Source: Methanoculleus sp. 7T (GTDB taxonomy: Archaea > Halobacteriota > Methanomicrobia > Methanomicrobiales > Methanoculleaceae). From it: 64,000 bases of DNA. A program made the position numbers and the translations under genes. The stretch's first letter is position 1, and each line of letters starts with the position of its first letter. Below the pieces are notes generated by a model, which was not told where the DNA came from, did no database searches, and saw nothing but the letters and a program-made list of their open reading frames with translations. The stretch is taken from positions 372,001 to 436,000 of the forward strand of contig NZ_JALPRP010000001.1 in NCBI RefSeq assembly GCF_023195915.1, given 5' to 3'. Positions 1 to 64,000 of this stretch are shown in pieces.

Positions 1-248
1 TCCGACGCCGGATAACGGCTTCGGCAGAGGCGAGATCTAGTAACCTTTTTTAGTATTAAATCTTAAGTCCACCGCCTTTGGCCGGGCTTGGCTACCCTCG
101 CGCGAAGAAGAGTACCTGAGTACCTATTACTATTATCAACGAAACGTATTAAGCCCGACGCCCGGCCCCGCCGTGCACTCGCAGGGCACAAGGTGCCCCG
201 TCCGGGGGCCACCGCCGCACGGGAGGCCGAACCGGGGTCGCCCGGCCC

Positions 249-1427
249 TCACGCGAGCCGCCGCACCACCCGGGCCAGCCGGTGCATCCCCTCCTCTATC
301 TCATCCTCGCCGGCCGCCGAGAAGTTCAGGCGGATTGTATCCTCCCCGCCGCCGCCCACGTAGAACGGCACCCCGGGGAGGACCGCGACGCCTTCCCGGA
401 CGCCCTCGCGGAAGACGTCCATCGACGAGACACCGTCAGGCAGGGCCGCCGTCATGAACATCCCGCCCTCGGGGACGGTGTGGGTCATCCCCGGCGGCAT
501 CAGGTCGTCGAGGAGGTCGCACATCAGCCGGCACTGCCTGCCGTAGACGGCAGAGACCCGGCGGACGTGGGCATCGAGGTCGTGGGCCGAGAGGTAGCGG
601 TGCAGGATCACCTGACAGAGGAAGTTCGAGTGGAGGTCGGCGGCCTGCTTTGCGACGTTGAACTCCCGGAGGACCGCATCAGGCGCGTATATCCAGCCGA
701 TCCGCATACCCGGAGCGACGATCTTCGAGAACGACCCCGACATGACCGTCTGGTCCGGGAGGTAGCGCTTCACCGGCAGCCGGGGCTTCCCGTCGAAGAA
801 GAGCTCCCCGAAGGCGTCGTCCTCGTAGAAGACCGTCTCGGTCCCCTCGAGGACCTCGGCGACGCCCCGCCGCTTCTCCTGCGAGTAGGTTCTCCCCGAG
901 GGGTTCTGAGAGTTCGGGATACCGTAGAAGAACTTCGGGGTGTGCTCCCGGACGAGCGATGCAAACGCGTCAAGGTCGGGCCCGTCCTCCGCGAGCGGGA
1001 CCGCATGGAAGACCGGTTCGTAGAGCGAGAAGGCCTCGATCGCGCCGAGGTAGCCGGGCCGCTCCATCCCGACGGCGTCCCCCGGGTCGAGGAAGATCTT
1101 TGCGACCAGGTCGAGGCACTGCTGGGACCCGTTCACGATCTGGATCTCCTCGGGCGTCGCCGGGAGGCCGAGCCGATTCCGGTAGCGGTCGGCGATGAAC
1201 TCCCGGAGCGGCAGGTAGCCGTCAGTCGTCGTGTACTGGAGCGCCGTCCGCCCGTCTTCGGCGAAGACCTCTCGGGCCGCGTCGCGGAGCCCCGCAACGT
1301 CGATGTAGGCGGACCCGGGGAGGCCCCCCGCAAACGATATCACCCCGGGGACCGCCGAGACCCGGAAGAGTTCTTCAAGGAACGATGCCGGGACCCGTCC
1401 CATCCGGCCGGAAAAACGGTAAGCCAT
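249..1427 (-). CDS. PLP-dependent aminotransferase, LysN/2-aminoadipate aminotransferase-like
   Basis: A 392-residue fold-type I (class I/II) aminotransferase. The PLP lysine is Lys235 in a GSFSK motif; Asn175-Pro (in NSQNPSG), Asp203/Asp204 in YEDDAF and the C-terminal Arg in IRLNFS are the expected cofactor and carboxylate contacts. The overall pattern (PGVISFAGGLP near residue 30, YTTTDGYLPLRE near 65) fits the subfamily of 2-aminoadipate and aromatic/branched-chain aminotransferases, also found as the C-terminal half of MocR regulators, but here there is no DNA-binding domain. The amino donor cannot be read from sequence. It is the last gene of a minus-strand array, 48 bases after the DUF2070 gene. 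Confidence 0.88.
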   Translation of the reverse strand: MAYRFSGRMGRVPASFLEELFRVSAVPGVISFAGGLPGSAYIDVAGLRDAAREVFAEDGRTALQYTTTDGYLPLREFIADRYRNRLGLPATPEEIQIVNGSQQCLDLVAKIFLDPGDAVGMERPGYLGAIEAFSLYEPVFHAVPLAEDGPDLDAFASLVREHTPKFFYGIPNSQNPSGRTYSQEKRRGVAEVLEGTETVFYEDDAFGELFFDGKPRLPVKRYLPDQTVMSGSFSKIVAPGMRIGWIYAPDAVLREFNVAKQAADLHSNFLCQVILHRYLSAHDLDAHVRRVSAVYGRQCRLMCDLLDDLMPPGMTHTVPEGGMFMTAALPDGVSSMDVFREGVREGVAVLPGVPFYVGGGGEDTIRLNFSAAGEDEIEEGMHRLARVVRRLA

Positions 1428-1475
1428 GGGATCATATTTGGCGTCTCGGCAAAAAAATGCCGGGTATTCCCGGCT

Positions 1476-3215
1476 CTACTGGAGAAGGATATAGGCAAAG
1501 ATCGAGAGCAGGAACGCGAGCACCAGGATCATGAAACTGATCGGGGCGATGAACGCGAGCATCGCATTTACGGTGCTTGCGAGCTGCGAGACCCGCTGCG
1601 ACCCAAAGACGTTGATCCGCTCGCACGAGGCCGTTGCCGCCCCAACCCGGGCCGGGGCGAGGTCCGCGATCGCCTCTCGAACCGCCTGCTCCACGTACGG
1701 GGCGATCTCCTCCGCCGGGACCCTGTAGCCGACGGGGTTCTTCCCGCTGACGGTGTTCACCGTATGTGTATCGGTGGTCATGATCTCCCCCTCGTCAGCG
1801 TGGTCGAGCACCACGGCACGCAGGCGCTCTCTGACCCCCGGAGCCACGTTGTTCCCGTCGATCAGGACGTAGGCCGCCCGCTTCCCGCCGGCCTCCGTCG
1901 CCAGCACCTGCACCCCGAGCGACCCGAACCCCTGCTCGCGGGTGAACGGGACCCGGACGTGCGAGACCCCGATCGCGAGCGGCTCAAGCGGCAGGTCCTG
2001 CGAGACCCGGAACCCCTCCCTCGCGGCGGCGATGTACTCGGTCGCGATCCGCGTCGCCGGGAGGACCGGGGAGCCCACGCTGGTCATGCAGTTGTGGGCG
2101 TCCACGAAGGCGACATGGGAGAAGGAGCACCGTCCTCCGGCCATGATCGTCATCCCGATCGAGTAATCGAGGTCCTCCGTCCGTTCCGGGGACCGGGTGC
2201 TCACCATCAGGAGGGCGTCCCCGAACCGCTGGCAGAGGACCGCCACCGAACCCGAGACGACCCGGACCGGGCGGCTCGCGGTGCCGGAGAAGGAAAGCCC
2301 CTTCCGGGACGCCTCGACCGCCCGGGCAATCTTCTGGATCTCGCTCTCCGAGACCAAGTTGAAGTCGTGGGTTGCGCATCCGTGGGCGACGAGCGTCTCC
2401 TCCGGGAACGTGTCGTGGAGGATCCTGGGGAGGTTGCCGCCGCCGACATCGCCCATCGGCCCGGGATGGACGTTCGGGACTGTGAAGAGGGCATCCTTCC
2501 CGGTATCGCGGGAGAAGAAGAGCGAGACCTGCGGGACGTAGACCTCCTCGCCGATCTCGCGGAAGAAGTCCTCCATGCTCTTTGATCCGTCGGTCAGGTG
2601 GGCGATGAAGGTATTGAGGAAGTTGAGCCCGCTGATCTGGAACGCACGCTTCAGCGGCCGCTCGATCAGCCAGATCAGGAAGACGAAGACCAGCCCGAAG
2701 ACCACCTGGAGGAGGAGGGCGTAGGGGACGAACCCAAGGGTGAAGAACTTGGCCCCGACCGCGATCCCGGCCGCGCTCTGGAGGAACGCGGGGAGGATCA
2801 TCCGGGTGATCCGGTAGTCAGCCACGGCTACGAGGACCAGCACCCTGACACCGAAGGTCAGCCCGAGGGCGACCGCGTAGAGCGCGGGAAAGAGGTCTCG
2901 GCCGAAGACCAGAGCCGGCGAGAGGCTCAGGATCACGGCAAAGACCGTGCAGGACAGAGCGAGGAGAGCCGACCGGTTCCAGGTGATCTGCCGCCCGGAG
3001 ACCCCGACCAGCGGCACGGTCAGCAGGAAGGCGACCAGTGCCGGGACCGAGAACCCGAGGGTTCCGACGAGGAAGAGGTCGCTCCCGGCACGGTACGCGG
3101 CTCCGTCGATGAGGAGCCCGAGCACGATGACGATCGCAAGCGACCGCGGCCATGACGGAGCTGAGAAGAGGTACCGGGTGAGCCGCTCGACGCGGACGTC
3201 GGGGCCTGACTCCAT
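1476..3215 (-). CDS. DUF2070 family archaeal membrane protein
   Basis: About 579 residues from the chosen ATG (MESGPDVRVERL). An upstream in-frame GTG at 3290 would add 25 hydrophilic residues and looks less likely. Roughly the first 200 residues form a cluster of six to seven hydrophobic segments. A long soluble region follows with conserved His/Asp patches (NVHPGPMGDVGGGNLP, VAFVDAHNC, TTDTHTVN). One last hydrophobic helix sits at the C-terminus. This architecture matches DUF2070, widespread in Euryarchaeota and of unknown biochemical function. The soluble part looks enzymatic (several His/Asp-rich motifs), but I cannot assign a reaction. It lies between the PfkB kinase and aminotransferase genes on the same strand. 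Confidence 0.8.
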   Translation of the reverse strand: MESGPDVRVERLTRYLFSAPSWPRSLAIVIVLGLLIDGAAYRAGSDLFLVGTLGFSVPALVAFLLTVPLVGVSGRQITWNRSALLALSCTVFAVILSLSPALVFGRDLFPALYAVALGLTFGVRVLVLVAVADYRITRMILPAFLQSAAGIAVGAKFFTLGFVPYALLLQVVFGLVFVFLIWLIERPLKRAFQISGLNFLNTFIAHLTDGSKSMEDFFREIGEEVYVPQVSLFFSRDTGKDALFTVPNVHPGPMGDVGGGNLPRILHDTFPEETLVAHGCATHDFNLVSESEIQKIARAVEASRKGLSFSGTASRPVRVVSGSVAVLCQRFGDALLMVSTRSPERTEDLDYSIGMTIMAGGRCSFSHVAFVDAHNCMTSVGSPVLPATRIATEYIAAAREGFRVSQDLPLEPLAIGVSHVRVPFTREQGFGSLGVQVLATEAGGKRAAYVLIDGNNVAPGVRERLRAVVLDHADEGEIMTTDTHTVNTVSGKNPVGYRVPAEEIAPYVEQAVREAIADLAPARVGAATASCERINVFGSQRVSQLASTVNAMLAFIAPISFMILVLAFLLSIFAYILLQ

Positions 3216-3298
3216 CAGGCGCCCCCGGTTGCCGCTCTCGGACCGGGAGCAGAAATCGGCATCTTCTCGCCGGCGATCAGCGTTTCGCACCCCATAAT

Positions 3299-4189
3299 TC
3301 AGACAATTATTTCCCCGGGTTCACCAAAGACCTTCCGGTAGCGCTCAAGCATCCGGTCCCAATCGGGGAGGTTCGTCTGGGTGCCCACCTTCTCGACGAC
3401 GAAGGACGACACCACCGCTCCCGCACGGCAGCAGTCGAGCGGCGCGTAGCCCTTCCGGAACGCGGTGAGGAAACCGGCCCGATAACCGTCGCCGGCACCG
3501 GTGGGGTCGACGGCGTCCACTCTGACGGCCGGGACGCGGAACTCCTCGCAGTCCATGCAGAGGACGCTCCCCTCCGCCCCGCGGGTCGTGACGACCATCG
3601 GGACCGAGTCGACGAGTGCATCCCGCTCCAGCCCGAGCATATCGCACATCCGGTCCATCTCGTGGTTGTTCGAGAAGAGGATATCGATGTTGGCGAGGAT
3701 GATCTCGAGTTGCTCGGGGCTGTAGCGGAGGAGGTCTTGGCCCGGGTCGAACGAGGCGAACTTGCTCTTCTGGGCCACCCTGACGTTGAAGTCGGGGTCG
3801 GCCGTCGCCATGTGGACAAAGTCGAGCGCCGGGGCCTCCGCACGGGAGAAGGCGGCGGATGCACCCCACTCGAAGAAGGTCTCTTGGTCGCCGGCGTCGT
3901 CCGTAAAGACGTACGCGGTCGCTGTGCGGGCACCCTTGACCACGGCGAAGTCCTGCTCGACCCCCAGGTCCCGGAGCCAACGGTCGTAGTCGCTCCCCGG
4001 GAAGTCGCTGCCGACCGAGGAGATCAGCCGGCACTTCTCCCCGAGCATCGCAATACCTGCCGCGATGTTCGCCGCCCCGCCGCCGAAGTACACCTGATGG
4101 TCGACGATATAGGTCGAGTTATGCCTTCCGGGGAGGTTCGGCACCCGAAAGAGGTGGTCGATGGCGGTATGCCCGACGACGGAGATCAT
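3299..4189 (-). CDS. PfkB/ribokinase-family carbohydrate or nucleoside kinase
   Basis: 296 residues with the PfkB fold. The N-terminal GGGAANIA motif lies near residues 36-43. The signature 2 segment [13 protein letters not shown] lies near 228-240 and contains catalytic base Asp234 and the anion hole. Archaeal members of this size include nucleoside kinases and ADP/ATP-dependent sugar kinases; the phosphate acceptor cannot be decided from sequence. The ATG overlaps the stop of the upstream UPF0212 gene by four bases (ATGA), so the two are almost certainly co-translated. Confidence 0.88.
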
Positions 4190-4524
4190 AGTTCTTGCAC
4201 TTCCTGGACCTTCAGCGGGACATCGCGGAGCGCCTTCCCGACGACCGACTTTGCTATCCTGGTCGCGTGTTCGGCGGACTCCGCCCGGAAGACCTTGATC
4301 TGGAGCACAAGCCCGACGAGAGCGGTATTGGCGACCACCAAGGCGCTGCTCAACTCGCCCTCACAGTAGGGGCATGCGCTCATTCCCGCCTCAATCTCTA
4401 CAAACTTCGCCGAAGGGTTGAGCCGTTTTCCCGCCTCGCTGATGGCGATGCTCACGGCGTCGTCCATGGACTTGACATCTTTAATTATCCACGCTGATTC
4501 AAGCGTAACCAAATAATCCGGCAT
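4186..4524 (-). CDS. UPF0212 (DUF555) family protein
   Basis: 112 residues from [12 protein letters not shown]. This start is chosen over an upstream in-frame codon at 4551 because a GGAGAG Shine-Dalgarno sequence lies about five bases before it and family members begin this way. A CPYC motif near residue 51 suggests metal binding. The family is conserved in methanogens and haloarchaea with no established function. It lies 20 bases after the nitroreductase gene and overlaps the PfkB gene by four bases. Confidence 0.82.
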
Positions 4525-4544
4525 AATCTCTCCAAATTGGTATC

Positions 4545-5072
4545 CTACCAAGTCTCGCGGTGTGTGTGCTCTTCCACCGGCATCCGCCCGACCGGCTCGA
4601 ACGGCTGCACCCCTCTCCCGACCGCAAGGAGCGCAATCGGGCGGACGTGCTCCGGGAGATTGAGGATCTCACGGACGTCGTTCTCATTGAACGCCCCGGT
4701 CCAGCATGAGTGGAGCCCCCGGGCATGTGCGGCGAGCATCATATAGGTGCAGGCGATCGTGGCGTCCTCAAGCGCATAGAGGATCCCCCGCTCCCCGTAA
4801 TGCGACATGGACCGAATATAGTTCGCACAGACCACGAAGACCGCCGGCGCTTCCCTGATGTGCTCCTGTTCGAGGGCCGCCGACGCAAGTTCCATCCTGA
4901 CGTCCTCGTCGGTGACGACGACGACGTCCCAGGCCTCGCGGTTTCCGGCGCTCGGTGCCGTGCTCGCAGAGGCGAGAATGTAGTCGATATCCTCGGGGTC
5001 GAGCGGTCCCCCGGAGTAGACCCGAACCGAAGACCGCGCTTTCAGAAAACGAAGAAAATCAGAGGAGTTCAT
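4545..5072 (-). CDS. Nitroreductase-family FMN oxidoreductase
   Basis: 175 residues of the FMN-dependent nitroreductase fold. It shows the N-terminal RSSVRVY motif (phosphate/FMN contact, residues 14-20), a STAPSAGN segment near 38, and a C-terminal IALLAVGRG strand near 145. Such enzymes reduce quinones, flavins or nitro compounds with NAD(P)H or F420; the donor here is unknown. It overlaps the upstream helical protein by 14 bases, indicating translational coupling. Confidence 0.85.
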
Positions 5073-5415
5073 GCTCTTTAAGCGTATCCCACGCCGTCTG
5101 GGCCGCAGTCGTGACGGCGCTGACGGCTCTGCTCATTCGTTCCGACGCGGCGCCGAGTTCCATACTCTCGGTCAGGCTGATCGCCTCGTTGAGGTGATCG
5201 ATGGCCTTCTTAAACTCACCAAGTTCCGTATCGCCGTAAGCAAACACGAGCTCCGAGCGGATCGACTCGAGCACCATCACAAGCATCCGCTTTCCGCCGG
5301 GCTTCTCCTGGACCGGAAATTGGATCAGGGCTGTCGTCAGCTGCGACCCGACAATCAGTTCGGATTTTGCCCGTTCGGCAAACTGATAGGTCCTGATGGC
5401 GGTTTTGAGATCCAT
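5059..5415 (-). CDS. Uncharacterised small helical protein
   Basis: 118 residues, predicted almost entirely alpha-helical, with two to three amphipathic helices (ERAKSELI, KKAIDHLNEAISL, AVTTAAQTAWDTL) and no Cys or signal peptide. I do not recognise the family. It is preceded by an AT-rich promoter-like stretch (tactataaaaagtatt read on the + strand, 5432-5447) and overlaps the nitroreductase start by 14 bases, so it probably leads that short operon. A structural or adaptor role is only a guess. Confidence 0.65.
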   Translation of the reverse strand: MDLKTAIRTYQFAERAKSELIVGSQLTTALIQFPVQEKPGGKRMLVMVLESIRSELVFAYGDTELGEFKKAIDHLNEAISLTESMELGAASERMSRAVSAVTTAAQTAWDTLKEHELL

Positions 5416-5471
5416 ACCACATACTGGAACTCGCTACTATAAAAAGTATTGAAGGAGAAGAGCGGAGAGGC

Positions 5472-5774
5472 TTATCTCGATTTCTGCTTGGCCCCGAGAA
5501 CAGACACCTTAGCGCGCCGCACGCTCCGGCGCACCCGCACGTCCATCGTGGGAGCGCCTCCTCTGCCACGCCCACCACGCCCGCCACGCCGGCCGCCACG
5601 GCCGCCGCGGGGGTCCTGCCCTTCCCTGCTCGCCCGCTTCTGGATATCGGCCGCGGGCTTGAACCGCTGGTTGGGACCGGGTTTCTTCACTTCGCCTTCA
5701 CTTGCAGGGACGAGCCGTATCTGCCCCTTTACGCCCTTAACCTGGGCCCACTGAACACTTCCTGTCTTTCCCAT
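5472..5774 (-). CDS. Small basic protein with Arg/Gly-rich (RGG-like) tract; possibly DUF5350
   Basis: 100 residues from ATG 5774, which has a GGAG site about eight bases upstream; a longer in-frame reading to 5909 has no support. The N-terminal 45 residues (MGKTGSVQWAQVKGVKGQIRL...) look like a compact conserved domain. About residues 54-75 are a dense RGG/RG tract, and the C-terminus is Arg/Lys-rich. Such tracts bind RNA and are disordered in other organisms. I think this corresponds to a small family restricted to Methanomicrobia (DUF5350), but that label is from memory and unsure. It sits downstream of gatE with a 136-base gap. Confidence 0.7.
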   Translation of the reverse strand: MGKTGSVQWAQVKGVKGQIRLVPASEGEVKKPGPNQRFKPAADIQKRASREGQDPRGGRGGRRGGRGGRGRGGAPTMDVRVRRSVRRAKVSVLGAKQKSR

Positions 5775-5910
5775 GGATAAAACTCCTTCATAATTATGAG
5801 CGGACCCGCTGATAAAAGTAACCCGGGAGCCCCGGCCGGGATCGATCGCCGAGGTGCAGATCCGGGACGGCCGTCCCGGACCCGGATTGACGCGGCGGGT
5901 TGTGCCCAAG

Positions 5911-7770
5911 TCAGGCGAGCAGCCGCTTGAGTTCGCGCCGGAGGGTCTCGCTGACGACCTTGCCGTCGACGCTCCCCCGGAGTTCCTGCATAACGACGCC
6001 CATCAGGGGGCCGAGCGCACCCATGCCCCGCTCCCTGGCAAACTCCTCCCGTTCGGCCACCACTCGGCGCACGATTGATTCCACGTCCTCCTGCGAGACG
6101 GCGGGGGCCAGTTTCCCGATGGCCGCATCCACCCGCTCTTGGGGCGTTGCGGCACCCTCGCCCGCCGTCCGTGCGAGTTCGGCGAGGAGGTCCGGGATCG
6201 CCTCCTTTGCAGCCCGGTTGGCCTCGACGGCAGAGAGGAGGGCAAGGATCTCGTCCTCGCTCACCCGGTCGACGGCCACGCCGTCGCGGGCGAGCTCCCG
6301 GCAGGTGGCAAGGAGCGTCCGAGCCGCGATGGTGGGGCGGACGCCTGCGGCGACGGCCGCTTCGAACGTCGGCAGCCGCTCGGAGAACGCCATCTGCCGG
6401 GCCAGCGCCTCGTCAAGCCCGAACTCCCTGACGAACCGCTCCGCCCGGTGGGTGAGGAGTTCGGGCACCTTGATGCTCTCCCAGAGGGCTTCGTCGATAT
6501 CGACCGGGAATACGTCGGTCTCGGGGTACATCCTGGCGGCTCCCGGGAGGGGGCGCATGTAGGCCGAGCTCCCCTCTTCGAGCATCTTCCGGGTCTCCTC
6601 CGGCACACCCGCTAGCGCCATCTCCGCACGAATCATCACCTGCTCCACCGCACATCCGGCGCGCTCTCTCCCGGCCGCCACGATGACGACGCAGTCTTCT
6701 TCGGCGGCGCCGACGAACTCGCGGAGGCGCGCCACCTCTTCTGCGGTGACGCCGTAGGCGGGGAGCTCGTCGGTGTGGAAGATACCGCCGACACCGCACT
6801 TCTTCGCGTAGTCGGACATCTCGCTCCCGAGGCGGCGGCCGGGCTGGATCTCCCGCCCGACAAGCCCGGCAAACCCGCAGAGCCTGATGGCGAGGATGGC
6901 TTTCGCCTTCTTCAGGATGGACGACTTCGTCCCGGAGAAGAGGGCGGTGACGTCGATGACGTTGTGGTCCACCCGGGCGCCCCGTTCCCGAAGTTCGTCG
7001 CGGATCGCGAGGAGATTGACCTGCCGCTCGACCTCGCGCCTGACCACCTCGGCGATGAGATCGAGTTCCTGAACGCCCTTGATCTCGACCCGTGCGCCGC
7101 CTGCGATGGAGACGTTGATGTCCTGCCGGATCGTCCCGAGCCCCCGCTTCACCCTGCCGGTCGAGCGGAGGACCATCCCGATGTACTCGGCGACCCGCTG
7201 AACGGCCTCGGGGGTGTGCATGCAGGGGGCGGTCGTGATCTCGACGAGCGGGATCCCGAGGCGGTCAAGGGAGAAGGTCTCGCCCTCCACCCGCTGCGCA
7301 GCTTCCTCCTCAAGGCAGATCGTCTCGATCCGGCACCCGTCCGGGAGGGCGCCTGAGAGCCCGACAAGCGCCGTCCGCTGGAACCCGCTGGTGTTCGAGC
7401 CGTCGATGACGAGTTTGCGCATCGTGTGGACCTGCTCTGCGGGCGTCATCCCGAGCATCTTTGCGATCGTGAGGCAGACCTCGAGCGCCTCGGGGTTCAT
7501 CGGGGTCGGGGGCTCCTCGTCGTGCTCCACGAGACAGACCGTGTCGTAGGTGTAGTAGCAGAACTTCCGGACGAGTTTCATCTCCTCCTCGGCCGCCCGG
7601 TCGATCTCCCCAAGTTCGCTTGCCGTCGCCCGGAGGTAGCGGTAGAACTCCCCGGTCCGCTCGGCGGTGTCACGGAGGACCGTGGGGCAGCGGCAGAAGA
7701 GTTTCTCGGCCGTGTCGAGCTGCTGGTGGATCTCGATCCCGGCCTTGAGGCCGAGTTCTTTGTAGTCCAT
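5911..7770 (-). CDS. gatE: Glu-tRNA(Gln) amidotransferase subunit E
   Basis: 619 residues. GatE is the tRNA-binding and kinase/transamidase partner of the archaeal GatDE complex, which converts Glu-tRNA(Gln) to Gln-tRNA(Gln). Visible hallmarks are GLKAGIEIHQQLDT at the N-terminus, the GatB/E cradle motif RGLGTIRQDINVSI near residue 210, an inserted AspRS-like domain in the middle, and a helical YqeY-like C-terminal tail. Its ATG directly abuts the gatD stop (adjacent bases 7770/7771), as expected for obligate partners. There is no glnS-type gene in the window. Confidence 0.96.
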   Translation of the reverse strand: MDYKELGLKAGIEIHQQLDTAEKLFCRCPTVLRDTAERTGEFYRYLRATASELGEIDRAAEEEMKLVRKFCYYTYDTVCLVEHDEEPPTPMNPEALEVCLTIAKMLGMTPAEQVHTMRKLVIDGSNTSGFQRTALVGLSGALPDGCRIETICLEEEAAQRVEGETFSLDRLGIPLVEITTAPCMHTPEAVQRVAEYIGMVLRSTGRVKRGLGTIRQDINVSIAGGARVEIKGVQELDLIAEVVRREVERQVNLLAIRDELRERGARVDHNVIDVTALFSGTKSSILKKAKAILAIRLCGFAGLVGREIQPGRRLGSEMSDYAKKCGVGGIFHTDELPAYGVTAEEVARLREFVGAAEEDCVVIVAAGRERAGCAVEQVMIRAEMALAGVPEETRKMLEEGSSAYMRPLPGAARMYPETDVFPVDIDEALWESIKVPELLTHRAERFVREFGLDEALARQMAFSERLPTFEAAVAAGVRPTIAARTLLATCRELARDGVAVDRVSEDEILALLSAVEANRAAKEAIPDLLAELARTAGEGAATPQERVDAAIGKLAPAVSQEDVESIVRRVVAEREEFARERGMGALGPLMGVVMQELRGSVDGKVVSETLRRELKRLLA

Positions 7771-9003
7771 TCAGATCGACCTCCGCTGGATCTCGCCCGC
7801 AAGGTCGGTCTGCATCAGGATGCCCGCCCGCTCGGGATCGGACTCGTTCCCGAGCACCCACATCAGTTTCACGAGCGCCGCCTCGGGGAGCATATCCTCG
7901 CCCTCGATCACGCCGATCGAGAGGAGGTCTCTTCCGGTGTTGTAGACACGGTCGCAGACCCGGCCGTGCAGGCACTGCGACGTCATGACGACGGTCATCC
8001 CGCCGTCGATCATATCCCGGAGCCTTGGGATCCACTCCGTCGAGACGTGCCCGAGGCCGGTCCCGGAGAGGACGAGGCCTGCGTAGCCCTCGAAGGCGTC
8101 GAGGACCCGGGGAGGCATCCCGGGGTAGAAGTGGAGGAGGCCGCAACGCTCTTCGAGCGCATCGTGGAGTCTCGGCTCCTCGGTGCCCCGCCGCACCGCC
8201 TCGTCCGAGAGGGTGACCGAGAGCGAGGGGTAGTCGACGTAGCCGAGCGGCGCCGACCCCATGCTCTGGAAGGCGTCGCGCCGGGAGGTGTGCATCTTCC
8301 GGACCCTCGTCGCCCGGTGGATGGCGCACCGGTCGTCGTTCGTTGTCGCGTGCATCACGACCGCGACCTCACCGAGGTCGCCGGCGGCGACGGCGGCGCT
8401 GCAGAGGGTGTTCATGGCGTTGTCGGAACTCGGGCGGTCGGCGGACCGCTGCGACCCGACAAAGACGACCGGCACCGGGGTCTTGAGCATGAACCGAACC
8501 GCAGCGGCCGAGTAGGCCATCGTGTCGGTGCCGTGCGTGACGATCACCCCGGATGCGCCGTGCCGGATCTCATCGTAGATCGTCCGTGCGAGTTCCTGCC
8601 AGATCGCCGGACGCATGTTCTCGGAGAGGATGCTTGCTATCTGGCGGTCGCGGTAGCGGGCGATATCCCCGAGTTCCGGGATCGCCCGCAGGATGTCGCT
8701 CGCCGAGAACTGGCTCGTCACTGCCCCGGTCCGGTAGTCCACCCTGCTTGCGATTGTCCCGCCGGTGGATATGATCGAGAGTTCAGGGAGGTCGGGGTTC
8801 TGGACGACGACCCCGGCTCCTGCCGGCGGCTGCGGGGCCGGACGCTCGACCAGTTCGATCTTCTCCGGGGACGCCCCGATGTTGTAGCCGTTGTCGAGTT
8901 TGACGACGGCCATTCCGTTCCGTTCGGCGATGTAGGTGCCGGTGAGCGCGGTCCCGCCGTTGGCGTAACGCACCAAATCCCCGGCTTGGAGTGTTTCGGT
9001 TAT
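7771..9003 (-). CDS. gatD: Glu-tRNA(Gln) amidotransferase subunit D (asparaginase-like), non-canonical start
   Basis: GatD supplies ammonia from glutamine. The asparaginase-type active site is visible: STGGTIASRVDY (first Thr), VTHGTDTMAYSA (Thr-Asp) and the lysine in the NDDRCAIHRATRVRKMHTS region. The N-terminal AGD...LDNGYNIG barrel precedes it. The first canonical start is TTG at 8976, but it cuts through the conserved AGDLVRY segment. The open frame continues upstream as ITETLQAGDLVRY to a stop at 9022-9024 without any ATG, GTG or TTG. The coordinates given use the ATA at 9001-9003, eight bases after a GGAGG and overlapping the argH stop. Confidence 0.9.
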   Translation of the reverse strand: MTETLQAGDLVRYANGGTALTGTYIAERNGMAVVKLDNGYNIGASPEKIELVERPAPQPPAGAGVVVQNPDLPELSIISTGGTIASRVDYRTGAVTSQFSASDILRAIPELGDIARYRDRQIASILSENMRPAIWQELARTIYDEIRHGASGVIVTHGTDTMAYSAAAVRFMLKTPVPVVFVGSQRSADRPSSDNAMNTLCSAAVAAGDLGEVAVVMHATTNDDRCAIHRATRVRKMHTSRRDAFQSMGSAPLGYVDYPSLSVTLSDEAVRRGTEEPRLHDALEERCGLLHFYPGMPPRVLDAFEGYAGLVLSGTGLGHVSTEWIPRLRDMIDGGMTVVMTSQCLHGRVCDRVYNTGRDLLSIGVIEGEDMLPEAALVKLMWVLGNESDPERAGILMQTDLAGEIQRRSI

Positions 9004-10478
9004 GCTATCATCCTCCGTGATTCAGTTATAAGGTCTTCAAACGCACGCGAGAGCGCCCCTTCAGTCTCCTCCGCCCATGCCGCGTCCCGGGCGAGGAGTT
9101 CTTTCTGCTCCGCGAGCTGCACCGCGACCGCGGCGGGCGCCGGACCGCCGACGATCTTCCGCACGGCGACGGCGTGGCGCGGGTCGAGGACTGCGTCGAT
9201 CCGCTCTTGGGTCACCCCCAGGTCCACGACCGAGAGGCCGGCCGCTTCCCGGGCGGCGCCCTCGAGCGTGGCGAGGTCGAGCGAGCCGTGCCTGACCGCC
9301 CGCCCGACGATCCGGTGGGCGGTGCGGAACGGAAGTCCGTATTCCCTGACGAGGACGTCGGCGAGTTCTGTCGCGGTGGAGAACCCTCTGCCCGCCTCGG
9401 CGGCCATCCGGTCGGTGTTGAAGGTCGCGGTCCCGATCATGCCGGCAAGGAGCGGGATGCTCTGCCGGACAGCCTCTACCCCCCGCCAGAGGTGCGGGGT
9501 CAGTTCCTGGAGGTCGCGGTTGTAACTCATGGGGAGGCCTTTCGTGATCGTGATCGCCGCGGCGAGTTCCCCGGCGGCAGACCCGGCCTTTGCCCGCATG
9601 ATCTCGGCGACGTCCGGGTTCTTCTTCTGGGGCATGATCGAGGAGGAGGAGCAGTAGGTATCGTCGAGTTGCACGAACCCGACGAACGCGGTGCTCCAGA
9701 GGACGAGTTCCTCGCAGAGGCGGCTTACCGTGGTCATGCAGACGGCGGCATCGGAGAGCACCTCGAGCGCGAAGTCCCGGGCGGCGACTGCATCCATGCT
9801 GTTTGCCGCCGGGCGGGAAAAGCCGAGGAGCCGTGCGGTGTAGTCGCGGTCGAGCGGGAAGCCGGTCGAGGCGAACGCCGCCGAACCGAGGGGCGAGACG
9901 TCCACCCGGGCATAGGCATCCCGGAGCCGGGCGGCGTCGCGGGAGAAGGCCTGCTCGTAGGCGAGGAGGTAGTGGGCCAGCGTCGTGGGCTGGGCGTGTT
10001 GCAGGTGGGTGAAGCCCGGCATCACCGTCTCGGTGTGCCCGGCGGCAACGTCGAGCAGAGTCCGCCGCAGGTCGGCAAGCGACCGCACGAGGGCGATGAT
10101 CTCCTGTTTCAGCCGAATTCTCACGCAGGTGGCGACCTCGTCGTTCCGTGACCTGCCCATGTGGAGCCGGCCGCCGAAGTCCTCCCCGACCCGGTCGATG
10201 AGGTAGGCTTCCTTACCGGCGTGGATATCCTCAAACCGCTCGTCGAACGCCTCCGCCGGGAGGCCGTGGTCGTGGAGGTCGAGGAGCGCCGCCATCAGCG
10301 CACGAGCGGGGGCCTCGTCGATGATCCCCTGCCGCCGAAGGCCGAGGAGGTGCGCCATATCCACGAGGAGGTCCGCCTCCGCTATCCAGCGGTCGGCGTC
10401 CATCGATGCGAGAAAATGCTCGAGGTCGGCCGAACGTTCGCCGGCGAGGCGACCCTGCCGAATCTGATCCGAACGCAT
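9000..10478 (-). CDS. argH: Argininosuccinate lyase
   Basis: 492 residues, full length for the fumarase/aspartase superfamily enzyme that splits argininosuccinate to arginine and fumarate (last step of arginine synthesis). The signature loop SSSIMPQKKNPD lies near residues 279-290 and contains the catalytic Ser; HMGRSRNDEVAT near 105 and GFTHLQHAQPT near 155 are the other two conserved regions. Its 3' end overlaps the 5' end of gatD, and the last codons (AGG ATG ATA) supply the Shine-Dalgarno sequence for gatD. Confidence 0.96.
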   Translation of the reverse strand: MRSDQIRQGRLAGERSADLEHFLASMDADRWIAEADLLVDMAHLLGLRRQGIIDEAPARALMAALLDLHDHGLPAEAFDERFEDIHAGKEAYLIDRVGEDFGGRLHMGRSRNDEVATCVRIRLKQEIIALVRSLADLRRTLLDVAAGHTETVMPGFTHLQHAQPTTLAHYLLAYEQAFSRDAARLRDAYARVDVSPLGSAAFASTGFPLDRDYTARLLGFSRPAANSMDAVAARDFALEVLSDAAVCMTTVSRLCEELVLWSTAFVGFVQLDDTYCSSSSIMPQKKNPDVAEIMRAKAGSAAGELAAAITITKGLPMSYNRDLQELTPHLWRGVEAVRQSIPLLAGMIGTATFNTDRMAAEAGRGFSTATELADVLVREYGLPFRTAHRIVGRAVRHGSLDLATLEGAAREAAGLSVVDLGVTQERIDAVLDPRHAVAVRKIVGGPAPAAVAVQLAEQKELLARDAAWAEETEGALSRAFEDLITESRRMIA

Positions 10479-10902
10479 TCTATCAACAGTCCTGTCTGTA
10501 CCGTTTGGCCGGGGGAGAGATTAAAACCACGCTCCTGCATGGACGGCAAGGAACTCCGGGGTGCTCAAATTCTGTCTTGGTAGCAGTCCCCAACCGCCGG
10601 GGGGGTGGGTGCCGGACCCCGCAAGAGGATACCCGTAAACTCCTCTCTGTCGAACTCCCACTCCCCGGGGCGGGGTGGGGTTACAAACGTTGTCATCAGG
10701 TGAGACAGGGGAGGGGGGCCACCCCCCTCCCCGTCGGCCCCTTCCCCGGGCGCGATAAACGCCCGGTGGCACAGCGGGAGTTTGAGCATCGTTAATCCCA
10801 ATGCACTGCCCCCGCTCCGCCCCTAACGATCATCCATATAGGATAATATTTAGGCAATAATTGATACTAAAGTGCAAAAATATCGCCGGTTTTCGACAAC
10901 AC
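10479..10902. other. Intergenic region with GC-rich dispersed element copy A
   Basis: No convincing gene. About 10590-10790 is a GC-rich stretch of self-complementary G and C runs (e.g. ggggaggggggcc/acccccctcccc near 10709-10731) ending in gataaacgcccggtggcaca. Closely similar words recur at 24890-24962. Short open frames here are by-products of the composition. From about 10830 the base composition becomes AT-rich and leads into the ABC importer promoter. Confidence 0.6.
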
Positions 10903-10908
10903 TATATA
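10903..10908 (+). promoter_or_regulatory. TATA box of the NitT/TauT-type ABC importer operon
   Basis: TATATA within an AT-rich stretch. It would place the transcript start near 10932, about 30 bases before the lipoprotein start codon at 10963 and just before its GGAG site at 10953-10956. This is a pattern call only. Confidence 0.45.
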
Positions 10909-10962
10909 GACAGTATAAAGAAAATACTCTACATACCCGTAATCACAGTCATGGAGATACGT

Positions 10963-11952
10963 ATGAGATCACTAACCGCAATACTTCTGGCCGTGGCCCT
11001 GGTCGCGGCATTCACGTTCGTCAGCGGATGCATGGGCACCGACACCGGAAAGACGACGCACCTCCGGATCGGCTACCAGCCGAGCACCCATCAGGTCGCC
11101 CACATGACCGCGATGGAGAAGGGCTGGTGGAAAGACGACCTCGCACCCCTCGGCGTCACTCAGGTGACCGACTACTCCTTCCCCACCGGTGCGCCGGAGA
11201 TGAACTCGATGCTCGCCGGGAATATCGATATCGCCTACGTCGGCTCGGCGCCGTTCATATCCGCCCGGGCGAGCGGCCTCGACGCAAAGATCGTTGCGGC
11301 CGTCCAGACGCAGGGCTCAGACCTCGTCCTCCGGCCCGAGATCCCGTATGAGAAGCCGCAGGACCTCAAGGGCCTGACCATCGGCACCTTCCCGCCGGGA
11401 ACCATCCAGGACACCCTCCTCCGGAACTGGCTCCAGCAGAACGGCCTTGACCCCGAGAAAGACGTGACCATAAAACCCATGGGCCCCGGCGACGCCACGA
11501 CAGCGATCATCGCCGACCAGATCGACGGCGTCTTCCTGCCGCACCCGGCACCGGCCGTCATCGCGAACAAGGGTGCCGGGAGGACGGTCGTCGCCTCCGG
11601 CGAGATGGCGCCGAACCATGCCTGCTGTGTCCTCGTTGCGAGCGGCAAACTCATCAGGGAGCAGCCCGAACTCGTCGAGCAGATCGTGAAGACGCACATC
11701 AAAGCGACCGAGTACAACCTCAAAAATCAGGACGAGGCGGCGATGATCTTCTCGAAGAAGACCGGTCAGGATATCGCGGACGTCCGGAAGTCCTTCAACG
11801 AGTGGGACGGCACCTGGGCCGCGGACCCGAACCTCATCGTCGACTCGGTCGAGGACTACGCCCGGATCCAGTACGACCTCGGCTATATCAACAAACACCT
11901 CACCAAAGACGATATCTTCGATCTCTCGTTCTATGAAAAAGCCCGGGCCTGA
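10963..11952 (+). CDS. ABC transporter substrate-binding lipoprotein, NitT/TauT (SsuA/NMT1) type
   Basis: 329 residues from the ATG at 10963, which has GGAG six bases upstream; in-frame codons at 10861 and 10951 are less well placed. An N-terminal hydrophobic helix ends in a lipobox (FVSGC, near residue 19), followed by the periplasmic-binding fold with GYQPSTHQVAHMTAMEKGWW, the usual N-lobe start of SsuA/TauA/ThiY-like proteins. It is therefore an extracytoplasmic receptor tethered to the membrane. Family substrates include nitrate, sulfonates, taurine, thiamine precursors and aromatic acids; the ligand cannot be decided here. Permease and ATPase genes follow. Confidence 0.9.
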   Translation: MRSLTAILLAVALVAAFTFVSGCMGTDTGKTTHLRIGYQPSTHQVAHMTAMEKGWWKDDLAPLGVTQVTDYSFPTGAPEMNSMLAGNIDIAYVGSAPFISARASGLDAKIVAAVQTQGSDLVLRPEIPYEKPQDLKGLTIGTFPPGTIQDTLLRNWLQQNGLDPEKDVTIKPMGPGDATTAIIADQIDGVFLPHPAPAVIANKGAGRTVVASGEMAPNHACCVLVASGKLIREQPELVEQIVKTHIKATEYNLKNQDEAAMIFSKKTGQDIADVRKSFNEWDGTWAADPNLIVDSVEDYARIQYDLGYINKHLTKDDIFDLSFYEKARA

Positions 11953-12086
11953 CCCGGCCCCCTCTTTTCTTCTTCCGGAAAAGAATATTTCAAAGGAAAA
12001 CCGATGGAATAGGGAGCATTTTCCACACCCTATACCGGCCGGCATCTCAAGGGCGGCCTCCATCACCAAATAAGCGGAACATAACC

Positions 12087-12875
12087 ATGAATCTACGAGT
12101 GAAAGCAGAGCAACAGAAGAGACTCCTCGGGATAGCATCGCTCGCGGCCGCGGCGATCATATGGCAGGCGATAGCGGACCTGATCGTCGGAAACCCGTTC
12201 GTCCTCCCGAGTTTCACCGACACCGTCGCCGCGTTCGTCGGCCTCTTGGGGTCAGGGAGACTCCTTGCCGACCTCTTGGTCAGTCTCGAACACTTCGCCA
12301 TCGGCATCGGGGCCGCACTCCTCCTCGGCGTCCCGATCGGGATCCTCATGGGCTGGTTCCGGGTCGCCGACGCCGTCATCGACCCGATCGTCGAGGTTCT
12401 CAGGCCCATCCCCCCGCTCGCCTGGATCCCGTTCGCGATCATCTGGTTCGGGCTCACCCCGCAGGCGGCCGGGTTCGTCATCTTCATCGGGGCGTTCTTC
12501 CCGATCCTGATCGGCACCTACACCGGGTTCCGGAGCGTGCCGAAGATCTTCGTCGAGGCGGGCAAGGTGCTCGGGTGCGACACACCGCTCGAACTGATCC
12601 GCTACGTCGCTCTCCCATCGGCGATCCCGTCGATAGCATCCGGGATCCGGATATCGATGGGCGTCGGGTGGATGTGCCTTGTGGCGGCCGAGATGTTCGG
12701 GGTGAGCGACATCGGCCTTGGGTACGCGCTCTGGCAGAACTACTACCACTACGCAATGGCAAACGTCCTCGTCTACATGCTGATCCTCGGTTTCCTCGGC
12801 CTCATAATCGACCGGATCTTCAGAAACTACGTGGACCGGCGGCTCCTGCGGTGGCATGCGGGGGAGGTGGCCTAG
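12087..12875 (+). CDS. ABC transporter permease, SsuC/TauC type
   Basis: 262 residues with about six transmembrane segments and the binding-protein-dependent permease EAA-type loop (VEAGKVLGCDTPLELIRYVALPSAIPSIASGIR, split across residues 155-190), typical of SsuC/TauC/NitT permeases. It forms the membrane channel with the adjacent lipoprotein and ATPase. There is a 134-base gap after the lipoprotein gene, and the stop is separated by a single base from the ATPase start. Confidence 0.92.
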   Translation: MNLRVKAEQQKRLLGIASLAAAAIIWQAIADLIVGNPFVLPSFTDTVAAFVGLLGSGRLLADLLVSLEHFAIGIGAALLLGVPIGILMGWFRVADAVIDPIVEVLRPIPPLAWIPFAIIWFGLTPQAAGFVIFIGAFFPILIGTYTGFRSVPKIFVEAGKVLGCDTPLELIRYVALPSAIPSIASGIRISMGVGWMCLVAAEMFGVSDIGLGYALWQNYYHYAMANVLVYMLILGFLGLIIDRIFRNYVDRRLLRWHAGEVA

Positions 12876-12876
12876 A

Positions 12877-13638
12877 ATGAGCGGAGTTCGGATACAGAAC
12901 GTCGGCAAGGAGTTTCCGAAAGAGGACGGCACCGCCACGAAGGCGCTCGATGCCGTCACCCTCGAGGTCAAAGACGAGGAGTTCGTCTGTCTCGTCGGAC
13001 CCTCGGGGTGCGGGAAGACGACGCTCCTCCGGATCGTCGCCGGGCTTGAGACCGCGAGCACCGGAAGCGTGACCATCGACGGTCGCGCCATCACCGGCCC
13101 GGACCCGAAACGGGGGATGGTCTTTCAGGAGTACTCCCTCTTCCCCTGGCGAACGGTGATCGACAACGTCGCCTTCGGCCTCGAGATGAAGGGGGTCGGG
13201 AAGGATGAGCGACGAAAGACGGCGGAGAAGTACCTTGAGATGGTCGGCCTCTCCCAGTTTCGGGACGCCTACCCCTTCGAACTCTCCGGCGGGATGCGGC
13301 AGCGGGTGGCGATAGCAAGAGCGCTCGCAAACGACCCCGACGTCCTCCTCATGGACGAGCCGTTCGGGGCGCTGGACGCCCAGACCCGGAACCGGATGCA
13401 GAAAGAACTCCTCTCCCTCTGGGAACAGACCAAGAAGACGATCATCTTCGTCACCCACAGCGTCGATGAGGCGGTCTACCTCTCCGACCGGATCGTCGTC
13501 CTCTCGCCAAGGCCGGGGACGATCCGGGAGGTCATCGAGATCTCCTGGTCCCGGCCGCGGGACCGCACCAGTACCGAGTTCGCAGAAGTGCGGCGCCGGG
13601 TGCTTGAGATGATCAACGAGACCGAAAACGCCCAGTAA
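12877..13638 (+). CDS. ABC transporter ATP-binding protein, SsuB/TauB type
   Basis: 253 residues from MSGVRIQNVG; an in-frame codon at 12856 lies inside the permease gene and is not preferred. Walker A is GPSGCGKTT near residue 43, the ABC signature LSGGMRQRVAIARAL near 140, and Walker B VLLMDEPFGALD near 161, followed by the switch His in FVTHSVDEA. The late sequence RPGTIREVIEI is typical of nitrate/sulfonate/taurine ATPases. It energises the importer encoded by the two preceding genes. Confidence 0.94.
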   Translation: MSGVRIQNVGKEFPKEDGTATKALDAVTLEVKDEEFVCLVGPSGCGKTTLLRIVAGLETASTGSVTIDGRAITGPDPKRGMVFQEYSLFPWRTVIDNVAFGLEMKGVGKDERRKTAEKYLEMVGLSQFRDAYPFELSGGMRQRVAIARALANDPDVLLMDEPFGALDAQTRNRMQKELLSLWEQTKKTIIFVTHSVDEAVYLSDRIVVLSPRPGTIREVIEISWSRPRDRTSTEFAEVRRRVLEMINETENAQ

Positions 13639-13699
13639 GTTTTATTAGAAGAGATCCCCATTTTATAAAGCACTCATAGATCGGCAGGAGTTTTTAACG

Positions 13700-14212
13700 A
13701 TGGTACGAAAACCAGCGAAGATGTACAGGAATCTCGCAAAGAAGGCATATACACGCAGAGAATACATGGGCGGCGTGCCGGGCAGCAAGATCGTGCAGTT
13801 TGATATGGGCAACCTGAGTCAGGACTTCCCGGTCGAGCTCTCCATCGTCGTCGAGGAAACCTGTCAGATACGCCACACAGCCCTCGAGGCTGCTCGTATC
13901 GGCATCAACCGGCAACTCATGAAGGAGGTCGGGAGGGCAAACTACCACTTCAAGATCCGAACCTTCCCGCACCACGTTCTCCGTGAGAACAAGCAGGCGA
14001 CCGGCGCAGGAGCAGACCGTGTCTCGGAAGGTATGCGGCTTGCCTTTGGGAAGGCCGTCGGCACTGCGGCACGGGTCGAGAACGGCCAGAAGGTCTTCAC
14101 CGTCTGGACGACCCCCCAGTACGCTGAGAAGGCCAAGGTCTCTCTCCAGCGCGGTATCTATAAGATCCCGACCCCCGCAAGGATCGTCGAAGAGCGGGCA
14201 ACGGAAGCATAA
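13700..14212 (+). CDS. rpl10e: Large-subunit ribosomal protein L10e (uL16)
   Basis: 170 residues. The N-terminus ([20 protein letters not shown]), the [12 protein letters not shown] segment and the internal [20 protein letters not shown] stretch, read in pieces, are those of archaeal/eukaryotic L10e, the uL16 orthologue near the peptidyl transferase centre and 5S rRNA. It appears monocistronic: an AT-rich promoter (attttataaag near 13660) and a GGAG site precede it, and the fumarase operon has its own promoter 100 bases downstream. Confidence 0.96.
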
Positions 14213-14286
14213 ACCCGCATCCCGCCCAATCCTTTTTGCGAGGAACTACCCGCAGGCGGCATATCCGATACCTGCGGGAATATAGG

Positions 14287-14296
14287 TTTTTATAAT
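14287..14296 (+). promoter_or_regulatory. TATA box of the fum-kor-suc-dacZ operon
   Basis: TTTTTATAAT lies about 22-28 bases before tandem ATG codons at 14315 and 14318. With the usual archaeal spacing the transcript would start at or very near the start codon, so this long operon is probably read from a leaderless mRNA. No Shine-Dalgarno sequence is seen between the box and the ATG. Confidence 0.5.
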
Positions 14297-14314
14297 CTCT
14301 TCCCACCAGTAGTA

Positions 14315-15154
14315 ATGATGGTTAATCCGGCAGATTCGACGCTCTCGGACGCGCTCGCTAACGCTACGGAGAGGGCCCTTGCGGAGGCCGAGATCCGTCT
14401 CCCGCCCGACGTGCTTGCGGCGCTCCGGAGGGCGGCGGCGGCCGAGAGGAATGAGATCGCACAACAGGAGTTTGCTAATATCCTCGAGAACATCGCGCTC
14501 GCAGAAGAGCGGCAGGTGCCGATCTGCCAGGATACCGGCGTGCCGGTGGTCTACCTCACCCTGCCGCCCGACGTCCCGTTCTCGCCCCTTCTCTTCGAGG
14601 GGATCAGAGAAGGAGTGCGCCGGGCGACGGTAAGCATCCCGCTCCGGCCGAACGTCGTCGACCCGCTCACCCGGGAGAACACCGGAGACAACACGGGGGT
14701 CGGGATGCCTGCGGTCCACGTGACGCCCGGAGACCGGCTCACGGTGACCGTGCTCCCGAAAGGCGCAGGCTCCGAGAACACATCACGGATCGGAATGCTC
14801 CTCCCCTCGCAGGCGGCGGAGATCCCGAGGTTCATCGCAGAGACGATGCTTCTTGCGGGGGGCAGGCCCTGTCCGCCCGTCTTCCTCGGCGTCGGGATCG
14901 GCGGTACGTTCGATACGGCGGCCGCGCTTGCAAAGGAAGCCCTGCTCCTCCCGCTCGACACCATGGACGATTACGAGCGGGAGCTCTGCGATGCGGTCAA
15001 TGCCCTCGGCATCGGGCCGATGGGGCTTGGGGGCGACACGACCGCGCTCGCGGTGAAGGTGAAGCGGGCGGACTGCCACACCGCATCTCTCCCGGTGGCG
15101 GTGAATGTCCAATGCTGGGCATGCCGCAGGGCGACCGTGGAGGTGGAGCGATGA
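14315..15154 (+). CDS. fumA: Class I fumarate hydratase, alpha subunit (N-terminal domain protein)
   Basis: 279 residues equal to the N-terminal [4Fe-4S] domain of class I fumarases, encoded separately as usual in archaea. Conserved features include the Cys in PICQDTGVPVVY near residue 69, PNVVDPLTRENTGDNTG near 112, and the CPPVFLGVGIGGTFD segment near 188. With FumB it interconverts malate and fumarate, here serving the reductive TCA branch. It is the first gene of the operon; its stop overlaps the fumB ATG (ATGA). Confidence 0.92.
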   Translation: MMVNPADSTLSDALANATERALAEAEIRLPPDVLAALRRAAAAERNEIAQQEFANILENIALAEERQVPICQDTGVPVVYLTLPPDVPFSPLLFEGIREGVRRATVSIPLRPNVVDPLTRENTGDNTGVGMPAVHVTPGDRLTVTVLPKGAGSENTSRIGMLLPSQAAEIPRFIAETMLLAGGRPCPPVFLGVGIGGTFDTAAALAKEALLLPLDTMDDYERELCDAVNALGIGPMGLGGDTTALAVKVKRADCHTASLPVAVNVQCWACRRATVEVER

Positions 15155-15696
15155 TCGATCTTGCGACGCCGCTCGGCGACGAGGTCCTCTCGCTCCGGGC
15201 AGGCGACCGGGTAACCCTCTCCGGGACGATATACACCGCACGCGACGAGGCTCACCTCCGGATGATTGCGGAAGGCATCCCCTTCGACCCGAAAGGCGCC
15301 GCGGTCTACCACTGCGGCCCGGTGGTGCAGGGGGACCGGCTCGTTGTTGCCGGGCCCACCACGTCCGCCCGGATGAACGCGCTCACGGGATTCCTCATCG
15401 ATGCAGGCGTCCGCGCCCTCATCGGCAAAGGCGGGATGGGGCGTGAGGTGGTCGAGCAACTCCGGGGGCGCGCCGTCTACCTCGCGCTCACGGGCGGGTG
15501 CGCCGCGCTCGCCGCGGCCCGCATGAACCTAAAAGGCGTCTATTTTGAAGACCTCGGCATGGCCGAGGCGGTCTGGGTCATCGAGGCCGATCACTTGCCG
15601 CTGACGGTCGGGATCGACTCTCACGGCGGCGATATCTTCGAAGCCGTACGTGAGAAAGCGAAAACACAATTTTACCAGCGGTTCAATATCAAGTAG
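15151..15696 (+). CDS. fumB: Class I fumarate hydratase, beta subunit (C-terminal domain protein)
   Basis: 181 residues from MIDLATPLGDEV, whose ATG overlaps the fumA stop. An in-frame codon at 15112 inside fumA is rejected. Motifs typical of the swivelling beta domain are visible: TARDEAH near residue 32, YHCGPVV near 55, GPTTSARMN near 68 and GKGGMG near 93 (the conserved KGGM). It forms the active site together with FumA. Confidence 0.92.
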   Translation: MIDLATPLGDEVLSLRAGDRVTLSGTIYTARDEAHLRMIAEGIPFDPKGAAVYHCGPVVQGDRLVVAGPTTSARMNALTGFLIDAGVRALIGKGGMGREVVEQLRGRAVYLALTGGCAALAAARMNLKGVYFEDLGMAEAVWVIEADHLPLTVGIDSHGGDIFEAVREKAKTQFYQRFNIK

Positions 15697-15707
15697 GATA
15701 CCGTCTC

Positions 15708-15980
15708 ATGAAACTTGTCATCGATGAAAGCCGCTGCAAAGGGTGCAACCTCTGCGTGCTGGTCTGTCCGTACGGGATCTTTCGGGAAGGGACGGAACTC
15801 AACAGCCGGGGGGTCGTCTCTCCGGTCCTCGACCGCCCCGAACGGTGCACGAACTGCAGGCTGCAAGCCCTCTACGGGCGGATGCTCTGCGGGGTCTGCC
15901 ACATGATATGCCCCGACCAGGCGATCTCATGGGTCGAGGAGAAGCCGTTTGAGCCGCACAAAGTGGAGGTGGAGTTTTGA
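15708..15980 (+). CDS. korD: 2-oxoglutarate:ferredoxin oxidoreductase, delta (ferredoxin-like) subunit
   Basis: 90 residues carrying two 4Fe-4S motifs: CKGCNLCVLVCP near residues 7-18, and a second CTNC ... CGVCHMICP set spread over residues 47-71 with a long insertion between the first pair and the rest. It passes electrons between ferredoxin and the catalytic subunits of Kor. It starts 11 bases after fumB and its TGA overlaps the korA TTG start. Confidence 0.9.
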   Translation: MKLVIDESRCKGCNLCVLVCPYGIFREGTELNSRGVVSPVLDRPERCTNCRLQALYGRMLCGVCHMICPDQAISWVEEKPFEPHKVEVEF

Positions 15981-17077
15981 GCAGAGTTGAGTTCATGCAG
16001 GGCAACACCGCCTGCGCGGAGGGCGCGCTCGCGGCCGGGTGCCGGTTCTTCGGCGGCTACCCGATCACGCCGTCGACCGAGATCGCCGAGACCATGGCCC
16101 GGAGGCTCCCGAAGGTCGGCGGGGTCTTCATCTCCATGGAAGACGAACTCGCAAGCATCGCCGCGGTGATCGGCGCCGCCTGGACGGGGGCGAGGGCCAT
16201 GACCGCCACGAGCGGTCCTGGGTTCTCACTGATGATGGAGAACATCGGCTACGCGGCCATGACCGAGACGCCGTGCGTCATCGTCAACGTCCAGCGCGGC
16301 GGCCCGAGCACCGGCCAGCCGACGCGGGCGGCGCAGGGCGACATGCTCCAGTGCCGGTTCGGGTCGCACGGCGACTACAGCACCATCGCGCTCACCCCGA
16401 ACTCGGTCCAGGAGATGTTCGACCTGACGGTGAAGGCGTTCAACCTCGCCGACCGGTTCAGGGTCCCCACGTTCCTGATGTCGGACGAGGTCGTGGGCCA
16501 CATGCGGGAGCGGGTGACCATCCCCGACTCGGTCGAGGTCGTCCCCCGCCGCCCGCTCGCGGAAGGCTCCCTTCCCTACGAGGCCGGCGACGACGGGGTC
16601 CCGGGTTTTGCGCCCTTCGGCTCCGGCCGGTCGGTCCACGTGACAGGCCTCACCCACAACGAGCGGGGCTACCCGGACACGACCGACCCTGCGGCCCACG
16701 ACCGGCTTGTGCGCAGGCTCGTCACCAAGGTCGAGTCGGCGCGCCGGGATATCGCCGACTACGAGGTCACAAACCCAGACGCCGAGACGGTCTTCGTCAC
16801 CTACGGCCCGCCGTCCCGGACGGTCGAGCAGGTGATGCGCGACCGGCAGGACGACTCCATCGGCCACCTGCGGCTCAAAGTCGTCTGGCCGTTCCCGGAG
16901 TTCGCACTTTCGGAGTTCCCGAACGCGAAGGTCTTCCTGATGCCTGAACTGAACATGGGCCAGATGGTCCGCGAGGTCCAGCGCCACGTCGACCAGCCGG
17001 TCATACCGATCCCGAAGATCGGGGGAGAACTCCACACCCCCGCCGAACTCGTGCGGGTCCTGGAGGCGCACCGATGA
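15977..17077 (+). CDS. korA: 2-oxoglutarate:ferredoxin oxidoreductase, alpha subunit
   Basis: 366 residues. MQGNTACAEGALAAGCRF and GGYPITPSTEIAE at the N-terminus are the classical KorA pyrimidine-domain motifs, followed by the conserved TSGPGFSLM and GGPSTGQPT loops. The start is a TTG overlapping the korD stop, with GGAGGTGGAG just upstream; the next Met is six codons in. With KorBCD it carboxylates succinyl-CoA to 2-oxoglutarate using reduced ferredoxin. Confidence 0.95.
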   Translation: MSRVEFMQGNTACAEGALAAGCRFFGGYPITPSTEIAETMARRLPKVGGVFISMEDELASIAAVIGAAWTGARAMTATSGPGFSLMMENIGYAAMTETPCVIVNVQRGGPSTGQPTRAAQGDMLQCRFGSHGDYSTIALTPNSVQEMFDLTVKAFNLADRFRVPTFLMSDEVVGHMRERVTIPDSVEVVPRRPLAEGSLPYEAGDDGVPGFAPFGSGRSVHVTGLTHNERGYPDTTDPAAHDRLVRRLVTKVESARRDIADYEVTNPDAETVFVTYGPPSRTVEQVMRDRQDDSIGHLRLKVVWPFPEFALSEFPNAKVFLMPELNMGQMVREVQRHVDQPVIPIPKIGGELHTPAELVRVLEAHR

Positions 17078-17862
17078 TCGCGCCGGACTGGTTCAGGGAA
17101 GACCGGCTCCCCCACATCTACTGCACCGGGTGCGGCAACGGGACGGTCCTCAACTGCACACTCGCGGCGGTGGAGGAGATGGGCTGGAAGCGGAACGAGA
17201 CGGCCTTCATATCGGGGATCGGGTGCTCCTCCCGCGCTCCCGGCTACATCCTCGCAGACTCGCTCCACACCACCCACGGCCGGGCGCTCGCGTTCGCCAC
17301 GGGAGTGAAGATGGCGCGGCCCGACTTGAACGTCGTCGTCTTCACCGGCGACGGGGACCTCGCCGCCATCGGCGGGAACCACTTCATCCACGCCTGCCGC
17401 AGGAACGTGGACATGACCGTGGTCTGCATGAACAACCAGATCTATGGCATGACCGGCGGGCAGGGGAGCCCGACCACGCCGCCGGGGGCGTTCTCGACGA
17501 CGACGCCCTACGGATCGAGCGAACCGGCCTTCGACCTCGCTGAACTCGCCGTGGCGGCGGGCGCAAACTACGTCGCCCGCTGGACGTCCTACCACGTCAA
17601 GGAACTCACGAAGGCCATCACCACCGGGATGCAGACGCCGGGGTTCGCGTTCATCGAGGTGCGGACCCAGTGCCCGACGAACTTCGGCCGCCACAACAAA
17701 CTCAGGCGGGTCCCGGACATGATCGAGTATCTCCGGAGCCACGCGATGCTCGTCTCGAAGTACGACCGTCTGGCAAGGGAAGGAGCAGGGGTCCCGGAGG
17801 GCACCTTCTCGGTCGGGGAACTGGTCCGGCGGAGGAGGCCGGTGATGGGGGCGAAGCAATGA
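17074..17862 (+). CDS. korB: 2-oxoglutarate:ferredoxin oxidoreductase, beta (TPP-binding) subunit
   Basis: 262 residues. It binds thiamine diphosphate through TGDGDLAAIGGNHF near residues 91-104 with the paired NNQIYGMTGGQ near 126. CTGCGNGT near 15 and GIGCSSRAPGY near 49 include the cluster cysteines. The ATG overlaps the korA stop (ATGA), and its own stop overlaps the korC start. Confidence 0.95.
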   Translation: MIAPDWFREDRLPHIYCTGCGNGTVLNCTLAAVEEMGWKRNETAFISGIGCSSRAPGYILADSLHTTHGRALAFATGVKMARPDLNVVVFTGDGDLAAIGGNHFIHACRRNVDMTVVCMNNQIYGMTGGQGSPTTPPGAFSTTTPYGSSEPAFDLAELAVAAGANYVARWTSYHVKELTKAITTGMQTPGFAFIEVRTQCPTNFGRHNKLRRVPDMIEYLRSHAMLVSKYDRLAREGAGVPEGTFSVGELVRRRRPVMGAKQ

Positions 17863-18398
17863 GGCACGAAGTCAGGTTCTCGGGATACGGCGGACAGGGG
17901 ATCATTCTCTCGGCGGTCATCCTCGGGCGGGCGGCGGCGCTCTACGACGGGAAGTACGCCGTCCAGACGCAGGTCTACGGCCCTGAGGCTCGGGGCGGGG
18001 CCTCGATGGGGCAGGTGGTGATCGACGATGCGCCGATCCTCTACCCCGAGGTGGCGGACCCCGATATCTACGTCATCATGTCCCAGCAGGGGTTCGAGAA
18101 GTATGGGGTCAGGGCTCGGAGGGACGCAACCATGCTCCTCGATACTGACCTCGTCCGGTCCCGCCCGGGATGCCGATACTGTGAGGTCCCGGCGACGGCG
18201 GAGGCAAAAGGCACCCTCGGCCGGGAGATCGTGGCAAACATTGTGATGATGGGCGCCCTCGTGACTGCAACCGGAGTCGTGAGCAGGGAGGCGATCGAGC
18301 GCGCGGTGCTCGACAGCGTCCCAAAAGGCACTGAGGACCTTAACTCGAGGGCATTGAAGCGGGGATTTGAACTCGGAGAGCGAGCGTGTAACCTATGA
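17859..18398 (+). CDS. korC: 2-oxoglutarate:ferredoxin oxidoreductase, gamma subunit
   Basis: 179 residues from MRHEVRFSGYGGQG, whose ATG overlaps the korB stop. FSGYGGQGIILSA and YGPEARGGAS are the signature of the gamma domain, which in the four-subunit enzymes helps bind CoA. The gene order korDABC is complete. The stop overlaps the sucC ATG, coupling Kor directly to the enzyme that makes its substrate succinyl-CoA. Confidence 0.94.
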   Translation: MRHEVRFSGYGGQGIILSAVILGRAAALYDGKYAVQTQVYGPEARGGASMGQVVIDDAPILYPEVADPDIYVIMSQQGFEKYGVRARRDATMLLDTDLVRSRPGCRYCEVPATAEAKGTLGREIVANIVMMGALVTATGVVSREAIERAVLDSVPKGTEDLNSRALKRGFELGERACNL

Positions 18399-19480
18399 AA
18401 CTACTGGAATACGAGGCAAAACAGATCTTTTCGAAGTATGGCATTCCGGTCCCGAAGGGCGTTCTCATACGGGCGCCGGAAGAGGTCGCGGCACACTTGC
18501 CTGAACTTGGCGATGCCGTGGTGCTGAAGGCGCAGGTAGACGTCGGCGGGCGGGGAAAGGCCGGCGGCGTCCTGATGGCCGACGATGCGACGGCGGTCGA
18601 GACCGCCCGAGAACTCTTCTCGCGGGAGATCAAGGGCGTCCCGGTCAGGAGTATCCTCGTCGAGGAACGGCTCCCAATCGAACACGAGTACTATGTCAGC
18701 ATCGCCGTCGACCGGTCGAGCAGACAGCCGGTGGTCCTCTTTGCCGATGCAGGCGGGGTGGAGATCGAGAATGCGGCGATGGCCGACGAGTCCGCCGTGA
18801 GGAGGGTCGTGGTATCAACGCTCCTCCGGGATATCCCGGCGTTCCTCATGCGCGAACTCCTCGGCGGGGCCCCGAAGGAACTTGCCCCCATCATCAACAG
18901 CCTCTACCATGCATTCCAGGAGAAGGACGCCATGCTTGCGGAGATCAACCCGCTCGTGACGACACCGCGGGGAGTCTACGCGGCCGACGCGAAGCTCATC
19001 ATCGACGACAACGCCCTCGCCCGGCAGGGAATAGCGGTCAACCGCGACCTCTCGGAGCGTGAGCGTGAGGCTGAGAAGCACGGGTTCTCCTACGTGGAAC
19101 TGGACGGAACCATCGGGGTCATCGGCAACGGCGCCGGGCTCACGATGTCGACGCTCGACCTCATCGAGTACTACCACGGCCAGGCGGCGAACTTCCTCGA
19201 CGTCGGCGGCGGCGCCGACCAAGAGCGCGTGATGCACGCGGTCAGGCTCGTCGCGAGCATGCCCGGGGTGAACGTGATCGTGGTCAACCTCCTTGGGGGC
19301 ATCACCAGGTGCGATGAGGTAGCAAAGGGAATCATCGCCGCCGATGTTTTGCCGACGGTCATCGTCAGGATGGCCGGGACGAACGAAGAAGAGGGACAGC
19401 GGCTGCTTGCCGAGCACGGCTACCGGATGCTCGAGAGCATGGATGCGGCCGTCCGGGCCGCAATGGAGGTCGCATCATGA
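18395..19480 (+). CDS. sucC: Succinyl-CoA synthetase, beta subunit
   Basis: 361 residues, slightly shorter than the roughly 388 of bacterial SucC. The ATP-grasp N-terminus starts MKLLEYEAKQIFSKYGIPVP; KAQVDVGGRGKAGGV near residue 45 binds nucleotide; DVGGGADQERV and NLLGGITRCDEVAKGI near 267-310 belong to the CoA-ligase Rossmann domain. It makes succinyl-CoA from succinate, ATP and CoA, feeding Kor. It overlaps korC and sucD by four bases each. Confidence 0.95.
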   Translation: MKLLEYEAKQIFSKYGIPVPKGVLIRAPEEVAAHLPELGDAVVLKAQVDVGGRGKAGGVLMADDATAVETARELFSREIKGVPVRSILVEERLPIEHEYYVSIAVDRSSRQPVVLFADAGGVEIENAAMADESAVRRVVVSTLLRDIPAFLMRELLGGAPKELAPIINSLYHAFQEKDAMLAEINPLVTTPRGVYAADAKLIIDDNALARQGIAVNRDLSEREREAEKHGFSYVELDGTIGVIGNGAGLTMSTLDLIEYYHGQAANFLDVGGGADQERVMHAVRLVASMPGVNVIVVNLLGGITRCDEVAKGIIAADVLPTVIVRMAGTNEEEGQRLLAEHGYRMLESMDAAVRAAMEVAS

Positions 19481-20343
19481 TCTACGGAGACAGAAACCTC
19501 GGGGTGATCGTCCAGAACATCACCGGCAGGCAGGGCAGGTTCCACACCGAACTGATGAACGACTACGCGCGCGAGGTCGGCGGCCGGGGCGTCGTCGCCG
19601 GGGTTGCGCCCGGCAAGGGGGGACAGGAAGTCCACGGCGTCCCGGTCTATAATACCGTAAAGGAAGCCCTCCGGGAGCACGACGCGACCGCAAGCGTCAT
19701 CTTCGTCCCGGCACCGGCCGCGTGCGACTCGGTCATGGAGGCGGCGCACGCCGGGATCGACCTTGCGGTCGTCATCACCGAGCACATCCCGGTCCACGAT
19801 ACCATGAAGGCGGTCGCCTACGCGAAACTCCACGACTGCACGGTCATCGGCCCGAACTGTCCGGGGTTCCTCTCGCCGGGAGAATGCAAACTCGGCATCA
19901 TGCCGGCCCATCTCGCCACCCGGGGCAACGTCGGCGTCGTCTCCCGGAGCGGCACCCTCACCTACGAGGTGGTCGACGAACTCACCCGCGCCGGCATCGG
20001 CCAGAGCACGGTGGTCGGGATCGGCGGCGATCCGGTCATCGGCCAGACGTTCGTGGACGCGCTCGCCCGGTTCGAGGACGACCCGCAGACGAAGGCAGTC
20101 GTCGTCATCGGCGAGGTGGGAGGCAACCTCGAAGAGGAGGGGGTCCGGTCGACCGACCTCCCGGTGGTCGCCTATATCGCCGGCGTGAGCGCCCCACCCG
20201 AAAAACGGATGGGCCACGCCGGAGCGATCATCGAGGGCGGCGAAGGCGACGCACGCTCCAAGGTGCGGCGACTCGCCGCCCTCGGGGTCCCGGTCGCGTC
20301 CCGGCCGTCGGAGATACCGGGGTTGATCCGCGAGGTGTTATGA
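19477..20343 (+). CDS. sucD: Succinyl-CoA synthetase, alpha subunit
   Basis: 288 residues. The CoA-binding Rossmann domain starts with [16 protein letters not shown]. The [18 protein letters not shown] segment lies near residue 127, and the phosphorylated active-site His is in [10 protein letters not shown] near residue 248. It pairs with SucC. Its ATG overlaps the sucC stop, and its last codons overlap the dacZ start, so the cyclase is in the same transcription unit. Confidence 0.95.
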
Positions 20344-21152
20344 ACGGCGACCTGATGCTTGCCACCGCGTGCGAGGTGGCGGCAAAGATCGGCGCCCGGG
20401 CCGTCGTCTCGTTCGTCGACCCGATCCCGGTCCCCTCGGGCGCGCCCTCGGTCCCGATCATCTGGGTGCAGGAACTCCAGCTCGATGTCTTAAAAGACCT
20501 CACCATGCACGATATTCTGGAGGTGAGCGAGCGGCACATGCTTGATGCCGCCGTCCACCTCTATCTTCGGCGAAACCTCGAGAGCGGTCTTGTCGTCGGC
20601 GTCTTCCCCTATGCGGTCATCATCTACGACATCGAGGAAGGGAAGAACTTCATCAACCTCAAGGATTTTTCGGATATCGTCCCCCGCGAGGTGCTCCACG
20701 CGGCCCTGACGCTCGCCCTCGAGATCGCGGTCGAGGGCAGGGAAGGAAGGGCCATCGGCACCGCGTTCATCATCGGGGACCCGGAAGAGATCTTCAGGCA
20801 CTCCCATCAGGCGATCCTCAACCCCTACCAGGGGCAACCCGCAGCCCTCCGGGACATCAAGAACAAGGACAACTGGGAGAGCGTCAAAGAGTTCGCCCAA
20901 CTCGACGGCGTCTTCGTCATCGACAAGAACGGCGAGATACGGTCGGCGGGGCGCTATCTGGACGTCACCGGGCGGGGCATCTCTCTTCCGGGGGGTCTTG
21001 GGGGAAGGCACCGCGCAACCGCGTCCATCACCCACGAGATCCCGGTCATCGGCATCACGGTCTCCGAGAGCGGAGGCATGGTGCGCATCTTTAGAGACGG
21101 CAACTGCAAAATCGGCATCCGTTCCGACATCCGTATCAAGAGTGACGGTTAG
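20340..21152 (+). CDS. dacZ: Diadenylate cyclase (archaeal DacZ type, DAC/DisA_N domain)
   Basis: 270 residues from the ATG overlapping the sucD stop. The N-terminal ~115 residues form an alpha/beta domain found in archaeal DacZ proteins; the DAC domain covers about 120-255. The catalytic loop reads LDGVFVIDKNGEI near 188-200 (Asp189-Gly190, where most DAC enzymes have DGA), and the second motif is GGRHRATASIT with RHR at 223-225. It should condense two ATP to cyclic di-AMP. DacZ is the known cyclic di-AMP synthase of Euryarchaeota. Being last in a central-carbon operon is notable. Confidence 0.9.
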   Translation: MNGDLMLATACEVAAKIGARAVVSFVDPIPVPSGAPSVPIIWVQELQLDVLKDLTMHDILEVSERHMLDAAVHLYLRRNLESGLVVGVFPYAVIIYDIEEGKNFINLKDFSDIVPREVLHAALTLALEIAVEGREGRAIGTAFIIGDPEEIFRHSHQAILNPYQGQPAALRDIKNKDNWESVKEFAQLDGVFVIDKNGEIRSAGRYLDVTGRGISLPGGLGGRHRATASITHEIPVIGITVSESGGMVRIFRDGNCKIGIRSDIRIKSDG

Positions 21153-21212
21153 AAATGGTTATATGAGTTGCAATCATTTCTCTTATCATACTTTAGAACT
21201 ACGGTGGATTTG

Positions 21213-22415
21213 ATGACCAGGAACATCAGCGTAGAAGGGCTTGACCAGATCCCGATCGAGAGACAGCGGATTGAACTGGTGGAGAGGAAGTGCCTCGGGC
21301 ACCCGGACAGCCTCGCGGATGGGATCGCGGAGTCGATCAGCCGGGCGCTCAGCAGGTCGTACCTCGAGGAATGCGGCACCGTCCTGCACCACAACACCGA
21401 CCAGGGCGAGGTCGTGGCAGGGGAGTCGATCCCGAAGTTCGGCGGCGGCCGGATCACAAGGCCGATCTACTTCCTGATATCGGGGAGGGCGACCAAGACC
21501 TTCAACGGCGTGAACATCCCTGCGGATGCGATCGCAGTCGAGGCGGCACGCGACTACATTAAAAAGATCCTCCCCACCCTCAACATGGACCGCGACGTCA
21601 TCGTGGACTGCCGGATGGGGAAGGGGTCGACCGACTTGCAGGACGTCTTCCGGTCCTGCGAGGGGAAGGTCCCGCGGGCGAACGACACCTCGTTCGGTGT
21701 CGGGCACGCGCCGTTCAGCGAGGCGGAGAGCATCGTTAAAGGCGTTGCTGCCTTCCTCGACGACAAACTTCGCCCGAGGTACCCCGTCATCGGCCAGGAC
21801 TGCAAGATCATGTGCCTGCGCGACGGCGACACCATCACGCTCACCATCGCGATGGCGTTCGTGGACCGCTACTGCTCAAGCATCACCGAGTACATCGAGC
21901 TGAAGAACATCCTGACCGAACAGATTGCGGCGGTCGCAAAGCAGTTCACGAGCCGCAAGGTCAACGTGGCGATTAACACCGCCGACGACCTCGAGACCGC
22001 CAGCGTCTTCCTGACGGTCTCGGGGACCTCGGCCGAGATGGGCGACGATGGGTCCGTCGGCCGCGGCAACCGCGCAAACGGGCTGATCACCCCGAACCGC
22101 CCCATGAGCATGGAGGCGACGAGCGGTAAGAACCCGATCAACCACATCGGCAAGATCTACAACCTCCTTGCGACCCAGATCGCACAGGACTGCGTCGCGG
22201 AGGTCGACGGCATCGAGGAGATGTACGTCCGTATCCTCTCCCAGATCGGCTACCCGATCGACCAGCCGCACGTGGCAAGCGCTCAGGTCCTCACGAAGCC
22301 GGGCGTAACCATCAAGTCGGTCAAACCCGAGATCGATGCAATCATCGACGGGTGGCTGGAGAAGACCACCACCATCACCGAGAAGGTCATCAGGGGAGAA
22401 CTCTCCACCTTCTGA
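21213..22415 (+). CDS. mat: S-adenosylmethionine synthetase, archaeal type
   Basis: 400 residues from ATG 21213 (MTRNISVEG). Archaeal MAT is distinct from bacterial MetK; diagnostic segments are [32 protein letters not shown] and the glycine-rich [12 protein letters not shown] loop, followed by [19 protein letters not shown]. It makes S-adenosylmethionine from ATP and methionine. An AT-rich stretch (atgagttgcaatcatttctcttatcat region, read in parts near 21160-21190) probably holds its own promoter, separating it from dacZ. Confidence 0.96.
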
Positions 22416-22444
22416 TCTTCTCGGTTCCGGAGTTGTCGTAACCC

Positions 22445-23344
22445 ATGACCAAACCACCATTCCGACAGCACGGGCCCGGACCCGGGCTCGTCCGTCTTGC
22501 CATCCCGAATAAAGGCAGGATCGCCCAGCCCATCAACGAACTGATCGAGAGGAGCGGCCTCCATCTGGTCGACGGGGGAGAGCGGAGGCTCATCACCCGG
22601 ACCCATGACCCGAACGTGGAGATCCTCTTCGCCCGCCCGATCGATATCCCGGAGTACGTGGCGAGCGGCGTCGCCGACCTCGGCATCACCGGGAGGGATA
22701 TGGTCCTAGAGCGGGGTTCGGCGGTCGAGCAGGTCTTGGACCTCCAGATCGGCAAGGCGACGCTCGTCGTGGCCGTGCCGGAGGAGGCCGATATCAAGGC
22801 CGTCGCCGACCTCGACGGCGCGAAGGTGGCGACCGAGTTTCCGTCGATCACCCGCTCGTTCTTTGCGGAGCGCGGGATCACCGTGACGGTGGTGACCGTG
22901 AGCGGAGCATGCGAGGCGACGCCGCACCTCGGGATCGCCGACGCCATCGTCGACCTCTCCTCCTCGGGGACGACCCTCCGGACGAACCATCTCCGTGTTA
23001 TTGAGGAGGTGCTCACCTCCACAACGGTTCTCGTGGCGAACCCCGACGCCCTCGCGGCCAAGCGGGAGAAGATCGACGAACTCGTCCTTGCCCTCGAGAG
23101 CGTCATCCGGGCGAAGGGGCAGTGCTACCTGATGATGAACGTCCACAGAAACGCGCTTTCGGACGTCAAGCAGGTGCTGCCCGGCCTCTCCGGCCCGACG
23201 GTGATGGACGTGGCATCTGACGAGAACCTGGTGGCCGTTCACGCCGTCGTGACGGAGGATCGGGTCTACCAGTTGATCAACCAGTTAAAACGGGCCGGCG
23301 CAAAAGACATATTAGTCATGCCCATCGAACGGATCATACGCTGA
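22445..23344 (+). CDS. hisG: ATP phosphoribosyltransferase, long form
   Basis: 299 residues, the homohexameric long HisG with a C-terminal regulatory ACT-like domain (from about residue 225), so it needs no His[11 protein letters not shown] at the N-terminus and [17 protein letters not shown] near 178 (PRPP-binding loop) are the signatures. It catalyses the first step of histidine synthesis and is probably feedback-inhibited by histidine through the C-terminal domain, as known for long-form enzymes. hisA follows after four bases. Confidence 0.95.
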
Positions 23345-23348
23345 GAGC

Positions 23349-24068
23349 ATGGAGATCTATCCTGCAGTCGATATCCTGGACGGCCGTTGCGTGCAGCTCG
23401 TGCAGGGCCGGCCTGATGCGGCGACGGTCTACGGGGACCCGGCCGCCTGGGCGCGCCGGTGGCTCGAGGAGGGAGCGAACGGCGTCCACATCGTCAACCT
23501 CGATGGGGCGTTCGGCCGGGCGCAGAAGAACGCCGACCTGATCCGAACGTTCATCAGGGAGACGAACGCTTTCGTCGAACTCGGCGGGGGTATCAGGAGC
23601 GTGGAGGACGCCGCAGGCTGGCTCGATACCGGCGTCGACCGGGTCATCCTCTCGACCCTCGCGGTCAGGGCGCCGGAGACTATCCGGACGCTCGCCGATG
23701 AGTTTGGGAGTGCTCGGGTCATGGCGGGGGTCGACGCCCGCGGAGGCGAGGTGATGATCGAGGGATGGGAGCGCCCGGCTGGGAGTTACCTTGCGTGGGC
23801 TGAGCGGTTCGAGAGCCTCGGCGCGGGATCGCTCCTCTACACGAATGTGGATGTGGAGGGGCTCCAGCAGGGGATCGCGCTTTCACCTGTGGAGGAACTC
23901 CTCCGCCGGGTGAGGGGTCCGGTTGTGGTCTCGGGCGGGATATCGAGCGCGGAAGACGTCAGGGCCCTCCGGGAGGCCGGAGCAGCGGGTGCGGTCCTCG
24001 GCTCGGCCCTCTATGCCGGGAAGGTCCGGCTTTCGGATGTTCTGGAGGCGGCGCATGCGGAGGAGTGA
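23349..24068 (+). CDS. hisA: ProFAR isomerase (1-(5-phosphoribosyl)-5-[(5-phosphoribosylamino)methylideneamino] imidazole-4-carboxamide isomerase)
   Basis: 239 residues, a (beta/alpha)8 barrel. The catalytic Asp is in [17 protein letters not shown] near residue 8, and the second in the YTNVDVEG segment near 164. The two phosphate sites are ELGGGIRS near 77-84 and [11 protein letters not shown] near 193-203. It is the fourth step of histidine synthesis. It overlaps hisB by 14 bases. Confidence 0.95.
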
Positions 24069-24636
24069 GATCCGCCGTGCCACGAGGGAGACCGATATCA
24101 GCCTCTCCCTCGACCTCGACGGGACCGGGGCCGGGACCATCGAGACCGGGATACCGTTCTTCGACCACATGCTGACTTCGTTTGCCCGGCACAGCAGGAT
24201 GGACCTCACCGTCCGGGCGGCCGGGGACCTCGGGGTGGACGCCCACCATACTATCGAAGACATCGGGATCGTCCTCGGGACCGCCCTTGCGGAGGCTGTC
24301 GGCGACGGTCGGGGGATCACCCGGTTCGCCGACGCCGCAGTCCCGATGGACGAGGCGGTCGCCCGGGTGGCGCTCGATGTCGGCGGCCGGGGCTACCTCG
24401 TCTTCGAGGGGGGCTTCTCGCCGGTGGGACCGGGGGGCATCCCCGGCGACCTCATCGAGCATTTCTTCTACAGCCTCTGCACGAACGCCGGGATCACGGC
24501 CCACATCGCGGTCGCGGGCAGGAACGACCACCACATCTGCGAAGCGGCGTTCAAGGCGTTTGCCCGGGCGCTCCGAGCGGCCGTGACGGTCGACCCCGCG
24601 ATCGGCGATGTGCCGAGCACCAAGGGGACGCTCTGA
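24055..24636 (+). CDS. hisB: Imidazoleglycerol-phosphate dehydratase
   Basis: 193 residues from [16 protein letters not shown]; an in-frame codon at 23923 lies inside hisA and is rejected. The di-manganese site motifs are present: [29 protein letters not shown]...HFFYSL and [17 protein letters not shown]. This is the monofunctional form, without the phosphatase domain of enterobacterial HisB. It closes the hisGAB cluster; the remaining his genes are outside the window. Confidence 0.95.
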
Positions 24637-24655
24637 CCCTTTGGGGCGAATAACC

Positions 24656-24661
24656 TTTTTT
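24656..24661 (+). terminator. Poly-T terminator after hisB
   Basis: A run of six T on the coding strand 20 bases after the hisB stop, in the sequence taaccttttttgac. Archaeal termination commonly uses such U-tracts without a hairpin. Confidence 0.45.
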
Positions 24662-25192
24662 GACGGACGCGGGGATTACGGCCGGGATGCCTGAGTGAGG
24701 CTCGTCCCTTCCCAGAGCGACGTATTGACCCGTACACCGCGTATCGCAAGGCAACCGTCTGATTCCACCTCCGATATCAAAACCCGGCTGGAATCGCGGA
24801 TAGCGACGTCGGAGCACTGTCGATGGTGGGGAGGCACGGGAGAGTTACCGGGAGCGAAGCATGGAGGGGGCTACAGGATAGAAGTTATAAGTAATCCCCT
24901 ACGGGGAGGGAAACCCCTCCCCGGCCCCCTCCCCCGGAGGCGATAAACGCCCGGCGGCACAGATTTCCACCGGCCATTGCCATCGCGGAGTTTTCCCTAC
25001 CGCCCACTGACTGATTTCTCCTCGCCTCTGTAGTCCTTGCAACCGCTACTTGTGCCGTTAATCTACAGAATACAGATCGCCGGAGCACCGCAGTCACGAT
25101 GCCGTCCACAAAAACACCCTACAATGGCGCCCCGATGAACCCCGATCACCAGAGCTTCCAAAAGAAGAGCTCACCAGAGTTGATCAGAGAAA
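24662..25192. other. Intergenic region with GC-rich dispersed element copy B
   Basis: No gene found between hisB and the histone gene. About 24886-24963 contains the element seen elsewhere in the window (ctacggggagggaaacccct, ccggaggcgataaacgcccg, gcggcacagatttccaccgg). It is close to copy A at 10590-10790 in its right half. The flanks are unremarkable and contain only short open frames. Confidence 0.55.
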
Positions 25193-25209
25193 GGGGTCTT
25201 TGAGACCCC
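25193..25209 (-). terminator. Hairpin downstream of the histone gene
   Basis: A perfect 7-bp inverted repeat (GGGGTCT / AGACCCC) with a three-base loop, 26 bases past the histone stop. Read on the minus strand it is followed by tttctctg, a pyrimidine-rich tail. It may terminate the transcript or protect its 3' end. Confidence 0.45.
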
Positions 25210-25235
25210 AGTAAAGAGAAGAGAGATCGATCGAG

Positions 25236-25442
25236 TTACGCGGACTTAACCGCGAGTTCGACGTCTTCTGCCTTGATCGTCTTGCGTCCCGCGTGCTGGG
25301 CAAGCCTGTTGGCTTCCTTGGTCAGCTCGGCGATGTACGCCTCGGCCTTTGCAACCAGTGCGGCGGCAGCGTCGCTGCCGACCCGCTCAGCACCATTCTT
25401 CTTTGCGATACGTACAACCGCAGCAATAGGTAGATCTGCCAT
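25236..25442 (-). CDS. Archaeal histone (HMf family)
   Basis: 68 residues forming a single histone fold without tails. LPIAAVVRIAKKNGAERV is the first helix and loop; RKTIKAEDVELAVKSA is the last helix, with the characteristic RKTI paired-loop segment. Dimers and longer polymers wrap DNA in methanogens. The gene is monocistronic, with an AT-rich promoter and a conspicuous inverted repeat between the TATA box and start codon. Confidence 0.96.
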   Translation of the reverse strand: MADLPIAAVVRIAKKNGAERVGSDAAAALVAKAEAYIAELTKEANRLAQHAGRKTIKAEDVELAVKSA

Positions 25443-25452
25443 AATCTAATTC

Positions 25453-25470
25453 CACCTCTAAAAAGAGGTG
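25453..25470 (-). promoter_or_regulatory. Perfect inverted repeat in the histone gene leader/promoter
   Basis: CACCTCT and AGAGGTG, separated by four A on the + strand, lie 10-28 bases before the start codon. In the transcript the second arm is also the only Shine-Dalgarno candidate, and the first arm resembles the anti-Shine-Dalgarno end of 16S rRNA. It could be an operator near the transcript start or a hairpin hiding the ribosome site. Confidence 0.5.
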
Positions 25471-25480
25471 TATGAGTTAA

Positions 25481-25488
25481 TATTTAAA
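25481..25488 (-). promoter_or_regulatory. TATA box of the histone gene
   Basis: TTTAAATA read on the minus strand, preceded by a purine-rich cgaaacg stretch that could serve as BRE. Normal archaeal spacing would put the transcript start around 25455-25461, inside the inverted repeat. Confidence 0.55.
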
Positions 25489-25629
25489 CGTTTCGGGATT
25501 ATCTCGAAAATTTGCGTTTCTCTTTCCCATCGGGGATGCATCCGGAGAGGGCATCCGGATACTCGGCAGAGAATTGTAGCGATTCAGAAAACGCCAAAAA
25601 ATGCGTATTTCAAAAAAATAGGGAATAAT

Positions 25630-26391
25630 TCAGGATTTCCGCGATTCCGCTAACGATTTCGCGAGCATTACAGCATTCGTATAATCTGCTGAGGCGCGCG
25701 ATGTATCCACGAAAATTTTACCGATATTTACCACCGGAGCACCATGTCCTTTCCCGGCTCCGAGGAACGTAAGCGTACGGAAGATCAGGTTCCCCGAGAT
25801 CCCGTCGGGGGCGACGACCATCCCGTACCGCCTCGCAGCCTCCTCGATCAGGATCTCGGTATGCTCCGCACCGGCGAGGCGAGCCACGAGTTCGGCGTCG
25901 GCCATCGTTCGGTCGACGACCGGGTGCCGCCCGAGATCCCCGAGCCTCCCCCCCGAGAGGACCGCCACGCCCTCGGCGAGGCCGAAACTCCTGGCGATCT
26001 CCCTGCCGTGCTCGACGAACCGCACCTTCTCCGGGACCGTCCAACCCTCGTCGACCCCGACCGGGGCAAGGAGGAAGAAGTGGCCGTCAGCGGTCTCCAG
26101 AAGAGCAATCCGCTCGAGGTGGTCGACGCCCATGGCCTCTTTGAGGGCCTTCAGCGTGGAGGACGCAGGCAGGGTGCCCCTGACGGCGGCATCGATCCTT
26201 CCCGCGGCGAGGGCCGCAATAAGGGCCGCCTCAGGCTCCTCCGCCTCGACGACCGAGGCGGCGCCTCCGAACGAATCAGCAGTTCCGGGATGGGAAAAAA
26301 GAACAATGTCTGCCTCCCGGCCGACCGCACGGACGGTCGAGAGGATCTTCTCGTCGGGGAACGCCGCACCAAGCCCGACCGTTACCGGCAT
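25630..26391 (-). CDS. mtxX: MtxX / methanogenesis marker protein 4
   Basis: 253 residues. The GLGAAFPDEKIL start, the VRGTLPASSTLKALKEAMG segment, and the GNLIFRTLTFLGAGKGHGAPVVNIGKIFVDTSRASADYTNA region (read in parts, near 205-245) are those of MtxX, a phosphotransacetylase-like protein found in methanogens. Its biochemical role is not established; it has been described as methyltransferase-related. Its start overlaps the stop of the marker 2 gene by 10 bases, so the two marker genes form an operon. Confidence 0.88.
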   Translation of the reverse strand: MPVTVGLGAAFPDEKILSTVRAVGREADIVLFSHPGTADSFGGAASVVEAEEPEAALIAALAAGRIDAAVRGTLPASSTLKALKEAMGVDHLERIALLETADGHFFLLAPVGVDEGWTVPEKVRFVEHGREIARSFGLAEGVAVLSGGRLGDLGRHPVVDRTMADAELVARLAGAEHTEILIEEAARRYGMVVAPDGISGNLIFRTLTFLGAGKGHGAPVVNIGKIFVDTSRASADYTNAVMLAKSLAESRKS

Positions 26392-27392
26392 GCCCCTCCT
26401 TCGGTGAAGATCCGCATGATGCCGTTTCGGTCCAGATCAAAGACCTGTGTCTCCCGACCCAGGTATCTGACGGTCAGCCTCCGGCTCCCGTTAACCTCCC
26501 CGATAGGGGCCGCAGAGATCCCGACCTCGGCGAACCGGCGGCAGACCTCCTCCACGTTCTCCTCCTTCACCGTCATGATGAACCCCATGCCGGGATACAT
26601 ACGCACCCACTGCTCAAAGGAGAGGCCGAGCGCGGAGAGGTCGGGCCGCGGTATCGCCTCAAGGTCGATCACCGCGCCCTTCTCGCTCACTTCAAGGAGC
26701 ATGCCGAGGGTCCCGATGACCCCGGGGTTGCTGATATCCTTCCCGGCCGTAACCAAGCGCTCTTTGCCGAGATTCTCCATCACCCGGATCTGGGCCCGCA
26801 CCACATCTGCCGACTTCATCGTGACCGAATCCCAGTTGAAGCAGCACGACGGGTGTATCCGGCCGTCGAGGTCGATCGCCGCGACGACCCGATCGCCCTC
26901 CTCCGCCGTATCCGAGAAGATGACCTGGTCCATCTTGGCAGTCCCGAGGATCGCCACGTCCACAACGCTGTAGGGCGTGTCCGGATGCAGATGTCCGCCC
27001 ACGATCGGGACGCCGAACTGCGCTGATGCGGTGACCATACCTCGGGTCACCTCGTCCCGGATCCGCTCGTCCGTGACGGAGAGGATATCGACCATCGCAA
27101 CAGGCCTGCCCCCCATGGCGGCGATATCGTGAACGTTCACGAGCACGGCACAGTATCCTGCCCAGAACGGATCCGCCTCCATGAGTTTGCTCCAGATGCC
27201 GTCTGCCGCAAGCAGCAGCGCATCCTCCGCGTTATGCCGGATGACGGCGGCGTCCTCACCGAACGAGGCGACGACATCGGGGCTCTCGACCCAGAGAGAC
27301 CGGACCATATCCCCGATCACCCGCTTCCGGGTAACGCCCTCATATTCCCTTACGGCCTGTGCTACCGTATCGGTGGAGCAATCCTTCACCAC
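26382..27392 (-). CDS. Methanogenesis marker protein 2 (AIR synthase-related)
   Basis: 336 residues related to PurM/SelD/ThiL-type ATP-binding enzymes. FGEDAAVIR near residue 44 is the ATP/metal-binding strand, VLVNVHDIAAMGGRPVAMVD near 85 the conserved helix and DLSALG...MYPGMGFIMTV the C-terminal half. It starts with tandem GTG codons (27392, 27389). The protein belongs to the set conserved in nearly all methanogens, suggesting a role in coenzyme or methyl-coenzyme M reductase biogenesis, but no function is proven. It is divergent from rfcL. Confidence 0.88.
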   Translation of the reverse strand: MVKDCSTDTVAQAVREYEGVTRKRVIGDMVRSLWVESPDVVASFGEDAAVIRHNAEDALLLAADGIWSKLMEADPFWAGYCAVLVNVHDIAAMGGRPVAMVDILSVTDERIRDEVTRGMVTASAQFGVPIVGGHLHPDTPYSVVDVAILGTAKMDQVIFSDTAEEGDRVVAAIDLDGRIHPSCCFNWDSVTMKSADVVRAQIRVMENLGKERLVTAGKDISNPGVIGTLGMLLEVSEKGAVIDLEAIPRPDLSALGLSFEQWVRMYPGMGFIMTVKEENVEEVCRRFAEVGISAAPIGEVNGSRRLTVRYLGRETQVFDLDRNGIMRIFTEGGACR

Positions 27393-27642
27393 AAGAACAC
27401 CAACACTCCACTTTTCTTTATGGTATTCTGCCTCATCAGAGATAATGTATTTGATTCACCGATATTATGCACTCCCTTCAGGGAACCGATCGCGGCAGCG
27501 GAGACCCGGCCGGTCCCGATCCGGAAAGGGTCTCCTGCAGGCGCCCAAGCGGAAGACGACAGCGCTTCCGGCCGGGATGTCCCAAGACCCTCGCATCAGC
27601 ACCGGGGTCGTATTTTTGATGCACCGCGTCGAATAGATCGGT

Positions 27643-28989
27643 ATGGACTGGACGGAGAAGTATCGGCCGCAACACCTCCAGGACATTGTGGGGAACTCCG
27701 GCGCCGTCAGGCAACTCTACGAGTGGGCGCGGGACTGGTCGCGGCAGAAAAAGCCGCTGATCCTGTATGGGAAGCCGGGAATCGGCAAGACATCGAGCGC
27801 CTACGCTCTCGCGAACGACATGAACTGGGAGGTAGTGGAACTCAACGCCTCCGACCAGCGGACCAAAGCGGCCCTTGAACGGGTTGCGGGCGCGGGTTCC
27901 ACGACTGCCAGCCTCTCGGGCGCCAGCCGCAAACTCATCCTGCTGGATGAAGCCGACAACCTGCACGGCCAGGCTGACCGCGGCGGCGTGAAGGCGATCA
28001 TAGAGATCATCGCGGCATCACAGCAGCCGATCATCCTGATCGCAAACGACTACTACTCCCTCTCAAGGGAACTCAAAGCGGCCACGGAGCCGGTGCAGTT
28101 CCGGGCGCCCCAAGCCCGCTCGATCGTCCCCCGCCTCCGCCAGATCTGCGCCGCCGAGGGTGTGACCTGCGATCCCGCCGTGCTCGACGAGATCGCCGGC
28201 AGCGCCGGCGGAGATATGCGGGCGGCGGTGAACATGCTCTACGCCGCTGCAATCGGGAAAGAGCACTTGGAGGTGGGCGACATTCACACCTCCGCAAAGG
28301 ACGAGCGGTCGACCATCTTCCAACTCGTCGGGGGGGTCTTTGCGGGCCGGAGGGACGCCGACCTGCTCCGCATGGCGGTGGAGGTTGAGGATACCCCCGA
28401 CGCCGTCGAGCAGTGGCTTGAGGGGAGCCTCGACCATATGCCCGACTTCGCCTCCAAAGCAAAAGGCTACGCCTGCCTGTCCCGGGCCGACGAGTACATC
28501 GGCCGGACCTACCGGCGGCAGTACTACACCCTCTGGCGGTACGCAAGCGCTGTCATGCTCCTCGGCGTCGCCGATGCCGCCGGCGGGCACGGCATCCACG
28601 GCCGCATCATGCCGCCGTCGCGCTGGCAGAAGATGGGAGCGTCGAAGAAGCAGAAGGCGATCCGGGCGGGCCTGACCCGGAAGCTCAGCGGCATGACGCA
28701 TATTCCGGAGAATACTCTGCGCGAAGACTTCTTCACCGCGATCAGCATCCTCGTCGAGCAAGACCCGGCAGGATATGTCCGCGAGTTCCAACTGGATGCC
28801 GACGAACTGAACCTCTTCATCCACGACAAAGCCCGGGCCACGAAGGTGGTCAAAGACGTGGCAAAAGAGGAGAAGGCGAAGGAGAAGAAGGCCGTCGGGA
28901 AAAGCAAGAAGTCCAAAGACGACGACCCTCCCGAAGACCCCGGAGAGATGCGGCAGGACCTCCCTCCTGGCCAGGCGACGCTCTTTTAA
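27643..28989 (+). CDS. rfcL: Replication factor C large subunit
   Basis: 448 residues, the clamp-loader large subunit that with RfcS loads PCNA. Starts [17 protein letters not shown]. Walker A GKPGIGKT is at residues 43-50 and Walker B LILLDEAD at 98-105. An RFC lid/helical domain follows. The tail from about 405 is highly charged (KEEKAKEKK...) and ends QATLF, a PCNA-interacting (PIP-box-like) motif at the very C-terminus as in other archaeal RFC-L proteins. The last four bases overlap the convergent UPF0146 gene. Confidence 0.95.
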
Positions 28990-29393
28990 GGGCTGCGGCG
29001 GTGGTAGCGGTGGAGGAGCACCGGGCCGCAGTCTAGGACCTCCCCACCGTCCTCATAGATCTCACATCCCAGGTGGTAGACCAGCAGGTCGCAGTTGACC
29101 CGCTCGGCAAGCGCGATCAGCGGGGGGACCATCTCCACACCGGGGCGCACGGCATAGATCAGGTCCGCACCCTCGTAGAGACGGAGATCGGGCTCGAAGA
29201 TATCGTCGGCCGCCACGGTGAGCCCCTCGTGCCGGATGCCGGGCCTGATGTCGGTGCAGAGGGCAAGAGCGCCGGCGGCTGCGATCACCCTGGCGGCGTC
29301 GGGATTGTTGCCGACGCCTACTTCCACGGCCCTCCGGTAGCGTGCGGCGATATACTCCCCGATACTCCGTTCAATACGTTTATAGTGAGACAT
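28986..29393 (-). CDS. UPF0146 family protein (Rossmann-like)
   Basis: 135 residues. The [20 protein letters not shown] segment (22-41) is a glycine-rich Rossmann turn, followed by CTDIRP and [16 protein letters not shown], the UPF0146 pattern. The fold resembles small methyltransferases lacking the C-terminal half; its function is unknown. It is convergent with rfcL (4-base overlap) and divergent from archaemetzincin with only 17 bases between the two start codons. Confidence 0.82.
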
Positions 29394-29430
29394 TACCCAG
29401 AAATTAGGTAATGAGCATCAATATTCTTTG
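29379..29430. promoter_or_regulatory. Overlapping divergent leaderless promoters with inverted repeat
   Basis: The start codons at 29391-29393 (minus) and 29411-29413 (plus) lie in the arms of a perfect repeat, CATTACC-N9-GGTAATG (29391-29413). A TATA-like TTTATA at 29379-29384 would serve the + gene from within the UPF0146 coding region. An AATATT near 29419-29424 would serve the minus gene from within amzA. Both mRNAs would be leaderless. Confidence 0.5.
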
Positions 29431-29950
29431 GGACCAGCAGGCACCGGAAGGTATCGAGCTCCCGGTCGCCCGGATGATCGAGATGATCCTCGGACGGGAG
29501 GCCGGGCTCGTCGAATACCCGCTCCTCATCGACGGCTACGACAGGAACCGCAACCAGTACGATGCTCAAAAGATCCTCGATCGCCTGCAGGACACCCTCA
29601 CCCGGAGATATGAAGTCCCCGGTCCCCTGCTCCTCGTCACACCCCGCGACCTCTACGTCAACGGGTGCGACTTCGTCTTCGGTCTCGCGAGGCCGGCATG
29701 CAGCGTTGCCGTCGTCTCGACCGCCCGTCTCAGGAACGACTATTACGGCAGGGTGCCGGACGACGGCGACCTAATCGACCGGGCCGCCAAAGAGGGAGCG
29801 CACGAAGTCGGCCACCTCCTCGGGCTCGGACACTGCGACGACCCCGAGTGCGTCATGTTCCGGCCGCGGACGCTGGACGAGTTGGACCGGAAGCGAAAGA
29901 CGCTCTGTCCGGCCTGCAGGGAGACGCTTGCGTCGTGGGAAGGGGGATGA
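29411..29950 (+). CDS. amzA: Archaemetzincin (zinc metalloprotease)
   Basis: 179 residues. The metzincin zinc site HEVGHLLGLGH is at 131-141. The second, structural zinc site uses Cys142, Cys147, Cys166 and Cys169 (HCDDPECVM ... CPAC), diagnostic of archaemetzincin. A Met in CVMF takes the Met-turn position. There is no signal peptide, so it is likely cytosolic. Natural substrates of archaeal members are unknown. Probably leaderless, with its promoter inside the neighbouring UPF0146 gene. Confidence 0.94.
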   Translation: MSINILWDQQAPEGIELPVARMIEMILGREAGLVEYPLLIDGYDRNRNQYDAQKILDRLQDTLTRRYEVPGPLLLVTPRDLYVNGCDFVFGLARPACSVAVVSTARLRNDYYGRVPDDGDLIDRAAKEGAHEVGHLLGLGHCDDPECVMFRPRTLDELDRKRKTLCPACRETLASWEGG

Positions 29951-30014
29951 CCGCATACCCTCGGCCGAACCAAAGCATTAAGGAAAGTTCAGGAAAAACT
30001 AGGAGTGAGTTACA

Positions 30015-30557
30015 ATGGGATACTCTTCTTCCTTGATTCAACGAAAGTTCAAAGATATCGTCGGGAGGCGCTACGAGTCGGTCCTCAAGGAGTACAGCGA
30101 ATTCCTGTTGACCGAAGAGGAGATGCTCGTCCCAGAGGTCAGGTCCATCCTGATCCCGCTCGACCTCTTCGTCCACGACATCACCGATGAAGCCATCGAC
30201 GTGCTCTCCACCTATAACGCCACGATCTCGCTTGCCTATATCACCGACGCCAAGGTGATCGAACTCCTCGAACAGGCGCTCAACCATGCGTCTACGGAAG
30301 AGTTCCGGGCAAAGAAGGAAGAGTACGGCCGAGAACTTCTCGATCGGACCGCGGCAAAACTCAAAGAGCGCGGCCTCTCGATCCAGACGCGGATGTTCGT
30401 CGGGCATAAGGGCGACGACGTCGTCCGGATGGCGAAGAACTACGATCTCGTCGCGCTCTGCCGGCGCTACGCCGACGGTGAGTCGACCGACGCCTCGATC
30501 AGCCCGACCGTCCTGCGCATCTGCCAGCGGGTGGAGACCCCCGCGCTCATCTACTGA
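30015..30557 (+). CDS. Universal stress protein-like domain protein
   Basis: 180 residues. An N-terminal extension of about 45 residues (SLIQRKFKDIVGRRYESVLKE, read in parts) precedes a UspA-like alpha/beta domain that starts at ILIPLDLF near 52 and has VGHKGDDVVRMAKNYDLVAL near 130-150. The usual ATP-binding G-x2-G-x9-G(S/T) motif is degenerate, so nucleotide binding is doubtful. It sits 11 bases ahead of an ion transporter gene that is followed by a second Usp, suggesting the two flank and regulate the transporter. Confidence 0.75.
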   Translation: MGYSSSLIQRKFKDIVGRRYESVLKEYSEFLLTEEEMLVPEVRSILIPLDLFVHDITDEAIDVLSTYNATISLAYITDAKVIELLEQALNHASTEEFRAKKEEYGRELLDRTAAKLKERGLSIQTRMFVGHKGDDVVRMAKNYDLVALCRRYADGESTDASISPTVLRICQRVETPALIY

Positions 30558-30568
30558 CGGGTGCATCG

Positions 30569-31891
30569 ATGGAGATTGTTGCACTGATCGCAGTAGCGGT
30601 CTTTCTCTTCACCTACGCGCTCATCATCGACGAGCGGATCCACCGTGCGGTCGCCGCCATGCTTGGGGCGGCGATCGTGGTCTTCATCGGGATCGTCCCC
30701 TGGGAGGGGATCCTCGAACATGTCGACTTCGGGACGATCTTCTTGCTCCTCGGGATGATGATCATCGTCAATACCGCCCGCGGGAGCGGCCTCTTCGAGT
30801 ACATTGCAATAAAGACGACCAAACTCGCGAAAGGAAGTCCGATCCGGGTCCTCGTCCTCTTTGCGCTCGTGACCGCGCTCACAAGCGCGTTCCTCGACAA
30901 CGTCACCACGGTCCTCCTCCTCACCCCGATGCTCCTCTACGTCTCGAAGGTGATGAAACTCAACCCCGTCCCCTTCCTGGTCACGGAGATCTTCGCTTCC
31001 AACATCGGCGGGGCGGCGACGCTCATCGGCGACCCCCCGAACATCATGATCGCGTCGTCTGCGGGACTGACCTTCAATGAGTTCCTGATTCACCTAGGAC
31101 CCATCATGGTCGTCGATATGGCGATCCTCCTCCTGATGATGTACGTCATCTACGGCCGGTCCATGAAGGTGAGCCCTGATGAGCGGGAGGAGATGGTCCG
31201 GACGCTCAACAACCTCGACGAGCGGGCGGCGATCACAGACCGGTCGCTCTTCCGGAAGTCGGTGATCGTCATCGCGTTTGTGGTCCTCCTCTTCTTCATC
31301 CACGACCGGATCGGGGAGATCCTGCATGTCTTCCTGCCGTTCGTCGACCCGGCGATGGGGCTTGAGCCTGCGGAGGTGGCCCTCGTCGGGGCGGCGATCC
31401 TCCTCTTCTGGAGCAGGCAGTCGCCTGAGGAGATCTTTGAGAAGATCGAGTGGCCGGCCCTCTTCTTCTTCGGCGGGCTCTTCGTCATCGTCGGCGCCCT
31501 CGTCGAGACCGGCGTCATCGCGAGCATCGCATCGGTCATGGTCGAGAACGTCGGGTCGACCGGCGAGGCGATATTCATCGTGACCTGGTTTGCCGCCATC
31601 GCCTCGGCGATCGTGGATAACATTCCCCTGACCGCGGCGATGATACCGCTCATCCACGATCTGGGGGCGACGATGGACGTCTACCCGCTCTGGTGGGCGC
31701 TCGCCCTTGGTGCGTGTCTCGGCGGAAACGGCACGGCTATCGGGGCGTCGGCAAACGTCGTGGTTATCGGTATCGCCGAGCGTGAGGGCATCGATATCAC
31801 CTTTATCGATTTCTTGAAGATCGGAATGCTGGTGCTCTTCGTGACGGTGGCGGTAGGATTCGGAATGCTCTGGATGACGTTTGTGGTGTGA
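30569..31891 (+). CDS. ArsB/NhaD-family (ion transporter superfamily) permease
   Basis: 440 residues with about 11-12 transmembrane helices. FLDNVTTVLLLTP near residue 109 and NIGGAATLIGDPPNIMIAS near 147 are the twin signature motifs of the ArsB/NhaD/P-protein branch. The C-terminal repeat has IVDNIPLTAAMIP near 350 and GNGTAIGASANVVVIG near 388. Members export arsenite or exchange Na+/H+; no ars genes are adjacent, so a Na+/H+ antiporter is the more natural guess. It is sandwiched between two universal stress proteins in one operon. Confidence 0.88.
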   Translation: MEIVALIAVAVFLFTYALIIDERIHRAVAAMLGAAIVVFIGIVPWEGILEHVDFGTIFLLLGMMIIVNTARGSGLFEYIAIKTTKLAKGSPIRVLVLFALVTALTSAFLDNVTTVLLLTPMLLYVSKVMKLNPVPFLVTEIFASNIGGAATLIGDPPNIMIASSAGLTFNEFLIHLGPIMVVDMAILLLMMYVIYGRSMKVSPDEREEMVRTLNNLDERAAITDRSLFRKSVIVIAFVVLLFFIHDRIGEILHVFLPFVDPAMGLEPAEVALVGAAILLFWSRQSPEEIFEKIEWPALFFFGGLFVIVGALVETGVIASIASVMVENVGSTGEAIFIVTWFAAIASAIVDNIPLTAAMIPLIHDLGATMDVYPLWWALALGACLGGNGTAIGASANVVVIGIAEREGIDITFIDFLKIGMLVLFVTVAVGFGMLWMTFVV

Positions 31892-31896
31892 GTGAC

Positions 31897-32346
31897 ATGA
31901 AGATTCTCGTACTTATCGACGGTTCGAAATGGAGCCAGAAAGCGGCTCTCCATGCGATTGAGTTGGCAAAGCGGAAGAATGCCGAGGTTGTCCTCTTCTC
32001 GGTGCTGGATATTGCGGAGGCAAAAGCGATGGCCTTCAACTTCTGCACCCAGAGCGGTATCTGCGACCTGGTGAAGGATTACGAAGGCCGGATCTGGAAG
32101 GATATGCACAAGAACATCGAACAGGAACTCGCCGGCATCCTCTCCCGGTATAAGGGAGAGAAGATCGAGTGTTCGTCGAAGGTTGTGGAGGGGCAGATCA
32201 GGGAAGAGGTCCTCCGAGAGGCGAACTCCGGCGAATACGGGCTGGTCGTCATGGGCGCTTTCGGCAAGAGCGGGAAGACCCGGATCAGCACGCTGCTTGA
32301 AGAGATCGGCGGCGCGGTCAGACCGCCGCTGCTCGTCGTCAGATAA
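31897..32346 (+). CDS. Universal stress protein (UspA family)
   Basis: 149 residues from ATG 31897 (MKILVLIDGSKWS); an in-frame GTG at 31888 overlaps the transporter stop and is an alternative. The UspA fold is clear: ILVLIDGS strand, ELAKRKNAEVVLFSVLD near 27, and a C-terminal GLVVMGAFGKSGKTRISTLL (near 112-131), where G-x2-G-x9-G-like spacing is only partly kept. Cys-containing insert FCTQSGICD near 48. Probably acts with the upstream transporter, as in known Usp-transporter pairs. Confidence 0.85.
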   Translation: MKILVLIDGSKWSQKAALHAIELAKRKNAEVVLFSVLDIAEAKAMAFNFCTQSGICDLVKDYEGRIWKDMHKNIEQELAGILSRYKGEKIECSSKVVEGQIREEVLREANSGEYGLVVMGAFGKSGKTRISTLLEEIGGAVRPPLLVVR

Positions 32347-32352
32347 CCCCTA

Positions 32353-32358
32353 TTTTTT
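32353..32358 (+). terminator. Poly-T terminator after the Usp-transporter operon
   Basis: Six T on the coding strand seven bases after the Usp stop codon, in ccctattttttcgacc, and before the convergent acetolactate decarboxylase gene. Confidence 0.4.
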
Positions 32359-32377
32359 CGACCGGGCCGCCGACGGC

Positions 32378-33202
32378 CTACTTCTCCGCACGCTTGAGGT
32401 CTTCGGAGAGGTTTTCCGAGAGGTCGACCGTCCAGAAGTCACCGCCGGCAGGAAGAACCATAGTGAAATTCGTTGTGGTGTCAACCTGCACGCTGCCCTC
32501 CGCTACGGTCATATCGAGCAGGTGACCACCGGCGTTGCGGTCGCTCGTGATGAAATGGAGATGATACCCGGGGACGTTGACCCCTTTTGCCAGTACGGGC
32601 GTCCAGAACCCGACGGCTGTCCCGGTGACGTTCTCGAACGTAAAGACCGTCTGATTTGCCGTCACGTCGGCAAGACGCGGGTAGGGCTTCTCTTGGGCGG
32701 GCACGCTCCGGGTCACCACTCGTGGAAAGGTACCATCGAACCTGATCGCGTAGAAGAGGTTCTTCGAGGGGATCTTTGTCTCCAGGTAGCCCTCTAGAGC
32801 AGTCAGGTTCTTCGGTTCGTCGATCGGGACCGTCATATCCGGGTCGAAGAACGTGGCGGTCGCAAACGGAGTCATTGCGTTTCCGGCGGTCGGAGAGGCC
32901 CGTCCGTCGGTCCTGACCAGGTACCACTCCCCGTCAACGCCGACCAGTTCCCCGTCAAGCCGGTCGCCGCACCCAATGCCGAGGTCGCCGTGCGTCGCAA
33001 GTTCGTCGAAGGAGATGCTGCCGTCGTAGACGCCCTGCAGGAGCGCATCGATGGTCGACACTTGGTAGAGCGTCTCCCGGTCGGCGTCCCCGCCGAGTGC
33101 AGGCCCGACAGACGGGGGAGCGAGCGCAAGGGCGATGCAGGCCCCGATGAGAAGGGAGGCAGCGGCAACGGCGGCACAACGGAGCAGTGCGTCTTGAACC
33201 AT
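32378..33202 (-). CDS. budA: Alpha-acetolactate decarboxylase with N-terminal membrane anchor
   Basis: 274 residues from MVQDALLRC; an in-frame codon at 33268 is inside the next gene. Residues 10-35 form a hydrophobic signal or anchor helix (AAVAAASLLIGACIALALA), with no clear lipobox. The AlsD/BudA domain then begins with LYQVSTIDALLQGVYDG and shows LATHGDLGIGCGDRLDGEL. The zinc-binding histidines are in PGYHLHFITSDRNAGGHLLD. The enzyme converts 2-acetolactate to acetoin. Family members are often soluble; the anchor suggests an extracytoplasmic location. It starts 10 bases after the cytosine deaminase stop. Confidence 0.85.
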   Translation of the reverse strand: MVQDALLRCAAVAAASLLIGACIALALAPPSVGPALGGDADRETLYQVSTIDALLQGVYDGSISFDELATHGDLGIGCGDRLDGELVGVDGEWYLVRTDGRASPTAGNAMTPFATATFFDPDMTVPIDEPKNLTALEGYLETKIPSKNLFYAIRFDGTFPRVVTRSVPAQEKPYPRLADVTANQTVFTFENVTGTAVGFWTPVLAKGVNVPGYHLHFITSDRNAGGHLLDMTVAEGSVQVDTTTNFTMVLPAGGDFWTVDLSENLSEDLKRAEK

Positions 33203-33212
33203 GGACCGCCGC

Positions 33213-33647
33213 TCACAGTGCCCCGATGTCCTCGTACCAGAGGTCTGGATGCGCCTCGATGAACGCATGCATCATTGTTTTGCAGACGTCGAGGTCAAGG
33301 TCGAGCACCTCGACCCCGTGGGACTCAAGGAACTCCCGTGCTCCCGGGAAGTTCACCGATTCCCCGGCTACGACCTTCCCAATCCCGAATTGGACGACCG
33401 CCCCCGCACAGAGGTAGCAGGGCATCAGCGTGGAGTAGAGCGTACACTCCGCGTAGTTATGGACCCTCCCGGCGTTCCTCAGGCAGTCGATCTCGGCGTG
33501 GAGTATAGGATCGTTGCATTGGACGCGGCGGTTCCGCCCCCGCCCGATGATCCGGCCGCCCCGCACCAGCACCGAACCGATGGGTATTCCACCCTCCCGA
33601 AGGCCCGTTTCCGCCTCTTCAATGGCGCACTTCATGAACAGATCCAT
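33213..33647 (-). CDS. Cytosine deaminase, yeast Fcy1-like CDA fold
   Basis: 144 residues from the ATG at 33647 (AGGA site upstream; a TTG at 33650 is also in frame). The zinc site is HAE at 50-52 and PCYLC at 76-80 (Cys77, Cys80). The VVAGESVNF segment and the C-terminal FIEAHPDLWYEDIG closely resemble the corresponding parts of yeast cytosine deaminase as I recall it, more than tRNA adenosine or guanine deaminases. It should convert cytosine to uracil in salvage. Operon partner of the acetolactate decarboxylase by position only. Confidence 0.85.
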   Translation of the reverse strand: MDLFMKCAIEEAETGLREGGIPIGSVLVRGGRIIGRGRNRRVQCNDPILHAEIDCLRNAGRVHNYAECTLYSTLMPCYLCAGAVVQFGIGKVVAGESVNFPGAREFLESHGVEVLDLDLDVCKTMMHAFIEAHPDLWYEDIGAL

Positions 33648-33789
33648 CAAACATCCTTCCGAGAGTCATGGTATATATAATGATCGAAATGTTCAGGGGG
33701 TTAAAGGGGGCCGTTAACAGATTATGGATGGATAAAAGACGGATAATGGACCACCTTTCCCGATGAGGGTTTTTTACCCTCCCGGCCGG

Positions 33790-34332
33790 TCACACGCTCG
33801 GGATCTCCCGCTCGGTCCCGATCTCGTCGAGTGCCTGCCGGGCGGCGAGTTTGACGGTTCGATCGGCGTCGCCGAGGAGGCGCACGAGGGGTTCCCGAGC
33901 CTGCGGGTTTCCTATCCGCCCGAGCGCCCACGCCGCCGTCTTCCGGACACGTGGTTTCGGGTCGTCAAGCAGCCGGATCAGCGGCTCGACTGCACGGGGG
34001 TCGCCAATGTTCCCGAGCGCCCATGCTGCGCCCATCCTGACCCAGGAACTCTCGTCCTCCAAACGCTCTACCAGCGGGAGCACGGATTCGCGCTCATCGA
34101 GGAGCCCGAGCGCTCTCGCCGCCTTCCACCGGACATCCACGTACTCGTCGTCCAGAGCACGGATCAGAGGCTGCACAGCACGACGGTCCCCCATCTCCCC
34201 AAGCGACTCCGCAGCCCGCCACCGCTCGTTGAGATTGCCGGACTCCAGCATCGCCAGATACCTGTGGAGTTTCTGTTCCCTATTGGGGCCGGCGGTTCTC
34301 CCTCCCGGTACCGACGAATCCTTCTCTGCCAT
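33790..34332 (-). CDS. HEAT-repeat (PBS lyase-like) protein
   Basis: 180 residues from ATG 34332, which has GAGGTGG just before it; the upstream GTG at 34344 sits inside that site. After a short polar N-terminus, about five 31-residue HEAT repeats follow, with the consensus RxxAAxALGxxGDxRAVxPLIRxLxD (e.g. ALGNIGDPRAVEPLIRLLDD). Each repeat is a helix pair, so the protein is a small solenoid for protein-protein contacts. Relatives include PBS-lyase HEAT proteins; there is no catalytic evidence. Its partner is unknown. Confidence 0.85.
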   Translation of the reverse strand: MAEKDSSVPGGRTAGPNREQKLHRYLAMLESGNLNERWRAAESLGEMGDRRAVQPLIRALDDEYVDVRWKAARALGLLDERESVLPLVERLEDESSWVRMGAAWALGNIGDPRAVEPLIRLLDDPKPRVRKTAAWALGRIGNPQAREPLVRLLGDADRTVKLAARQALDEIGTEREIPSV

Positions 34333-34453
34333 AGGCCACCTCACGCCCTCTCTTGGGTCACCGAAGTATAAGGTTTTGCCCCGGCACCCGGTTCCTGCAG
34401 GGGAGATGTCCGCGAGAGGTGCATTTTTCTACTTCCCCGGCCATCACCATAGT

Positions 34454-34882
34454 ATGGAGAGTCCGACCGGTACACCCGAGGGTACGTCGTTCCCGCAGGA
34501 CCTGGAGCGTCTCGGCATCGTTCCAGGAGCAAAGATCGATATCAGGGAACTCGATAAGATGGGAAAGCGCCACAACTTCCACATCTATCTCTACTTCGAG
34601 GAGTCCCTCGCGAAGGAGTCCACCCTTCAACAGAACCTCCAGGAGTACGGCGACGTCCCGGACCTGGAGCGCCCGTTCATCAGGCTGGATGCGTTCCTCC
34701 GGTTCGCCACCGAGTCGGACCCCCTCTTCACCCAGCGGCTGGACGAACTCCCGCTGGTCGTCGAGGTCATCGCCTACGGGGAGATCGAGGCAAGGGAGGG
34801 AAAAACCGTAGCCTACATCAAAGGGCTGATGCCGTTCCTCGATGAACTCATGATGGAGGAGGATACATCCCCCGTATCCTGA
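34454..34882 (+). CDS. Uncharacterised protein
   Basis: 142 residues from MESPTGTPEG; an in-frame ATG at 34406 (MSARGAFFY) would add 16 residues. I do not recognise a family. The protein is acidic, with no signal peptide, Cys cluster or membrane helix. The KRHNFHIYLYFEES strand-like stretch near 34-47 and LPLVVEVIAYGEIEAREGK near 99-117 suggest an alpha/beta fold. Codon use looks like its neighbours, and the frame is clean, so it is probably real. It is divergent from the HEAT-repeat gene. Confidence 0.6.
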   Translation: MESPTGTPEGTSFPQDLERLGIVPGAKIDIRELDKMGKRHNFHIYLYFEESLAKESTLQQNLQEYGDVPDLERPFIRLDAFLRFATESDPLFTQRLDELPLVVEVIAYGEIEAREGKTVAYIKGLMPFLDELMMEEDTSPVS

Positions 34883-35254
34883 ACGCCCGCTCGGAATCCG
34901 GCTCGGTTATAGTGAAGGCATGCGTGGGCAGCATTATGCCCCACCTTGGCGGTCGTCCCCACCCCACCGATGCGGCGGAGACCAAAACTAATTTTTCCCC
35001 AGGCGCGATGTCCGCCACGGTCCACTGCGCCGGGCTTGTCATCGTTTTTAAACTCTTCTTCGCCAACCGATTTCTTCGGGTATTGCCTCCCGCACGGGTA
35101 TCCTCATGCGGAGAGGGGAGCCGCCCCTCTCCGCAAGTCTCATGGACATCGGTTGATGGCGATTATGCAAGCGGGTCGTCGCTGATAACAAACCGCAAGA
35201 AGAAGAGAGTCGGGGTTCTGATAGGAGAGAGGGCAGCCTCTTCCCTTGCGCCGG
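34883..35254. other. Intergenic region with dispersed element copy C
   Basis: No gene found. About 35070-35190 contains the element motif catcggttgatggcgattat followed by gcaagcgggtcg, shared with copies at 42915-42945 (same strand) and 56385-56415 (opposite strand). A self-complementary gagaggggagccgcccctctc (split around 35111-35133) precedes it. The remainder is GC-rich with no recognisable signal. Confidence 0.55.
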
Positions 35255-36109
35255 TTACGGAACCCGGACCGTGCCCGCACCCTTCAGAACATCCAGGCTC
35301 ACGTCGAAGTTCCTGACTGTATGGGTAAGCGCACCCATGCTGATGATATCGATCCCGGTCGCGGCATACCCGGCAAGGTCGCCGCCGGCCACCCCCCCGG
35401 AGACCTCGAGGGCCACCCGCTCCCGGAGGCCCCGCCCGGCGAGCGCACGGACCGTCTCCCGGACCGCATCAGGCGTCATGTTGTCGAGCAGGATGATATC
35501 GGCCCCCGCTTCGGCAGCCGTGACTGCATCCTCGGTCGTCTCGACCTCCACCTCGACCGCCCGGTAGAGGCTCTGCATCTTCGCCCGCCGGACAGCCTCA
35601 GGGAGCGGCACCAGCGCGAGGTGGTTATCCTTGATCAGAACCATATCGGAGAGGCAGTAGCGGTGCGGGTCGCCCCCGCCGAGCACCACAGCCTTCTTAT
35701 CCAACATCCGGAGCCCCGGAGCCGTCTTCCGGGTCGCGGCGATCCACACCGTCGGAGAGACCTGCCGCACCGCATCGACCGCCTCCCGAGTCCGGGTCGC
35801 AATCCCGCTCATCCGCCCGATGATGTTGAGCGCCGTCCGCTCCACGAGGAGGATAGCCCTCGCCGGCCCGTCGAGTTCGAGGAGGACCGTCCCCGAGGCA
35901 ACCGCCCTGCCGTCGGCGGAACGCTCGCGGACCGTGACCCCGAAGTGCTCGAAGAGCGCCCGCGCCTCGGCGAGGCCGGCGATGGTCCCACGATCTTTCG
36001 CCCGGACCACCGCCCGGCAGGCGACGTCGGGGACGACTGCATCAGTAGTGACGTCGCCCCACGGCGCATCTTCCCTGACGAAACGGAGCAGGTCCTCAAG
36101 CGGGATCAT
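35255..36109 (-). CDS. nadC: Nicotinate-nucleotide pyrophosphorylase (quinolinate phosphoribosyltransferase)
   Basis: 284 residues from ATG 36109 (MIPLEDLLRFV); a TTG two codons upstream is the alternative. The N-terminal alpha/beta domain shows EDAPWGDVTTDAV. The substrate loops are RTALNIIGRMSGIATRT near residue 92 and KTAPGLRMLDKKAVVLGGGDPHRYCLSDMVLIKDNHL near 126-160 (read in parts), and EVEVETTEDA near 180. It converts quinolinate and PRPP to nicotinate mononucleotide, the third step of de novo NAD synthesis. Last gene of the nadX-nadA-nadC operon. Confidence 0.95.
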   Translation of the reverse strand: MIPLEDLLRFVREDAPWGDVTTDAVVPDVACRAVVRAKDRGTIAGLAEARALFEHFGVTVRERSADGRAVASGTVLLELDGPARAILLVERTALNIIGRMSGIATRTREAVDAVRQVSPTVWIAATRKTAPGLRMLDKKAVVLGGGDPHRYCLSDMVLIKDNHLALVPLPEAVRRAKMQSLYRAVEVEVETTEDAVTAAEAGADIILLDNMTPDAVRETVRALAGRGLRERVALEVSGGVAGGDLAGYAATGIDIISMGALTHTVRNFDVSLDVLKGAGTVRVP

Positions 36110-36116
36110 ACGCAAC

Positions 36117-37013
36117 TCACGTCCCGACGGCGATCATCCGCTCGATCGCCCGCCGCGCCCGGTCCATGACGTCCCAGGGTAGGACGACCTCGTGCTCCTC
36201 GCGTTCGAGCGCACGCTTGAGGTCGGCGAGGGATATCTTCTTCATATCCGCGCAGACCGCCTCCGGCTTCTCGTAAAAGACCCTGTCTGGGTAGAGCACC
36301 CGGAGACGGGAGACCATCTCCCGCTCGGTGAAGACAGACCAAGGCTCGTCCCCGGCACCGGCGGCGCCCCGGACCATACCGCCCGTGGACGCGATCAGGT
36401 CAGCCTGATCCTGGACCTCAGGCCGGCACTCGGGGTGGCAGACGACGATACCGCCCCTCCTCCGGGCCGCTTCGACGTCGGCGAGGGTAAACCCGGTGTG
36501 AACGTAACAGTGGCCGCCGGGCGGGACCGGGATGATTGTCTTCTCGGGAAGTTCCCGCTGGACGTATGACGCGAGGTTTGAGTCAGGCCCGAAGATGATG
36601 GTCTCGTTCGGGAGAGACGCAACGACCCGGACCGCGTTTGCGGACGTGCAGGTGACGTCGGCAAGCGCCTTGCTCTCCGCCGTGCTGTTGACGTAGACCA
36701 CCACGGCCGCATCGGGATGCCGCCGTTTTGCCTCCCGGATCAGGTCCGGCGTCAGGTAGTCGGCGAGGGGGCACCCCGCATCCTGCACCGGAATGACCAC
36801 CTTCCGCTCAGGATTGAGGATCTTTGCCGTCTCGGCCATAAATCGGACCCCACAGATGACGATGAGGTCTGCCTCGGCCTCTTTCGCCTTCACCGCGAGT
36901 TCCAGGCTATCCCCCACCACGTCGGCGAGCGCCTGGATCTCTAGGGGCTGGTAGTTATGCGCCATGACGATCGCATTCTTCTCGGCTTTGAGCGCACGAA
37001 TCTCCTTTTCCAT
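36117..37013 (-). CDS. nadA: Quinolinate synthase
   Basis: 298 residues, [4Fe-4S] enzyme condensing iminoaspartate with dihydroxyacetone phosphate to quinolinate. AHNYQPLEIQALADVVGDSLELA at the N-terminus (read in parts), CGVRFMAETAKILNP near 85 and PDAGCPLAD-type VQDAGCPLAD near 108 are conserved. The cluster ligand cysteines are plausibly those in VICGVRF, VTCTSANA or VVCHPECRPEV; the exact assignment needs an alignment. Two bases separate it from the nadX stop. Confidence 0.94.
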   Translation of the reverse strand: MEKEIRALKAEKNAIVMAHNYQPLEIQALADVVGDSLELAVKAKEAEADLIVICGVRFMAETAKILNPERKVVIPVQDAGCPLADYLTPDLIREAKRRHPDAAVVVYVNSTAESKALADVTCTSANAVRVVASLPNETIIFGPDSNLASYVQRELPEKTIIPVPPGGHCYVHTGFTLADVEAARRRGGIVVCHPECRPEVQDQADLIASTGGMVRGAAGAGDEPWSVFTEREMVSRLRVLYPDRVFYEKPEAVCADMKKISLADLKRALEREEHEVVLPWDVMDRARRAIERMIAVGT

Positions 37014-37015
37014 TG

Positions 37016-37774
37016 CTACGTACCCACCACCAGAGGGTTCTCGAGGTTCTTTAAGAGCGTCAGGATGGAGAGAGCCGCCATATAACTCGTCGCGGGGTTA
37101 TCGGGGCTCGGGACGTTTCTGACCCGGACATAGATATCCCCGAAGTCGCCCTCGACGAATATCTCGTGAATATTCCTCTCTATCGCAGGGTCGACCCAGA
37201 GCTCCACGTCGGCGTCCCTGCCCGCAGCAAGTCCCAACGCTACTGCGACATTAATGTTCTTCGGGTATTGCTTTATACAATCGTGCGCCAGCCCCTTAAA
37301 TATCTCCATCTTGGTCTCGGCGGTCATCCCGAGTGACGCAGGGGGCTTCGTCGTCCGTAGAAGGAGTTTCTTCGGCGGCGAGACCTGACCGATCTTGAGG
37401 TTATCGAGCCCGATGATGGCGCCGCTCGGGATACGGATCTTCTTTCCCATCCCTCGTGCGACCTCGATGAGGCTTTCGCGGAACTCTTCGTCTGCGAGCG
37501 CTCCCCCGGAGAGGACGACAAGATCCCTCCCCGACCGGAGGACCGCCTCCCCATAGAGTTTGACGGCGCCGACCGAGGCGGCTTCCACGACGATTGAGAA
37601 GTCTTCCTGCATGAAGGCGTCAAAGTCCGTGTATGGCCGGGCATGGCAGAGCGCCGCCAGTTCCTCCGCTCGCCCGGGAATGATATCAAAGACCGCAACA
37701 ATCCGGATGCTCTCGGCGTGTGTGGCGATGATGTGTCCGACGTTGCCGCATCCCAGCAACCCTATTTTAATCAT
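37016..37774 (-). CDS. nadX: L-aspartate dehydrogenase
   Basis: 252 residues. The N-terminal Rossmann fold starts IKIGLLGCGNVGHIIA. The conserved SGGALADEEFRESL segment near residue 89, PSGAIIGLDNLK near 115, and the AVALGLAAGRDADVELWVDPAIERN region near 187-211 match archaeal/Thermotoga aspartate dehydrogenase. It supplies iminoaspartate to NadA, replacing the oxygen-dependent NadB oxidase, as fits an anaerobe. It is the first gene of the operon; an AT-rich stretch (taatatta near 37789-37797) 15-23 bases upstream suggests a leaderless transcript. Confidence 0.93.
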   Translation of the reverse strand: MIKIGLLGCGNVGHIIATHAESIRIVAVFDIIPGRAEELAALCHARPYTDFDAFMQEDFSIVVEAASVGAVKLYGEAVLRSGRDLVVLSGGALADEEFRESLIEVARGMGKKIRIPSGAIIGLDNLKIGQVSPPKKLLLRTTKPPASLGMTAETKMEIFKGLAHDCIKQYPKNINVAVALGLAAGRDADVELWVDPAIERNIHEIFVEGDFGDIYVRVRNVPSPDNPATSYMAALSILTLLKNLENPLVVGT

Positions 37775-37911
37775 CGAATAAAGAAATTGTAATATTAGCG
37801 GTTAAGTATTGTGCTCCGCACGGAAACGGCCTGAAGATGGGGAAACCATTCCCCGGCCGATAAGGGGGTTCGGCACCGCCGGGCCAACCGCGCGCAAGGA
37901 GAGTCTTTACC

Positions 37912-39135
37912 ATCACCATAGAAGATCTGCAGGGAAAACGGGTATACATCGAGAGTTACGGATGCACCTACAACCACGCCGACGCCCGGAGGCTGGAAGC
38001 GATACTGGAGGGGCTCGGCTGCACGCTGACCGGGCCGGACGAGGCGGACGCCGTGGTCATCAACACCTGCACGGTGATCGGTGCAACCGAGCGGAAGATG
38101 CTCCGACGTATGGCGGCGTTCGCCGATAGGGACCTCTACGTGACCGGGTGTATGCCGCTCGTCCAGATGGAGTTGATCCGCTCGGTCTGCACGCCGCACG
38201 TCATCCGCCCCGACGAGATTCATGAGCGCTACGGCGGCGTCGACAGCCGCGGTGCAGGAGCGATCGGTGTGGTGCAGGTGGCGAGCGGGTGCGTCGGCCG
38301 GTGCAGTTACTGCATCACCAGGCTTGCACGGGGGCGGCTCAAGAGCGCTCCCGCAGAAGAGGTCCTCGACGCCGTCCGGAGCCTTGTCGCGTCGGGGGCC
38401 TATGAGATCCAACTCACCGGGCAGGACGTCGCCGCCTGGGGGCTCGATCTGGGCGAATCCCTCCCCGGCCTCTTGCAGGAGATCGCGGAGATTCCCGGTC
38501 GGTTCGCCGTCCGGCTGGGGATGATGCACCCGGCCTCGGTGCTCGGGATCCTCGATGCGCTCATCGATGCTTACGCAAGCGATAAGGTCTTCCGGTTCCT
38601 CCACCTCCCCGTCCAGTCGGGCTCAGACGCCGTCCTCGAACGGATGCAACGCGGCTACCGCGCCGCCGACGTCGTCGGGATCGTCGATGCGTTCCGGGAG
38701 CGGTATCCGGATATGATGATCTCGTCCGATTTCATCACCGGGTTTCCCGGGGAGACCGACGAAGACTTCCGGCAGACGGTCGACCTCCTCTGGAGGGCGG
38801 CGTTTGTGAAGGTGAACATCACCCGCTACTCCCGGCGGCCCGGCACGCCCGCCGCGGCCTTAAAAAACCTCCCGGAAAGGGTGCGGACGGAGCGGTCGGG
38901 GGCGCTTCTTCGCCAGGCGAACCGGATCTACGACCGCTACAACGAACGGTGGATCGGGCGGGAGACGCCGGTCGTCGCAACCGAGAAGCACGCGCCCGGA
39001 TCGACTGTCTGCCGGAATCCCTGTTACCTCAACGTCGTCGTCGAGGAGGACCTGCCGTTCGGGTTCTCCGGAAGGGCGGTGATCGTCGAGAACCGGCGGC
39101 ACTACGTCGTCGGCGAACTCGTGCGCCAGGTTTAG
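37912..39135 (+). CDS. tRNA threonylcarbamoyladenosine methylthiotransferase (archaeal MtaB/CDKAL1 type), non-canonical start
   Basis: About 407 residues. A radical-SAM methylthiotransferase that adds 2-methylthio to t6A37 in tRNAs reading ANN codons. The N-terminal cluster cysteines are in YIESYGCTYNHADARR, VVINTCTVIG and YVTGCMPLV. The radical-SAM motif is CVGRCSYC, and a TRAM-like domain ends the protein (VVEEDLPFGFSGRAVIVE). The first canonical start (GTG 38053) would remove the first conserved Cys. The frame is open from 37864 with no ATG, GTG or TTG. I place the start at ATC 37912, ten bases after a GGAG, tentatively. Confidence 0.87.
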   Translation: MTIEDLQGKRVYIESYGCTYNHADARRLEAILEGLGCTLTGPDEADAVVINTCTVIGATERKMLRRMAAFADRDLYVTGCMPLVQMELIRSVCTPHVIRPDEIHERYGGVDSRGAGAIGVVQVASGCVGRCSYCITRLARGRLKSAPAEEVLDAVRSLVASGAYEIQLTGQDVAAWGLDLGESLPGLLQEIAEIPGRFAVRLGMMHPASVLGILDALIDAYASDKVFRFLHLPVQSGSDAVLERMQRGYRAADVVGIVDAFRERYPDMMISSDFITGFPGETDEDFRQTVDLLWRAAFVKVNITRYSRRPGTPAAALKNLPERVRTERSGALLRQANRIYDRYNERWIGRETPVVATEKHAPGSTVCRNPCYLNVVVEEDLPFGFSGRAVIVENRRHYVVGELVRQV

Positions 39136-39179
39136 CCACCCCGAAAACTTTTCTTCCAAGGGCGGTACACCCTCTTACC

Positions 39180-39623
39180 ATGCAGGAGATCACCGGGCAC
39201 GAGCTCTCCCCGAAAAAGGCCGAATACCTCAAATACATCTATACCCAGGGGAGCGTCGTGAAGACGACCGACGTTGCCGCCCATTTCTCGGTCGCGCCCT
39301 CGACGGCGACAAAGGCGCTTGCAGAGATCGCAAAGGCGGGATACATCGAGCATACGCCCTACCACGGGGTAAGACTCACGCCGCTCGGCACCGAATACGC
39401 CCGGTTCCTCTTCCGGCGCCACAGGATTGTCGCCTTGGTGCTCAGCCGTTACGGCCTCGAACCCGCCGAGGCGTGCAGAGAGGCGAAGAAGATCGAACAG
39501 TGCGTCTCTAAAGACCTCACAAACAGGATATGCACGTCGCTCGGGCACCCGATGATGAGCGTCTGCGGCGAGATCGAACACGATCACTGTTGCTGTTGCC
39601 CCCCGAAAAATCAGAATGAGTGA
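39180..39623 (+). CDS. DtxR/MntR-family metal-dependent transcriptional regulator
   Basis: 147 residues from the ATG at 39180. A winged helix-turn-helix (residues 12-70, VVKTTDVAAHFSVAPSTATKALAEIAKAGYI in parts) is followed by the short dimerisation/metal-binding domain (FRRHRIVALVLSRYGLEPAEAC). There is no SH3-like third domain. The C-terminus HDHCCCCPPKNQNE carries four consecutive Cys, an unusual metal-binding tail. It directly precedes a metal ABC importer and a perfect inverted repeat, so it is probably the Zn/Mn/Fe-responsive repressor of that importer. Confidence 0.9.
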   Translation: MQEITGHELSPKKAEYLKYIYTQGSVVKTTDVAAHFSVAPSTATKALAEIAKAGYIEHTPYHGVRLTPLGTEYARFLFRRHRIVALVLSRYGLEPAEACREAKKIEQCVSKDLTNRICTSLGHPMMSVCGEIEHDHCCCCPPKNQNE

Positions 39624-39631
39624 CGGCAAAC

Positions 39632-39675
39632 GTTTTTATCTCCGATCAAGGTAAATTTAGACCCACACTAAATTT
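39632..39675 (+). promoter_or_regulatory. Promoter and probable DtxR-type operator of the metal ABC importer
   Basis: A TATA-like TTTTTATC at 39632-39639 is followed by a perfect inverted repeat, AAATTTAG (39653-39660), a seven-base spacer, CTAAATTT (39668-39675). Normal spacing would put the transcript start near 39662, inside the repeat, so binding would block initiation. The regulator gene ends 29 bases upstream of the repeat. Confidence 0.65.
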
Positions 39676-39688
39676 GAGGTGGAGAACT

Positions 39689-40594
39689 ATGGGGTCACAG
39701 AATAGAGGCAATATTACTCCCTGTTCCCGTGTTGCAGCCGTATTCGTAGTCCTCCTGCTGGCAGCAGCCACGGCGGGGTGCACCGGAGCCGACCGGCAGC
39801 AGCAGGACGGGAAGGTCGTTGTCGCGGTCACCATACCCCCCGAGCAGGAGTTCGTGGAGCGGGTGGGGGGCGATCGCGTCCGGGTGATCCTGCTGGTGCC
39901 GCCGGGGGCCGACCCGCACACCTACGAACCGCCGCCGGGAGTCCTTGCCGACGTCGCAGAGGCGGATCTTTATGCCGCGGTGGGGTCGGGGATAGAGTTC
40001 GAACTCGCATGGAAAGACAAGATCGCCGCCCTGAACCCAGATATGCTGGTCGTCGACTGCTCGCGCGGCGTCGACCTGATCTCGGCCGACGAGGGCGGCC
40101 ACCGGGGGACCGATCCTCACATCTGGCTCTCTCCCCGGAACGCGAAGATCATGGTCGAGAACATCCGTCAGGGGCTCATTGAGGTCGACCAGGCGAACGC
40201 CGACGAATACCGCCGGAACGCCGACGCTTATCTGAAGGACCTCGATGCCTTGGATGCGGAGATCGCCGGTGCGCTTGCCACGTCCGGAGTGAAAAAGATC
40301 ATGGTCTACCACGCGTCGTGGGCCTACCTTACCCGGGACTACGGTCTTGTCGAGATCCCGATCGAGAGCGAGGGGAAAGAGCCCTCCCCGCAGAGAATAG
40401 AAGACCTCATCACACAGGCGAAGGAAGAGCATATCAGGGTGATATTCGCGTCGCCCGAGCACTCCACCCGGAGCGCCGAGGTGATCGCGGACGAGATCGG
40501 CGGCAGCGTGGTGCAGGTAAGCCCGCTCGCGAAGGATTACCTCGCAAACATGCGCCACGTGGCCTCTGCGTTCGCAGGGAGCGGCAATCCATGA
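39689..40594 (+). CDS. Zinc/manganese ABC transporter substrate-binding lipoprotein (ZnuA/TroA cluster A-I)
   Basis: 301 residues from ATG 39689, with GAGGTGGAG upstream; an in-frame codon at 39620 would run through the operator. Signal helix and lipobox (AAATAGC near residue 31). The metal ligands of the TroA fold are visible: His in PGADPHTYEPP near 75, His in TDPHIWLSPRNAK near 142, the YHASWAYL histidine near 207 and the FASPEHSTRSAEVIADE segment near 255. There is no His-rich loop, so manganese, iron or zinc are all possible. Receptor for the two following genes. Confidence 0.92.
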   Translation: MGSQNRGNITPCSRVAAVFVVLLLAAATAGCTGADRQQQDGKVVVAVTIPPEQEFVERVGGDRVRVILLVPPGADPHTYEPPPGVLADVAEADLYAAVGSGIEFELAWKDKIAALNPDMLVVDCSRGVDLISADEGGHRGTDPHIWLSPRNAKIMVENIRQGLIEVDQANADEYRRNADAYLKDLDALDAEIAGALATSGVKKIMVYHASWAYLTRDYGLVEIPIESEGKEPSPQRIEDLITQAKEEHIRVIFASPEHSTRSAEVIADEIGGSVVQVSPLAKDYLANMRHVASAFAGSGNP

Positions 40595-41358
40595 GCGCTC
40601 CCGTGCTCGAGGTCGACGATGTCTGGGTCAGGCTGCGCGGCCAGACCGTGCTCGAGGGCGTGAGCCTCGCCATCAACCCTGACGACTTCTACGCGATCAT
40701 CGGGCCGAACGGCGGCGGGAAGACGACGCTCCTCCGGGTGATCCTCGGCCTCCTCACCCCCTGCCGCGGCGAGGTGCGGATTCTCGGCGGCACTGATGCG
40801 GCGATGCGAAAGAATCTCGGTTACGTCCCCCAATTCCGGACGTTCGACTTCCAGTATCCGATCACCGTGCGGGAGATGGTCCTCTCCGGCCGCCTCGGCC
40901 ACATCATCCGCCGTCCGAGGCGCTACGATGCCGAGGACCACGCCCGCGCGGAGGAGGCGCTCGAGACGATGCGCATCGACGAACTCGCCGACCGGCAGAT
41001 CCAGGATCTCTCGGGCGGGGAGCAGCAGAGGGCTATCATCGCTCGGGCGCTTGTCGGCGACCCGAAGGTGCTCCTCCTCGACGAACCGACGGTTTATGTG
41101 GACGCTCCGACGGAGGCGCAGTTCTACGGGATTCTGGACCGGCTCCGCGACCGGATGGCGATCGTCCTCGTGACCCACGATATCGGGGTGCTCCCCGATC
41201 ACGTGACCCGGGTCGCCTGCCTGAACCGGCGCCTCTACACGCACGACTCAAACGAGATCACGCCCGATATGCTCGAAGCCGCGTATCACTGCCCGGTAGA
41301 TCTGATCGCCCACGGGATTCCGCATCGGGTCTTCTCAGAACATTCCCGGGAGGAGTGA
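40591..41358 (+). CDS. Metal ABC transporter ATP-binding protein (ZnuC/MntB type)
   Basis: 255 residues from MSAPVLEVDDV, whose ATG overlaps the preceding stop. Walker A is GPNGGGKTT near 38, signature LSGGEQQRAIIARAL near 137, Walker B VLLLDEPTVYVDAP near 157, and switch His in LVTHDIG. The ZnuC/MntB-type Q-loop region (YVPQFRTFDFQYPITVREMV) fits metal importers. Supplies energy to the transporter. Confidence 0.94.
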   Translation: MSAPVLEVDDVWVRLRGQTVLEGVSLAINPDDFYAIIGPNGGGKTTLLRVILGLLTPCRGEVRILGGTDAAMRKNLGYVPQFRTFDFQYPITVREMVLSGRLGHIIRRPRRYDAEDHARAEEALETMRIDELADRQIQDLSGGEQQRAIIARALVGDPKVLLLDEPTVYVDAPTEAQFYGILDRLRDRMAIVLVTHDIGVLPDHVTRVACLNRRLYTHDSNEITPDMLEAAYHCPVDLIAHGIPHRVFSEHSREE

Positions 41359-41360
41359 AG

Positions 41361-42170
41361 ATGCTCGAAGTGTTTGGGTTTGAGTTCTTCAGGAACGCAC
41401 TTCTCGCCGGGGTGCTCGCGAGCGTCGCCTGCGGCGTCATCGGCACCTATGTCGTGGTGCGGCGGATGGTCTCGGTCAGCGGCGGCATATCGCACGCGGC
41501 CTTCGGCGGGATCGGCCTCGGCTACTACCTCGGCATCGACCCGCTCGTCGGGGCGACCGGGTTCACCGTCGCGACGGCGCTCGGGATGGGCACCCTCCAA
41601 CTCCGGGCCAAACAGCAGATGGATACGCTCATCGGCGCAGTCTGGGCGGCCGGGATGGCGCTCGGGATCCTCTTCGTCTACCTGACGCCCGGGTTTGCTC
41701 CCGACCTCTTCTCCTACCTCTTCGGGAATATCCTCCTCGTGCCGCGGGGAGATATCCTGCTGATGGCGGTCCTCACCGCCGTTATCGTCGCCGTCGTAGC
41801 CCTCCTCTACCGGGAGCTGCAAGCGGTCACCTTCGACCCGGATTACGCGACGGTGATGAACCTGCCGGTAGAGCGGCTCTCGCTCCTCCTCCTTGTCCTG
41901 ATAGCGCTGACGGTGGTGATGCTGATTCGGGTGGTGGGGATCATCCTCGTGATCGCGCTCCTCACGCTCCCGGCGGCGATCAGCCGCCTCTATGCCACCC
42001 GTATCTGGAGCATGATGCTCGGGGCCGTCGTCCTCGGCATCGTCTTCACCGTGGCGGGGATATGGCTCTCATACCTCGCGAACGTCCCGTCTGGGGCGAC
42101 GATCATCCTCGTGAGCACGCTTGCGTATGCGGGCGCTCTCGGGGTCGAACGCCTCCGGGAGGGCGAGTAA
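41361..42170 (+). CDS. Metal ABC transporter permease (ZnuB/TroC type)
   Basis: 269 residues from ATG 41361, five bases after GGGAGGAG; a GTG at 41355 lies inside that site. About eight transmembrane helices. The ABC-3 family motifs are present: GTYVVVRRMVSVSGGISHAAFGGIGL (in parts, near 27-52) and the LLLVLIALTVVMLIRVVGIILVIALLTLPAA region near 175-205. It forms the channel of the Zn/Mn importer. Confidence 0.93.
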   Translation: MLEVFGFEFFRNALLAGVLASVACGVIGTYVVVRRMVSVSGGISHAAFGGIGLGYYLGIDPLVGATGFTVATALGMGTLQLRAKQQMDTLIGAVWAAGMALGILFVYLTPGFAPDLFSYLFGNILLVPRGDILLMAVLTAVIVAVVALLYRELQAVTFDPDYATVMNLPVERLSLLLLVLIALTVVMLIRVVGIILVIALLTLPAAISRLYATRIWSMMLGAVVLGIVFTVAGIWLSYLANVPSGATIILVSTLAYAGALGVERLREGE

Positions 42171-42221
42171 CAGGACAAACCGGTGCGCTTATGCCGGCGT
42201 ACGCAAGAGTTGAGTGACGAT

Positions 42222-42752
42222 ATGGATCCGATCATCGAAGAGGGATACGCCCGGCTCCTCGAGACCGTCGGGGATCTGCAGGCGAAGAAGGAAGAGTCGG
42301 CCAAGGAACTCCGAGAGAAGACCGGAGCGCTCGTTGCTCGGATGGCCGCCGATACGGCGCCGGCCGTGAAGAAGATCGGGCTTGAAATGCTCTGGCGCGC
42401 GAAGCGGGAGGCGTCCGGGGAACTCTACGACCAGGAGTTCTACGAGAAGAAGATGATCGTCCTCGGGAAGGCCGACCCGCTCCCGTACCGCCCCGACGAC
42501 CCGAGTAAGCCTATCGATACCCAGATATGCGTTCTCGATGAGGATGGAAAGTTCTGCGAGGTGATGTACACCACCACCGAGATCCGGGTCGACTCCTACA
42601 CGAACGCTCTCACGCCGGAGGAGGCGGTCGATCTCTACGGCTACGACCTCGTCTTCATGCTCTACCGGGCGCTGTATGAGTATGTGGAGAAAGAAGAGGA
42701 ACTGACTGCCGCGCTCGCACGGGCGCTTGAGTACATCGCCCCCTCTGAATAA
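42222..42752 (+). CDS. Uncharacterised protein
   Basis: 176 residues from MDPIIEEGYARLL; an in-frame TTG at 42210 is possible. The first 70 residues are charged helices with coiled-coil character (DLQAKKEESAKELREKTGAL, in parts). The middle (IDTQICVLDEDGKFCEVMYTTTEIRVDSY, in parts near 100-127) looks like a beta sheet domain; the end is helical. There are no membrane segments. I do not recognise a family. It is separated from the metal importer by 51 bases and may or may not be co-transcribed. Confidence 0.65.
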   Translation: MDPIIEEGYARLLETVGDLQAKKEESAKELREKTGALVARMAADTAPAVKKIGLEMLWRAKREASGELYDQEFYEKKMIVLGKADPLPYRPDDPSKPIDTQICVLDEDGKFCEVMYTTTEIRVDSYTNALTPEEAVDLYGYDLVFMLYRALYEYVEKEEELTAALARALEYIAPSE

Positions 42753-42753
42753 C

Positions 42754-42759
42754 TTTTTT
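42754..42759 (+). terminator. Poly-T terminator
   Basis: Six T immediately after the stop codon of the uncharacterised gene ending at 42752 (taacttttttctgg). Confidence 0.4.
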
Positions 42760-43059
42760 CTGGAGCGCTGCACTCAAGTGCCCGTGCGGTGGACCGTTGG
42801 TGGGCTGCCGGAAGCGTGAGCACTGAAGGTTGCGAGAGGGCTTACCCCGCCCGGCCTCCGGCCTCCTCGATCGCCCCCCCGAGGGCGGGGACAGTGCGTG
42901 GCGATATCCAAGAGAAATCGGTTAACGGATTGAGCAAGCGGGTCAACCCGTCAGCCGGAGAAGGTATACCTGCAGAAGTCGTTCCGATGCTGTCCCGAAC
43001 GCCTCCTGTGCCCATCGACAACGTGATCGCTCCCCGCGATCACGCTTTCCGTGTCTTCC
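42760..43059. other. Intergenic region with dispersed element copy D and a long hairpin
   Basis: No gene found. About 42850-42990 carries the dispersed element: a C/G-rich arm pair, then agaaatcggttaacggattg, agcaagcgggtcaac and ccggagaaggtatacctg. The last part lines up with 56325-56411 on the other strand. At 43022-43044 a perfect 9-bp hairpin (CGTGATCGC / GCGATCACG, five-base loop) lies just downstream of the stop of the minus-strand gene 43060-43512. Confidence 0.55.
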
Positions 43060-43512
43060 TCACCGGTGCCCGAAGAGCGGGAACATCGGTTCCATGACGT
43101 CGTGGCCGGCACCCAGCGCCGTGAGCGGATACGTGCGCGTGTACTTCTCGCCGGCGGTGTTCTCGTAGGTGACGACTGCTTTCGCCTTCGAGACCATGGA
43201 TGCAAGCCCGAACCCGGACATCTCGTCCGGTCCGAGTGAGGGGATATCGAACTCGACATCGATCGGGACAAGAGCGACGTGGATGTTCCGGGCCTCTGCG
43301 GTGCCCGTGTTGGTGATGACGACCTCCCGAGCATTCTCCGAGAGTTCTGCGGCGATGAGCGGGTAGTTGCTGGTCTCCCCCATGATGCGGAAACTCATCA
43401 GGAGAACGAGCACGAAGACCAGCGCGATGAGAGCGAAGAAGGGGTCGATGACGAGCAGACCGAGCGTTATGAGGCCGCCCGCAACCAGGATGATCTTCTG
43501 GTTCTTATCCAT
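43060..43512 (-). CDS. Uncharacterised membrane-anchored protein with Ig-like exterior domain
   Basis: 150 residues. Residues 7-45 hold two adjacent hydrophobic helices (IILVAGGLITLGLLVI and FFALIALVFVLVLLMSF). The remaining 100 residues look like a beta-sandwich (AREVVITNTGTAEARNIHVALVP, in parts), a pattern seen in CARDB-like or COG1361-like Ig domains of archaeal surface proteins. NTGTAEARN is the typical turn. Its function is unknown. Single gene on the minus strand ending at a strong hairpin. Confidence 0.68.
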   Translation of the reverse strand: MDKNQKIILVAGGLITLGLLVIDPFFALIALVFVLVLLMSFRIMGETSNYPLIAAELSENAREVVITNTGTAEARNIHVALVPIDVEFDIPSLGPDEMSGFGLASMVSKAKAVVTYENTAGEKYTRTYPLTALGAGHDVMEPMFPLFGHR

Positions 43513-43672
43513 GCTAAATGGGTTGGTTCGCCGGGGATTATAAGAGTAGGTTTAGAGTGGCGACGGCGGGATACGATCCGGAGGCGCATACCGACGGCCG
43601 CCGCGCGCTCGGTCCAGCTCAATGGGCAACATGACCATATACCGTCGTGGCGAAGTACTACAGAGAGACAGT

Positions 43673-44950
43673 ATGCTTGAGTTGAAGTTCGTTCGTGCAC
43701 ACCCCGAGATCGTCAGGGCAGACCTCACGAAGAGAGGAGATACCGAGAAACTGGCTTGGGTCGACGAGGTGCTGGAGATGGACCGGAGAGCACGGGAACT
43801 CACCGTGGCGATCGGAGACCTGCGCAACCGGAGGAACACTATATCCCGGGAGATCAGCAAAGCGAGAAAAGCGGGAGAAGATACCGCGGCGCTCCTCTCC
43901 GAGGCGGCAGGGCTCCCCGCGCGGATCAAGGAGGCGGAGACGGAGCGCGATACGCTCACCGAAGGGGTCAGGTACCGCCTGATGCGGCTCCCGAACATCC
44001 TGCATGAGAGCGTTCCCATCGGCAAGGACGATACCGAGAACGTCGAGATCCGGCGGTGGGGCGAGCCGCGGGTCCCGGCGTTCGACCTGAAGAACCACGG
44101 CGCTCTCGCCGTCGAGCACGACTGGGCTGACTTTGAACGCGCAGTCAAGATCTCGGGCGCCGGGTTTTACTTCCTGAAGGGAAGGCTCGCCCTGCTCGAT
44201 ATGGCGCTCCAGCGGTTTGCGATGGACCTCCTCGTTGCGCGCGGCTACACTCCGATAATCCCGCCGTACATGATGAACCGGGCCGCATACGAGGGCGTGA
44301 CCGACCTTGCCGACTTCGAGAACGTCATGTACAAGATCGAGAGCGAGGACGAGTACCTCATCGCGACGAGCGAGCACCCGATGGCCGCGATGTACAGCGA
44401 CGAGATCTTTGAGGAGAAGGACCTGCCGCTTCGATTGGCGGGCGTGAGCCCGTGCTTCCGGCGCGAGATCGGGGCGCACGGGCTTGATACGAAGGGGCTC
44501 TTCCGGGTCCACCAGTTCCACAAGGTGGAGCAGTTCATCTACTGTATGCCGGAGCAGTCCTGGGACCTCCACGAGGAACTGATGGCGAACGCCGAGGAGG
44601 TCTTCCAGCAGCTCGGCCTCCCCTACAGGGTCGTCTCGATCTGCACGGGCGACATCGGGACCGTCGCCGCGAAGAAGTACGACCTCGAGGTCTGGATGCC
44701 GCGCGAGGAGCGTTACCGCGAGGCGGTATCGTGCTCGAACTGCACGGCCTACCAGGCGGTCAGGCTGAACATCAAGGTCCGCGACCCCACCGAGTTCACC
44801 GAGAAACGCTACGTGCATACCCTGAACAGCACCGCGATCGCGACGTCGCGCGCGATCCGGGCGATCCTCGAGAACTACCAGAACGAGGACGGCTCGGTCA
44901 CGATCCCGAAACCCCTCAGACCGTATCTCTACGGCGAAGAGACGCTGTAG
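43673..44950 (+). CDS. serS: Seryl-tRNA synthetase, common (bacterial/eukaryotic-like) class IIa type
   Basis: 425 residues from MLELKFVRAHPEIV; an in-frame codon at 43622 is rejected. N-terminal coiled-coil arm at about 25-105 (NRRNTISREISKARK, in parts), then the catalytic core with motif 2 CFRREIGAHGLDTKGLFRVHQF (in parts, near 262-283) and motif 3 region ending NEDGSVTIPKPLRPYL. This is not the rare methanogen-type SerRS. It charges tRNA-Ser and also primes selenocysteine/pyrrolysine-independent Ser pools. Monocistronic by spacing. Confidence 0.95.
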   Translation: MLELKFVRAHPEIVRADLTKRGDTEKLAWVDEVLEMDRRARELTVAIGDLRNRRNTISREISKARKAGEDTAALLSEAAGLPARIKEAETERDTLTEGVRYRLMRLPNILHESVPIGKDDTENVEIRRWGEPRVPAFDLKNHGALAVEHDWADFERAVKISGAGFYFLKGRLALLDMALQRFAMDLLVARGYTPIIPPYMMNRAAYEGVTDLADFENVMYKIESEDEYLIATSEHPMAAMYSDEIFEEKDLPLRLAGVSPCFRREIGAHGLDTKGLFRVHQFHKVEQFIYCMPEQSWDLHEELMANAEEVFQQLGLPYRVVSICTGDIGTVAAKKYDLEVWMPREERYREAVSCSNCTAYQAVRLNIKVRDPTEFTEKRYVHTLNSTAIATSRAIRAILENYQNEDGSVTIPKPLRPYLYGEETL

Positions 44951-45262
44951 AAGGGCCGGCAACAGTTTTCCGGCAAGTGCAGGATGCCGGGAACAATTAC
45001 TTTTTTCGCAATCCGGCTATCTCGCTCACCAGCATCCTATAGACCCGGTGTTTCTCGGTGACGTACTGCGTCCCGTCGAGGAGTTCAACAGGCGAAAAGC
45101 GGAGTACCTTCTCCTCCCCGCCCCTACACCGGACGGTAAACGTCCGCGGTTGGGCCGACAGGGGCCGGACGGTTCTCGGTCAGACCCGAAGAGTTGTTCC
45201 TGCCGATTAACAGCCCTGGACCGATGCCTGCCGACAGATATGAATCATGCGTCCCTCAGGAA
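44951..45262. other. Intergenic region containing a start-less minus-strand reading frame
   Basis: Between serS and the serine hydrolase gene. A T6 run at 45001-45006 could terminate serS. On the minus strand, 44997-45179 reads as a plausible protein C-terminus and is listed separately. Nothing else was recognised. Confidence 0.5.
44997..45179 (-). pseudogene. Small minus-strand reading frame without a standard start; gene remnant or unusual small gene
   Basis: The open frame encodes about 60 residues; the last 45 (RTFTVRCRGGEEKVLRF then SPVELLDGTQYVTEKHRVYR then MLVSEIAGLRKK) read like a genuine compact protein rather than noise. There is no ATG, GTG or TTG before the conserved-looking part; a stop lies just upstream at 45180-45182, and CTG at 45161 is the only near-start. 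It may be a decayed gene whose 5' end was lost. Family unknown. Confidence 0.35.
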
Positions 45263-45279
45263 GAAAGAGATATCATATA
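45263..45279 (+). promoter_or_regulatory. Promoter of the serine hydrolase gene
   Basis: An AT-rich stretch, aagagatatcatataacc (about 45265-45282), lies about 20-35 bases before the ATG at 45299, which has no Shine-Dalgarno site. A leaderless transcript is likely. Confidence 0.4.
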
Positions 45280-45298
45280 ACCTGAAAACAGCATTAAA

Positions 45299-46528
45299 AT
45301 GTCTATGCCCCGCCCTCTATATACCAAACCATATATACTCCTTCTCATCGGTATCGCCATAACCGCGGCCGCCCTCTCCTTCGGGTGCATGCAGAACGCC
45401 GGACCCATGCAGGAAGCAGGTGACCTCAACCGGAGCACCCCGCCCTCGGCGATAGCCTCCGACCTCGAGTCGATCGTCTCGACCGGAGTCCGAAATGCCG
45501 GTGTCCCCGGCACCCTGATCGAGATCTCAACGCCGGAATGGACCTGGAACTACGCGGCCGGCAACGCCTCGCTCTCCCCCGCGGTGCCGGCGACACCGGA
45601 GATGCGGTTCATCGTCGCGAGCGTGACAAAGACCTTCACGAGCGTCGCGATCCAGCAGCTCGCCGAGGACGGAAAACTCGCGCTCGACGATCCCATCGAC
45701 CGCTGGCTCCCGACGGACGTGGCGGAGGAGATCCCGGAGAGTGGCATGATAACGATCCGCCAGCTCCTCGACCACACGAGCGGCATCGCGGACTACGACG
45801 AGGACGCGATCGTCCTCGAAGAGTACAGGAGTCCCAATACCCCGGTCCCCTACCGGGAAGGGATGCGGCAGGGCCTCAATGCCGGCCTCCTGTACTCGCC
45901 GGGAACGAGCTACACCTACTCGAACGTGAACTACATCCTCCTGACGCTGATCATCGATGAGGCGGCCGGCATTCCCTATGAAGACTACGTCACCCGGAAT
46001 ATCCTCGTCCCGGCGGGGATGAACGATACGTTCGTCCACCGGACCAACCACATACCCGGGCCGCACATGCGGGCCCAGGAGAGCGAAGCGGACGGCACCA
46101 TCATGGACTTCAGCGACCTCTATCTCCAGTTCGACCGGGGCGCCGGGGATATCGTGAGCACGACGGCCGATCTCAACAGGTTCCACCGGGCACTCCGTTC
46201 GGGAGAGTTGATCAGCCCGGCGTCGCTCGCTGCGATGGAGAATACTTCTCCGCAGTCCCGAAAGACCGGAGAGGTGCCCGGTCTTGGGGAGATGAGCGTC
46301 GGATGCGGTTATGGATACTTTACGCAACAGAACGCATCGGAGGGCCTGACCCTCTACGGCCACACCGGCGGGTACTACGGCTCGTACACGATACTCTACT
46401 ACTGGGCCGAGAAGGACACCTACATCGCCATGAACAGCAACTCTGCAGCAAAAGCAGGCACGATAAATGAGGAGGTCCTCGCCACGGTCCTCCGGTACCT
46501 CAAGGAAGGGACGACGGCCGAGCAGTAG
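45299..46528 (+). CDS. Serine hydrolase lipoprotein, class C beta-lactamase/penicillin-binding fold
   Basis: 409 residues. The hydrophobic signal ends in a lipobox (LSFGC near residue 23). The beta-lactamase-fold catalytic motifs are SVTK (SxxK) near residue 105, YSN in YTYSNVNY near 205, and HTGG (KTG-like) near 358. Archaea lack peptidoglycan, so the protein is more likely an esterase, D-amino peptidase or pseudomurein-independent surface hydrolase than a beta-lactamase. Located outside the membrane. No operon partner. Confidence 0.88.
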   Translation: MSMPRPLYTKPYILLLIGIAITAAALSFGCMQNAGPMQEAGDLNRSTPPSAIASDLESIVSTGVRNAGVPGTLIEISTPEWTWNYAAGNASLSPAVPATPEMRFIVASVTKTFTSVAIQQLAEDGKLALDDPIDRWLPTDVAEEIPESGMITIRQLLDHTSGIADYDEDAIVLEEYRSPNTPVPYREGMRQGLNAGLLYSPGTSYTYSNVNYILLTLIIDEAAGIPYEDYVTRNILVPAGMNDTFVHRTNHIPGPHMRAQESEADGTIMDFSDLYLQFDRGAGDIVSTTADLNRFHRALRSGELISPASLAAMENTSPQSRKTGEVPGLGEMSVGCGYGYFTQQNASEGLTLYGHTGGYYGSYTILYYWAEKDTYIAMNSNSAAKAGTINEEVLATVLRYLKEGTTAEQ

Positions 46529-46553
46529 GCCGACCCCCGGCACGCCCCCCACC

Positions 46554-47255
46554 TCACGGGATCGTCAGGACGACCCGCTCCCGCGTCACCCTCCCGGCGA
46601 TGAAGCGGGCGAGGGCGAGGAGCCCTATCCCGGCGGCCGCAAGGACCGCCTCCGTCGCCAGCGAGAGGCCTGGCCCGCCCGGTGCGACCTCTTGGAGCGC
46701 GATGATGAGGAAGACGAACCCGAAGATAAATACGAACCCGAGGATCTGGTTCTCCCGCATCCCGAGCGCGAGCTGGGCCGCGCCGATGAGCCCGGCCGAG
46801 GCGGCGACCCAGACCGGGACGACGGCCGCGATGTGGAGGAGAAGCAGGGGTTCGGCGGCGATCTGGATGCCGGTGAGGGTTGAGACCGTCGCGGCGGTCA
46901 CTGCGGCCGAGACCAGGGTCATCAGGTACGCCGGCACGGCGACCCCGGCGGCCTTCCCCTCCCAGAGGCGGCGGAGAGAGACCGGGGTGCAGAGGAGCGT
47001 CTCGATGGTGCCGTCCCGCTTCTCACGGAGGAAGGCGTCGGCGCAGAAGATGTAGCCCATGAAGACCCCGACCGGGAGGGTGATCGCGGCGATACCGCCG
47101 GCGAGGACTGCGGCATCTTCACCGACACCCACGGCGATCCCGAAGGCCGACATGACCGGGAACCATATAGCGAAGATGAGCCCGGTGACGAGGACGCTCC
47201 GGTTCCGGAGGGCGAGCCGCATCTCCCGGCCGGCGATGACGGAAAACGTGTTCAT
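46554..47255 (-). CDS. ABC-2 type transporter permease
   Basis: 233 residues, six predicted transmembrane helices with the ABC-2 layout (N-terminal REMRLALRNRSVLVTGLIFAIWF in parts, then LREKRDGTIETLLCTPVSLRRLWEGK between helices 2 and 3, which is the coupling segment). Paired with the ATPase whose stop overlaps its start by four bases. Typical cargoes are drugs, ions, lipids or copper-related processes (NosY-like); unknown here. Confidence 0.88.
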   Translation of the reverse strand: MNTFSVIAGREMRLALRNRSVLVTGLIFAIWFPVMSAFGIAVGVGEDAAVLAGGIAAITLPVGVFMGYIFCADAFLREKRDGTIETLLCTPVSLRRLWEGKAAGVAVPAYLMTLVSAAVTAATVSTLTGIQIAAEPLLLLHIAAVVPVWVAASAGLIGAAQLALGMRENQILGFVFIFGFVFLIIALQEVAPGGPGLSLATEAVLAAAGIGLLALARFIAGRVTRERVVLTIP

Positions 47256-48184
47256 GCCCCGCCCTCCGCCGGAGCGACATGTTCAAGGTAGATCTCTTCA
47301 AGCGACCTGGACGACCGGCGGACCTCCTCGATACGGAAGTTAGCGCCGACGAGGGCCGCGACGAGGTCCGGGGTCGCGCCGGGGTCGGAGAGCGTGCAGA
47401 GGAGGCCGTCGCCGTCCGCCTCGCACCCTGCGACGAACGGCAGCCCGGCGATCGCCGCCGACGCACGGATGGAGTCGCCCGGGTCGGCGAATGCGACCGT
47501 CACGGCCGGACGGTCCGAGGCGGCGGTGAGGTGCGCCACCGAGTCGAAGGCCCGTATCCTGCCCCCGGCGAGGATCGCGACCGAGGAGCAGATCCGCTGG
47601 ACCTCGTCGAGGTGGTGGGAGTTTAAGAAGACGGTCATCTCCTCCCGCCGGGAGAGTTCGAGGATGAGGTCGCGCACCATCCTCTGCGCGCCGGGGTCGA
47701 GGCCGGAGGACGGTTCGTCGAGGAAGACGACCTCCGGCCGGTGGAGAATGGCCCGGGCGATCCCGAGTTTCCGTTTCATGCCGGTCGAGAACGTCCCGAC
47801 CGGGTCGTCCCGCCGGTCGGCGAGGCCGACGAGCGTGAGGAGTTCCTCGATCCGCTCTGCAGGGTCGTCGAAGCCGTAGAGCCCGGCGTAGTAGGCGAGG
47901 TTGCCGACAGCACTCATCCGGTCGGAGAGGCCGTTGTTCTCGAAGAGCACCCCGACCCTTCGGCGTGCGTCGTCGTCGGCGGCGAGGTCTCTCCCGAGGA
48001 CCCGGACCTCCCCCGCATCGGGAGCGAGAAGGCCGAGCAGGATCCTGACGGTCGTGGTCTTCCCGGCGCCGTTCGGGCCCAGATAGCCGAAGATCTCGCC
48101 ATGACCGACGGTAAACGAGACGTCGCGGAGGATCTCGCGGCCGTCGAAGGACCGCGAGAGGTGCCTGACCTCGACGGCGTTCAT
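47252..48184 (-). CDS. ABC transporter ATP-binding protein (CcmA/NatA/DRA type)
   Basis: 310 residues from MNAVEVRHLSRSF; GGAGG lies eight bases before this ATG, and a long in-frame extension to 48538 has no support. Walker A is GPNGAGKTT near residue 40, signature FSTGMKRKLGIARAI near 135, Walker B VVFLDEPSSGLDP near 157 and switch His in NSHHLDE. The C-terminal 90 residues are the extra domain common in exporters of this class. With the following permease it forms a simple exporter. Confidence 0.92.
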   Translation of the reverse strand: MNAVEVRHLSRSFDGREILRDVSFTVGHGEIFGYLGPNGAGKTTTVRILLGLLAPDAGEVRVLGRDLAADDDARRRVGVLFENNGLSDRMSAVGNLAYYAGLYGFDDPAERIEELLTLVGLADRRDDPVGTFSTGMKRKLGIARAILHRPEVVFLDEPSSGLDPGAQRMVRDLILELSRREEMTVFLNSHHLDEVQRICSSVAILAGGRIRAFDSVAHLTAASDRPAVTVAFADPGDSIRASAAIAGLPFVAGCEADGDGLLCTLSDPGATPDLVAALVGANFRIEEVRRSSRSLEEIYLEHVAPAEGGA

Positions 48185-48774
48185 GCCCGCCGCCTCCGCC
48201 GGCATCGCATGGTGCAGGGTTGAGCGGGACCAGGTAATAACATGAAGATCAATTCCCGGCCGCGGGGCATCAAACCACCGGTTTTTGCAGAAAAGCGATC
48301 TGTTAGATGCAGGTGGGGTGCGGGATAGACGGACCTTGCTTCCCCCAATCGCATATCGCCATGCACGATTTTCCACCGGATATCGCATCCGGGGGGTGGG
48401 AGCCGGGGAGTGCGACCGAAGAGAGCATGAGAAACTCGAAGAGTTTCGATGGGGGCCGCCCCCTCCCCTAAAGGAACGCCGTGCCCGGGAATGCGAATGT
48501 TCCAGACCCCAGTTTCCGGGTTGATATGGTTCAATCATTCAAAAACACTTGTGGCCGTGAGGAGGACCCGTTCACGGCCCAGGTGACAGAAAAACCGAAT
48601 GTGCAGGGACTCCCATCAGATGCGTTGAGAGTTTACAGTCAGTTCTGGGATGCGCCCACTGGCTGACCATGCTTTGACATGGTTGAAAGCACTGAGGGTA
48701 TTTATTGAACTTGACAGGCATCTCTACCCGGTTAAACAATATGTATAAACTTTCCAAACAGCGATTATAAAAAT
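48185..48774. other. Intergenic region with dispersed element copy G and AT-rich island edge
   Basis: No supported gene. At about 48405-48480 lies a GC-rich stretch resembling the dispersed element (gggggccgccccctccccta) beside a small hairpin GAAACTC-gaa-GAGTTTC near 48432-48448. From about 48540 onward the sequence becomes AT-richer and codon bias is lost; a short frame at 48650-48747 ending PVKQYV is not recognisable. This leads into a frameshifted DUF457-like gene. Confidence 0.5.
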
Positions 48775-49133
48775 ATGAATAGGCACGAGCATGTTACAAT
48801 AGGCATTCTTGCTTTTTAGCGTATAACCTTCCTCTTTATTTTATTGCTGATAAAATACCCAATGGTTTCATTTTTGGACTCCTTGCAGTTGCTGTTGGCT
48901 CGATAACCCCCGATATTTTAGAGCCCGCCACATCGTGGAAACACCGAGGTCACTGCCATAGTAAACGTGCTCTCAAATATGTTTTTATAATCGGTGCGAT
49001 TACCGCACTCCTAGGATATATCTCCATAATTTCCACATATTTCCCCATAATATATGTGATATCAGGTTTTTTCCTTGGATATTTATTCCATCTTCTAGCT
49101 GATTCGATAACTCCAATGGGTCTCCCGGATTAG
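48775..49133 (+). pseudogene. Frameshifted DUF457/YdjM-like membrane-bound metal-dependent hydrolase
   Basis: Frame 1 starts MNRHEHVTIGILAF at ATG 48775 and hits TAG at 48817 within a run of five T (48813-48817). Shifting one base back at the run gives a continuous second frame to 49133 with GSITPDILEPATSWKHRGHC, HSKRALKY, then a hydrophobic stretch and FLGYLFHLLADSITPMG. The motif with PD, HRG-x-CHS and HLLAD-TP is that of DUF457/YdjM membrane hydrolases. About 119 residues in all. The region is clearly AT-richer than its surroundings, suggesting transfer. It could be a pseudogene, slippage, or a sequencing error. Confidence 0.7.
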
Positions 49134-49631
49134 GAAATTACTCATGAGGTCGTCCCAAAATGCCTCTGCCGGGAGGGGGTGTCCCCCTCCCGGTCCCTCC
49201 CCCAGGGCGATACCCGGAGGAAAGCCGTGTCAGCAATTTGACGCCATATAATGCTCAATTCTCCGAAACTGTGCGTAAGAGTGCTCTACATCTGGTGGAT
49301 CTTCGATCACCGAACACTTTCGGGAAAAACTCCATATAAAAAGATCTTTCGATTGGGGTTGAACAGTTACTTTCATTCTTCGATTATGGGGCCGGCGGGG
49401 GAGCACCCCTCTCCTCATCAAGGATGCCTGAAGGCCGCGCTTCATGAAGGTTTTCCAGGTGCAGGGGAGAGCGACCAGCCTCAGGCGTGAACTCTTGTCC
49501 ACCCCGATCGAGCCCCCTATCGCCGTAATGGGAACCATTATGGACCCCGGAACAAAAATACCTCCATTATACGCCGGAACGCCCTTCCGAGGTCCGCTCC
49601 GGGACCGGCAGTTCCGCCAGGAGTTGTTACG
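49134..49631. other. Intergenic region with dispersed element copy F
   Basis: About 49160-49232 holds the GC-rich element (ccgggagggggtgtccccct, cccagggcgatacccggagg, aaagccgtgtcagcaat); the last words match 56522-56548. The rest has no gene I can support. A promoter for the NCS2 permease may be the ccattatacgcc near 49563-49574, about 60 bases before its start codon. Confidence 0.5.
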
Positions 49632-50909
49632 ATGGAATTCACCTACGGTATCGACGACCGGCCGGGGCCGGCAGCGCTCCTCATCTTCGGCCTGCAGTGG
49701 CTGGCGGTGAGCGTCCCCGCCATCCTCATCATCGGCAAGGTCGTAGCCGCCCTCCAGACCGATGGGTCGGCCATCTCGTATCTCCAGAGGCTCTTCCTCC
49801 TCATCGCCCTCGTGATGCTCGTGCAGTTATACCTCGGGCACAAACTCCCGCTGGTGATCGGCCCGGCGACGGTGCTCCTGATCGGCATCCTCGCGAGCCT
49901 CGATCAGGGATTCGGGGCGATAAACGCGTCGCTGGTGATCGGCGGGCTTCTCCTCGCAGGGCTCGCGGCAGCCGGCCTCTTTGATTACTTAAAACGCCTC
50001 TTTACGCCCCGAGTGATCGTGGTCGTCCTCATGCTCATCGCGTTCACCCTCGCTCCCGTCATCCTCAACCTGATCACGGACGGCGGCGGCACGGTCCCGG
50101 CGACGCATACCTTCCTCTTTGCCCTTGCATTCGCTCTCGTTCTCTTTCTTGCAAACGGGTTCTTGAAAGGAATATGGAAGTCGACCCTTGCACTCTGGGC
50201 GATCATCCTCGGGACCCTGGCCTACGTCGTCCTCTTCGGTGCGGTCCCCCTGCCTCCTGCAGATATCGCACCGCTCGCGCTCCCCGGAGGCCTGCTCGCG
50301 CCGCTCGCCGTCCCCGACGTCGGGGTCCTTGCAGCGTTCCTGATCTGCTTCCTCGCGCTTGCCGTCAACGACCTCGGGTCCATCCAGTCGGTGGGCGGCC
50401 TCTTGAAGGCTGATGCGATGGGCGAGCGGGTGAACCGCGGGGTGACCGTCACCGGCCTCGGCAACGCCCTCGCGGGGATTACAGGAGTGATCGGTCCGGT
50501 GAACTTCTCCCTGAGCCCCGGGGTCATCGCCGCCACCGGGTGCGCGTCCCGGTTCGCCCTGGTCCCGGCCGCGGTCGCGCTCGGTCTTGTGGCCGCATCG
50601 CCCCTTGCGATTGGGTACCTCAGCAGCATCCCGGGGCCGGTCATCGGCGTCGTCCTCGCCTACGTCATGGCCGCCCAGATCGCGGCTGGGCTTATGCTCG
50701 GGCAGGAGAGCAGCGCGGTCGGGACGTTCGACGAAGGGCTGATCATCGGCATCCCCCTCCTCCTCGGGACCGTGGTGGCGTTCCTGCCTGCGGCAATCGC
50801 CGCAGGGTTCCCGGCAACCGTCCGCCCCCTGATCGCAAACGGCTTCGTGGTGGGTGTCATAGCGGTCCTGGTGCTCGAGCATATCGTCTACCGTCGACCG
50901 CAGAACTAG
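49632..50909 (+). CDS. NCS2-family xanthine/uracil permease
   Basis: 425 residues with about 12-14 hydrophobic helices. FGLQWLAVSVPAILIIGKVVA at the N-terminus, GPATVLLIGILASL (helix 3 motif), LAVNDLGSIQSVGGLLKAD near residue 240 and GLGNALAGITGVIGPVNFSLSPGVIAATGCASRF (in parts, near 275-305) fit the nucleobase-ascorbate/uracil-xanthine permease family. It should import uracil, xanthine or a related base by symport. Together with the cytosine deaminase elsewhere in the window it points to pyrimidine/purine base salvage, but the genes are not linked. Confidence 0.88.
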   Translation: MEFTYGIDDRPGPAALLIFGLQWLAVSVPAILIIGKVVAALQTDGSAISYLQRLFLLIALVMLVQLYLGHKLPLVIGPATVLLIGILASLDQGFGAINASLVIGGLLLAGLAAAGLFDYLKRLFTPRVIVVVLMLIAFTLAPVILNLITDGGGTVPATHTFLFALAFALVLFLANGFLKGIWKSTLALWAIILGTLAYVVLFGAVPLPPADIAPLALPGGLLAPLAVPDVGVLAAFLICFLALAVNDLGSIQSVGGLLKADAMGERVNRGVTVTGLGNALAGITGVIGPVNFSLSPGVIAATGCASRFALVPAAVALGLVAASPLAIGYLSSIPGPVIGVVLAYVMAAQIAAGLMLGQESSAVGTFDEGLIIGIPLLLGTVVAFLPAAIAAGFPATVRPLIANGFVVGVIAVLVLEHIVYRRPQN

Positions 50910-50940
50910 GCCGAACCGGTGCGCTCACGCACCGCCCTTC

Positions 50941-50946
50941 TTTTTT
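50941..50946 (+). terminator. Poly-T terminator after the NCS2 permease gene
   Basis: A six-T run on the coding strand about 32 bases after the stop, in cccttcttttttcgga. Confidence 0.4.
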
Positions 50947-51045
50947 CGGAACCCGACGTGAAAACAGAGTTATGGCGGAAAAGCGGCATAGTGAGCAACT
51001 GCCGAAGAATACAGCGTGATAACGCAAAACTCGACAAAAGAATGA

Positions 51046-51118
51046 TGGGCCCGGTGCGATTCGAACGCACGACCTCCCGGTTATCAGCCGGGTGCACCAC
51101 CGGCTATGCTACGGGCCC
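51046..51118 (-). tRNA. tRNA-Ile (anticodon GAT)
   Basis: 73 nt on the minus strand. The acceptor stem GGGCCCG pairs perfectly with CGGGCCC, with discriminator A and no encoded CCA. The anticodon stem CCCGG/CCGGG closes loop CTGATAA, giving anticodon GAT. The T arm contains GTTCGAATC. No intron. The flanking 50910-51045 and 51119-51225 hold only a terminator and promoter-like sequences. Confidence 0.95.
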
Positions 51119-51225
51119 TGTAGGACTACCCTACAATATCGGCTATCTCAGCACTTAATTGTTTTGGATCGGCAACCAAAGCACTATGTTGAAAACCGAT
51201 AATAGAAGTACAGTTGAGTGGAACA

Positions 51226-52995
51226 ATGGCAGTACGATACCTACTCGGGAACGAGGGCATTGCTCACGCATGCCTGGAAGCAAATATCGATTTTGCCAGC
51301 GGATACCCGGGGACACCGTCCTCTGAGGTGATCGATGTCCTTCGGGTGCAGAAGGAGCGCTCCTTCACCGTGGAGTGGTCCACGAACGAGAAGGTCGCCT
51401 TCGAGAACGCGCTCGCCGCCGCTTGGTGCGGCCTGCGCGCACTCTGCACCATGAAGCATGTCGGGCTGAACGTGGCGGCCGATCCCCTGATGACGAGCGC
51501 ATACACCGGGGTGACCGGCGGGTTCGTTGTCCTCTCCGCAGACGATCCCTTTGCGCACAGTTCCCAGAACGAGCAGGATACGCGGCGCTACGCGCATTTC
51601 GCCAAACTCCCCTGCCTCGATCCGGCGTCGGTTCAGGAGGCGCACGACATGATGCGGGACGCCTTCGCCCTCTCCGAGGAGTTCGGCCTGCCGGTAATCT
51701 TCCGGCCCACAACACGGATCTGCCACTCAAAGGGCGACGTCGACGTCGGAGAGGTCGGCACCGACCACCGGACCGCCGTCTTCCGCGGCAACCCGAAACA
51801 GTACGTGGTCATCCCCGCGCACACCCGCGTGCTGCACAAAGCCCTGAACGAGAAACAACCGGCGCTCAAGAAGCGCTTGGTCGAACTCGGCTACAACCGC
51901 CACACCGTCCGGGGCAAGACCGCCGTCATCGCAAGCGGCGTCGCCGCCGCCTACGTCCAAGAGGTGCTCCCCGACGACGTCTCGCTCGCGGTCATCGGCG
52001 CCTACCCCATCGACGAGGAGTGGCTCCGGGCCTTCGTCGACCGGCACGAAAAAGTCCTCGTCATCGAAGAACTCGATCCGGTCGTCGAGGAGGCGGTGCG
52101 CCAAGCGGCGACAAAGACGGAGGTCTTCGGCAAGATGACCGGCACGGTGCCGTTTGGGGGCGAGTTCACCCCGGCGACGGTCGCCGCCGCCATGCAGGAA
52201 GCGGGCATAACCCCGACGGTCGCCTTCCCGGCGGCCGCACCGGTCCAGGGGGTGCCGCCCCGCCCGCCGATCCTCTGTGCCGGGTGCATGCACCGGCCGA
52301 CGTTCTACGCTATGCGGAAAGTCTTCCGCGACGGCATCTTCCCTAGCGACATCGGGTGCTACACCCTTGGACTCCAGCTCGGGGCAGTGGATACCACCAT
52401 CTGCATGGGCGCCTCGATCACCATCGGGAGCGGTATCGCCCGGTCGGGCGAGGAGCGCCCGGTGGTCTGCACCATCGGCGACTCGACGTTCCTGCACACC
52501 GGGATTCCGGGGCTCTTAAACGCCGTATACAACGGTGCCGATATGCTCGTCGTCATCCTCGACAACCGGATCACAGCCATGACCGGCCACCAGCCGAACC
52601 CCAACACCGGGGTGACGGCCGTGGGCGCCGAGAGCACCCCGATATCGCTTGAGGCGATCTGCCGGTCGTGCGGGGCCTCTTGGGTCGAGACGGTCGACCC
52701 CTACGACCTGCCGGTGCTCCTCGATACCTTCCGCCGGGCAAAGGAGCGCAAGGGTGTTCGGGTTATCATCGCAAAGCAACCCTGCGTCATCACCGCGCGT
52801 CGGAGCGGGGTCAGGCGCAAACCCTACGCAGTCGACCCCGAACGATGCACGGGTTGCGGTGTCTGCCGGTCGTTCGGCTGCCCGGCGATCGCTTTCTCCG
52901 AGAAGAATGCGACAATCACCGAACTCTGCGCCGGGTGCGGCGTCTGTGCGGACATATGTCCGTCGGGTGCTATCGGCAAGGAGGGACGACGATGA
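51226..52995 (+). CDS. iorA: Indolepyruvate:ferredoxin oxidoreductase, alpha subunit
   Basis: 589 residues from ATG 51226 (MAVRYLLGNEG); an in-frame TTG at 51214 is less likely. The N-terminal pyrimidine domain has GYPGTPSSEVID; the TPP-binding domain has IGDSTFLHTGIPGLLNAVYNG and LDNRITAMTGHQPNPNTG (near 420-465). The C-terminal ferredoxin domain has CTGCGVCRSFGCP and CAGCGVCADICP. It oxidises or, in methanogens, reductively synthesises aryl pyruvates with ferredoxin, CoA and CO2 (e.g. indolepyruvate, phenylpyruvate). Confidence 0.95.
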   Translation: MAVRYLLGNEGIAHACLEANIDFASGYPGTPSSEVIDVLRVQKERSFTVEWSTNEKVAFENALAAAWCGLRALCTMKHVGLNVAADPLMTSAYTGVTGGFVVLSADDPFAHSSQNEQDTRRYAHFAKLPCLDPASVQEAHDMMRDAFALSEEFGLPVIFRPTTRICHSKGDVDVGEVGTDHRTAVFRGNPKQYVVIPAHTRVLHKALNEKQPALKKRLVELGYNRHTVRGKTAVIASGVAAAYVQEVLPDDVSLAVIGAYPIDEEWLRAFVDRHEKVLVIEELDPVVEEAVRQAATKTEVFGKMTGTVPFGGEFTPATVAAAMQEAGITPTVAFPAAAPVQGVPPRPPILCAGCMHRPTFYAMRKVFRDGIFPSDIGCYTLGLQLGAVDTTICMGASITIGSGIARSGEERPVVCTIGDSTFLHTGIPGLLNAVYNGADMLVVILDNRITAMTGHQPNPNTGVTAVGAESTPISLEAICRSCGASWVETVDPYDLPVLLDTFRRAKERKGVRVIIAKQPCVITARRSGVRRKPYAVDPERCTGCGVCRSFGCPAIAFSEKNATITELCAGCGVCADICPSGAIGKEGRR

Positions 52996-53588
52996 AGCCT
53001 TCGTTTGATATCCTGATCGTCGGTATCGGCGGCCAGGGGACCGTGCTCGCCTCAAACGTCCTCGGCGAGGCGTGTATCCTCGAACACCGGAGCGTCAGGA
53101 GCGCCGAGACCCACGGCATGGCACAGCGCGGCGGATCGGTGGAGAGCCACATCCGCATCGACGGGAAGTTCGGCTCCCTGATCGCACCTGGGACTGCCGA
53201 CCTCCTGATCGCATTCGACCTCCTCGAAGCCCTCCGCTACCGCCACTATCTCCCGGCCGGAGGGAGGCTCGTGGTGAACCGGCACCTGGTCGTCCCCACA
53301 TCGGTCTACCAGCAGGGCCTCGCCGTGCCCGACGAAGAGAGCATCCTCGCCGCGCTCTCCGACCTCGACGTCACCTGCATCGACGCGGCAGGCCTCGCAG
53401 AGGAAGCGGGGAGCGTGCTTTCGCAGAATATCGTCATGCTCGGGGCCGCGTCCGGCGATATACCGCTCAGGCCGGAGACCCTCGAAGAGGCGGTGCGGCG
53501 GTGCGTCCCGCCAAAGACCGTCGAGATCAACACGAAAGCCTTCCGGCTCGGACGGGCGGCCGGGAAGCAGGGTGCGCCGGCACCCTGA
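52992..53588 (+). CDS. iorB: Indolepyruvate:ferredoxin oxidoreductase, beta subunit
   Basis: 198 residues from MKPSFDILIVGIGGQGT; the ATG overlaps the iorA stop (ATGA). IVGIGGQGTVLASNVLGEA and ETHGMAQRGGSVESHIRI are the gamma-domain signatures shared with KorC; the family pairs with IorA as an (alpha-beta)2 enzyme. Complete and normal in length. Confidence 0.95.
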   Translation: MKPSFDILIVGIGGQGTVLASNVLGEACILEHRSVRSAETHGMAQRGGSVESHIRIDGKFGSLIAPGTADLLIAFDLLEALRYRHYLPAGGRLVVNRHLVVPTSVYQQGLAVPDEESILAALSDLDVTCIDAAGLAEEAGSVLSQNIVMLGAASGDIPLRPETLEEAVRRCVPPKTVEINTKAFRLGRAAGKQGAPAP

Positions 53589-53693
53589 ACGGGAGAACTC
53601 TTGGGCGGCCCCGGCTCGCCGCCCCTCACTGATTTTAGGGTCCCGGCGACGCCGCCGGAACCTGTATTAACCGCCCCGCAGAGCTGGTACGCC

Positions 53694-55256
53694 ATGAGCG
53701 AGCGGGATATTGTTGGAGTAGTAGAGCGCCTTGCAGCCACAAAGCCCGAGTTCCGGCTCTCGGAACTGCAGGAGCACCTGGGGGAGGGGCAGCCACTCGA
53801 AAGCCTCGCCGATGACGTCCGCCCGCACCTCGGCGGCCTCGGCCTCACCATCAGGCCCGCCGACGACGATTACGTGATCGGCCGCCTCTCTGCAGGGGAA
53901 GTGCTCACCGTCGATGATGACGGGCGCGAGCGGCAACTCGCGTTCTTCCGGAACCCCGAGGTGCCTGACTACATCCAGCAGCAGATTGAAGCCTACATCG
54001 GGAAGAAGACCAACAAAACCCCTGACGACCCGGTCATGCTCGACCGGATGGCGAACGCCATCCTCGCTCAGAAGAGCCAGTACTGGAAAGAACGGCGGGT
54101 GAGTTACCGGAAGGCCTACCCGGTCCTCGGCTACCTCGCCTACCATGCGCCCGTCTACTTGGTGCAGTTCGAGCACATCTTCTGGCAGATCATCAGTCAG
54201 GGGCTCGCGAAGCCGCATATGCGTATCCTCGACGTGGGCACCGGGCCGGGGGTCGTGCCGCTCGCCGTCATCGACCTCCTCGGAAGGATCGGGAGCGGGA
54301 CGGCCGAGGTCTACGCCGTCGAGCGCTCCGAAGAGCACCTCGAGGCTTACAACGCTCTCGTCCCGGCCGCCGCCGAAGCACGGGGGAACGCCGTGCGGGT
54401 GCATAAGCCCATTCGCGAGGACATCAATGCGCTCGCGGTCGAGAACCTGCCCGACCGGATCGACCTTATGGTCTTCTCGAACGTCCTAAACGAACTCCGC
54501 GGTATGGATGCCGAAGAACGTGCCGACCTCGTCGTCGCTCTCGCCGAACGCCTCGCGCCGGACGGGACGATCGTCGTCGTGGAACCGGCAGACCTCGCCA
54601 ACGCGACCGCCATGCGGCAGACCGTGCGCGCGATTGCAGACCGGGGCCTCACCATCTACAGCCCCTGCTCGTTCATCTGGAACACCGCCTGCAACCCCAC
54701 GCGGTGCTGGACCTTCGAGCAGAAGAGCAACATCCGGCCGACCAAGCTGATGGAGCGCCTCGCTGAGGGAAGGGATGCCTATCGGTTCATCAACGTCGAT
54801 ATCAAGTATTCCTCCGCGCTCCTGCGGAAGGATACGAAGACGCAGCACACTTGCCGAGTCCCGCCGGGGGCGAAGTTCGCCCGCTTCTCCCACCTCCACC
54901 GGCACCGCGACAGAAAGATCAACGTCGTCGCCGCGCTGATGTCAGGGAACCTCGGCGACAACCAGACGAAGGTCTACAAGGTCTGCGACGGGACGCCCGC
55001 AGACCCGGTCTACGCCGTGATCCCGCGCACCCTCCGCGGCCTGAACCGTGACATATTCGGGGGCCTCGCCTACGGCGATATCGTCCAACTCTACGGAGTT
55101 CTCGTCCGGTTCAACCGGGACCACGCCGCGTACAACCTGGTCGTCCTGCCGGAGACCCGGATCGAGCCGGTCGGGTGTCCGACGGGGGAGGCGGGGGAGA
55201 AGGAAAACAGGGTTACGCCGCCCCCCCGCCAGTTCGGGAAGGCCAGGCACCCCTGA
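53694..55256 (+). CDS. Rsm22-like (METTL17-type) class I methyltransferase
   Basis: 520 residues from MSERDIVGVV. The N-terminal 150 residues are a family-specific helical region. The SAM-binding Rossmann fold has ILDVGTGPGVVPLAVIDL near 179-196 and DLMVFSNVLNEL near 259-270. A cysteine set follows (SPCSFIWNTACNPTRCW near 322-338, then THTCRVPPG near 385), matching in arrangement the four-Cys iron-sulfur site described in Rsm22/METTL17. The C-terminal 100 residues look like an OB-type RNA-binding domain. Homologues act in small ribosomal subunit assembly. The last 44 bases overlap the convergent bactofilin-like gene. Confidence 0.82.
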   Translation: MSERDIVGVVERLAATKPEFRLSELQEHLGEGQPLESLADDVRPHLGGLGLTIRPADDDYVIGRLSAGEVLTVDDDGRERQLAFFRNPEVPDYIQQQIEAYIGKKTNKTPDDPVMLDRMANAILAQKSQYWKERRVSYRKAYPVLGYLAYHAPVYLVQFEHIFWQIISQGLAKPHMRILDVGTGPGVVPLAVIDLLGRIGSGTAEVYAVERSEEHLEAYNALVPAAAEARGNAVRVHKPIREDINALAVENLPDRIDLMVFSNVLNELRGMDAEERADLVVALAERLAPDGTIVVVEPADLANATAMRQTVRAIADRGLTIYSPCSFIWNTACNPTRCWTFEQKSNIRPTKLMERLAEGRDAYRFINVDIKYSSALLRKDTKTQHTCRVPPGAKFARFSHLHRHRDRKINVVAALMSGNLGDNQTKVYKVCDGTPADPVYAVIPRTLRGLNRDIFGGLAYGDIVQLYGVLVRFNRDHAAYNLVVLPETRIEPVGCPTGEAGEKENRVTPPPRQFGKARHP

Positions 55257-56196
55257 TTGCGTAGAGCAACCCACCGTAGCCGAGGCTGACGGCGACGACC
55301 TGGACAAGGGCTCCGAGCAGCGGAATGAAGATGAGGAGCTGCAGGATGACGAACCCGACGACGAACACCCCCATCGGTCCGGGCTTCCACCTCGTCCGAG
55401 AGAGAATGACGTCCCCGAGGGCGTACGCGACGAAGAGCGACGAGAGCATCAGGGCGACGATGAAGAGCAAACCCCCGACAAGCGCGAGAGGAAAGCCGAT
55501 GATGGTGAGGCCGAGGATGAGGAGGATGATCGCCGATACGATGATCGCAAAGAACCCGACGACCGTGAGAACGACCGGGCTCCCCTCAACCTGCCGGACC
55601 ACCGTCATGAACGGAGCAGGGAAGGCCCTGACGAGGAGGAGCCCTAATATGAGGAACCCGACGGCTGCAAGCACCGAGAAGAGGCCGGGCAGCGGAAACG
55701 CCGGCTCCTGCTCTTGTTCAAAAGTGACGTTCCCGGCCGTGCCGGTATTGTTGAAGGTCCCCCCCGAGACCGTCAGGTTGTGCAGGACCGATCCTTCGTT
55801 CGTGACGTCCCCGGCAGCGATCACCGCGTCCCGCTTGATGACGGCATCTTTCCCGATCCGGACCGTGCTCCCCGTGATGAGGGCGTTCGTCGCATTCCCG
55901 TTCACCTCGATCTCGCCGCCGGCGGCGAGCACCTTCCCGCCGACGTCGCCGTTGATGATCAGGGTGCCCCCTGCGGCGATGACGTCGCCCCGAATCGGCG
56001 CATTCACCGTAACCACGCCCCCGGCGACCGTCAGGCTGTCGACAGGGGCGCCGACGGTCACGGTCCCGCCCGACGCTATTACATCGTCGGGGATGGGGCT
56101 ACTTATCACGGGCTGGTCCCCGCCGAGGAACGTGAGCGCCTGAGCTCCGGACGGGATGAGCAGCAGACCGAGGATGATCACTGCCAGATGCTTCAT
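55213..56196 (-). CDS. Secreted/membrane protein with bactofilin-like repeat domain and C-terminal membrane helices
   Basis: 327 residues. A signal peptide (MKHLAVIILGLLLIPSGAQA) is followed by a repeat domain at about 35-150 with short beta-strand units such as GGTVTVGAPVDSLTVAGGVV and RGDVIAAGGTLIINGDVGGK. This is the pattern of bactofilin/polymer-forming beta-helices, but here outside the membrane. From about 170 there are four or five hydrophobic helices. Similar fusions are common in archaea and bacteria as uncharacterised surface proteins. It is convergent with the Rsm22-like gene, overlapping by 44 bases. Confidence 0.78.
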   Translation of the reverse strand: MKHLAVIILGLLLIPSGAQALTFLGGDQPVISSPIPDDVIASGGTVTVGAPVDSLTVAGGVVTVNAPIRGDVIAAGGTLIINGDVGGKVLAAGGEIEVNGNATNALITGSTVRIGKDAVIKRDAVIAAGDVTNEGSVLHNLTVSGGTFNNTGTAGNVTFEQEQEPAFPLPGLFSVLAAVGFLILGLLLVRAFPAPFMTVVRQVEGSPVVLTVVGFFAIIVSAIILLILGLTIIGFPLALVGGLLFIVALMLSSLFVAYALGDVILSRTRWKPGPMGVFVVGFVILQLLIFIPLLGALVQVVAVSLGYGGLLYAIRGAWPSRTGGGAA

Positions 56197-56660
56197 GGGA
56201 GGGAGAGAGATCGCTCCCCCTCAAAAAGGTTCGGGCGGGGAAGAGGCCGGTCGGGGATACAGTCTCGACGACACCCAGGACGTATCCGGACTATTGCACT
56301 CGGTGGGAGGGAGTGGGAGGAGTTTGGGGACAACTTCGGAACCAGGCCCCGGTATATCTTCTCCGGGTGGAGCCAGCCCCGATCCGCTTGCGTAAACCCC
56401 ATCAACCGATTTCCACTGGGAGTTGAGAGGACCGGAGGTCTTCGACCGGACCCATGGGTTTTGCTGTCTGGTGAGACAGGGGAGGGGGCCCGCCCCCTCC
56501 CCGTCAGCCCCACCCCTATATGTGATAGCCGGTGGAAAGCCGTGTATAGAAGTTGCGACCGGCGGCACGGCGGGAGCTCAAGTACTGTTAGGTGCGCTAG
56601 CTCACCACGACACGGAACAAGCCCGGCGAGGAACCGGGTCGGCCCACGGCTCTTCGCCCG
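56197..56660. other. Intergenic region with dispersed element copy E
   Basis: No gene found. On the minus strand, about 56545 down to 56325 carries the fullest copy of the dispersed element: a G/C arm pair (ggggagggggcccgccccct), gataGCCGGTGGAAAGCCGTG on its outer flank, then atcggttgatggggtttacg, caagcggatcggg and ccggagaagatataccgggg. The last three blocks line up with copies C and D. Short open frames here belong to the element. Confidence 0.6.
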
Positions 56661-57293
56661 CTACATCAACTTCGCAAGGCGATTCTTGAGTTCGGAGATC
56701 ACCTCGTCCTTTCCGGAGATATCCGACTCTTGGATCGAGCGGATGTTCTCCTCGACCGACGTGGCGACCCATGCCTTCGGGACACCGGACGCCGAGAAGA
56801 GTTCCTGCCACTCGTCGGAACCGAACGGGATGACCTTGACCAATTTCCCAAGAATGTTCCACTCGACAACCCGGTAACTCTCCCCTGTGCTGGTATCCTC
56901 GATCTGTATCGACCTATCCTCATTGCACCCGACGACCCGGCCGTGGATGACGTAGACGCTCACCTCGCTCTTATCGGTGAACGTGATCTGGACCACGTCG
57001 CCCTCCTGCGGACTCTCGGGCACCATGTAGACGGTGATATCGCCCGGGTACATCAGGTCCGGCTCGTATCGGTCCGCGATACCGATGTATCCGGTATCGG
57101 CGACGTAGAGCCGGAGGTACTCTTGGTAGAACTTCCGGATGATCCAGTAGACCGCCCCGGGATGAGTCTCCGCAAGTTTCAAGAGGAGGTTATGGATGGC
57201 GCTCGGGATACTCTCCGGCCGTTCCAGCACCTCACGGGCCAGCCTCTCATACGCCTCTATGATTGTAGCCTCTGTTTTCGTTGCCTCTGCCAT
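56661..57293 (-). CDS. Uncharacterised protein with possible S24/S26-like beta domain
   Basis: 210 residues from MAEATKTEATII. The N-terminal 80 residues are helical (AYERLAREVLERPESIPSAIHNLLLKLAE, in parts). The middle (about 82-155) is a beta domain with PGDITVYMVPESPQEGDVVQIT and a closing VVEWNILGKLVKVI strand, a topology reminiscent of LexA/signal-peptidase-like domains, but the catalytic Ser-Lys pair is not visible. The C-terminal 50 residues are helical and charged. I do not recognise the family with certainty. Monocistronic, divergent from the next gene. Confidence 0.68.
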   Translation of the reverse strand: MAEATKTEATIIEAYERLAREVLERPESIPSAIHNLLLKLAETHPGAVYWIIRKFYQEYLRLYVADTGYIGIADRYEPDLMYPGDITVYMVPESPQEGDVVQITFTDKSEVSVYVIHGRVVGCNEDRSIQIEDTSTGESYRVVEWNILGKLVKVIPFGSDEWQELFSASGVPKAWVATSVEENIRSIQESDISGKDEVISELKNRLAKLM

Positions 57294-57504
57294 ACGAACA
57301 ACCCCGCCGCATAGTGTCGGTGGTAGGATAAAAGTGTTCCTCCGGCTATTTTGCATGCGCCGTGCAGCCCGGCCTCCGGCGCCCATCCCCGAACCGGCCG
57401 CGGAGGAGGGAAACAGGCGAGTACACGCCGGAACTTCGGGGAGCAGAGAGAACTATAATGCTTATATTCGACCATGACCATACAGTAAAGCAGAGGATAT
57501 TGAC

Positions 57505-57936
57505 ATGGGTGGCACGAAAGATTCTACGTATCTTGATGTCAAGAAGGCCCTCTCCCGGCGGTTCTCTCCCCAGGACGGGTGGCAGTTTGCATGGTATCCC
57601 ACCTACGGCAGTGTGCAGCCGGAATGTGTGCTCTCCCGCCGGGTCGCCGGCAAGACGGAGCGGGTGGTCGTGAGCGTGAAGATGACCCCGGAGGTCCCGA
57701 AGGACACCGTCGAGGAACTCCTGAGCCAGTGCCGGACGCTCGCCGCAGGTAACGTCAACGTCGACAAGGCGGTCTTGATCGTACCCGGCGGAGCAGACGT
57801 CTCCCGGGTCCCCGAGGGGATCGAGATTCTCGAGATGGGAAACTGGCAGGTCGTCGACGGCCGCATCGCCTGGTCAAAGAATATCGAACGCAGCGCGTTC
57901 ATTCAGGAAGAGCGCGCGAAGAGGGGTCTGGCGTAA
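57505..57936 (+). CDS. Uncharacterised protein
   Basis: 143 residues from ATG 57505, with GAGGAT seven bases upstream. No signal peptide or membrane helix. The alternating hydrophobic strands (RVVVSVKMTPEVP near 55-67, KAVLIVPGGADVSRVPEGIEILEMG near 92-116) and the helix VEELLSQCRTLAAG give an alpha/beta fold, perhaps nuclease- or receiver-like, but I cannot assign a family. The ending IERSAFIQEERAKRGLA is charged. Codon use is like its neighbours. Confidence 0.65.
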   Translation: MGGTKDSTYLDVKKALSRRFSPQDGWQFAWYPTYGSVQPECVLSRRVAGKTERVVVSVKMTPEVPKDTVEELLSQCRTLAAGNVNVDKAVLIVPGGADVSRVPEGIEILEMGNWQVVDGRIAWSKNIERSAFIQEERAKRGLA

Positions 57937-58245
57937 GCCGAGCGCCCTTCACAACACTTTTAAACGACATTTTGGCAGACTCTCCGCCTGAAGGAGGGGG
58001 CACGCCGCACCATTGGTGCTTGAACTCCCGCTTGGCCGGCTGGCCCCCGGCGCTCCCGGACACTTCAGACGAAGTAGGTGACACGCACATTCATAGATGA
58101 GAGATTTTACCGGGAGCCGGGCCCACATCCACCAGACAAGATTTTCACCGTCCGGCGCGCCCCACATTCCCGCCATGTAGCACCTGTTTTCAGGTAAAGG
58201 GCCGCTGTGACAAAACCGATGTGTAGACGCGTGACACAGAAAAGG
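57937..58245. other. Intergenic region upstream of the subtilase promoter
   Basis: No gene supported. The region is of average composition with no copy of the dispersed element. It ends with the strong TATA box for the protease gene. Confidence 0.5.
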
Positions 58246-58433
58246 TATATAGCGGAACGCTGAGCTCTCAACCGTGGGTACCGAAATCGGTATCCCGAGA
58301 TGCGCGGGGGCCGCCCATCCCCAGGTCTGACGCCCGGATGACGCACCCCGCGTGCCCGGAGGCATGACGATCTGGGATTTCGGACTGTAAAAGCGTTGCG
58401 TCGTGCCTCCATCTATCGACACGGAGGTGAATT
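58246..58433 (+). promoter_or_regulatory. TATA box and long leader of the subtilase-lipoprotein operon
   Basis: TATATA at 58246-58251, preceded by an A-rich cagaaaagg (BRE-like), predicts a transcript start near 58275. That leaves a leader of about 160 bases before the ATG at 58434, unusual in a genome where most transcripts here look leaderless or short. At 58276-58295 the leader could form an 8-bp stem (GGGTACCG / CGGTATCC, tetraloop AAAT, one G-U pair). A GGAGGTG site lies just before the ATG. Confidence 0.6.
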
Positions 58434-60374
58434 ATGAAAACAAAAAAGATCCGGGGATTGCCGGTAGTTCTGGCACTCTTCCTCGTGGGAATGGCGGCTG
58501 TGCCGATGGTGAGCGCACAGACAGGTATCGAAGGTTCGTTCGATCTGGAGACCTGCCGAACTGAAGCGCTTGAACACATATCCACGCAGGAGGGCATTCC
58601 CGTAGGAGAGTTAACCATCATAAACGAAGCCTTTGCCACGTTCCCCCTTACGGGACAGACCCTCTGGGGGGCAAAGGTACTGGATGCCAAGTCGTCTGCC
58701 ATCTACGGGGTGTATCTGGACGAACAGGGGAAGGTTGTCGATGTCGATGCCGTCAAGGAGGCCGAAGCGGCCGAGAAGAGCAAACGATACGGAAAACTTG
58801 ATCCGGATCTCGCTGAGCGCGTCTCAACCCTGCGGTCCGACGAGAAGGTCGTCGTCTGGATCTGGTTGACGGAGCCTTCCATGGACCGGTCGCGGTTCCA
58901 GGGCAACCTGAGCGAGGAGCAGTACCAGGACCTGTTGAGCCTGCAGAGAACCACGTATGCCGCCCATGAAGCGCCGGTGATCGACTTCCTGAAGGCGCAG
59001 GACTCAACCGTAGTCTATGCCTGTCAGTATGCCCCGGTGGTCTTCGCGGAGGTCTCGCGAGAGACGATCCAGGACCTGAGCAAGCGGTCGGACGTCGTAT
59101 CGATGGACATCACCCGGAGTTACGAACCTGCACTCAACAGCGCAGCGCCGACCGTGAAGGCGGACGTCGTCTGGGGAAGAGGGAAGACCGGCACCGGCAT
59201 CAAGGTCGCGATTGTGGAAGTGCCGGAATCGGGTACAAGTTCAAGAATAGAATTCTCAAATCCGTACTTACTTGACGGATTGTCATACCGCCCCGATCTG
59301 CCCGCGAGTTCCCATGCAACCGAAGTGGCTGGTATCGTTGCAAGCACCCACTCAACGTACAAAGGCATTTCCTACGGCGTACCGGCGCTGCTCTCGGCAA
59401 ATGCCAACACAGGGTATGATTCCAGTATTATCCCTGCAACGGAATGGGCGATAACGCAGGGTGCGAACGTTCTCAGTTGTAGTCACGGCAGAAACACATC
59501 GAGGGAACTCGACAGTCTAGCCCAATACTACGATCATGTCGTCTGGAGCAATCACCTGACTGTTGTTGCCGCTGCAGGCAACTCACCCGATGACGGTAAA
59601 GTAACGTCCCCGGGCCTCGCCTATAATGTCATTGCCGTTGGCGCTTTTGATGATAGGGACACATCGACCTGGGCAGACGATGTCATGCTGGGAGACTCTG
59701 GCTATAACGACCCGATATCGCAACACGGCGATCGAGAGAAACCGGAAGTAGCCGCCGTTGGGGCCGGGATGATCTCCACACTAGCTGCCAGCCCCTGGGT
59801 CGGTTATTGCGACGACTTTGGAACAAGTTATGCCGCACCGGCAGTATCCGGCGAGGCCGCCCTGCTGATGCACCGGCAGAGCCAGCTCACGTCATGGCCG
59901 GAAGCCGTCAAGGCCATCATCATGGCAGGAGCGATCCACAACATCGAAGGTGCCAGCAGGTTGAGCGACCGCGACGGTGCAGGCGGGATCGACTGTTCGA
60001 TCGCCGATGATACCATCGCGAACAACCGCTGGTGGGCGAACACCGTGACCTACGGCGACTTCCCGAAGACCTACGTCTTGAGCGGCATACCCGCTGGGAA
60101 GAAGGTCAGGGTCGTCGCCGCGTGGGACTCGCATCCGCCGGATTCGCACCCGCCTTACGGCACGATCAACGATCCGCTGCAATCCGACTTTGATCTTATC
60201 ATCTACGATCCGAACGGCGAGCAGGTTGAAGTCTCGTCATCCTATGACAACAACTACGAGATCGGTCAGTTCGAGACGGAAATGAGCGGGAACTACCAGG
60301 CGAGGGTTGTTAAATACCGGTTCGAAGGCGCATCCGAGCGTCTCGCGCTGGCTTACAGCATCAGCGACCCCTGA
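58434..60374 (+). CDS. Secreted subtilisin-like (S8) serine protease with divergent Asp site
   Basis: 646 residues. Signal peptide at 1-28 (LPVVLALFLVGMAAVPMVSA). Residues ~35-115 resemble a PepSY-like/prodomain segment and ~135-228 a subtilisin inhibitor I9-like propeptide. The S8 domain covers about 240-520. His294 is in SSHATEVAGI, oxyanion Asn383 in AAAGN, and Ser465 in DFGTSYAAP. The usual Asp strand (VAIID-TG) reads VAIVEVPESG, with Glu262 in the Asp position. The C-terminal ~110 residues (GIPAGKKVRVVAAWDSHPPDS ... SDFDLIIYDPNGEQVE) form a P/pre-peptidase-like beta domain. Probably exported and self-processed. First gene of an operon with three lipoproteins. Confidence 0.88.
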   Translation: MKTKKIRGLPVVLALFLVGMAAVPMVSAQTGIEGSFDLETCRTEALEHISTQEGIPVGELTIINEAFATFPLTGQTLWGAKVLDAKSSAIYGVYLDEQGKVVDVDAVKEAEAAEKSKRYGKLDPDLAERVSTLRSDEKVVVWIWLTEPSMDRSRFQGNLSEEQYQDLLSLQRTTYAAHEAPVIDFLKAQDSTVVYACQYAPVVFAEVSRETIQDLSKRSDVVSMDITRSYEPALNSAAPTVKADVVWGRGKTGTGIKVAIVEVPESGTSSRIEFSNPYLLDGLSYRPDLPASSHATEVAGIVASTHSTYKGISYGVPALLSANANTGYDSSIIPATEWAITQGANVLSCSHGRNTSRELDSLAQYYDHVVWSNHLTVVAAAGNSPDDGKVTSPGLAYNVIAVGAFDDRDTSTWADDVMLGDSGYNDPISQHGDREKPEVAAVGAGMISTLAASPWVGYCDDFGTSYAAPAVSGEAALLMHRQSQLTSWPEAVKAIIMAGAIHNIEGASRLSDRDGAGGIDCSIADDTIANNRWWANTVTYGDFPKTYVLSGIPAGKKVRVVAAWDSHPPDSHPPYGTINDPLQSDFDLIIYDPNGEQVEVSSSYDNNYEIGQFETEMSGNYQARVVKYRFEGASERLALAYSISDP

Positions 60375-60414
60375 ACCCACTTATTTTTGTATACACGTCA
60401 ACGGAGGGACTGCA

Positions 60415-61074
60415 ATGAAATTGCACATTTACTCATATGTCGCAATGATAATCTTCGTCGTCCTCGCGACCGCCGGATGTCTGGGACCGGCCGGCACCGC
60501 CGTAAACGCCACCCCGGAGCCTACACCAGAGCCTTGCGAGACTTGCAGCGTCCCCGAGGGATTCTGCGGCCCGCCCGGGGTCTGCCCGGGGGGGGAGCCG
60601 GTGAACGGCATCTATGCCTTCACGGACAGGAACACCTACCGGATCGGGGACGTGGTGGAGTTCGGCATCGTCAACTGCGGCGATGAACGAAAGGCGTTCG
60701 GCACCCCAGATCCGTGGGTGATTCAGCAATGGGTCACAAACGCATCCGGGGTCACTCATCAGGGGAGCTGCGGTGACCCGGCGGTGGGGAACTGCACCGG
60801 CGGTATGTGGGAGATGATCGGCATCAGCGGGTGGTATCATACAGGCGAGACGGTGTACCTCAACCCCGGGGAGAACTGGACGGTGCAGTGGAACACTACA
60901 GACTGGTGGGATACCGCAAAGGTAAGAGGAGACCACGTAGAACCATTTCCGTATCGGATGAGGAGTGACGGGTCCTCATATCAGATCAGCGACGACCCTC
61001 TTGCTCCCGGGATATACCGGGTGTGGTATATGTGGTATAGTAACAACGCATCCAAGGAGTTCGAGTTTGTGTGA
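60415..61074 (+). CDS. Cys-rich Ig-like lipoprotein, tandem paralogue 1
   Basis: 219 residues from ATG 60415 with GGAGGG seven bases upstream, 40 bases after the protease stop. Signal helix and lipobox (ATAGC, Cys22). A Thr/Pro linker (NATPEPTPEP) leads to CETCSVPEGFCGPPGVCPGG, then a beta-sandwich with TYRIGDVVEFGIVNCGDERKAF, NPGENWTVQWNTT and LAPGIYRVWYMW. That layout is reminiscent of BsuPI-like intracellular subtilisin inhibitors and other Ig-like domains. Extracytoplasmic. Paralogous to the two next genes. Confidence 0.8.
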   Translation: MKLHIYSYVAMIIFVVLATAGCLGPAGTAVNATPEPTPEPCETCSVPEGFCGPPGVCPGGEPVNGIYAFTDRNTYRIGDVVEFGIVNCGDERKAFGTPDPWVIQQWVTNASGVTHQGSCGDPAVGNCTGGMWEMIGISGWYHTGETVYLNPGENWTVQWNTTDWWDTAKVRGDHVEPFPYRMRSDGSSYQISDDPLAPGIYRVWYMWYSNNASKEFEFV

Positions 61075-61139
61075 CGGATGAAGCGGAAAACTCCGGTCTC
61101 CGGAGGCACAAGGATGTGCACGCAAACGGAGAAACCACC

Positions 61140-61784
61140 ATGAAACTACAGGTTCGCGTAGCCATTGCGATGATAACTCTCATTGCCGTTCTCGCAAGCG
61201 CCGGGTGCCTCGAACCAGCCGGCACCGCCGTAAACGCCACCCCGGAACCGACACAGGAGCCCTGCGAGACCTGCACCGTCCCCGAGGGATTCTGCGGGCC
61301 GCCCGCGGTCTGCCCGGGGGAGCCGGTGAACGGTGTCTACGTCTTCACGGACAAGAACACCTACCGTATCGGGGAAGTAGTGGAGTTCGGCATCGTCAAC
61401 TGCGGTGATGAGCGCATACTGTTTGCTCACCCATCCCCGTGGTTGATTGAAAGATGGATCACAAACGCATCCGGAGGCATGCCGCGGAACAATACCAGCG
61501 GCACGTGGGAGATCATCGGCGATGCCGGGAGTACTCCATGTGCAGGGCGCTACCTCAATCCAGGACAAAACTGGACGGTGCAGTGGAACACTACGGACTG
61601 GAATACTCCGGAGTGGAATGCTGCAATATGGAGTTGGAATACTGCAGAGTGGAACTCCACAGAGATATCAACTAAATTGGAGCGGTGGAGAGTCCACCCG
61701 GTGGACGATAATGTCACCCTTACTCCCGGGAAGTACCGGATATGGTATGGGCGCGACCTCACCAAGGAGTTCAAGTTTGTATGA
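61140..61784 (+). CDS. Cys-rich Ig-like lipoprotein, tandem paralogue 2
   Basis: 214 residues from MKLQVRVAIAM (ATG 61140, GGAG upstream); an in-frame codon at 61071 overlaps the preceding gene. Lipobox ASAGC (Cys23). Same CETCTVPEGFCGPPAVCPG and TYRIGEVVEFGIVNCGDER core as paralogue 1. Unique is a Trp/Asn-rich stretch in the C-terminal half (NTTDWNTPEWNAAIWSWNTA then EWNST), encoded by imperfect tandem 24-39-base repeats near 61590-61670. Same predicted location and fold. Confidence 0.8.
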   Translation: MKLQVRVAIAMITLIAVLASAGCLEPAGTAVNATPEPTQEPCETCTVPEGFCGPPAVCPGEPVNGVYVFTDKNTYRIGEVVEFGIVNCGDERILFAHPSPWLIERWITNASGGMPRNNTSGTWEIIGDAGSTPCAGRYLNPGQNWTVQWNTTDWNTPEWNAAIWSWNTAEWNSTEISTKLERWRVHPVDDNVTLTPGKYRIWYGRDLTKEFKFV

Positions 61785-61888
61785 AGGGGGAGAAGCAGGC
61801 AACGCCGGTCCCCGGCGTCCCCGTGAGTTCCGAGCCTGCACACGGTCTAACATGCCCAATCCCCATGAGGCATAAGGATGTGCGCACA

Positions 61889-62476
61889 GTGAAACTGCGG
61901 ATCCACGTATCCATCGCGATGATAGCCCTCATTGTCGTCCTCATAAGTGTCGGGTGCCTGGGCCCGGCCGATACCGACCTGACTGCTAACACCACGCAGG
62001 AGCCGACACCGGAGCCCTGTGAGACGTGCACCGTCCCTGAGGGATTCTGTGGGCCGCCCGCGGTCTGCCCGGGGAAGCCGGTGAATGGCACCTACGTCTT
62101 CACGGACAAAAACGCCTACCGGACCGGGGAGGTGGTGGAGTTCGGCATCGTCAACTGCGGCGAGGAACGACGGGCGTTTGTCACCCCAGACCCGTGGTGG
62201 ATTCAGAGATGGGTCGCGAACACATCTGGATGCACGCCGGAGAACTGCACCGGCGGCATGTGGGAGACCATCGGCCGCAGTGGGAGAGCTCATACAGGTG
62301 ATATTGTATATCTCTATCCCGGAGATAACTGGACGGTGCAGTGGGATACAGCATCGTGGGATACTGCACTGGGGAAGAACGTGGAGTCGGTGGGCAACAG
62401 CACTCTCACTCCCGGGACGTACCGGATATGGATATGGAACGGTATCAACATATCCAAGGAGTTCGAGTTTGTGTGA
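61889..62476 (+). CDS. Cys-rich Ig-like lipoprotein, tandem paralogue 3
   Basis: 195 residues from GTG 61889 (VKLRIHVSIAM), chosen by homology with paralogues 1 and 2 and an AAGGATG eight bases upstream; ATG 61865 is an alternative. Lipobox SVGC (Cys23), linker NTTQEPTPEP, Cys motif and TGEVVEFGIVNCGEER core as in the others. It lacks the Trp-rich insertion and is the shortest. The spacer before it keeps recognisable pieces of the spacer before paralogue 2 (cataaggatgtg / cacaaggatgtg), so whole gene-plus-spacer units were duplicated. Confidence 0.78.
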   Translation: MKLRIHVSIAMIALIVVLISVGCLGPADTDLTANTTQEPTPEPCETCTVPEGFCGPPAVCPGKPVNGTYVFTDKNAYRTGEVVEFGIVNCGEERRAFVTPDPWWIQRWVANTSGCTPENCTGGMWETIGRSGRAHTGDIVYLYPGDNWTVQWDTASWDTALGKNVESVGNSTLTPGTYRIWIWNGINISKEFEFV

Positions 62477-62577
62477 AGAGGCGAAGCAGACAACTCCGGC
62501 CCACGGAACCTGAGCACGCCATTTTCCGGGCGTAAATGGGGCCGACACAAACCGGGAGCGCAGGGGCCCCGGTCGGG

Positions 62578-64000
62578 TCACATCCCAAAATCAAAGAGCG
62601 TCGTCCGTGTCGGGTCGACGTCATGCCAGTCCCACCCGAGCGGCTCGATGATCCTTGAAATGGGGCCCTTGAGCGTCTTCTCAAGCATCGTCTCCCAGTC
62701 AACGACAAACTCGGGCGGCACCTGGTCGGCGTACTCGAAGCAGACCACGTCCGTCCTCGGGTACTTCTCCGTAACAGTCTTTATGTAGACGCGCTTCGGT
62801 TTGCTGCCCCGCTTGAAGTCGGTCCCGAGGAATTCGTTCGAGTACTTGGCGCCCCGAATATGGGCGTCGTCGTTCTCGTAACTGTCCAGGTTCTTCCCGA
62901 TACCACCCGGGATCCCGGTCTCGTCGAGGGAGTACTCCCCGCGGCGGTACTGCCTGATAACGTCGCGCAGGTAGGCCTGCACGTCCTCGAACGCATCTCC
63001 GCGAAGGATCATCTCGATGACTTCGCGCTGCACCTCCCGCGTGATCTGCGGCGAGTCGCTCCGCCGGATCTCGAACCCGACGACATCGACCTCGTCGACG
63101 TCCTTGCCCTCCTTCCAGACCAGGTGCCCGGCGTAGCGCTTCTTCTTGCCCGCCTGGAAGAAGCGGCGGTAGACCTTCTCGAACTTGATCGAGAAGTAGT
63201 GCGCATCGGCGTTGAGTTCACTCTTGGCGAAGTCGCCGTAACTCGCGTTCAGCCGGGCCTCGATTGCCCTCGCCCGTGCGATGGTTTCCTCAAGGTCCCC
63301 CGGCGGGACCTCGACCATGCAGGAGTCGGTATCGCCGTAGAGGACCGTGTAGCCGAGACCGGTGATGATGTCGCGGGTGTGCTTGATGATCGCCCGGCCG
63401 ACCGACGTGACGGCCGACCCGATCTCCCGGTCGTAGAGCCTGAACCGAGTGTAGCCCGAGACCCCGTAGTAGGAGTTCATGATCACCTTCAGGACGTTCT
63501 GCTGGAGGTCATAGAGGATGTACTCCGGCGACCCGAAGGGGTACTGGTTGCGGAGGCGCTTGCGGTCGTCCCGCTCCACAAGGAGTTCCGATATGATGCT
63601 CCGCGTCAGCCCGTCCGGCTCCCGAGAGAACCGGACGCCGTTTGGCGCCCGCAGTTCGCCGTTCGGGTTCTTCGTCTCGGGGGACGCGTTGATCGTCATC
63701 ATCGCCATCGGGTAGAGCGATTTCAGGTCGAGGACCACCACGTTCTCCCGCAGGCCTGTGGCCGGCTCAAAGACGGTCGCCCCCTCGAACTCGTCCCCGG
63801 CGGCGAGGCCCTTCGAGGGGAGGACGAACCTGCCCGACGCCTTCCGCAGGACGTAGATATCGATGACGTTCGAGGAGTTCAGCGTCCGGTCGAGCGGGCA
63901 CCCGACATACCGGGCGATCTCCCGGTAAAACTCGACGATGTTGTTCTTTTTGTCGATCCCGACGCAGAGCTCGACGTCCCGGCAGTTGTACTCCACAAGC
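62578..64000 (-). CDS. polB: Family B DNA polymerase, C-terminal part (5' end beyond the window)
   Basis: At least 473 residues; the frame stays open through base 64000, so the start is outside. The part seen begins at the end of the exonuclease domain (YNCRDVELC, Exo III). Motif A is DLKSLYPMAMM, motif B KVIMNSYYGVSGYTRF, and motif C YGDTDS. KVYRRFFQAGKKKRYAG and the thumb follow. There is no PIP-like motif evident at the C-terminus (ending TRTTLFDFGM; TTLFDF is close to a QxxLxxFF-type PCNA-interacting peptide and may be one). It is a replicative archaeal PolB. Convergent with the lipoprotein genes. Confidence 0.94.
   Translation of the reverse strand, partial: LVEYNCRDVELCVGIDKKNNIVEFYREIARYVGCPLDRTLNSSNVIDIYVLRKASGRFVLPSKGLAAGDEFEGATVFEPATGLRENVVVLDLKSLYPMAMMTINASPETKNPNGELRAPNGVRFSREPDGLTRSIISELLVERDDRKRLRNQYPFGSPEYILYDLQQNVLKVIMNSYYGVSGYTRFRLYDREIGSAVTSVGRAIIKHTRDIITGLGYTVLYGDTDSCMVEVPPGDLEETIARARAIEARLNASYGDFAKSELNADAHYFSIKFEKVYRRFFQAGKKKRYAGHLVWKEGKDVDEVDVVGFEIRRSDSPQITREVQREVIEMILRGDAFEDVQAYLRDVIRQYRRGEYSLDETGIPGGIGKNLDSYENDDAHIRGAKYSNEFLGTDFKRGSKPKRVYIKTVTEKYPRTDVVCFEYADQVPPEFVVDWETMLEKTLKGPISRIIEPLGWDWHDVDPTRTTLFDFGM

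Follow-up and report, generated by a model that had tools for sequence, protein, structure and literature searches.

What do surface lipoproteins do when they are encoded in tandem directly behind a secreted protease? The question is raised by a four-gene unit on the + strand at the end of the window, the 64,000-nucleotide stretch of Methanoculleus sp. 7T DNA analysed here, in which an S8-family gene is followed by three paralogous lipoprotein genes. The earlier note on this DNA had described an S8 gene and three same-strand lipoprotein paralogues 40-104 bases apart, and all four genes lie where it placed them. Its genes and motifs were right, while the start of the unit has to be moved further upstream to take in a promoter and a structured leader RNA. 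The features of the unit are as follows.

About 58237-58251, + strand: promoter, a BRE-like AAAAGG followed by TATATA, read from the sequence and conserved upstream of S8.
58262-58436, + strand: leader of the S8 gene, a structured RNA family supported by covariation.
58262-58365, + strand: structured RNA domain with two hairpins and a conserved UGACG loop (model R1, 107 bits, E 1.9e-26, this copy belonging to the R1 training set).
58358-58364, 58404-58410 and 58423-58429, + strand: candidate switch made of GGAGGCA, anti-SD UGCCUCC and SD GGAGGUG, respectively, from folding and alignment.
58434-60374, + strand: S8 (subtilase-family) gene, 646 aa (PF00082, 97.8 bits against a cutoff of 21.8, E 8.9e-28).
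59394-59843 (codons 321-470), + strand: exchanged catalytic-core segment of the S8 gene, from a dN/dS comparison across lineages.
60415-61074, + strand: lipoprotein 1, 219 aa, variable type C.
61140-61784, + strand: lipoprotein 2, 214 aa, variable type unique in the sample, structure modelled.
61889-62476, + strand: lipoprotein 3, 195 aa, GTG start, variable type unique in the sample.

The intergenic gaps, in order from S8 to lipoprotein 3, are 40, 65 and 104 bases, and a genome search returned only one such lipoprotein cluster and only one PF00082 match. The operon is conserved across species, and its arrangement is therefore not a product of chance.

The S8 protein starts with a signal peptide without lipobox, followed by a PepSY-like and I9-like prodomain (about residues 30-232, named from a reading of the sequence and a weak PepSY_2 match in one homologue), a catalytic domain (about 233-525) and a PPC-like C-terminus. 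Its membership in S8 is given by the PF00082 profile, and its catalytic competence is putative. The residues at the relevant positions are E262, H294, N383 and S465. His294, the oxyanion Asn383 and Ser465, which lies in GTS, are invariant in all full-length members aligned. The canonical catalytic Asp of D[ST]G is absent; the position is occupied by Glu (VAIVE) in all Methanoculleus orthologues, in Methanofollis G067 and in G408, and by Met in G322, whereas a D[TS]-type motif is retained by the majority of the other S8 relatives in the alignment. The clade with the altered residue is also the clade with adjoining lipoproteins. The gene is under purifying selection, with w < 0.4 in all segments. 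A structure model of the protein reached a pLDDT of 45 from a six-row alignment. In a PADLOC scan for anti-phage systems, a generic “subtilase” model matched S8 with 66.8 bits over residues 200-502, the IetS matches were weak, and the lipoproteins gave no match. A viral origin was considered and rejected, since the S8 query (P0001) found no match in viral contigs and viral structure matches were weak.

Codons 321-470 of the protease have a history of their own. Between G030 and G011-C50 this segment shows dN of 0.000 and dS of 0.029, compared with dS of 0.15-0.47 in the flanks, and its dS to the other core type is 0.74-0.84. From these distances, the core segment is swapped as a cassette between lineages.

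The three lipoproteins are mutually 61-68% identical. The Cys element that they had been said to share is present in each as CETC-[ST]-VPEGFCGPP-[GA]-VCPG, together with the strand motif Y-R-x-G-[DE]-V-V-E-F-G-I-V-N-C-G, and all three N-termini read as a hydrophobic stretch and then a G-C lipobox, which predicts lipidation. The constant first half of each protein, comprising the lipobox, CETC-VPEGFCGPP-VCPG and the first strands to NCGDE, is nearly invariant. The Ig/MG2-like second half varies in sequence and length and falls into about eight discrete types. Within some of these types, cross-species dS is 0-0.07 in the variable half but 0.2-0.5 in the constant half of the same genes; the variable halves have therefore been exchanged as cassettes. 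The diversification that had been suggested for the lipoproteins is thus seen in both partners, as variable types in the lipoproteins and as the core segment in the protease. In arrays of two or three genes the same type never occurs twice, with a permutation P of 0.052, or 0.095 without the near-duplicate locus G026, and non-repetition of types per array is only a hint. Whether a given protease core goes with a given type of lipoprotein was also considered: type A lipoprotein accompanies core 2 in 2/2 loci and core 1 in 0/4, a difference that is not significant, and six loci were too few to use.

No Pfam or NCBIfam family matches the three lipoproteins over cutoff. The AF2 model of lipoprotein 2 (pLDDT 74.5) folds as an Ig-like sandwich, and its nearest structural match is the MG2 domain of alpha-2-macroglobulin, with a Z of 8.5 at 2.7 Å over 89 residues; this Z is at the edge of what common arrangements reach, and the fold alone says nothing on function. 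Weak MG2 (PF01835) matches are found in 17/28 homologues. Big_14 (PF20251) is matched by 7/28 aligned homologues at E up to 0.1, the best at 1.5e-14, and by none of the window proteins. Many weak matches of the lipoprotein profile extend over nothing but the signal peptide (about residues 3-60), and these were left out of the counts. The assignment of the lipoproteins as Ig-like is borne out by the predicted MG2-like sandwich and by homologous neighbours that pass the Big_14 cutoff. The window proteins nevertheless fall below both cutoffs, and are set apart from Big_14 and MG2 by an extra CxxC..C..C element and by the half that is exchanged. The likeness drawn earlier to BsuPI, the intracellular proteinase inhibitor of Bacillus (PF12690), extends to an Ig-like domain proposed to act on subtilisin. 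Membership in that family was not supported: searched with Pfam up to an E of 10, the lipoproteins show no BsuPI domain, and the profile matches to solved structures do not include BsuPI. Among the PDB matches listed for the lipoprotein 2 model, none has the BsuPI fold. BsuPI is cytoplasmic, in contrast to the Methanoculleus proteins, which are predicted to be exported lipoproteins. PrcB_C (PF14343) also gives no match in the window lipoproteins.

Across 35 Methanoculleus genomes, the lipoproteins are present in 9 and S8 orthologues in 7; six genomes have both, three have lipoproteins only, 25 have neither, and one has an S8 gene at a contig end. Co-occurrence of S8 and lipoproteins has a Fisher P of 3e-4 in a test that ignores the relatedness of the genomes. 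Every readable S8 locus has lipoproteins directly downstream, and no S8 gene of the clade without a lipoprotein was seen in these genomes except at the contig end in G018. The loci occupy two genomic sites. Site 1 adjoins the downstream flanking gene of the window unit, which reads as a family B DNA polymerase. It holds S8 with three lipoproteins in G000, G011, G026 and G030, although in G026 a break interrupts the S8 frame within the signal peptide and in G030 another lies close to the start of the third lipoprotein, both of which may be assembly errors. In G032 the site holds an S8 remnant (the C-terminal 173 residues) with one lipoprotein, and in G002, G014 and G019 lipoproteins only. At site 2, a frameshifted S8 precedes two lipoproteins in G011, S8 precedes one lipoprotein in G019, two lipoproteins stand by themselves in G023, and the S8 gene of G018 runs off the contig.

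S8 is thus missing from 4/11 Methanoculleus loci, three of which retain the S8 promoter. At site 1 of G002, G014 and G019, a promoter like that of S8 precedes the lipoproteins, and the S8 promoter region (window 58110-58276) abuts the first lipoprotein with both the leader RNA and S8 absent. The frames at lipoprotein-only loci are open and constrained. Deletion of S8 is the favoured history on sequence comparison, because G032 holds a partial S8 remnant; the reverse order, with S8 inserted elsewhere, may apply to site 1 of G002, G014 and G019. The earlier note had held that a wide occurrence of the lipoproteins without S8 would refute its reading. These lipoprotein-only loci in Methanoculleus bear that objection out in part. 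Across lineages the lipoproteins do track S8, and the note's interpretation as a whole is partly supported.

The pairing of S8 with an anchored partner recurs in three lineages, namely Methanoculleus, Methanofollis and G322. In Methanofollis G067, the lipoprotein gene behind an S8 gene of 48% identity encodes two Big_14 stretches (54.3 bits, cutoff 27), and BLASTP of lipoprotein P0004 against the Methanofollis protein gives 9e-12 as a single comparison. G322, which is related at phylum level only, has an S8 gene (profile E 5.7e-156) 38 bases from a downstream membrane-anchored single-Ig protein; this partner is the only lipoprotein-profile match of the genome, and its BLASTP value against P0004 is 5e-10, again in a single comparison. 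In G408 the clade S8 adjoins two lipoproteins with weak PrcB_C matches of 14.5 and 13.3 bits (cutoff 24). Methanofollis G052 and G091 provide a natural fusion: a single open frame, 577-586 codons long, runs from the S8 prodomain straight into both Ig domains, with the catalytic domain missing and the junctions differing. The fusion frames look maintained, because selection on them is purifying, at a dN/dS of 0.26-0.44 for the prodomain and 0.13-0.34 for the Ig domains.

We favour, with a probability of roughly 0.4, the reading that the lipoproteins are surface-tethered binders of the protease and most likely self-protecting inhibitors. The S8 protease would be secreted, and an array of membrane-tethered Ig/MG2-fold lipoproteins would bind it at the producer's own surface, where binding would most likely restrain it. 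The constant, lipid-anchored, Cys-rich half would serve as a stalk and the exchanged Ig half would set specificity. Strains that have lost the protease would keep the lipoproteins in the manner of orphan protection genes, against relatives' proteases with other core cassettes, and the leader RNA would probably gate translation of the protease. We infer physical binding, inhibition, the direction of selection and switching alike. The reading draws on S8-lipoprotein co-occurrence, on partners immediately downstream in G067 and G322, on the prodomain-Ig fusions, on open and constrained lipoprotein-only loci, on movement of variable halves and core as cassettes, on the lack of a repeated type per array and on the MG2-like predicted fold. 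Weighing on the other side, Big_14/MG2-like domains are common and also present without S8, and Glu in place of the catalytic Asp makes protease activity uncertain.

The chief competing role is suggested by the dentilisin complex PrcB-PrcA-PrtP of Treponema denticola. PrcB is a lipoprotein partner of the S8 protease PrtP; PrtP protein depends on it, and it has been proposed as the anchor of dentilisin (PMC8167434), which makes it an anchor and assembly factor rather than an inhibitor. Because PrcB shows that S8 lipoprotein partners can be assembly factors, the inhibitor reading is kept below one half. The Methanoculleus lipoproteins might likewise fold, stabilise and hold a soluble S8 at the surface, with the paralogues positioning the protease on different targets. 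Such a role, which we consider possible though somewhat unlikely, accords with a protease that has a signal peptide but no lipobox, with partners that are lipid- or membrane-anchored in three lineages, and with the two sub-cutoff PrcB_C lipoproteins at the same place beside the G408 clade S8. Both systems are S8 protease operons with surface lipoprotein partners; however, the Methanoculleus lipoproteins are Big_14/MG2-like rather than PrcB_C, stand downstream as tandem variable copies, accompany a protease without lipobox and persist without it. Arrays remain in G002, G014 and G023 without any clade S8 gene, and an assembly factor has little reason for swapping its binding half between species. 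Tethered, specific restraint fits better than a single-purpose anchor because the partner is retained without the protease, the tandem partners are non-identical, partner half and core are exchangeable, and prodomain and partner are fused.

Independent retention and cassette diversity would also suit lipoproteins that have a role of their own, be it as substrates or as variable proteins binding particles or other cells at the surface, with S8 trimming them or acting on captured material, and Ig domains do occur without S8 elsewhere in the phylum. We regard this as quite unlikely, since the clade S8 always stands beside a lipoprotein or anchored partner where the locus is readable and the prodomain-Ig fusions tie the Ig domain to the protease. 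It is more improbable still that S8 is a pseudoprotease, in which Glu in place of the catalytic Asp would abolish cleavage and whose operon would form a surface complex without proteolysis. The Glu, or the Met of G322, speaks for this, as most other aligned relatives keep the D[TS]-type motif; against it, no full-length member lacks the His, the oxyanion Asn or the Ser in GTS, and selection is purifying. The inhibitor reading can also be widened to a polymorphic effector-immunity system, in which interchangeable cores and tethered Ig inhibitors would stand under a new archaeal regulatory RNA class coordinating the genes of secreted hydrolases and of antagonistic proteins as one regulon. A variable core with conserved flanks, tandem non-identical partners and orphan partner loci are features shared with such systems; in contrast, the putative effector here is a protease, and the likeness is drawn from sequence. 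In this wide form the proposal is unlikely.

The predicted leader RNA extends beyond the operon. A 58-base block upstream of S8 recurs before other genes, and copies collected with covariance model R1 are found in 31/35 Methanoculleus genomes, with 10-12 in the window genome and 21 in G011. R1 is also present in four other genera of the family and is rare in other families of the order. Among 61 aligned matches, two-sided changes occur in 9/16 pairs, and the cells with such changes number 63, versus 14 in shuffles and 3-15 in slid controls, counts that lean towards the model to which the alignment was fitted. The MFE z-score of the leader is only -1.85, and the evidence is therefore covariation and not stability. 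A comparison with Rfam returned nothing up to an E of 5 for window positions 57930-58450, and six loci with copies had no match at the gathering threshold. Most copies lie 66-80 nt before the start codon, and a signal-peptide-like N-terminus is found in 41/48 downstream proteins compared with 46/176 control genes (P 8e-14, from a crude hydropathy test on partly related copies). The genes that follow encode reprolysin-like (sub-cutoff), transglutaminase-like, C39-like, DUF6345 and S8 proteins, with weak matches to zinc phospholipase C and halocin C8-like proteins. At the 3' end of the majority of leaders, GGAGGC is followed by the complementary GCCTCC and then by the SD. The window leader folds at -69.0 kcal/mol with the SD mostly free, and the SD-paired alternative, at -64.9, is 4.1 kcal/mol weaker. 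A ribosome-site switch is possible on this modelling. With its conserved structured domain and, behind it, anti-SD and SD pairings that would exclude each other, the leader resembles riboswitch-type 5' leaders; the putative element differs from them in having no Rfam match or known ligand, and the genes behind it share secretion rather than a metabolic pathway.

In the literature searched, mostly outside subscription journals, no description of this layout or of the leader RNA in Methanoculleus was found. The operon adds a variation to the known pairings of a protease with lipoproteins, and the greater novelty would lie in the RNA family, should it be validated. If the tethered-inhibitor reading holds, a methanogen protease comes with an exchangeable set of partners bound to the cell surface, and one could ask directly, with this operon, whether archaea have dedicated means of protecting themselves from their own exoproteases. 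The leader matters in its own right: if the family is what it appears to be, a structured 5' element present in many copies before the genes of unrelated secreted proteins would be a candidate for overall control of secretion in Methanoculleus.

Two Methanofollis genomes carry an in-frame fusion of the S8 prodomain with two domains of the Ig-like family Big_14, in which the catalytic domain is gone. The junctions differ between the two genomes, and the fusion genes are under purifying selection.

L079:10009-11769 (-), S8 prodomain-Big_14 fusion
L080:8860-10593 (+), S8 prodomain-Big_14 fusion

In genome G408, two lipoproteins with weak matches to PrcB_C, a domain of the S8 partner PrcB, are encoded beside an S8 protease of the same clade as that of the window. 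The genome contains two more S8 fragments, one adjoining a similar lipoprotein.

L117:8844-9806 and 10332-10985, with 5744-8644, all (-), S8 and PrcB_C-like lipoprotein locus

At site 2 of Methanoculleus genome G023, the lipoprotein pair is separated from the next leader RNA copy by an integrase/transposase-like gene.

L074:9963-10928, putative integrase/transposase-like gene, by sequence reading

Methanoculleus and certain other Methanomicrobiales carry the structured, multicopy 5′ leader RNA ahead of genes for secreted proteins. This RNA occurs as two sequence subtypes, the first with CAUCC/GGAUG and the second with CACCC/GGGUG at the same place.

Window 58262-58436; L195, L196, L199-L205, L207-L213: leader RNA copies

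No matching Rfam family was found for window 57930-58450 (E up to 5) or for six loci with copies (gathering threshold). At L199, L202, L203 and other loci, mature proteins that are unrelated share the same arrangement in front of them, with leader, ribosome-binding site (SD) and signal peptides that resemble each other (MNGKIGMRAFSVLLA...), as though leader and signal peptide formed a single reusable cassette. Cys-rich halocin C8-like proteins are encoded downstream of two copies.

L209:3324-3508, leader RNA copy and downstream gene, Cys-rich halocin C8-like product
L073:12443-12545, leader RNA copy region, Cys-rich halocin C8-like product downstream

The L209 protein scores 20.9 bits against halocin C8, below the cutoff of 24. 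Because leader copies precede halocin C8-like genes, the sequences suggest that antagonistic peptides may belong to the same leader-RNA regulon as other secreted proteins.
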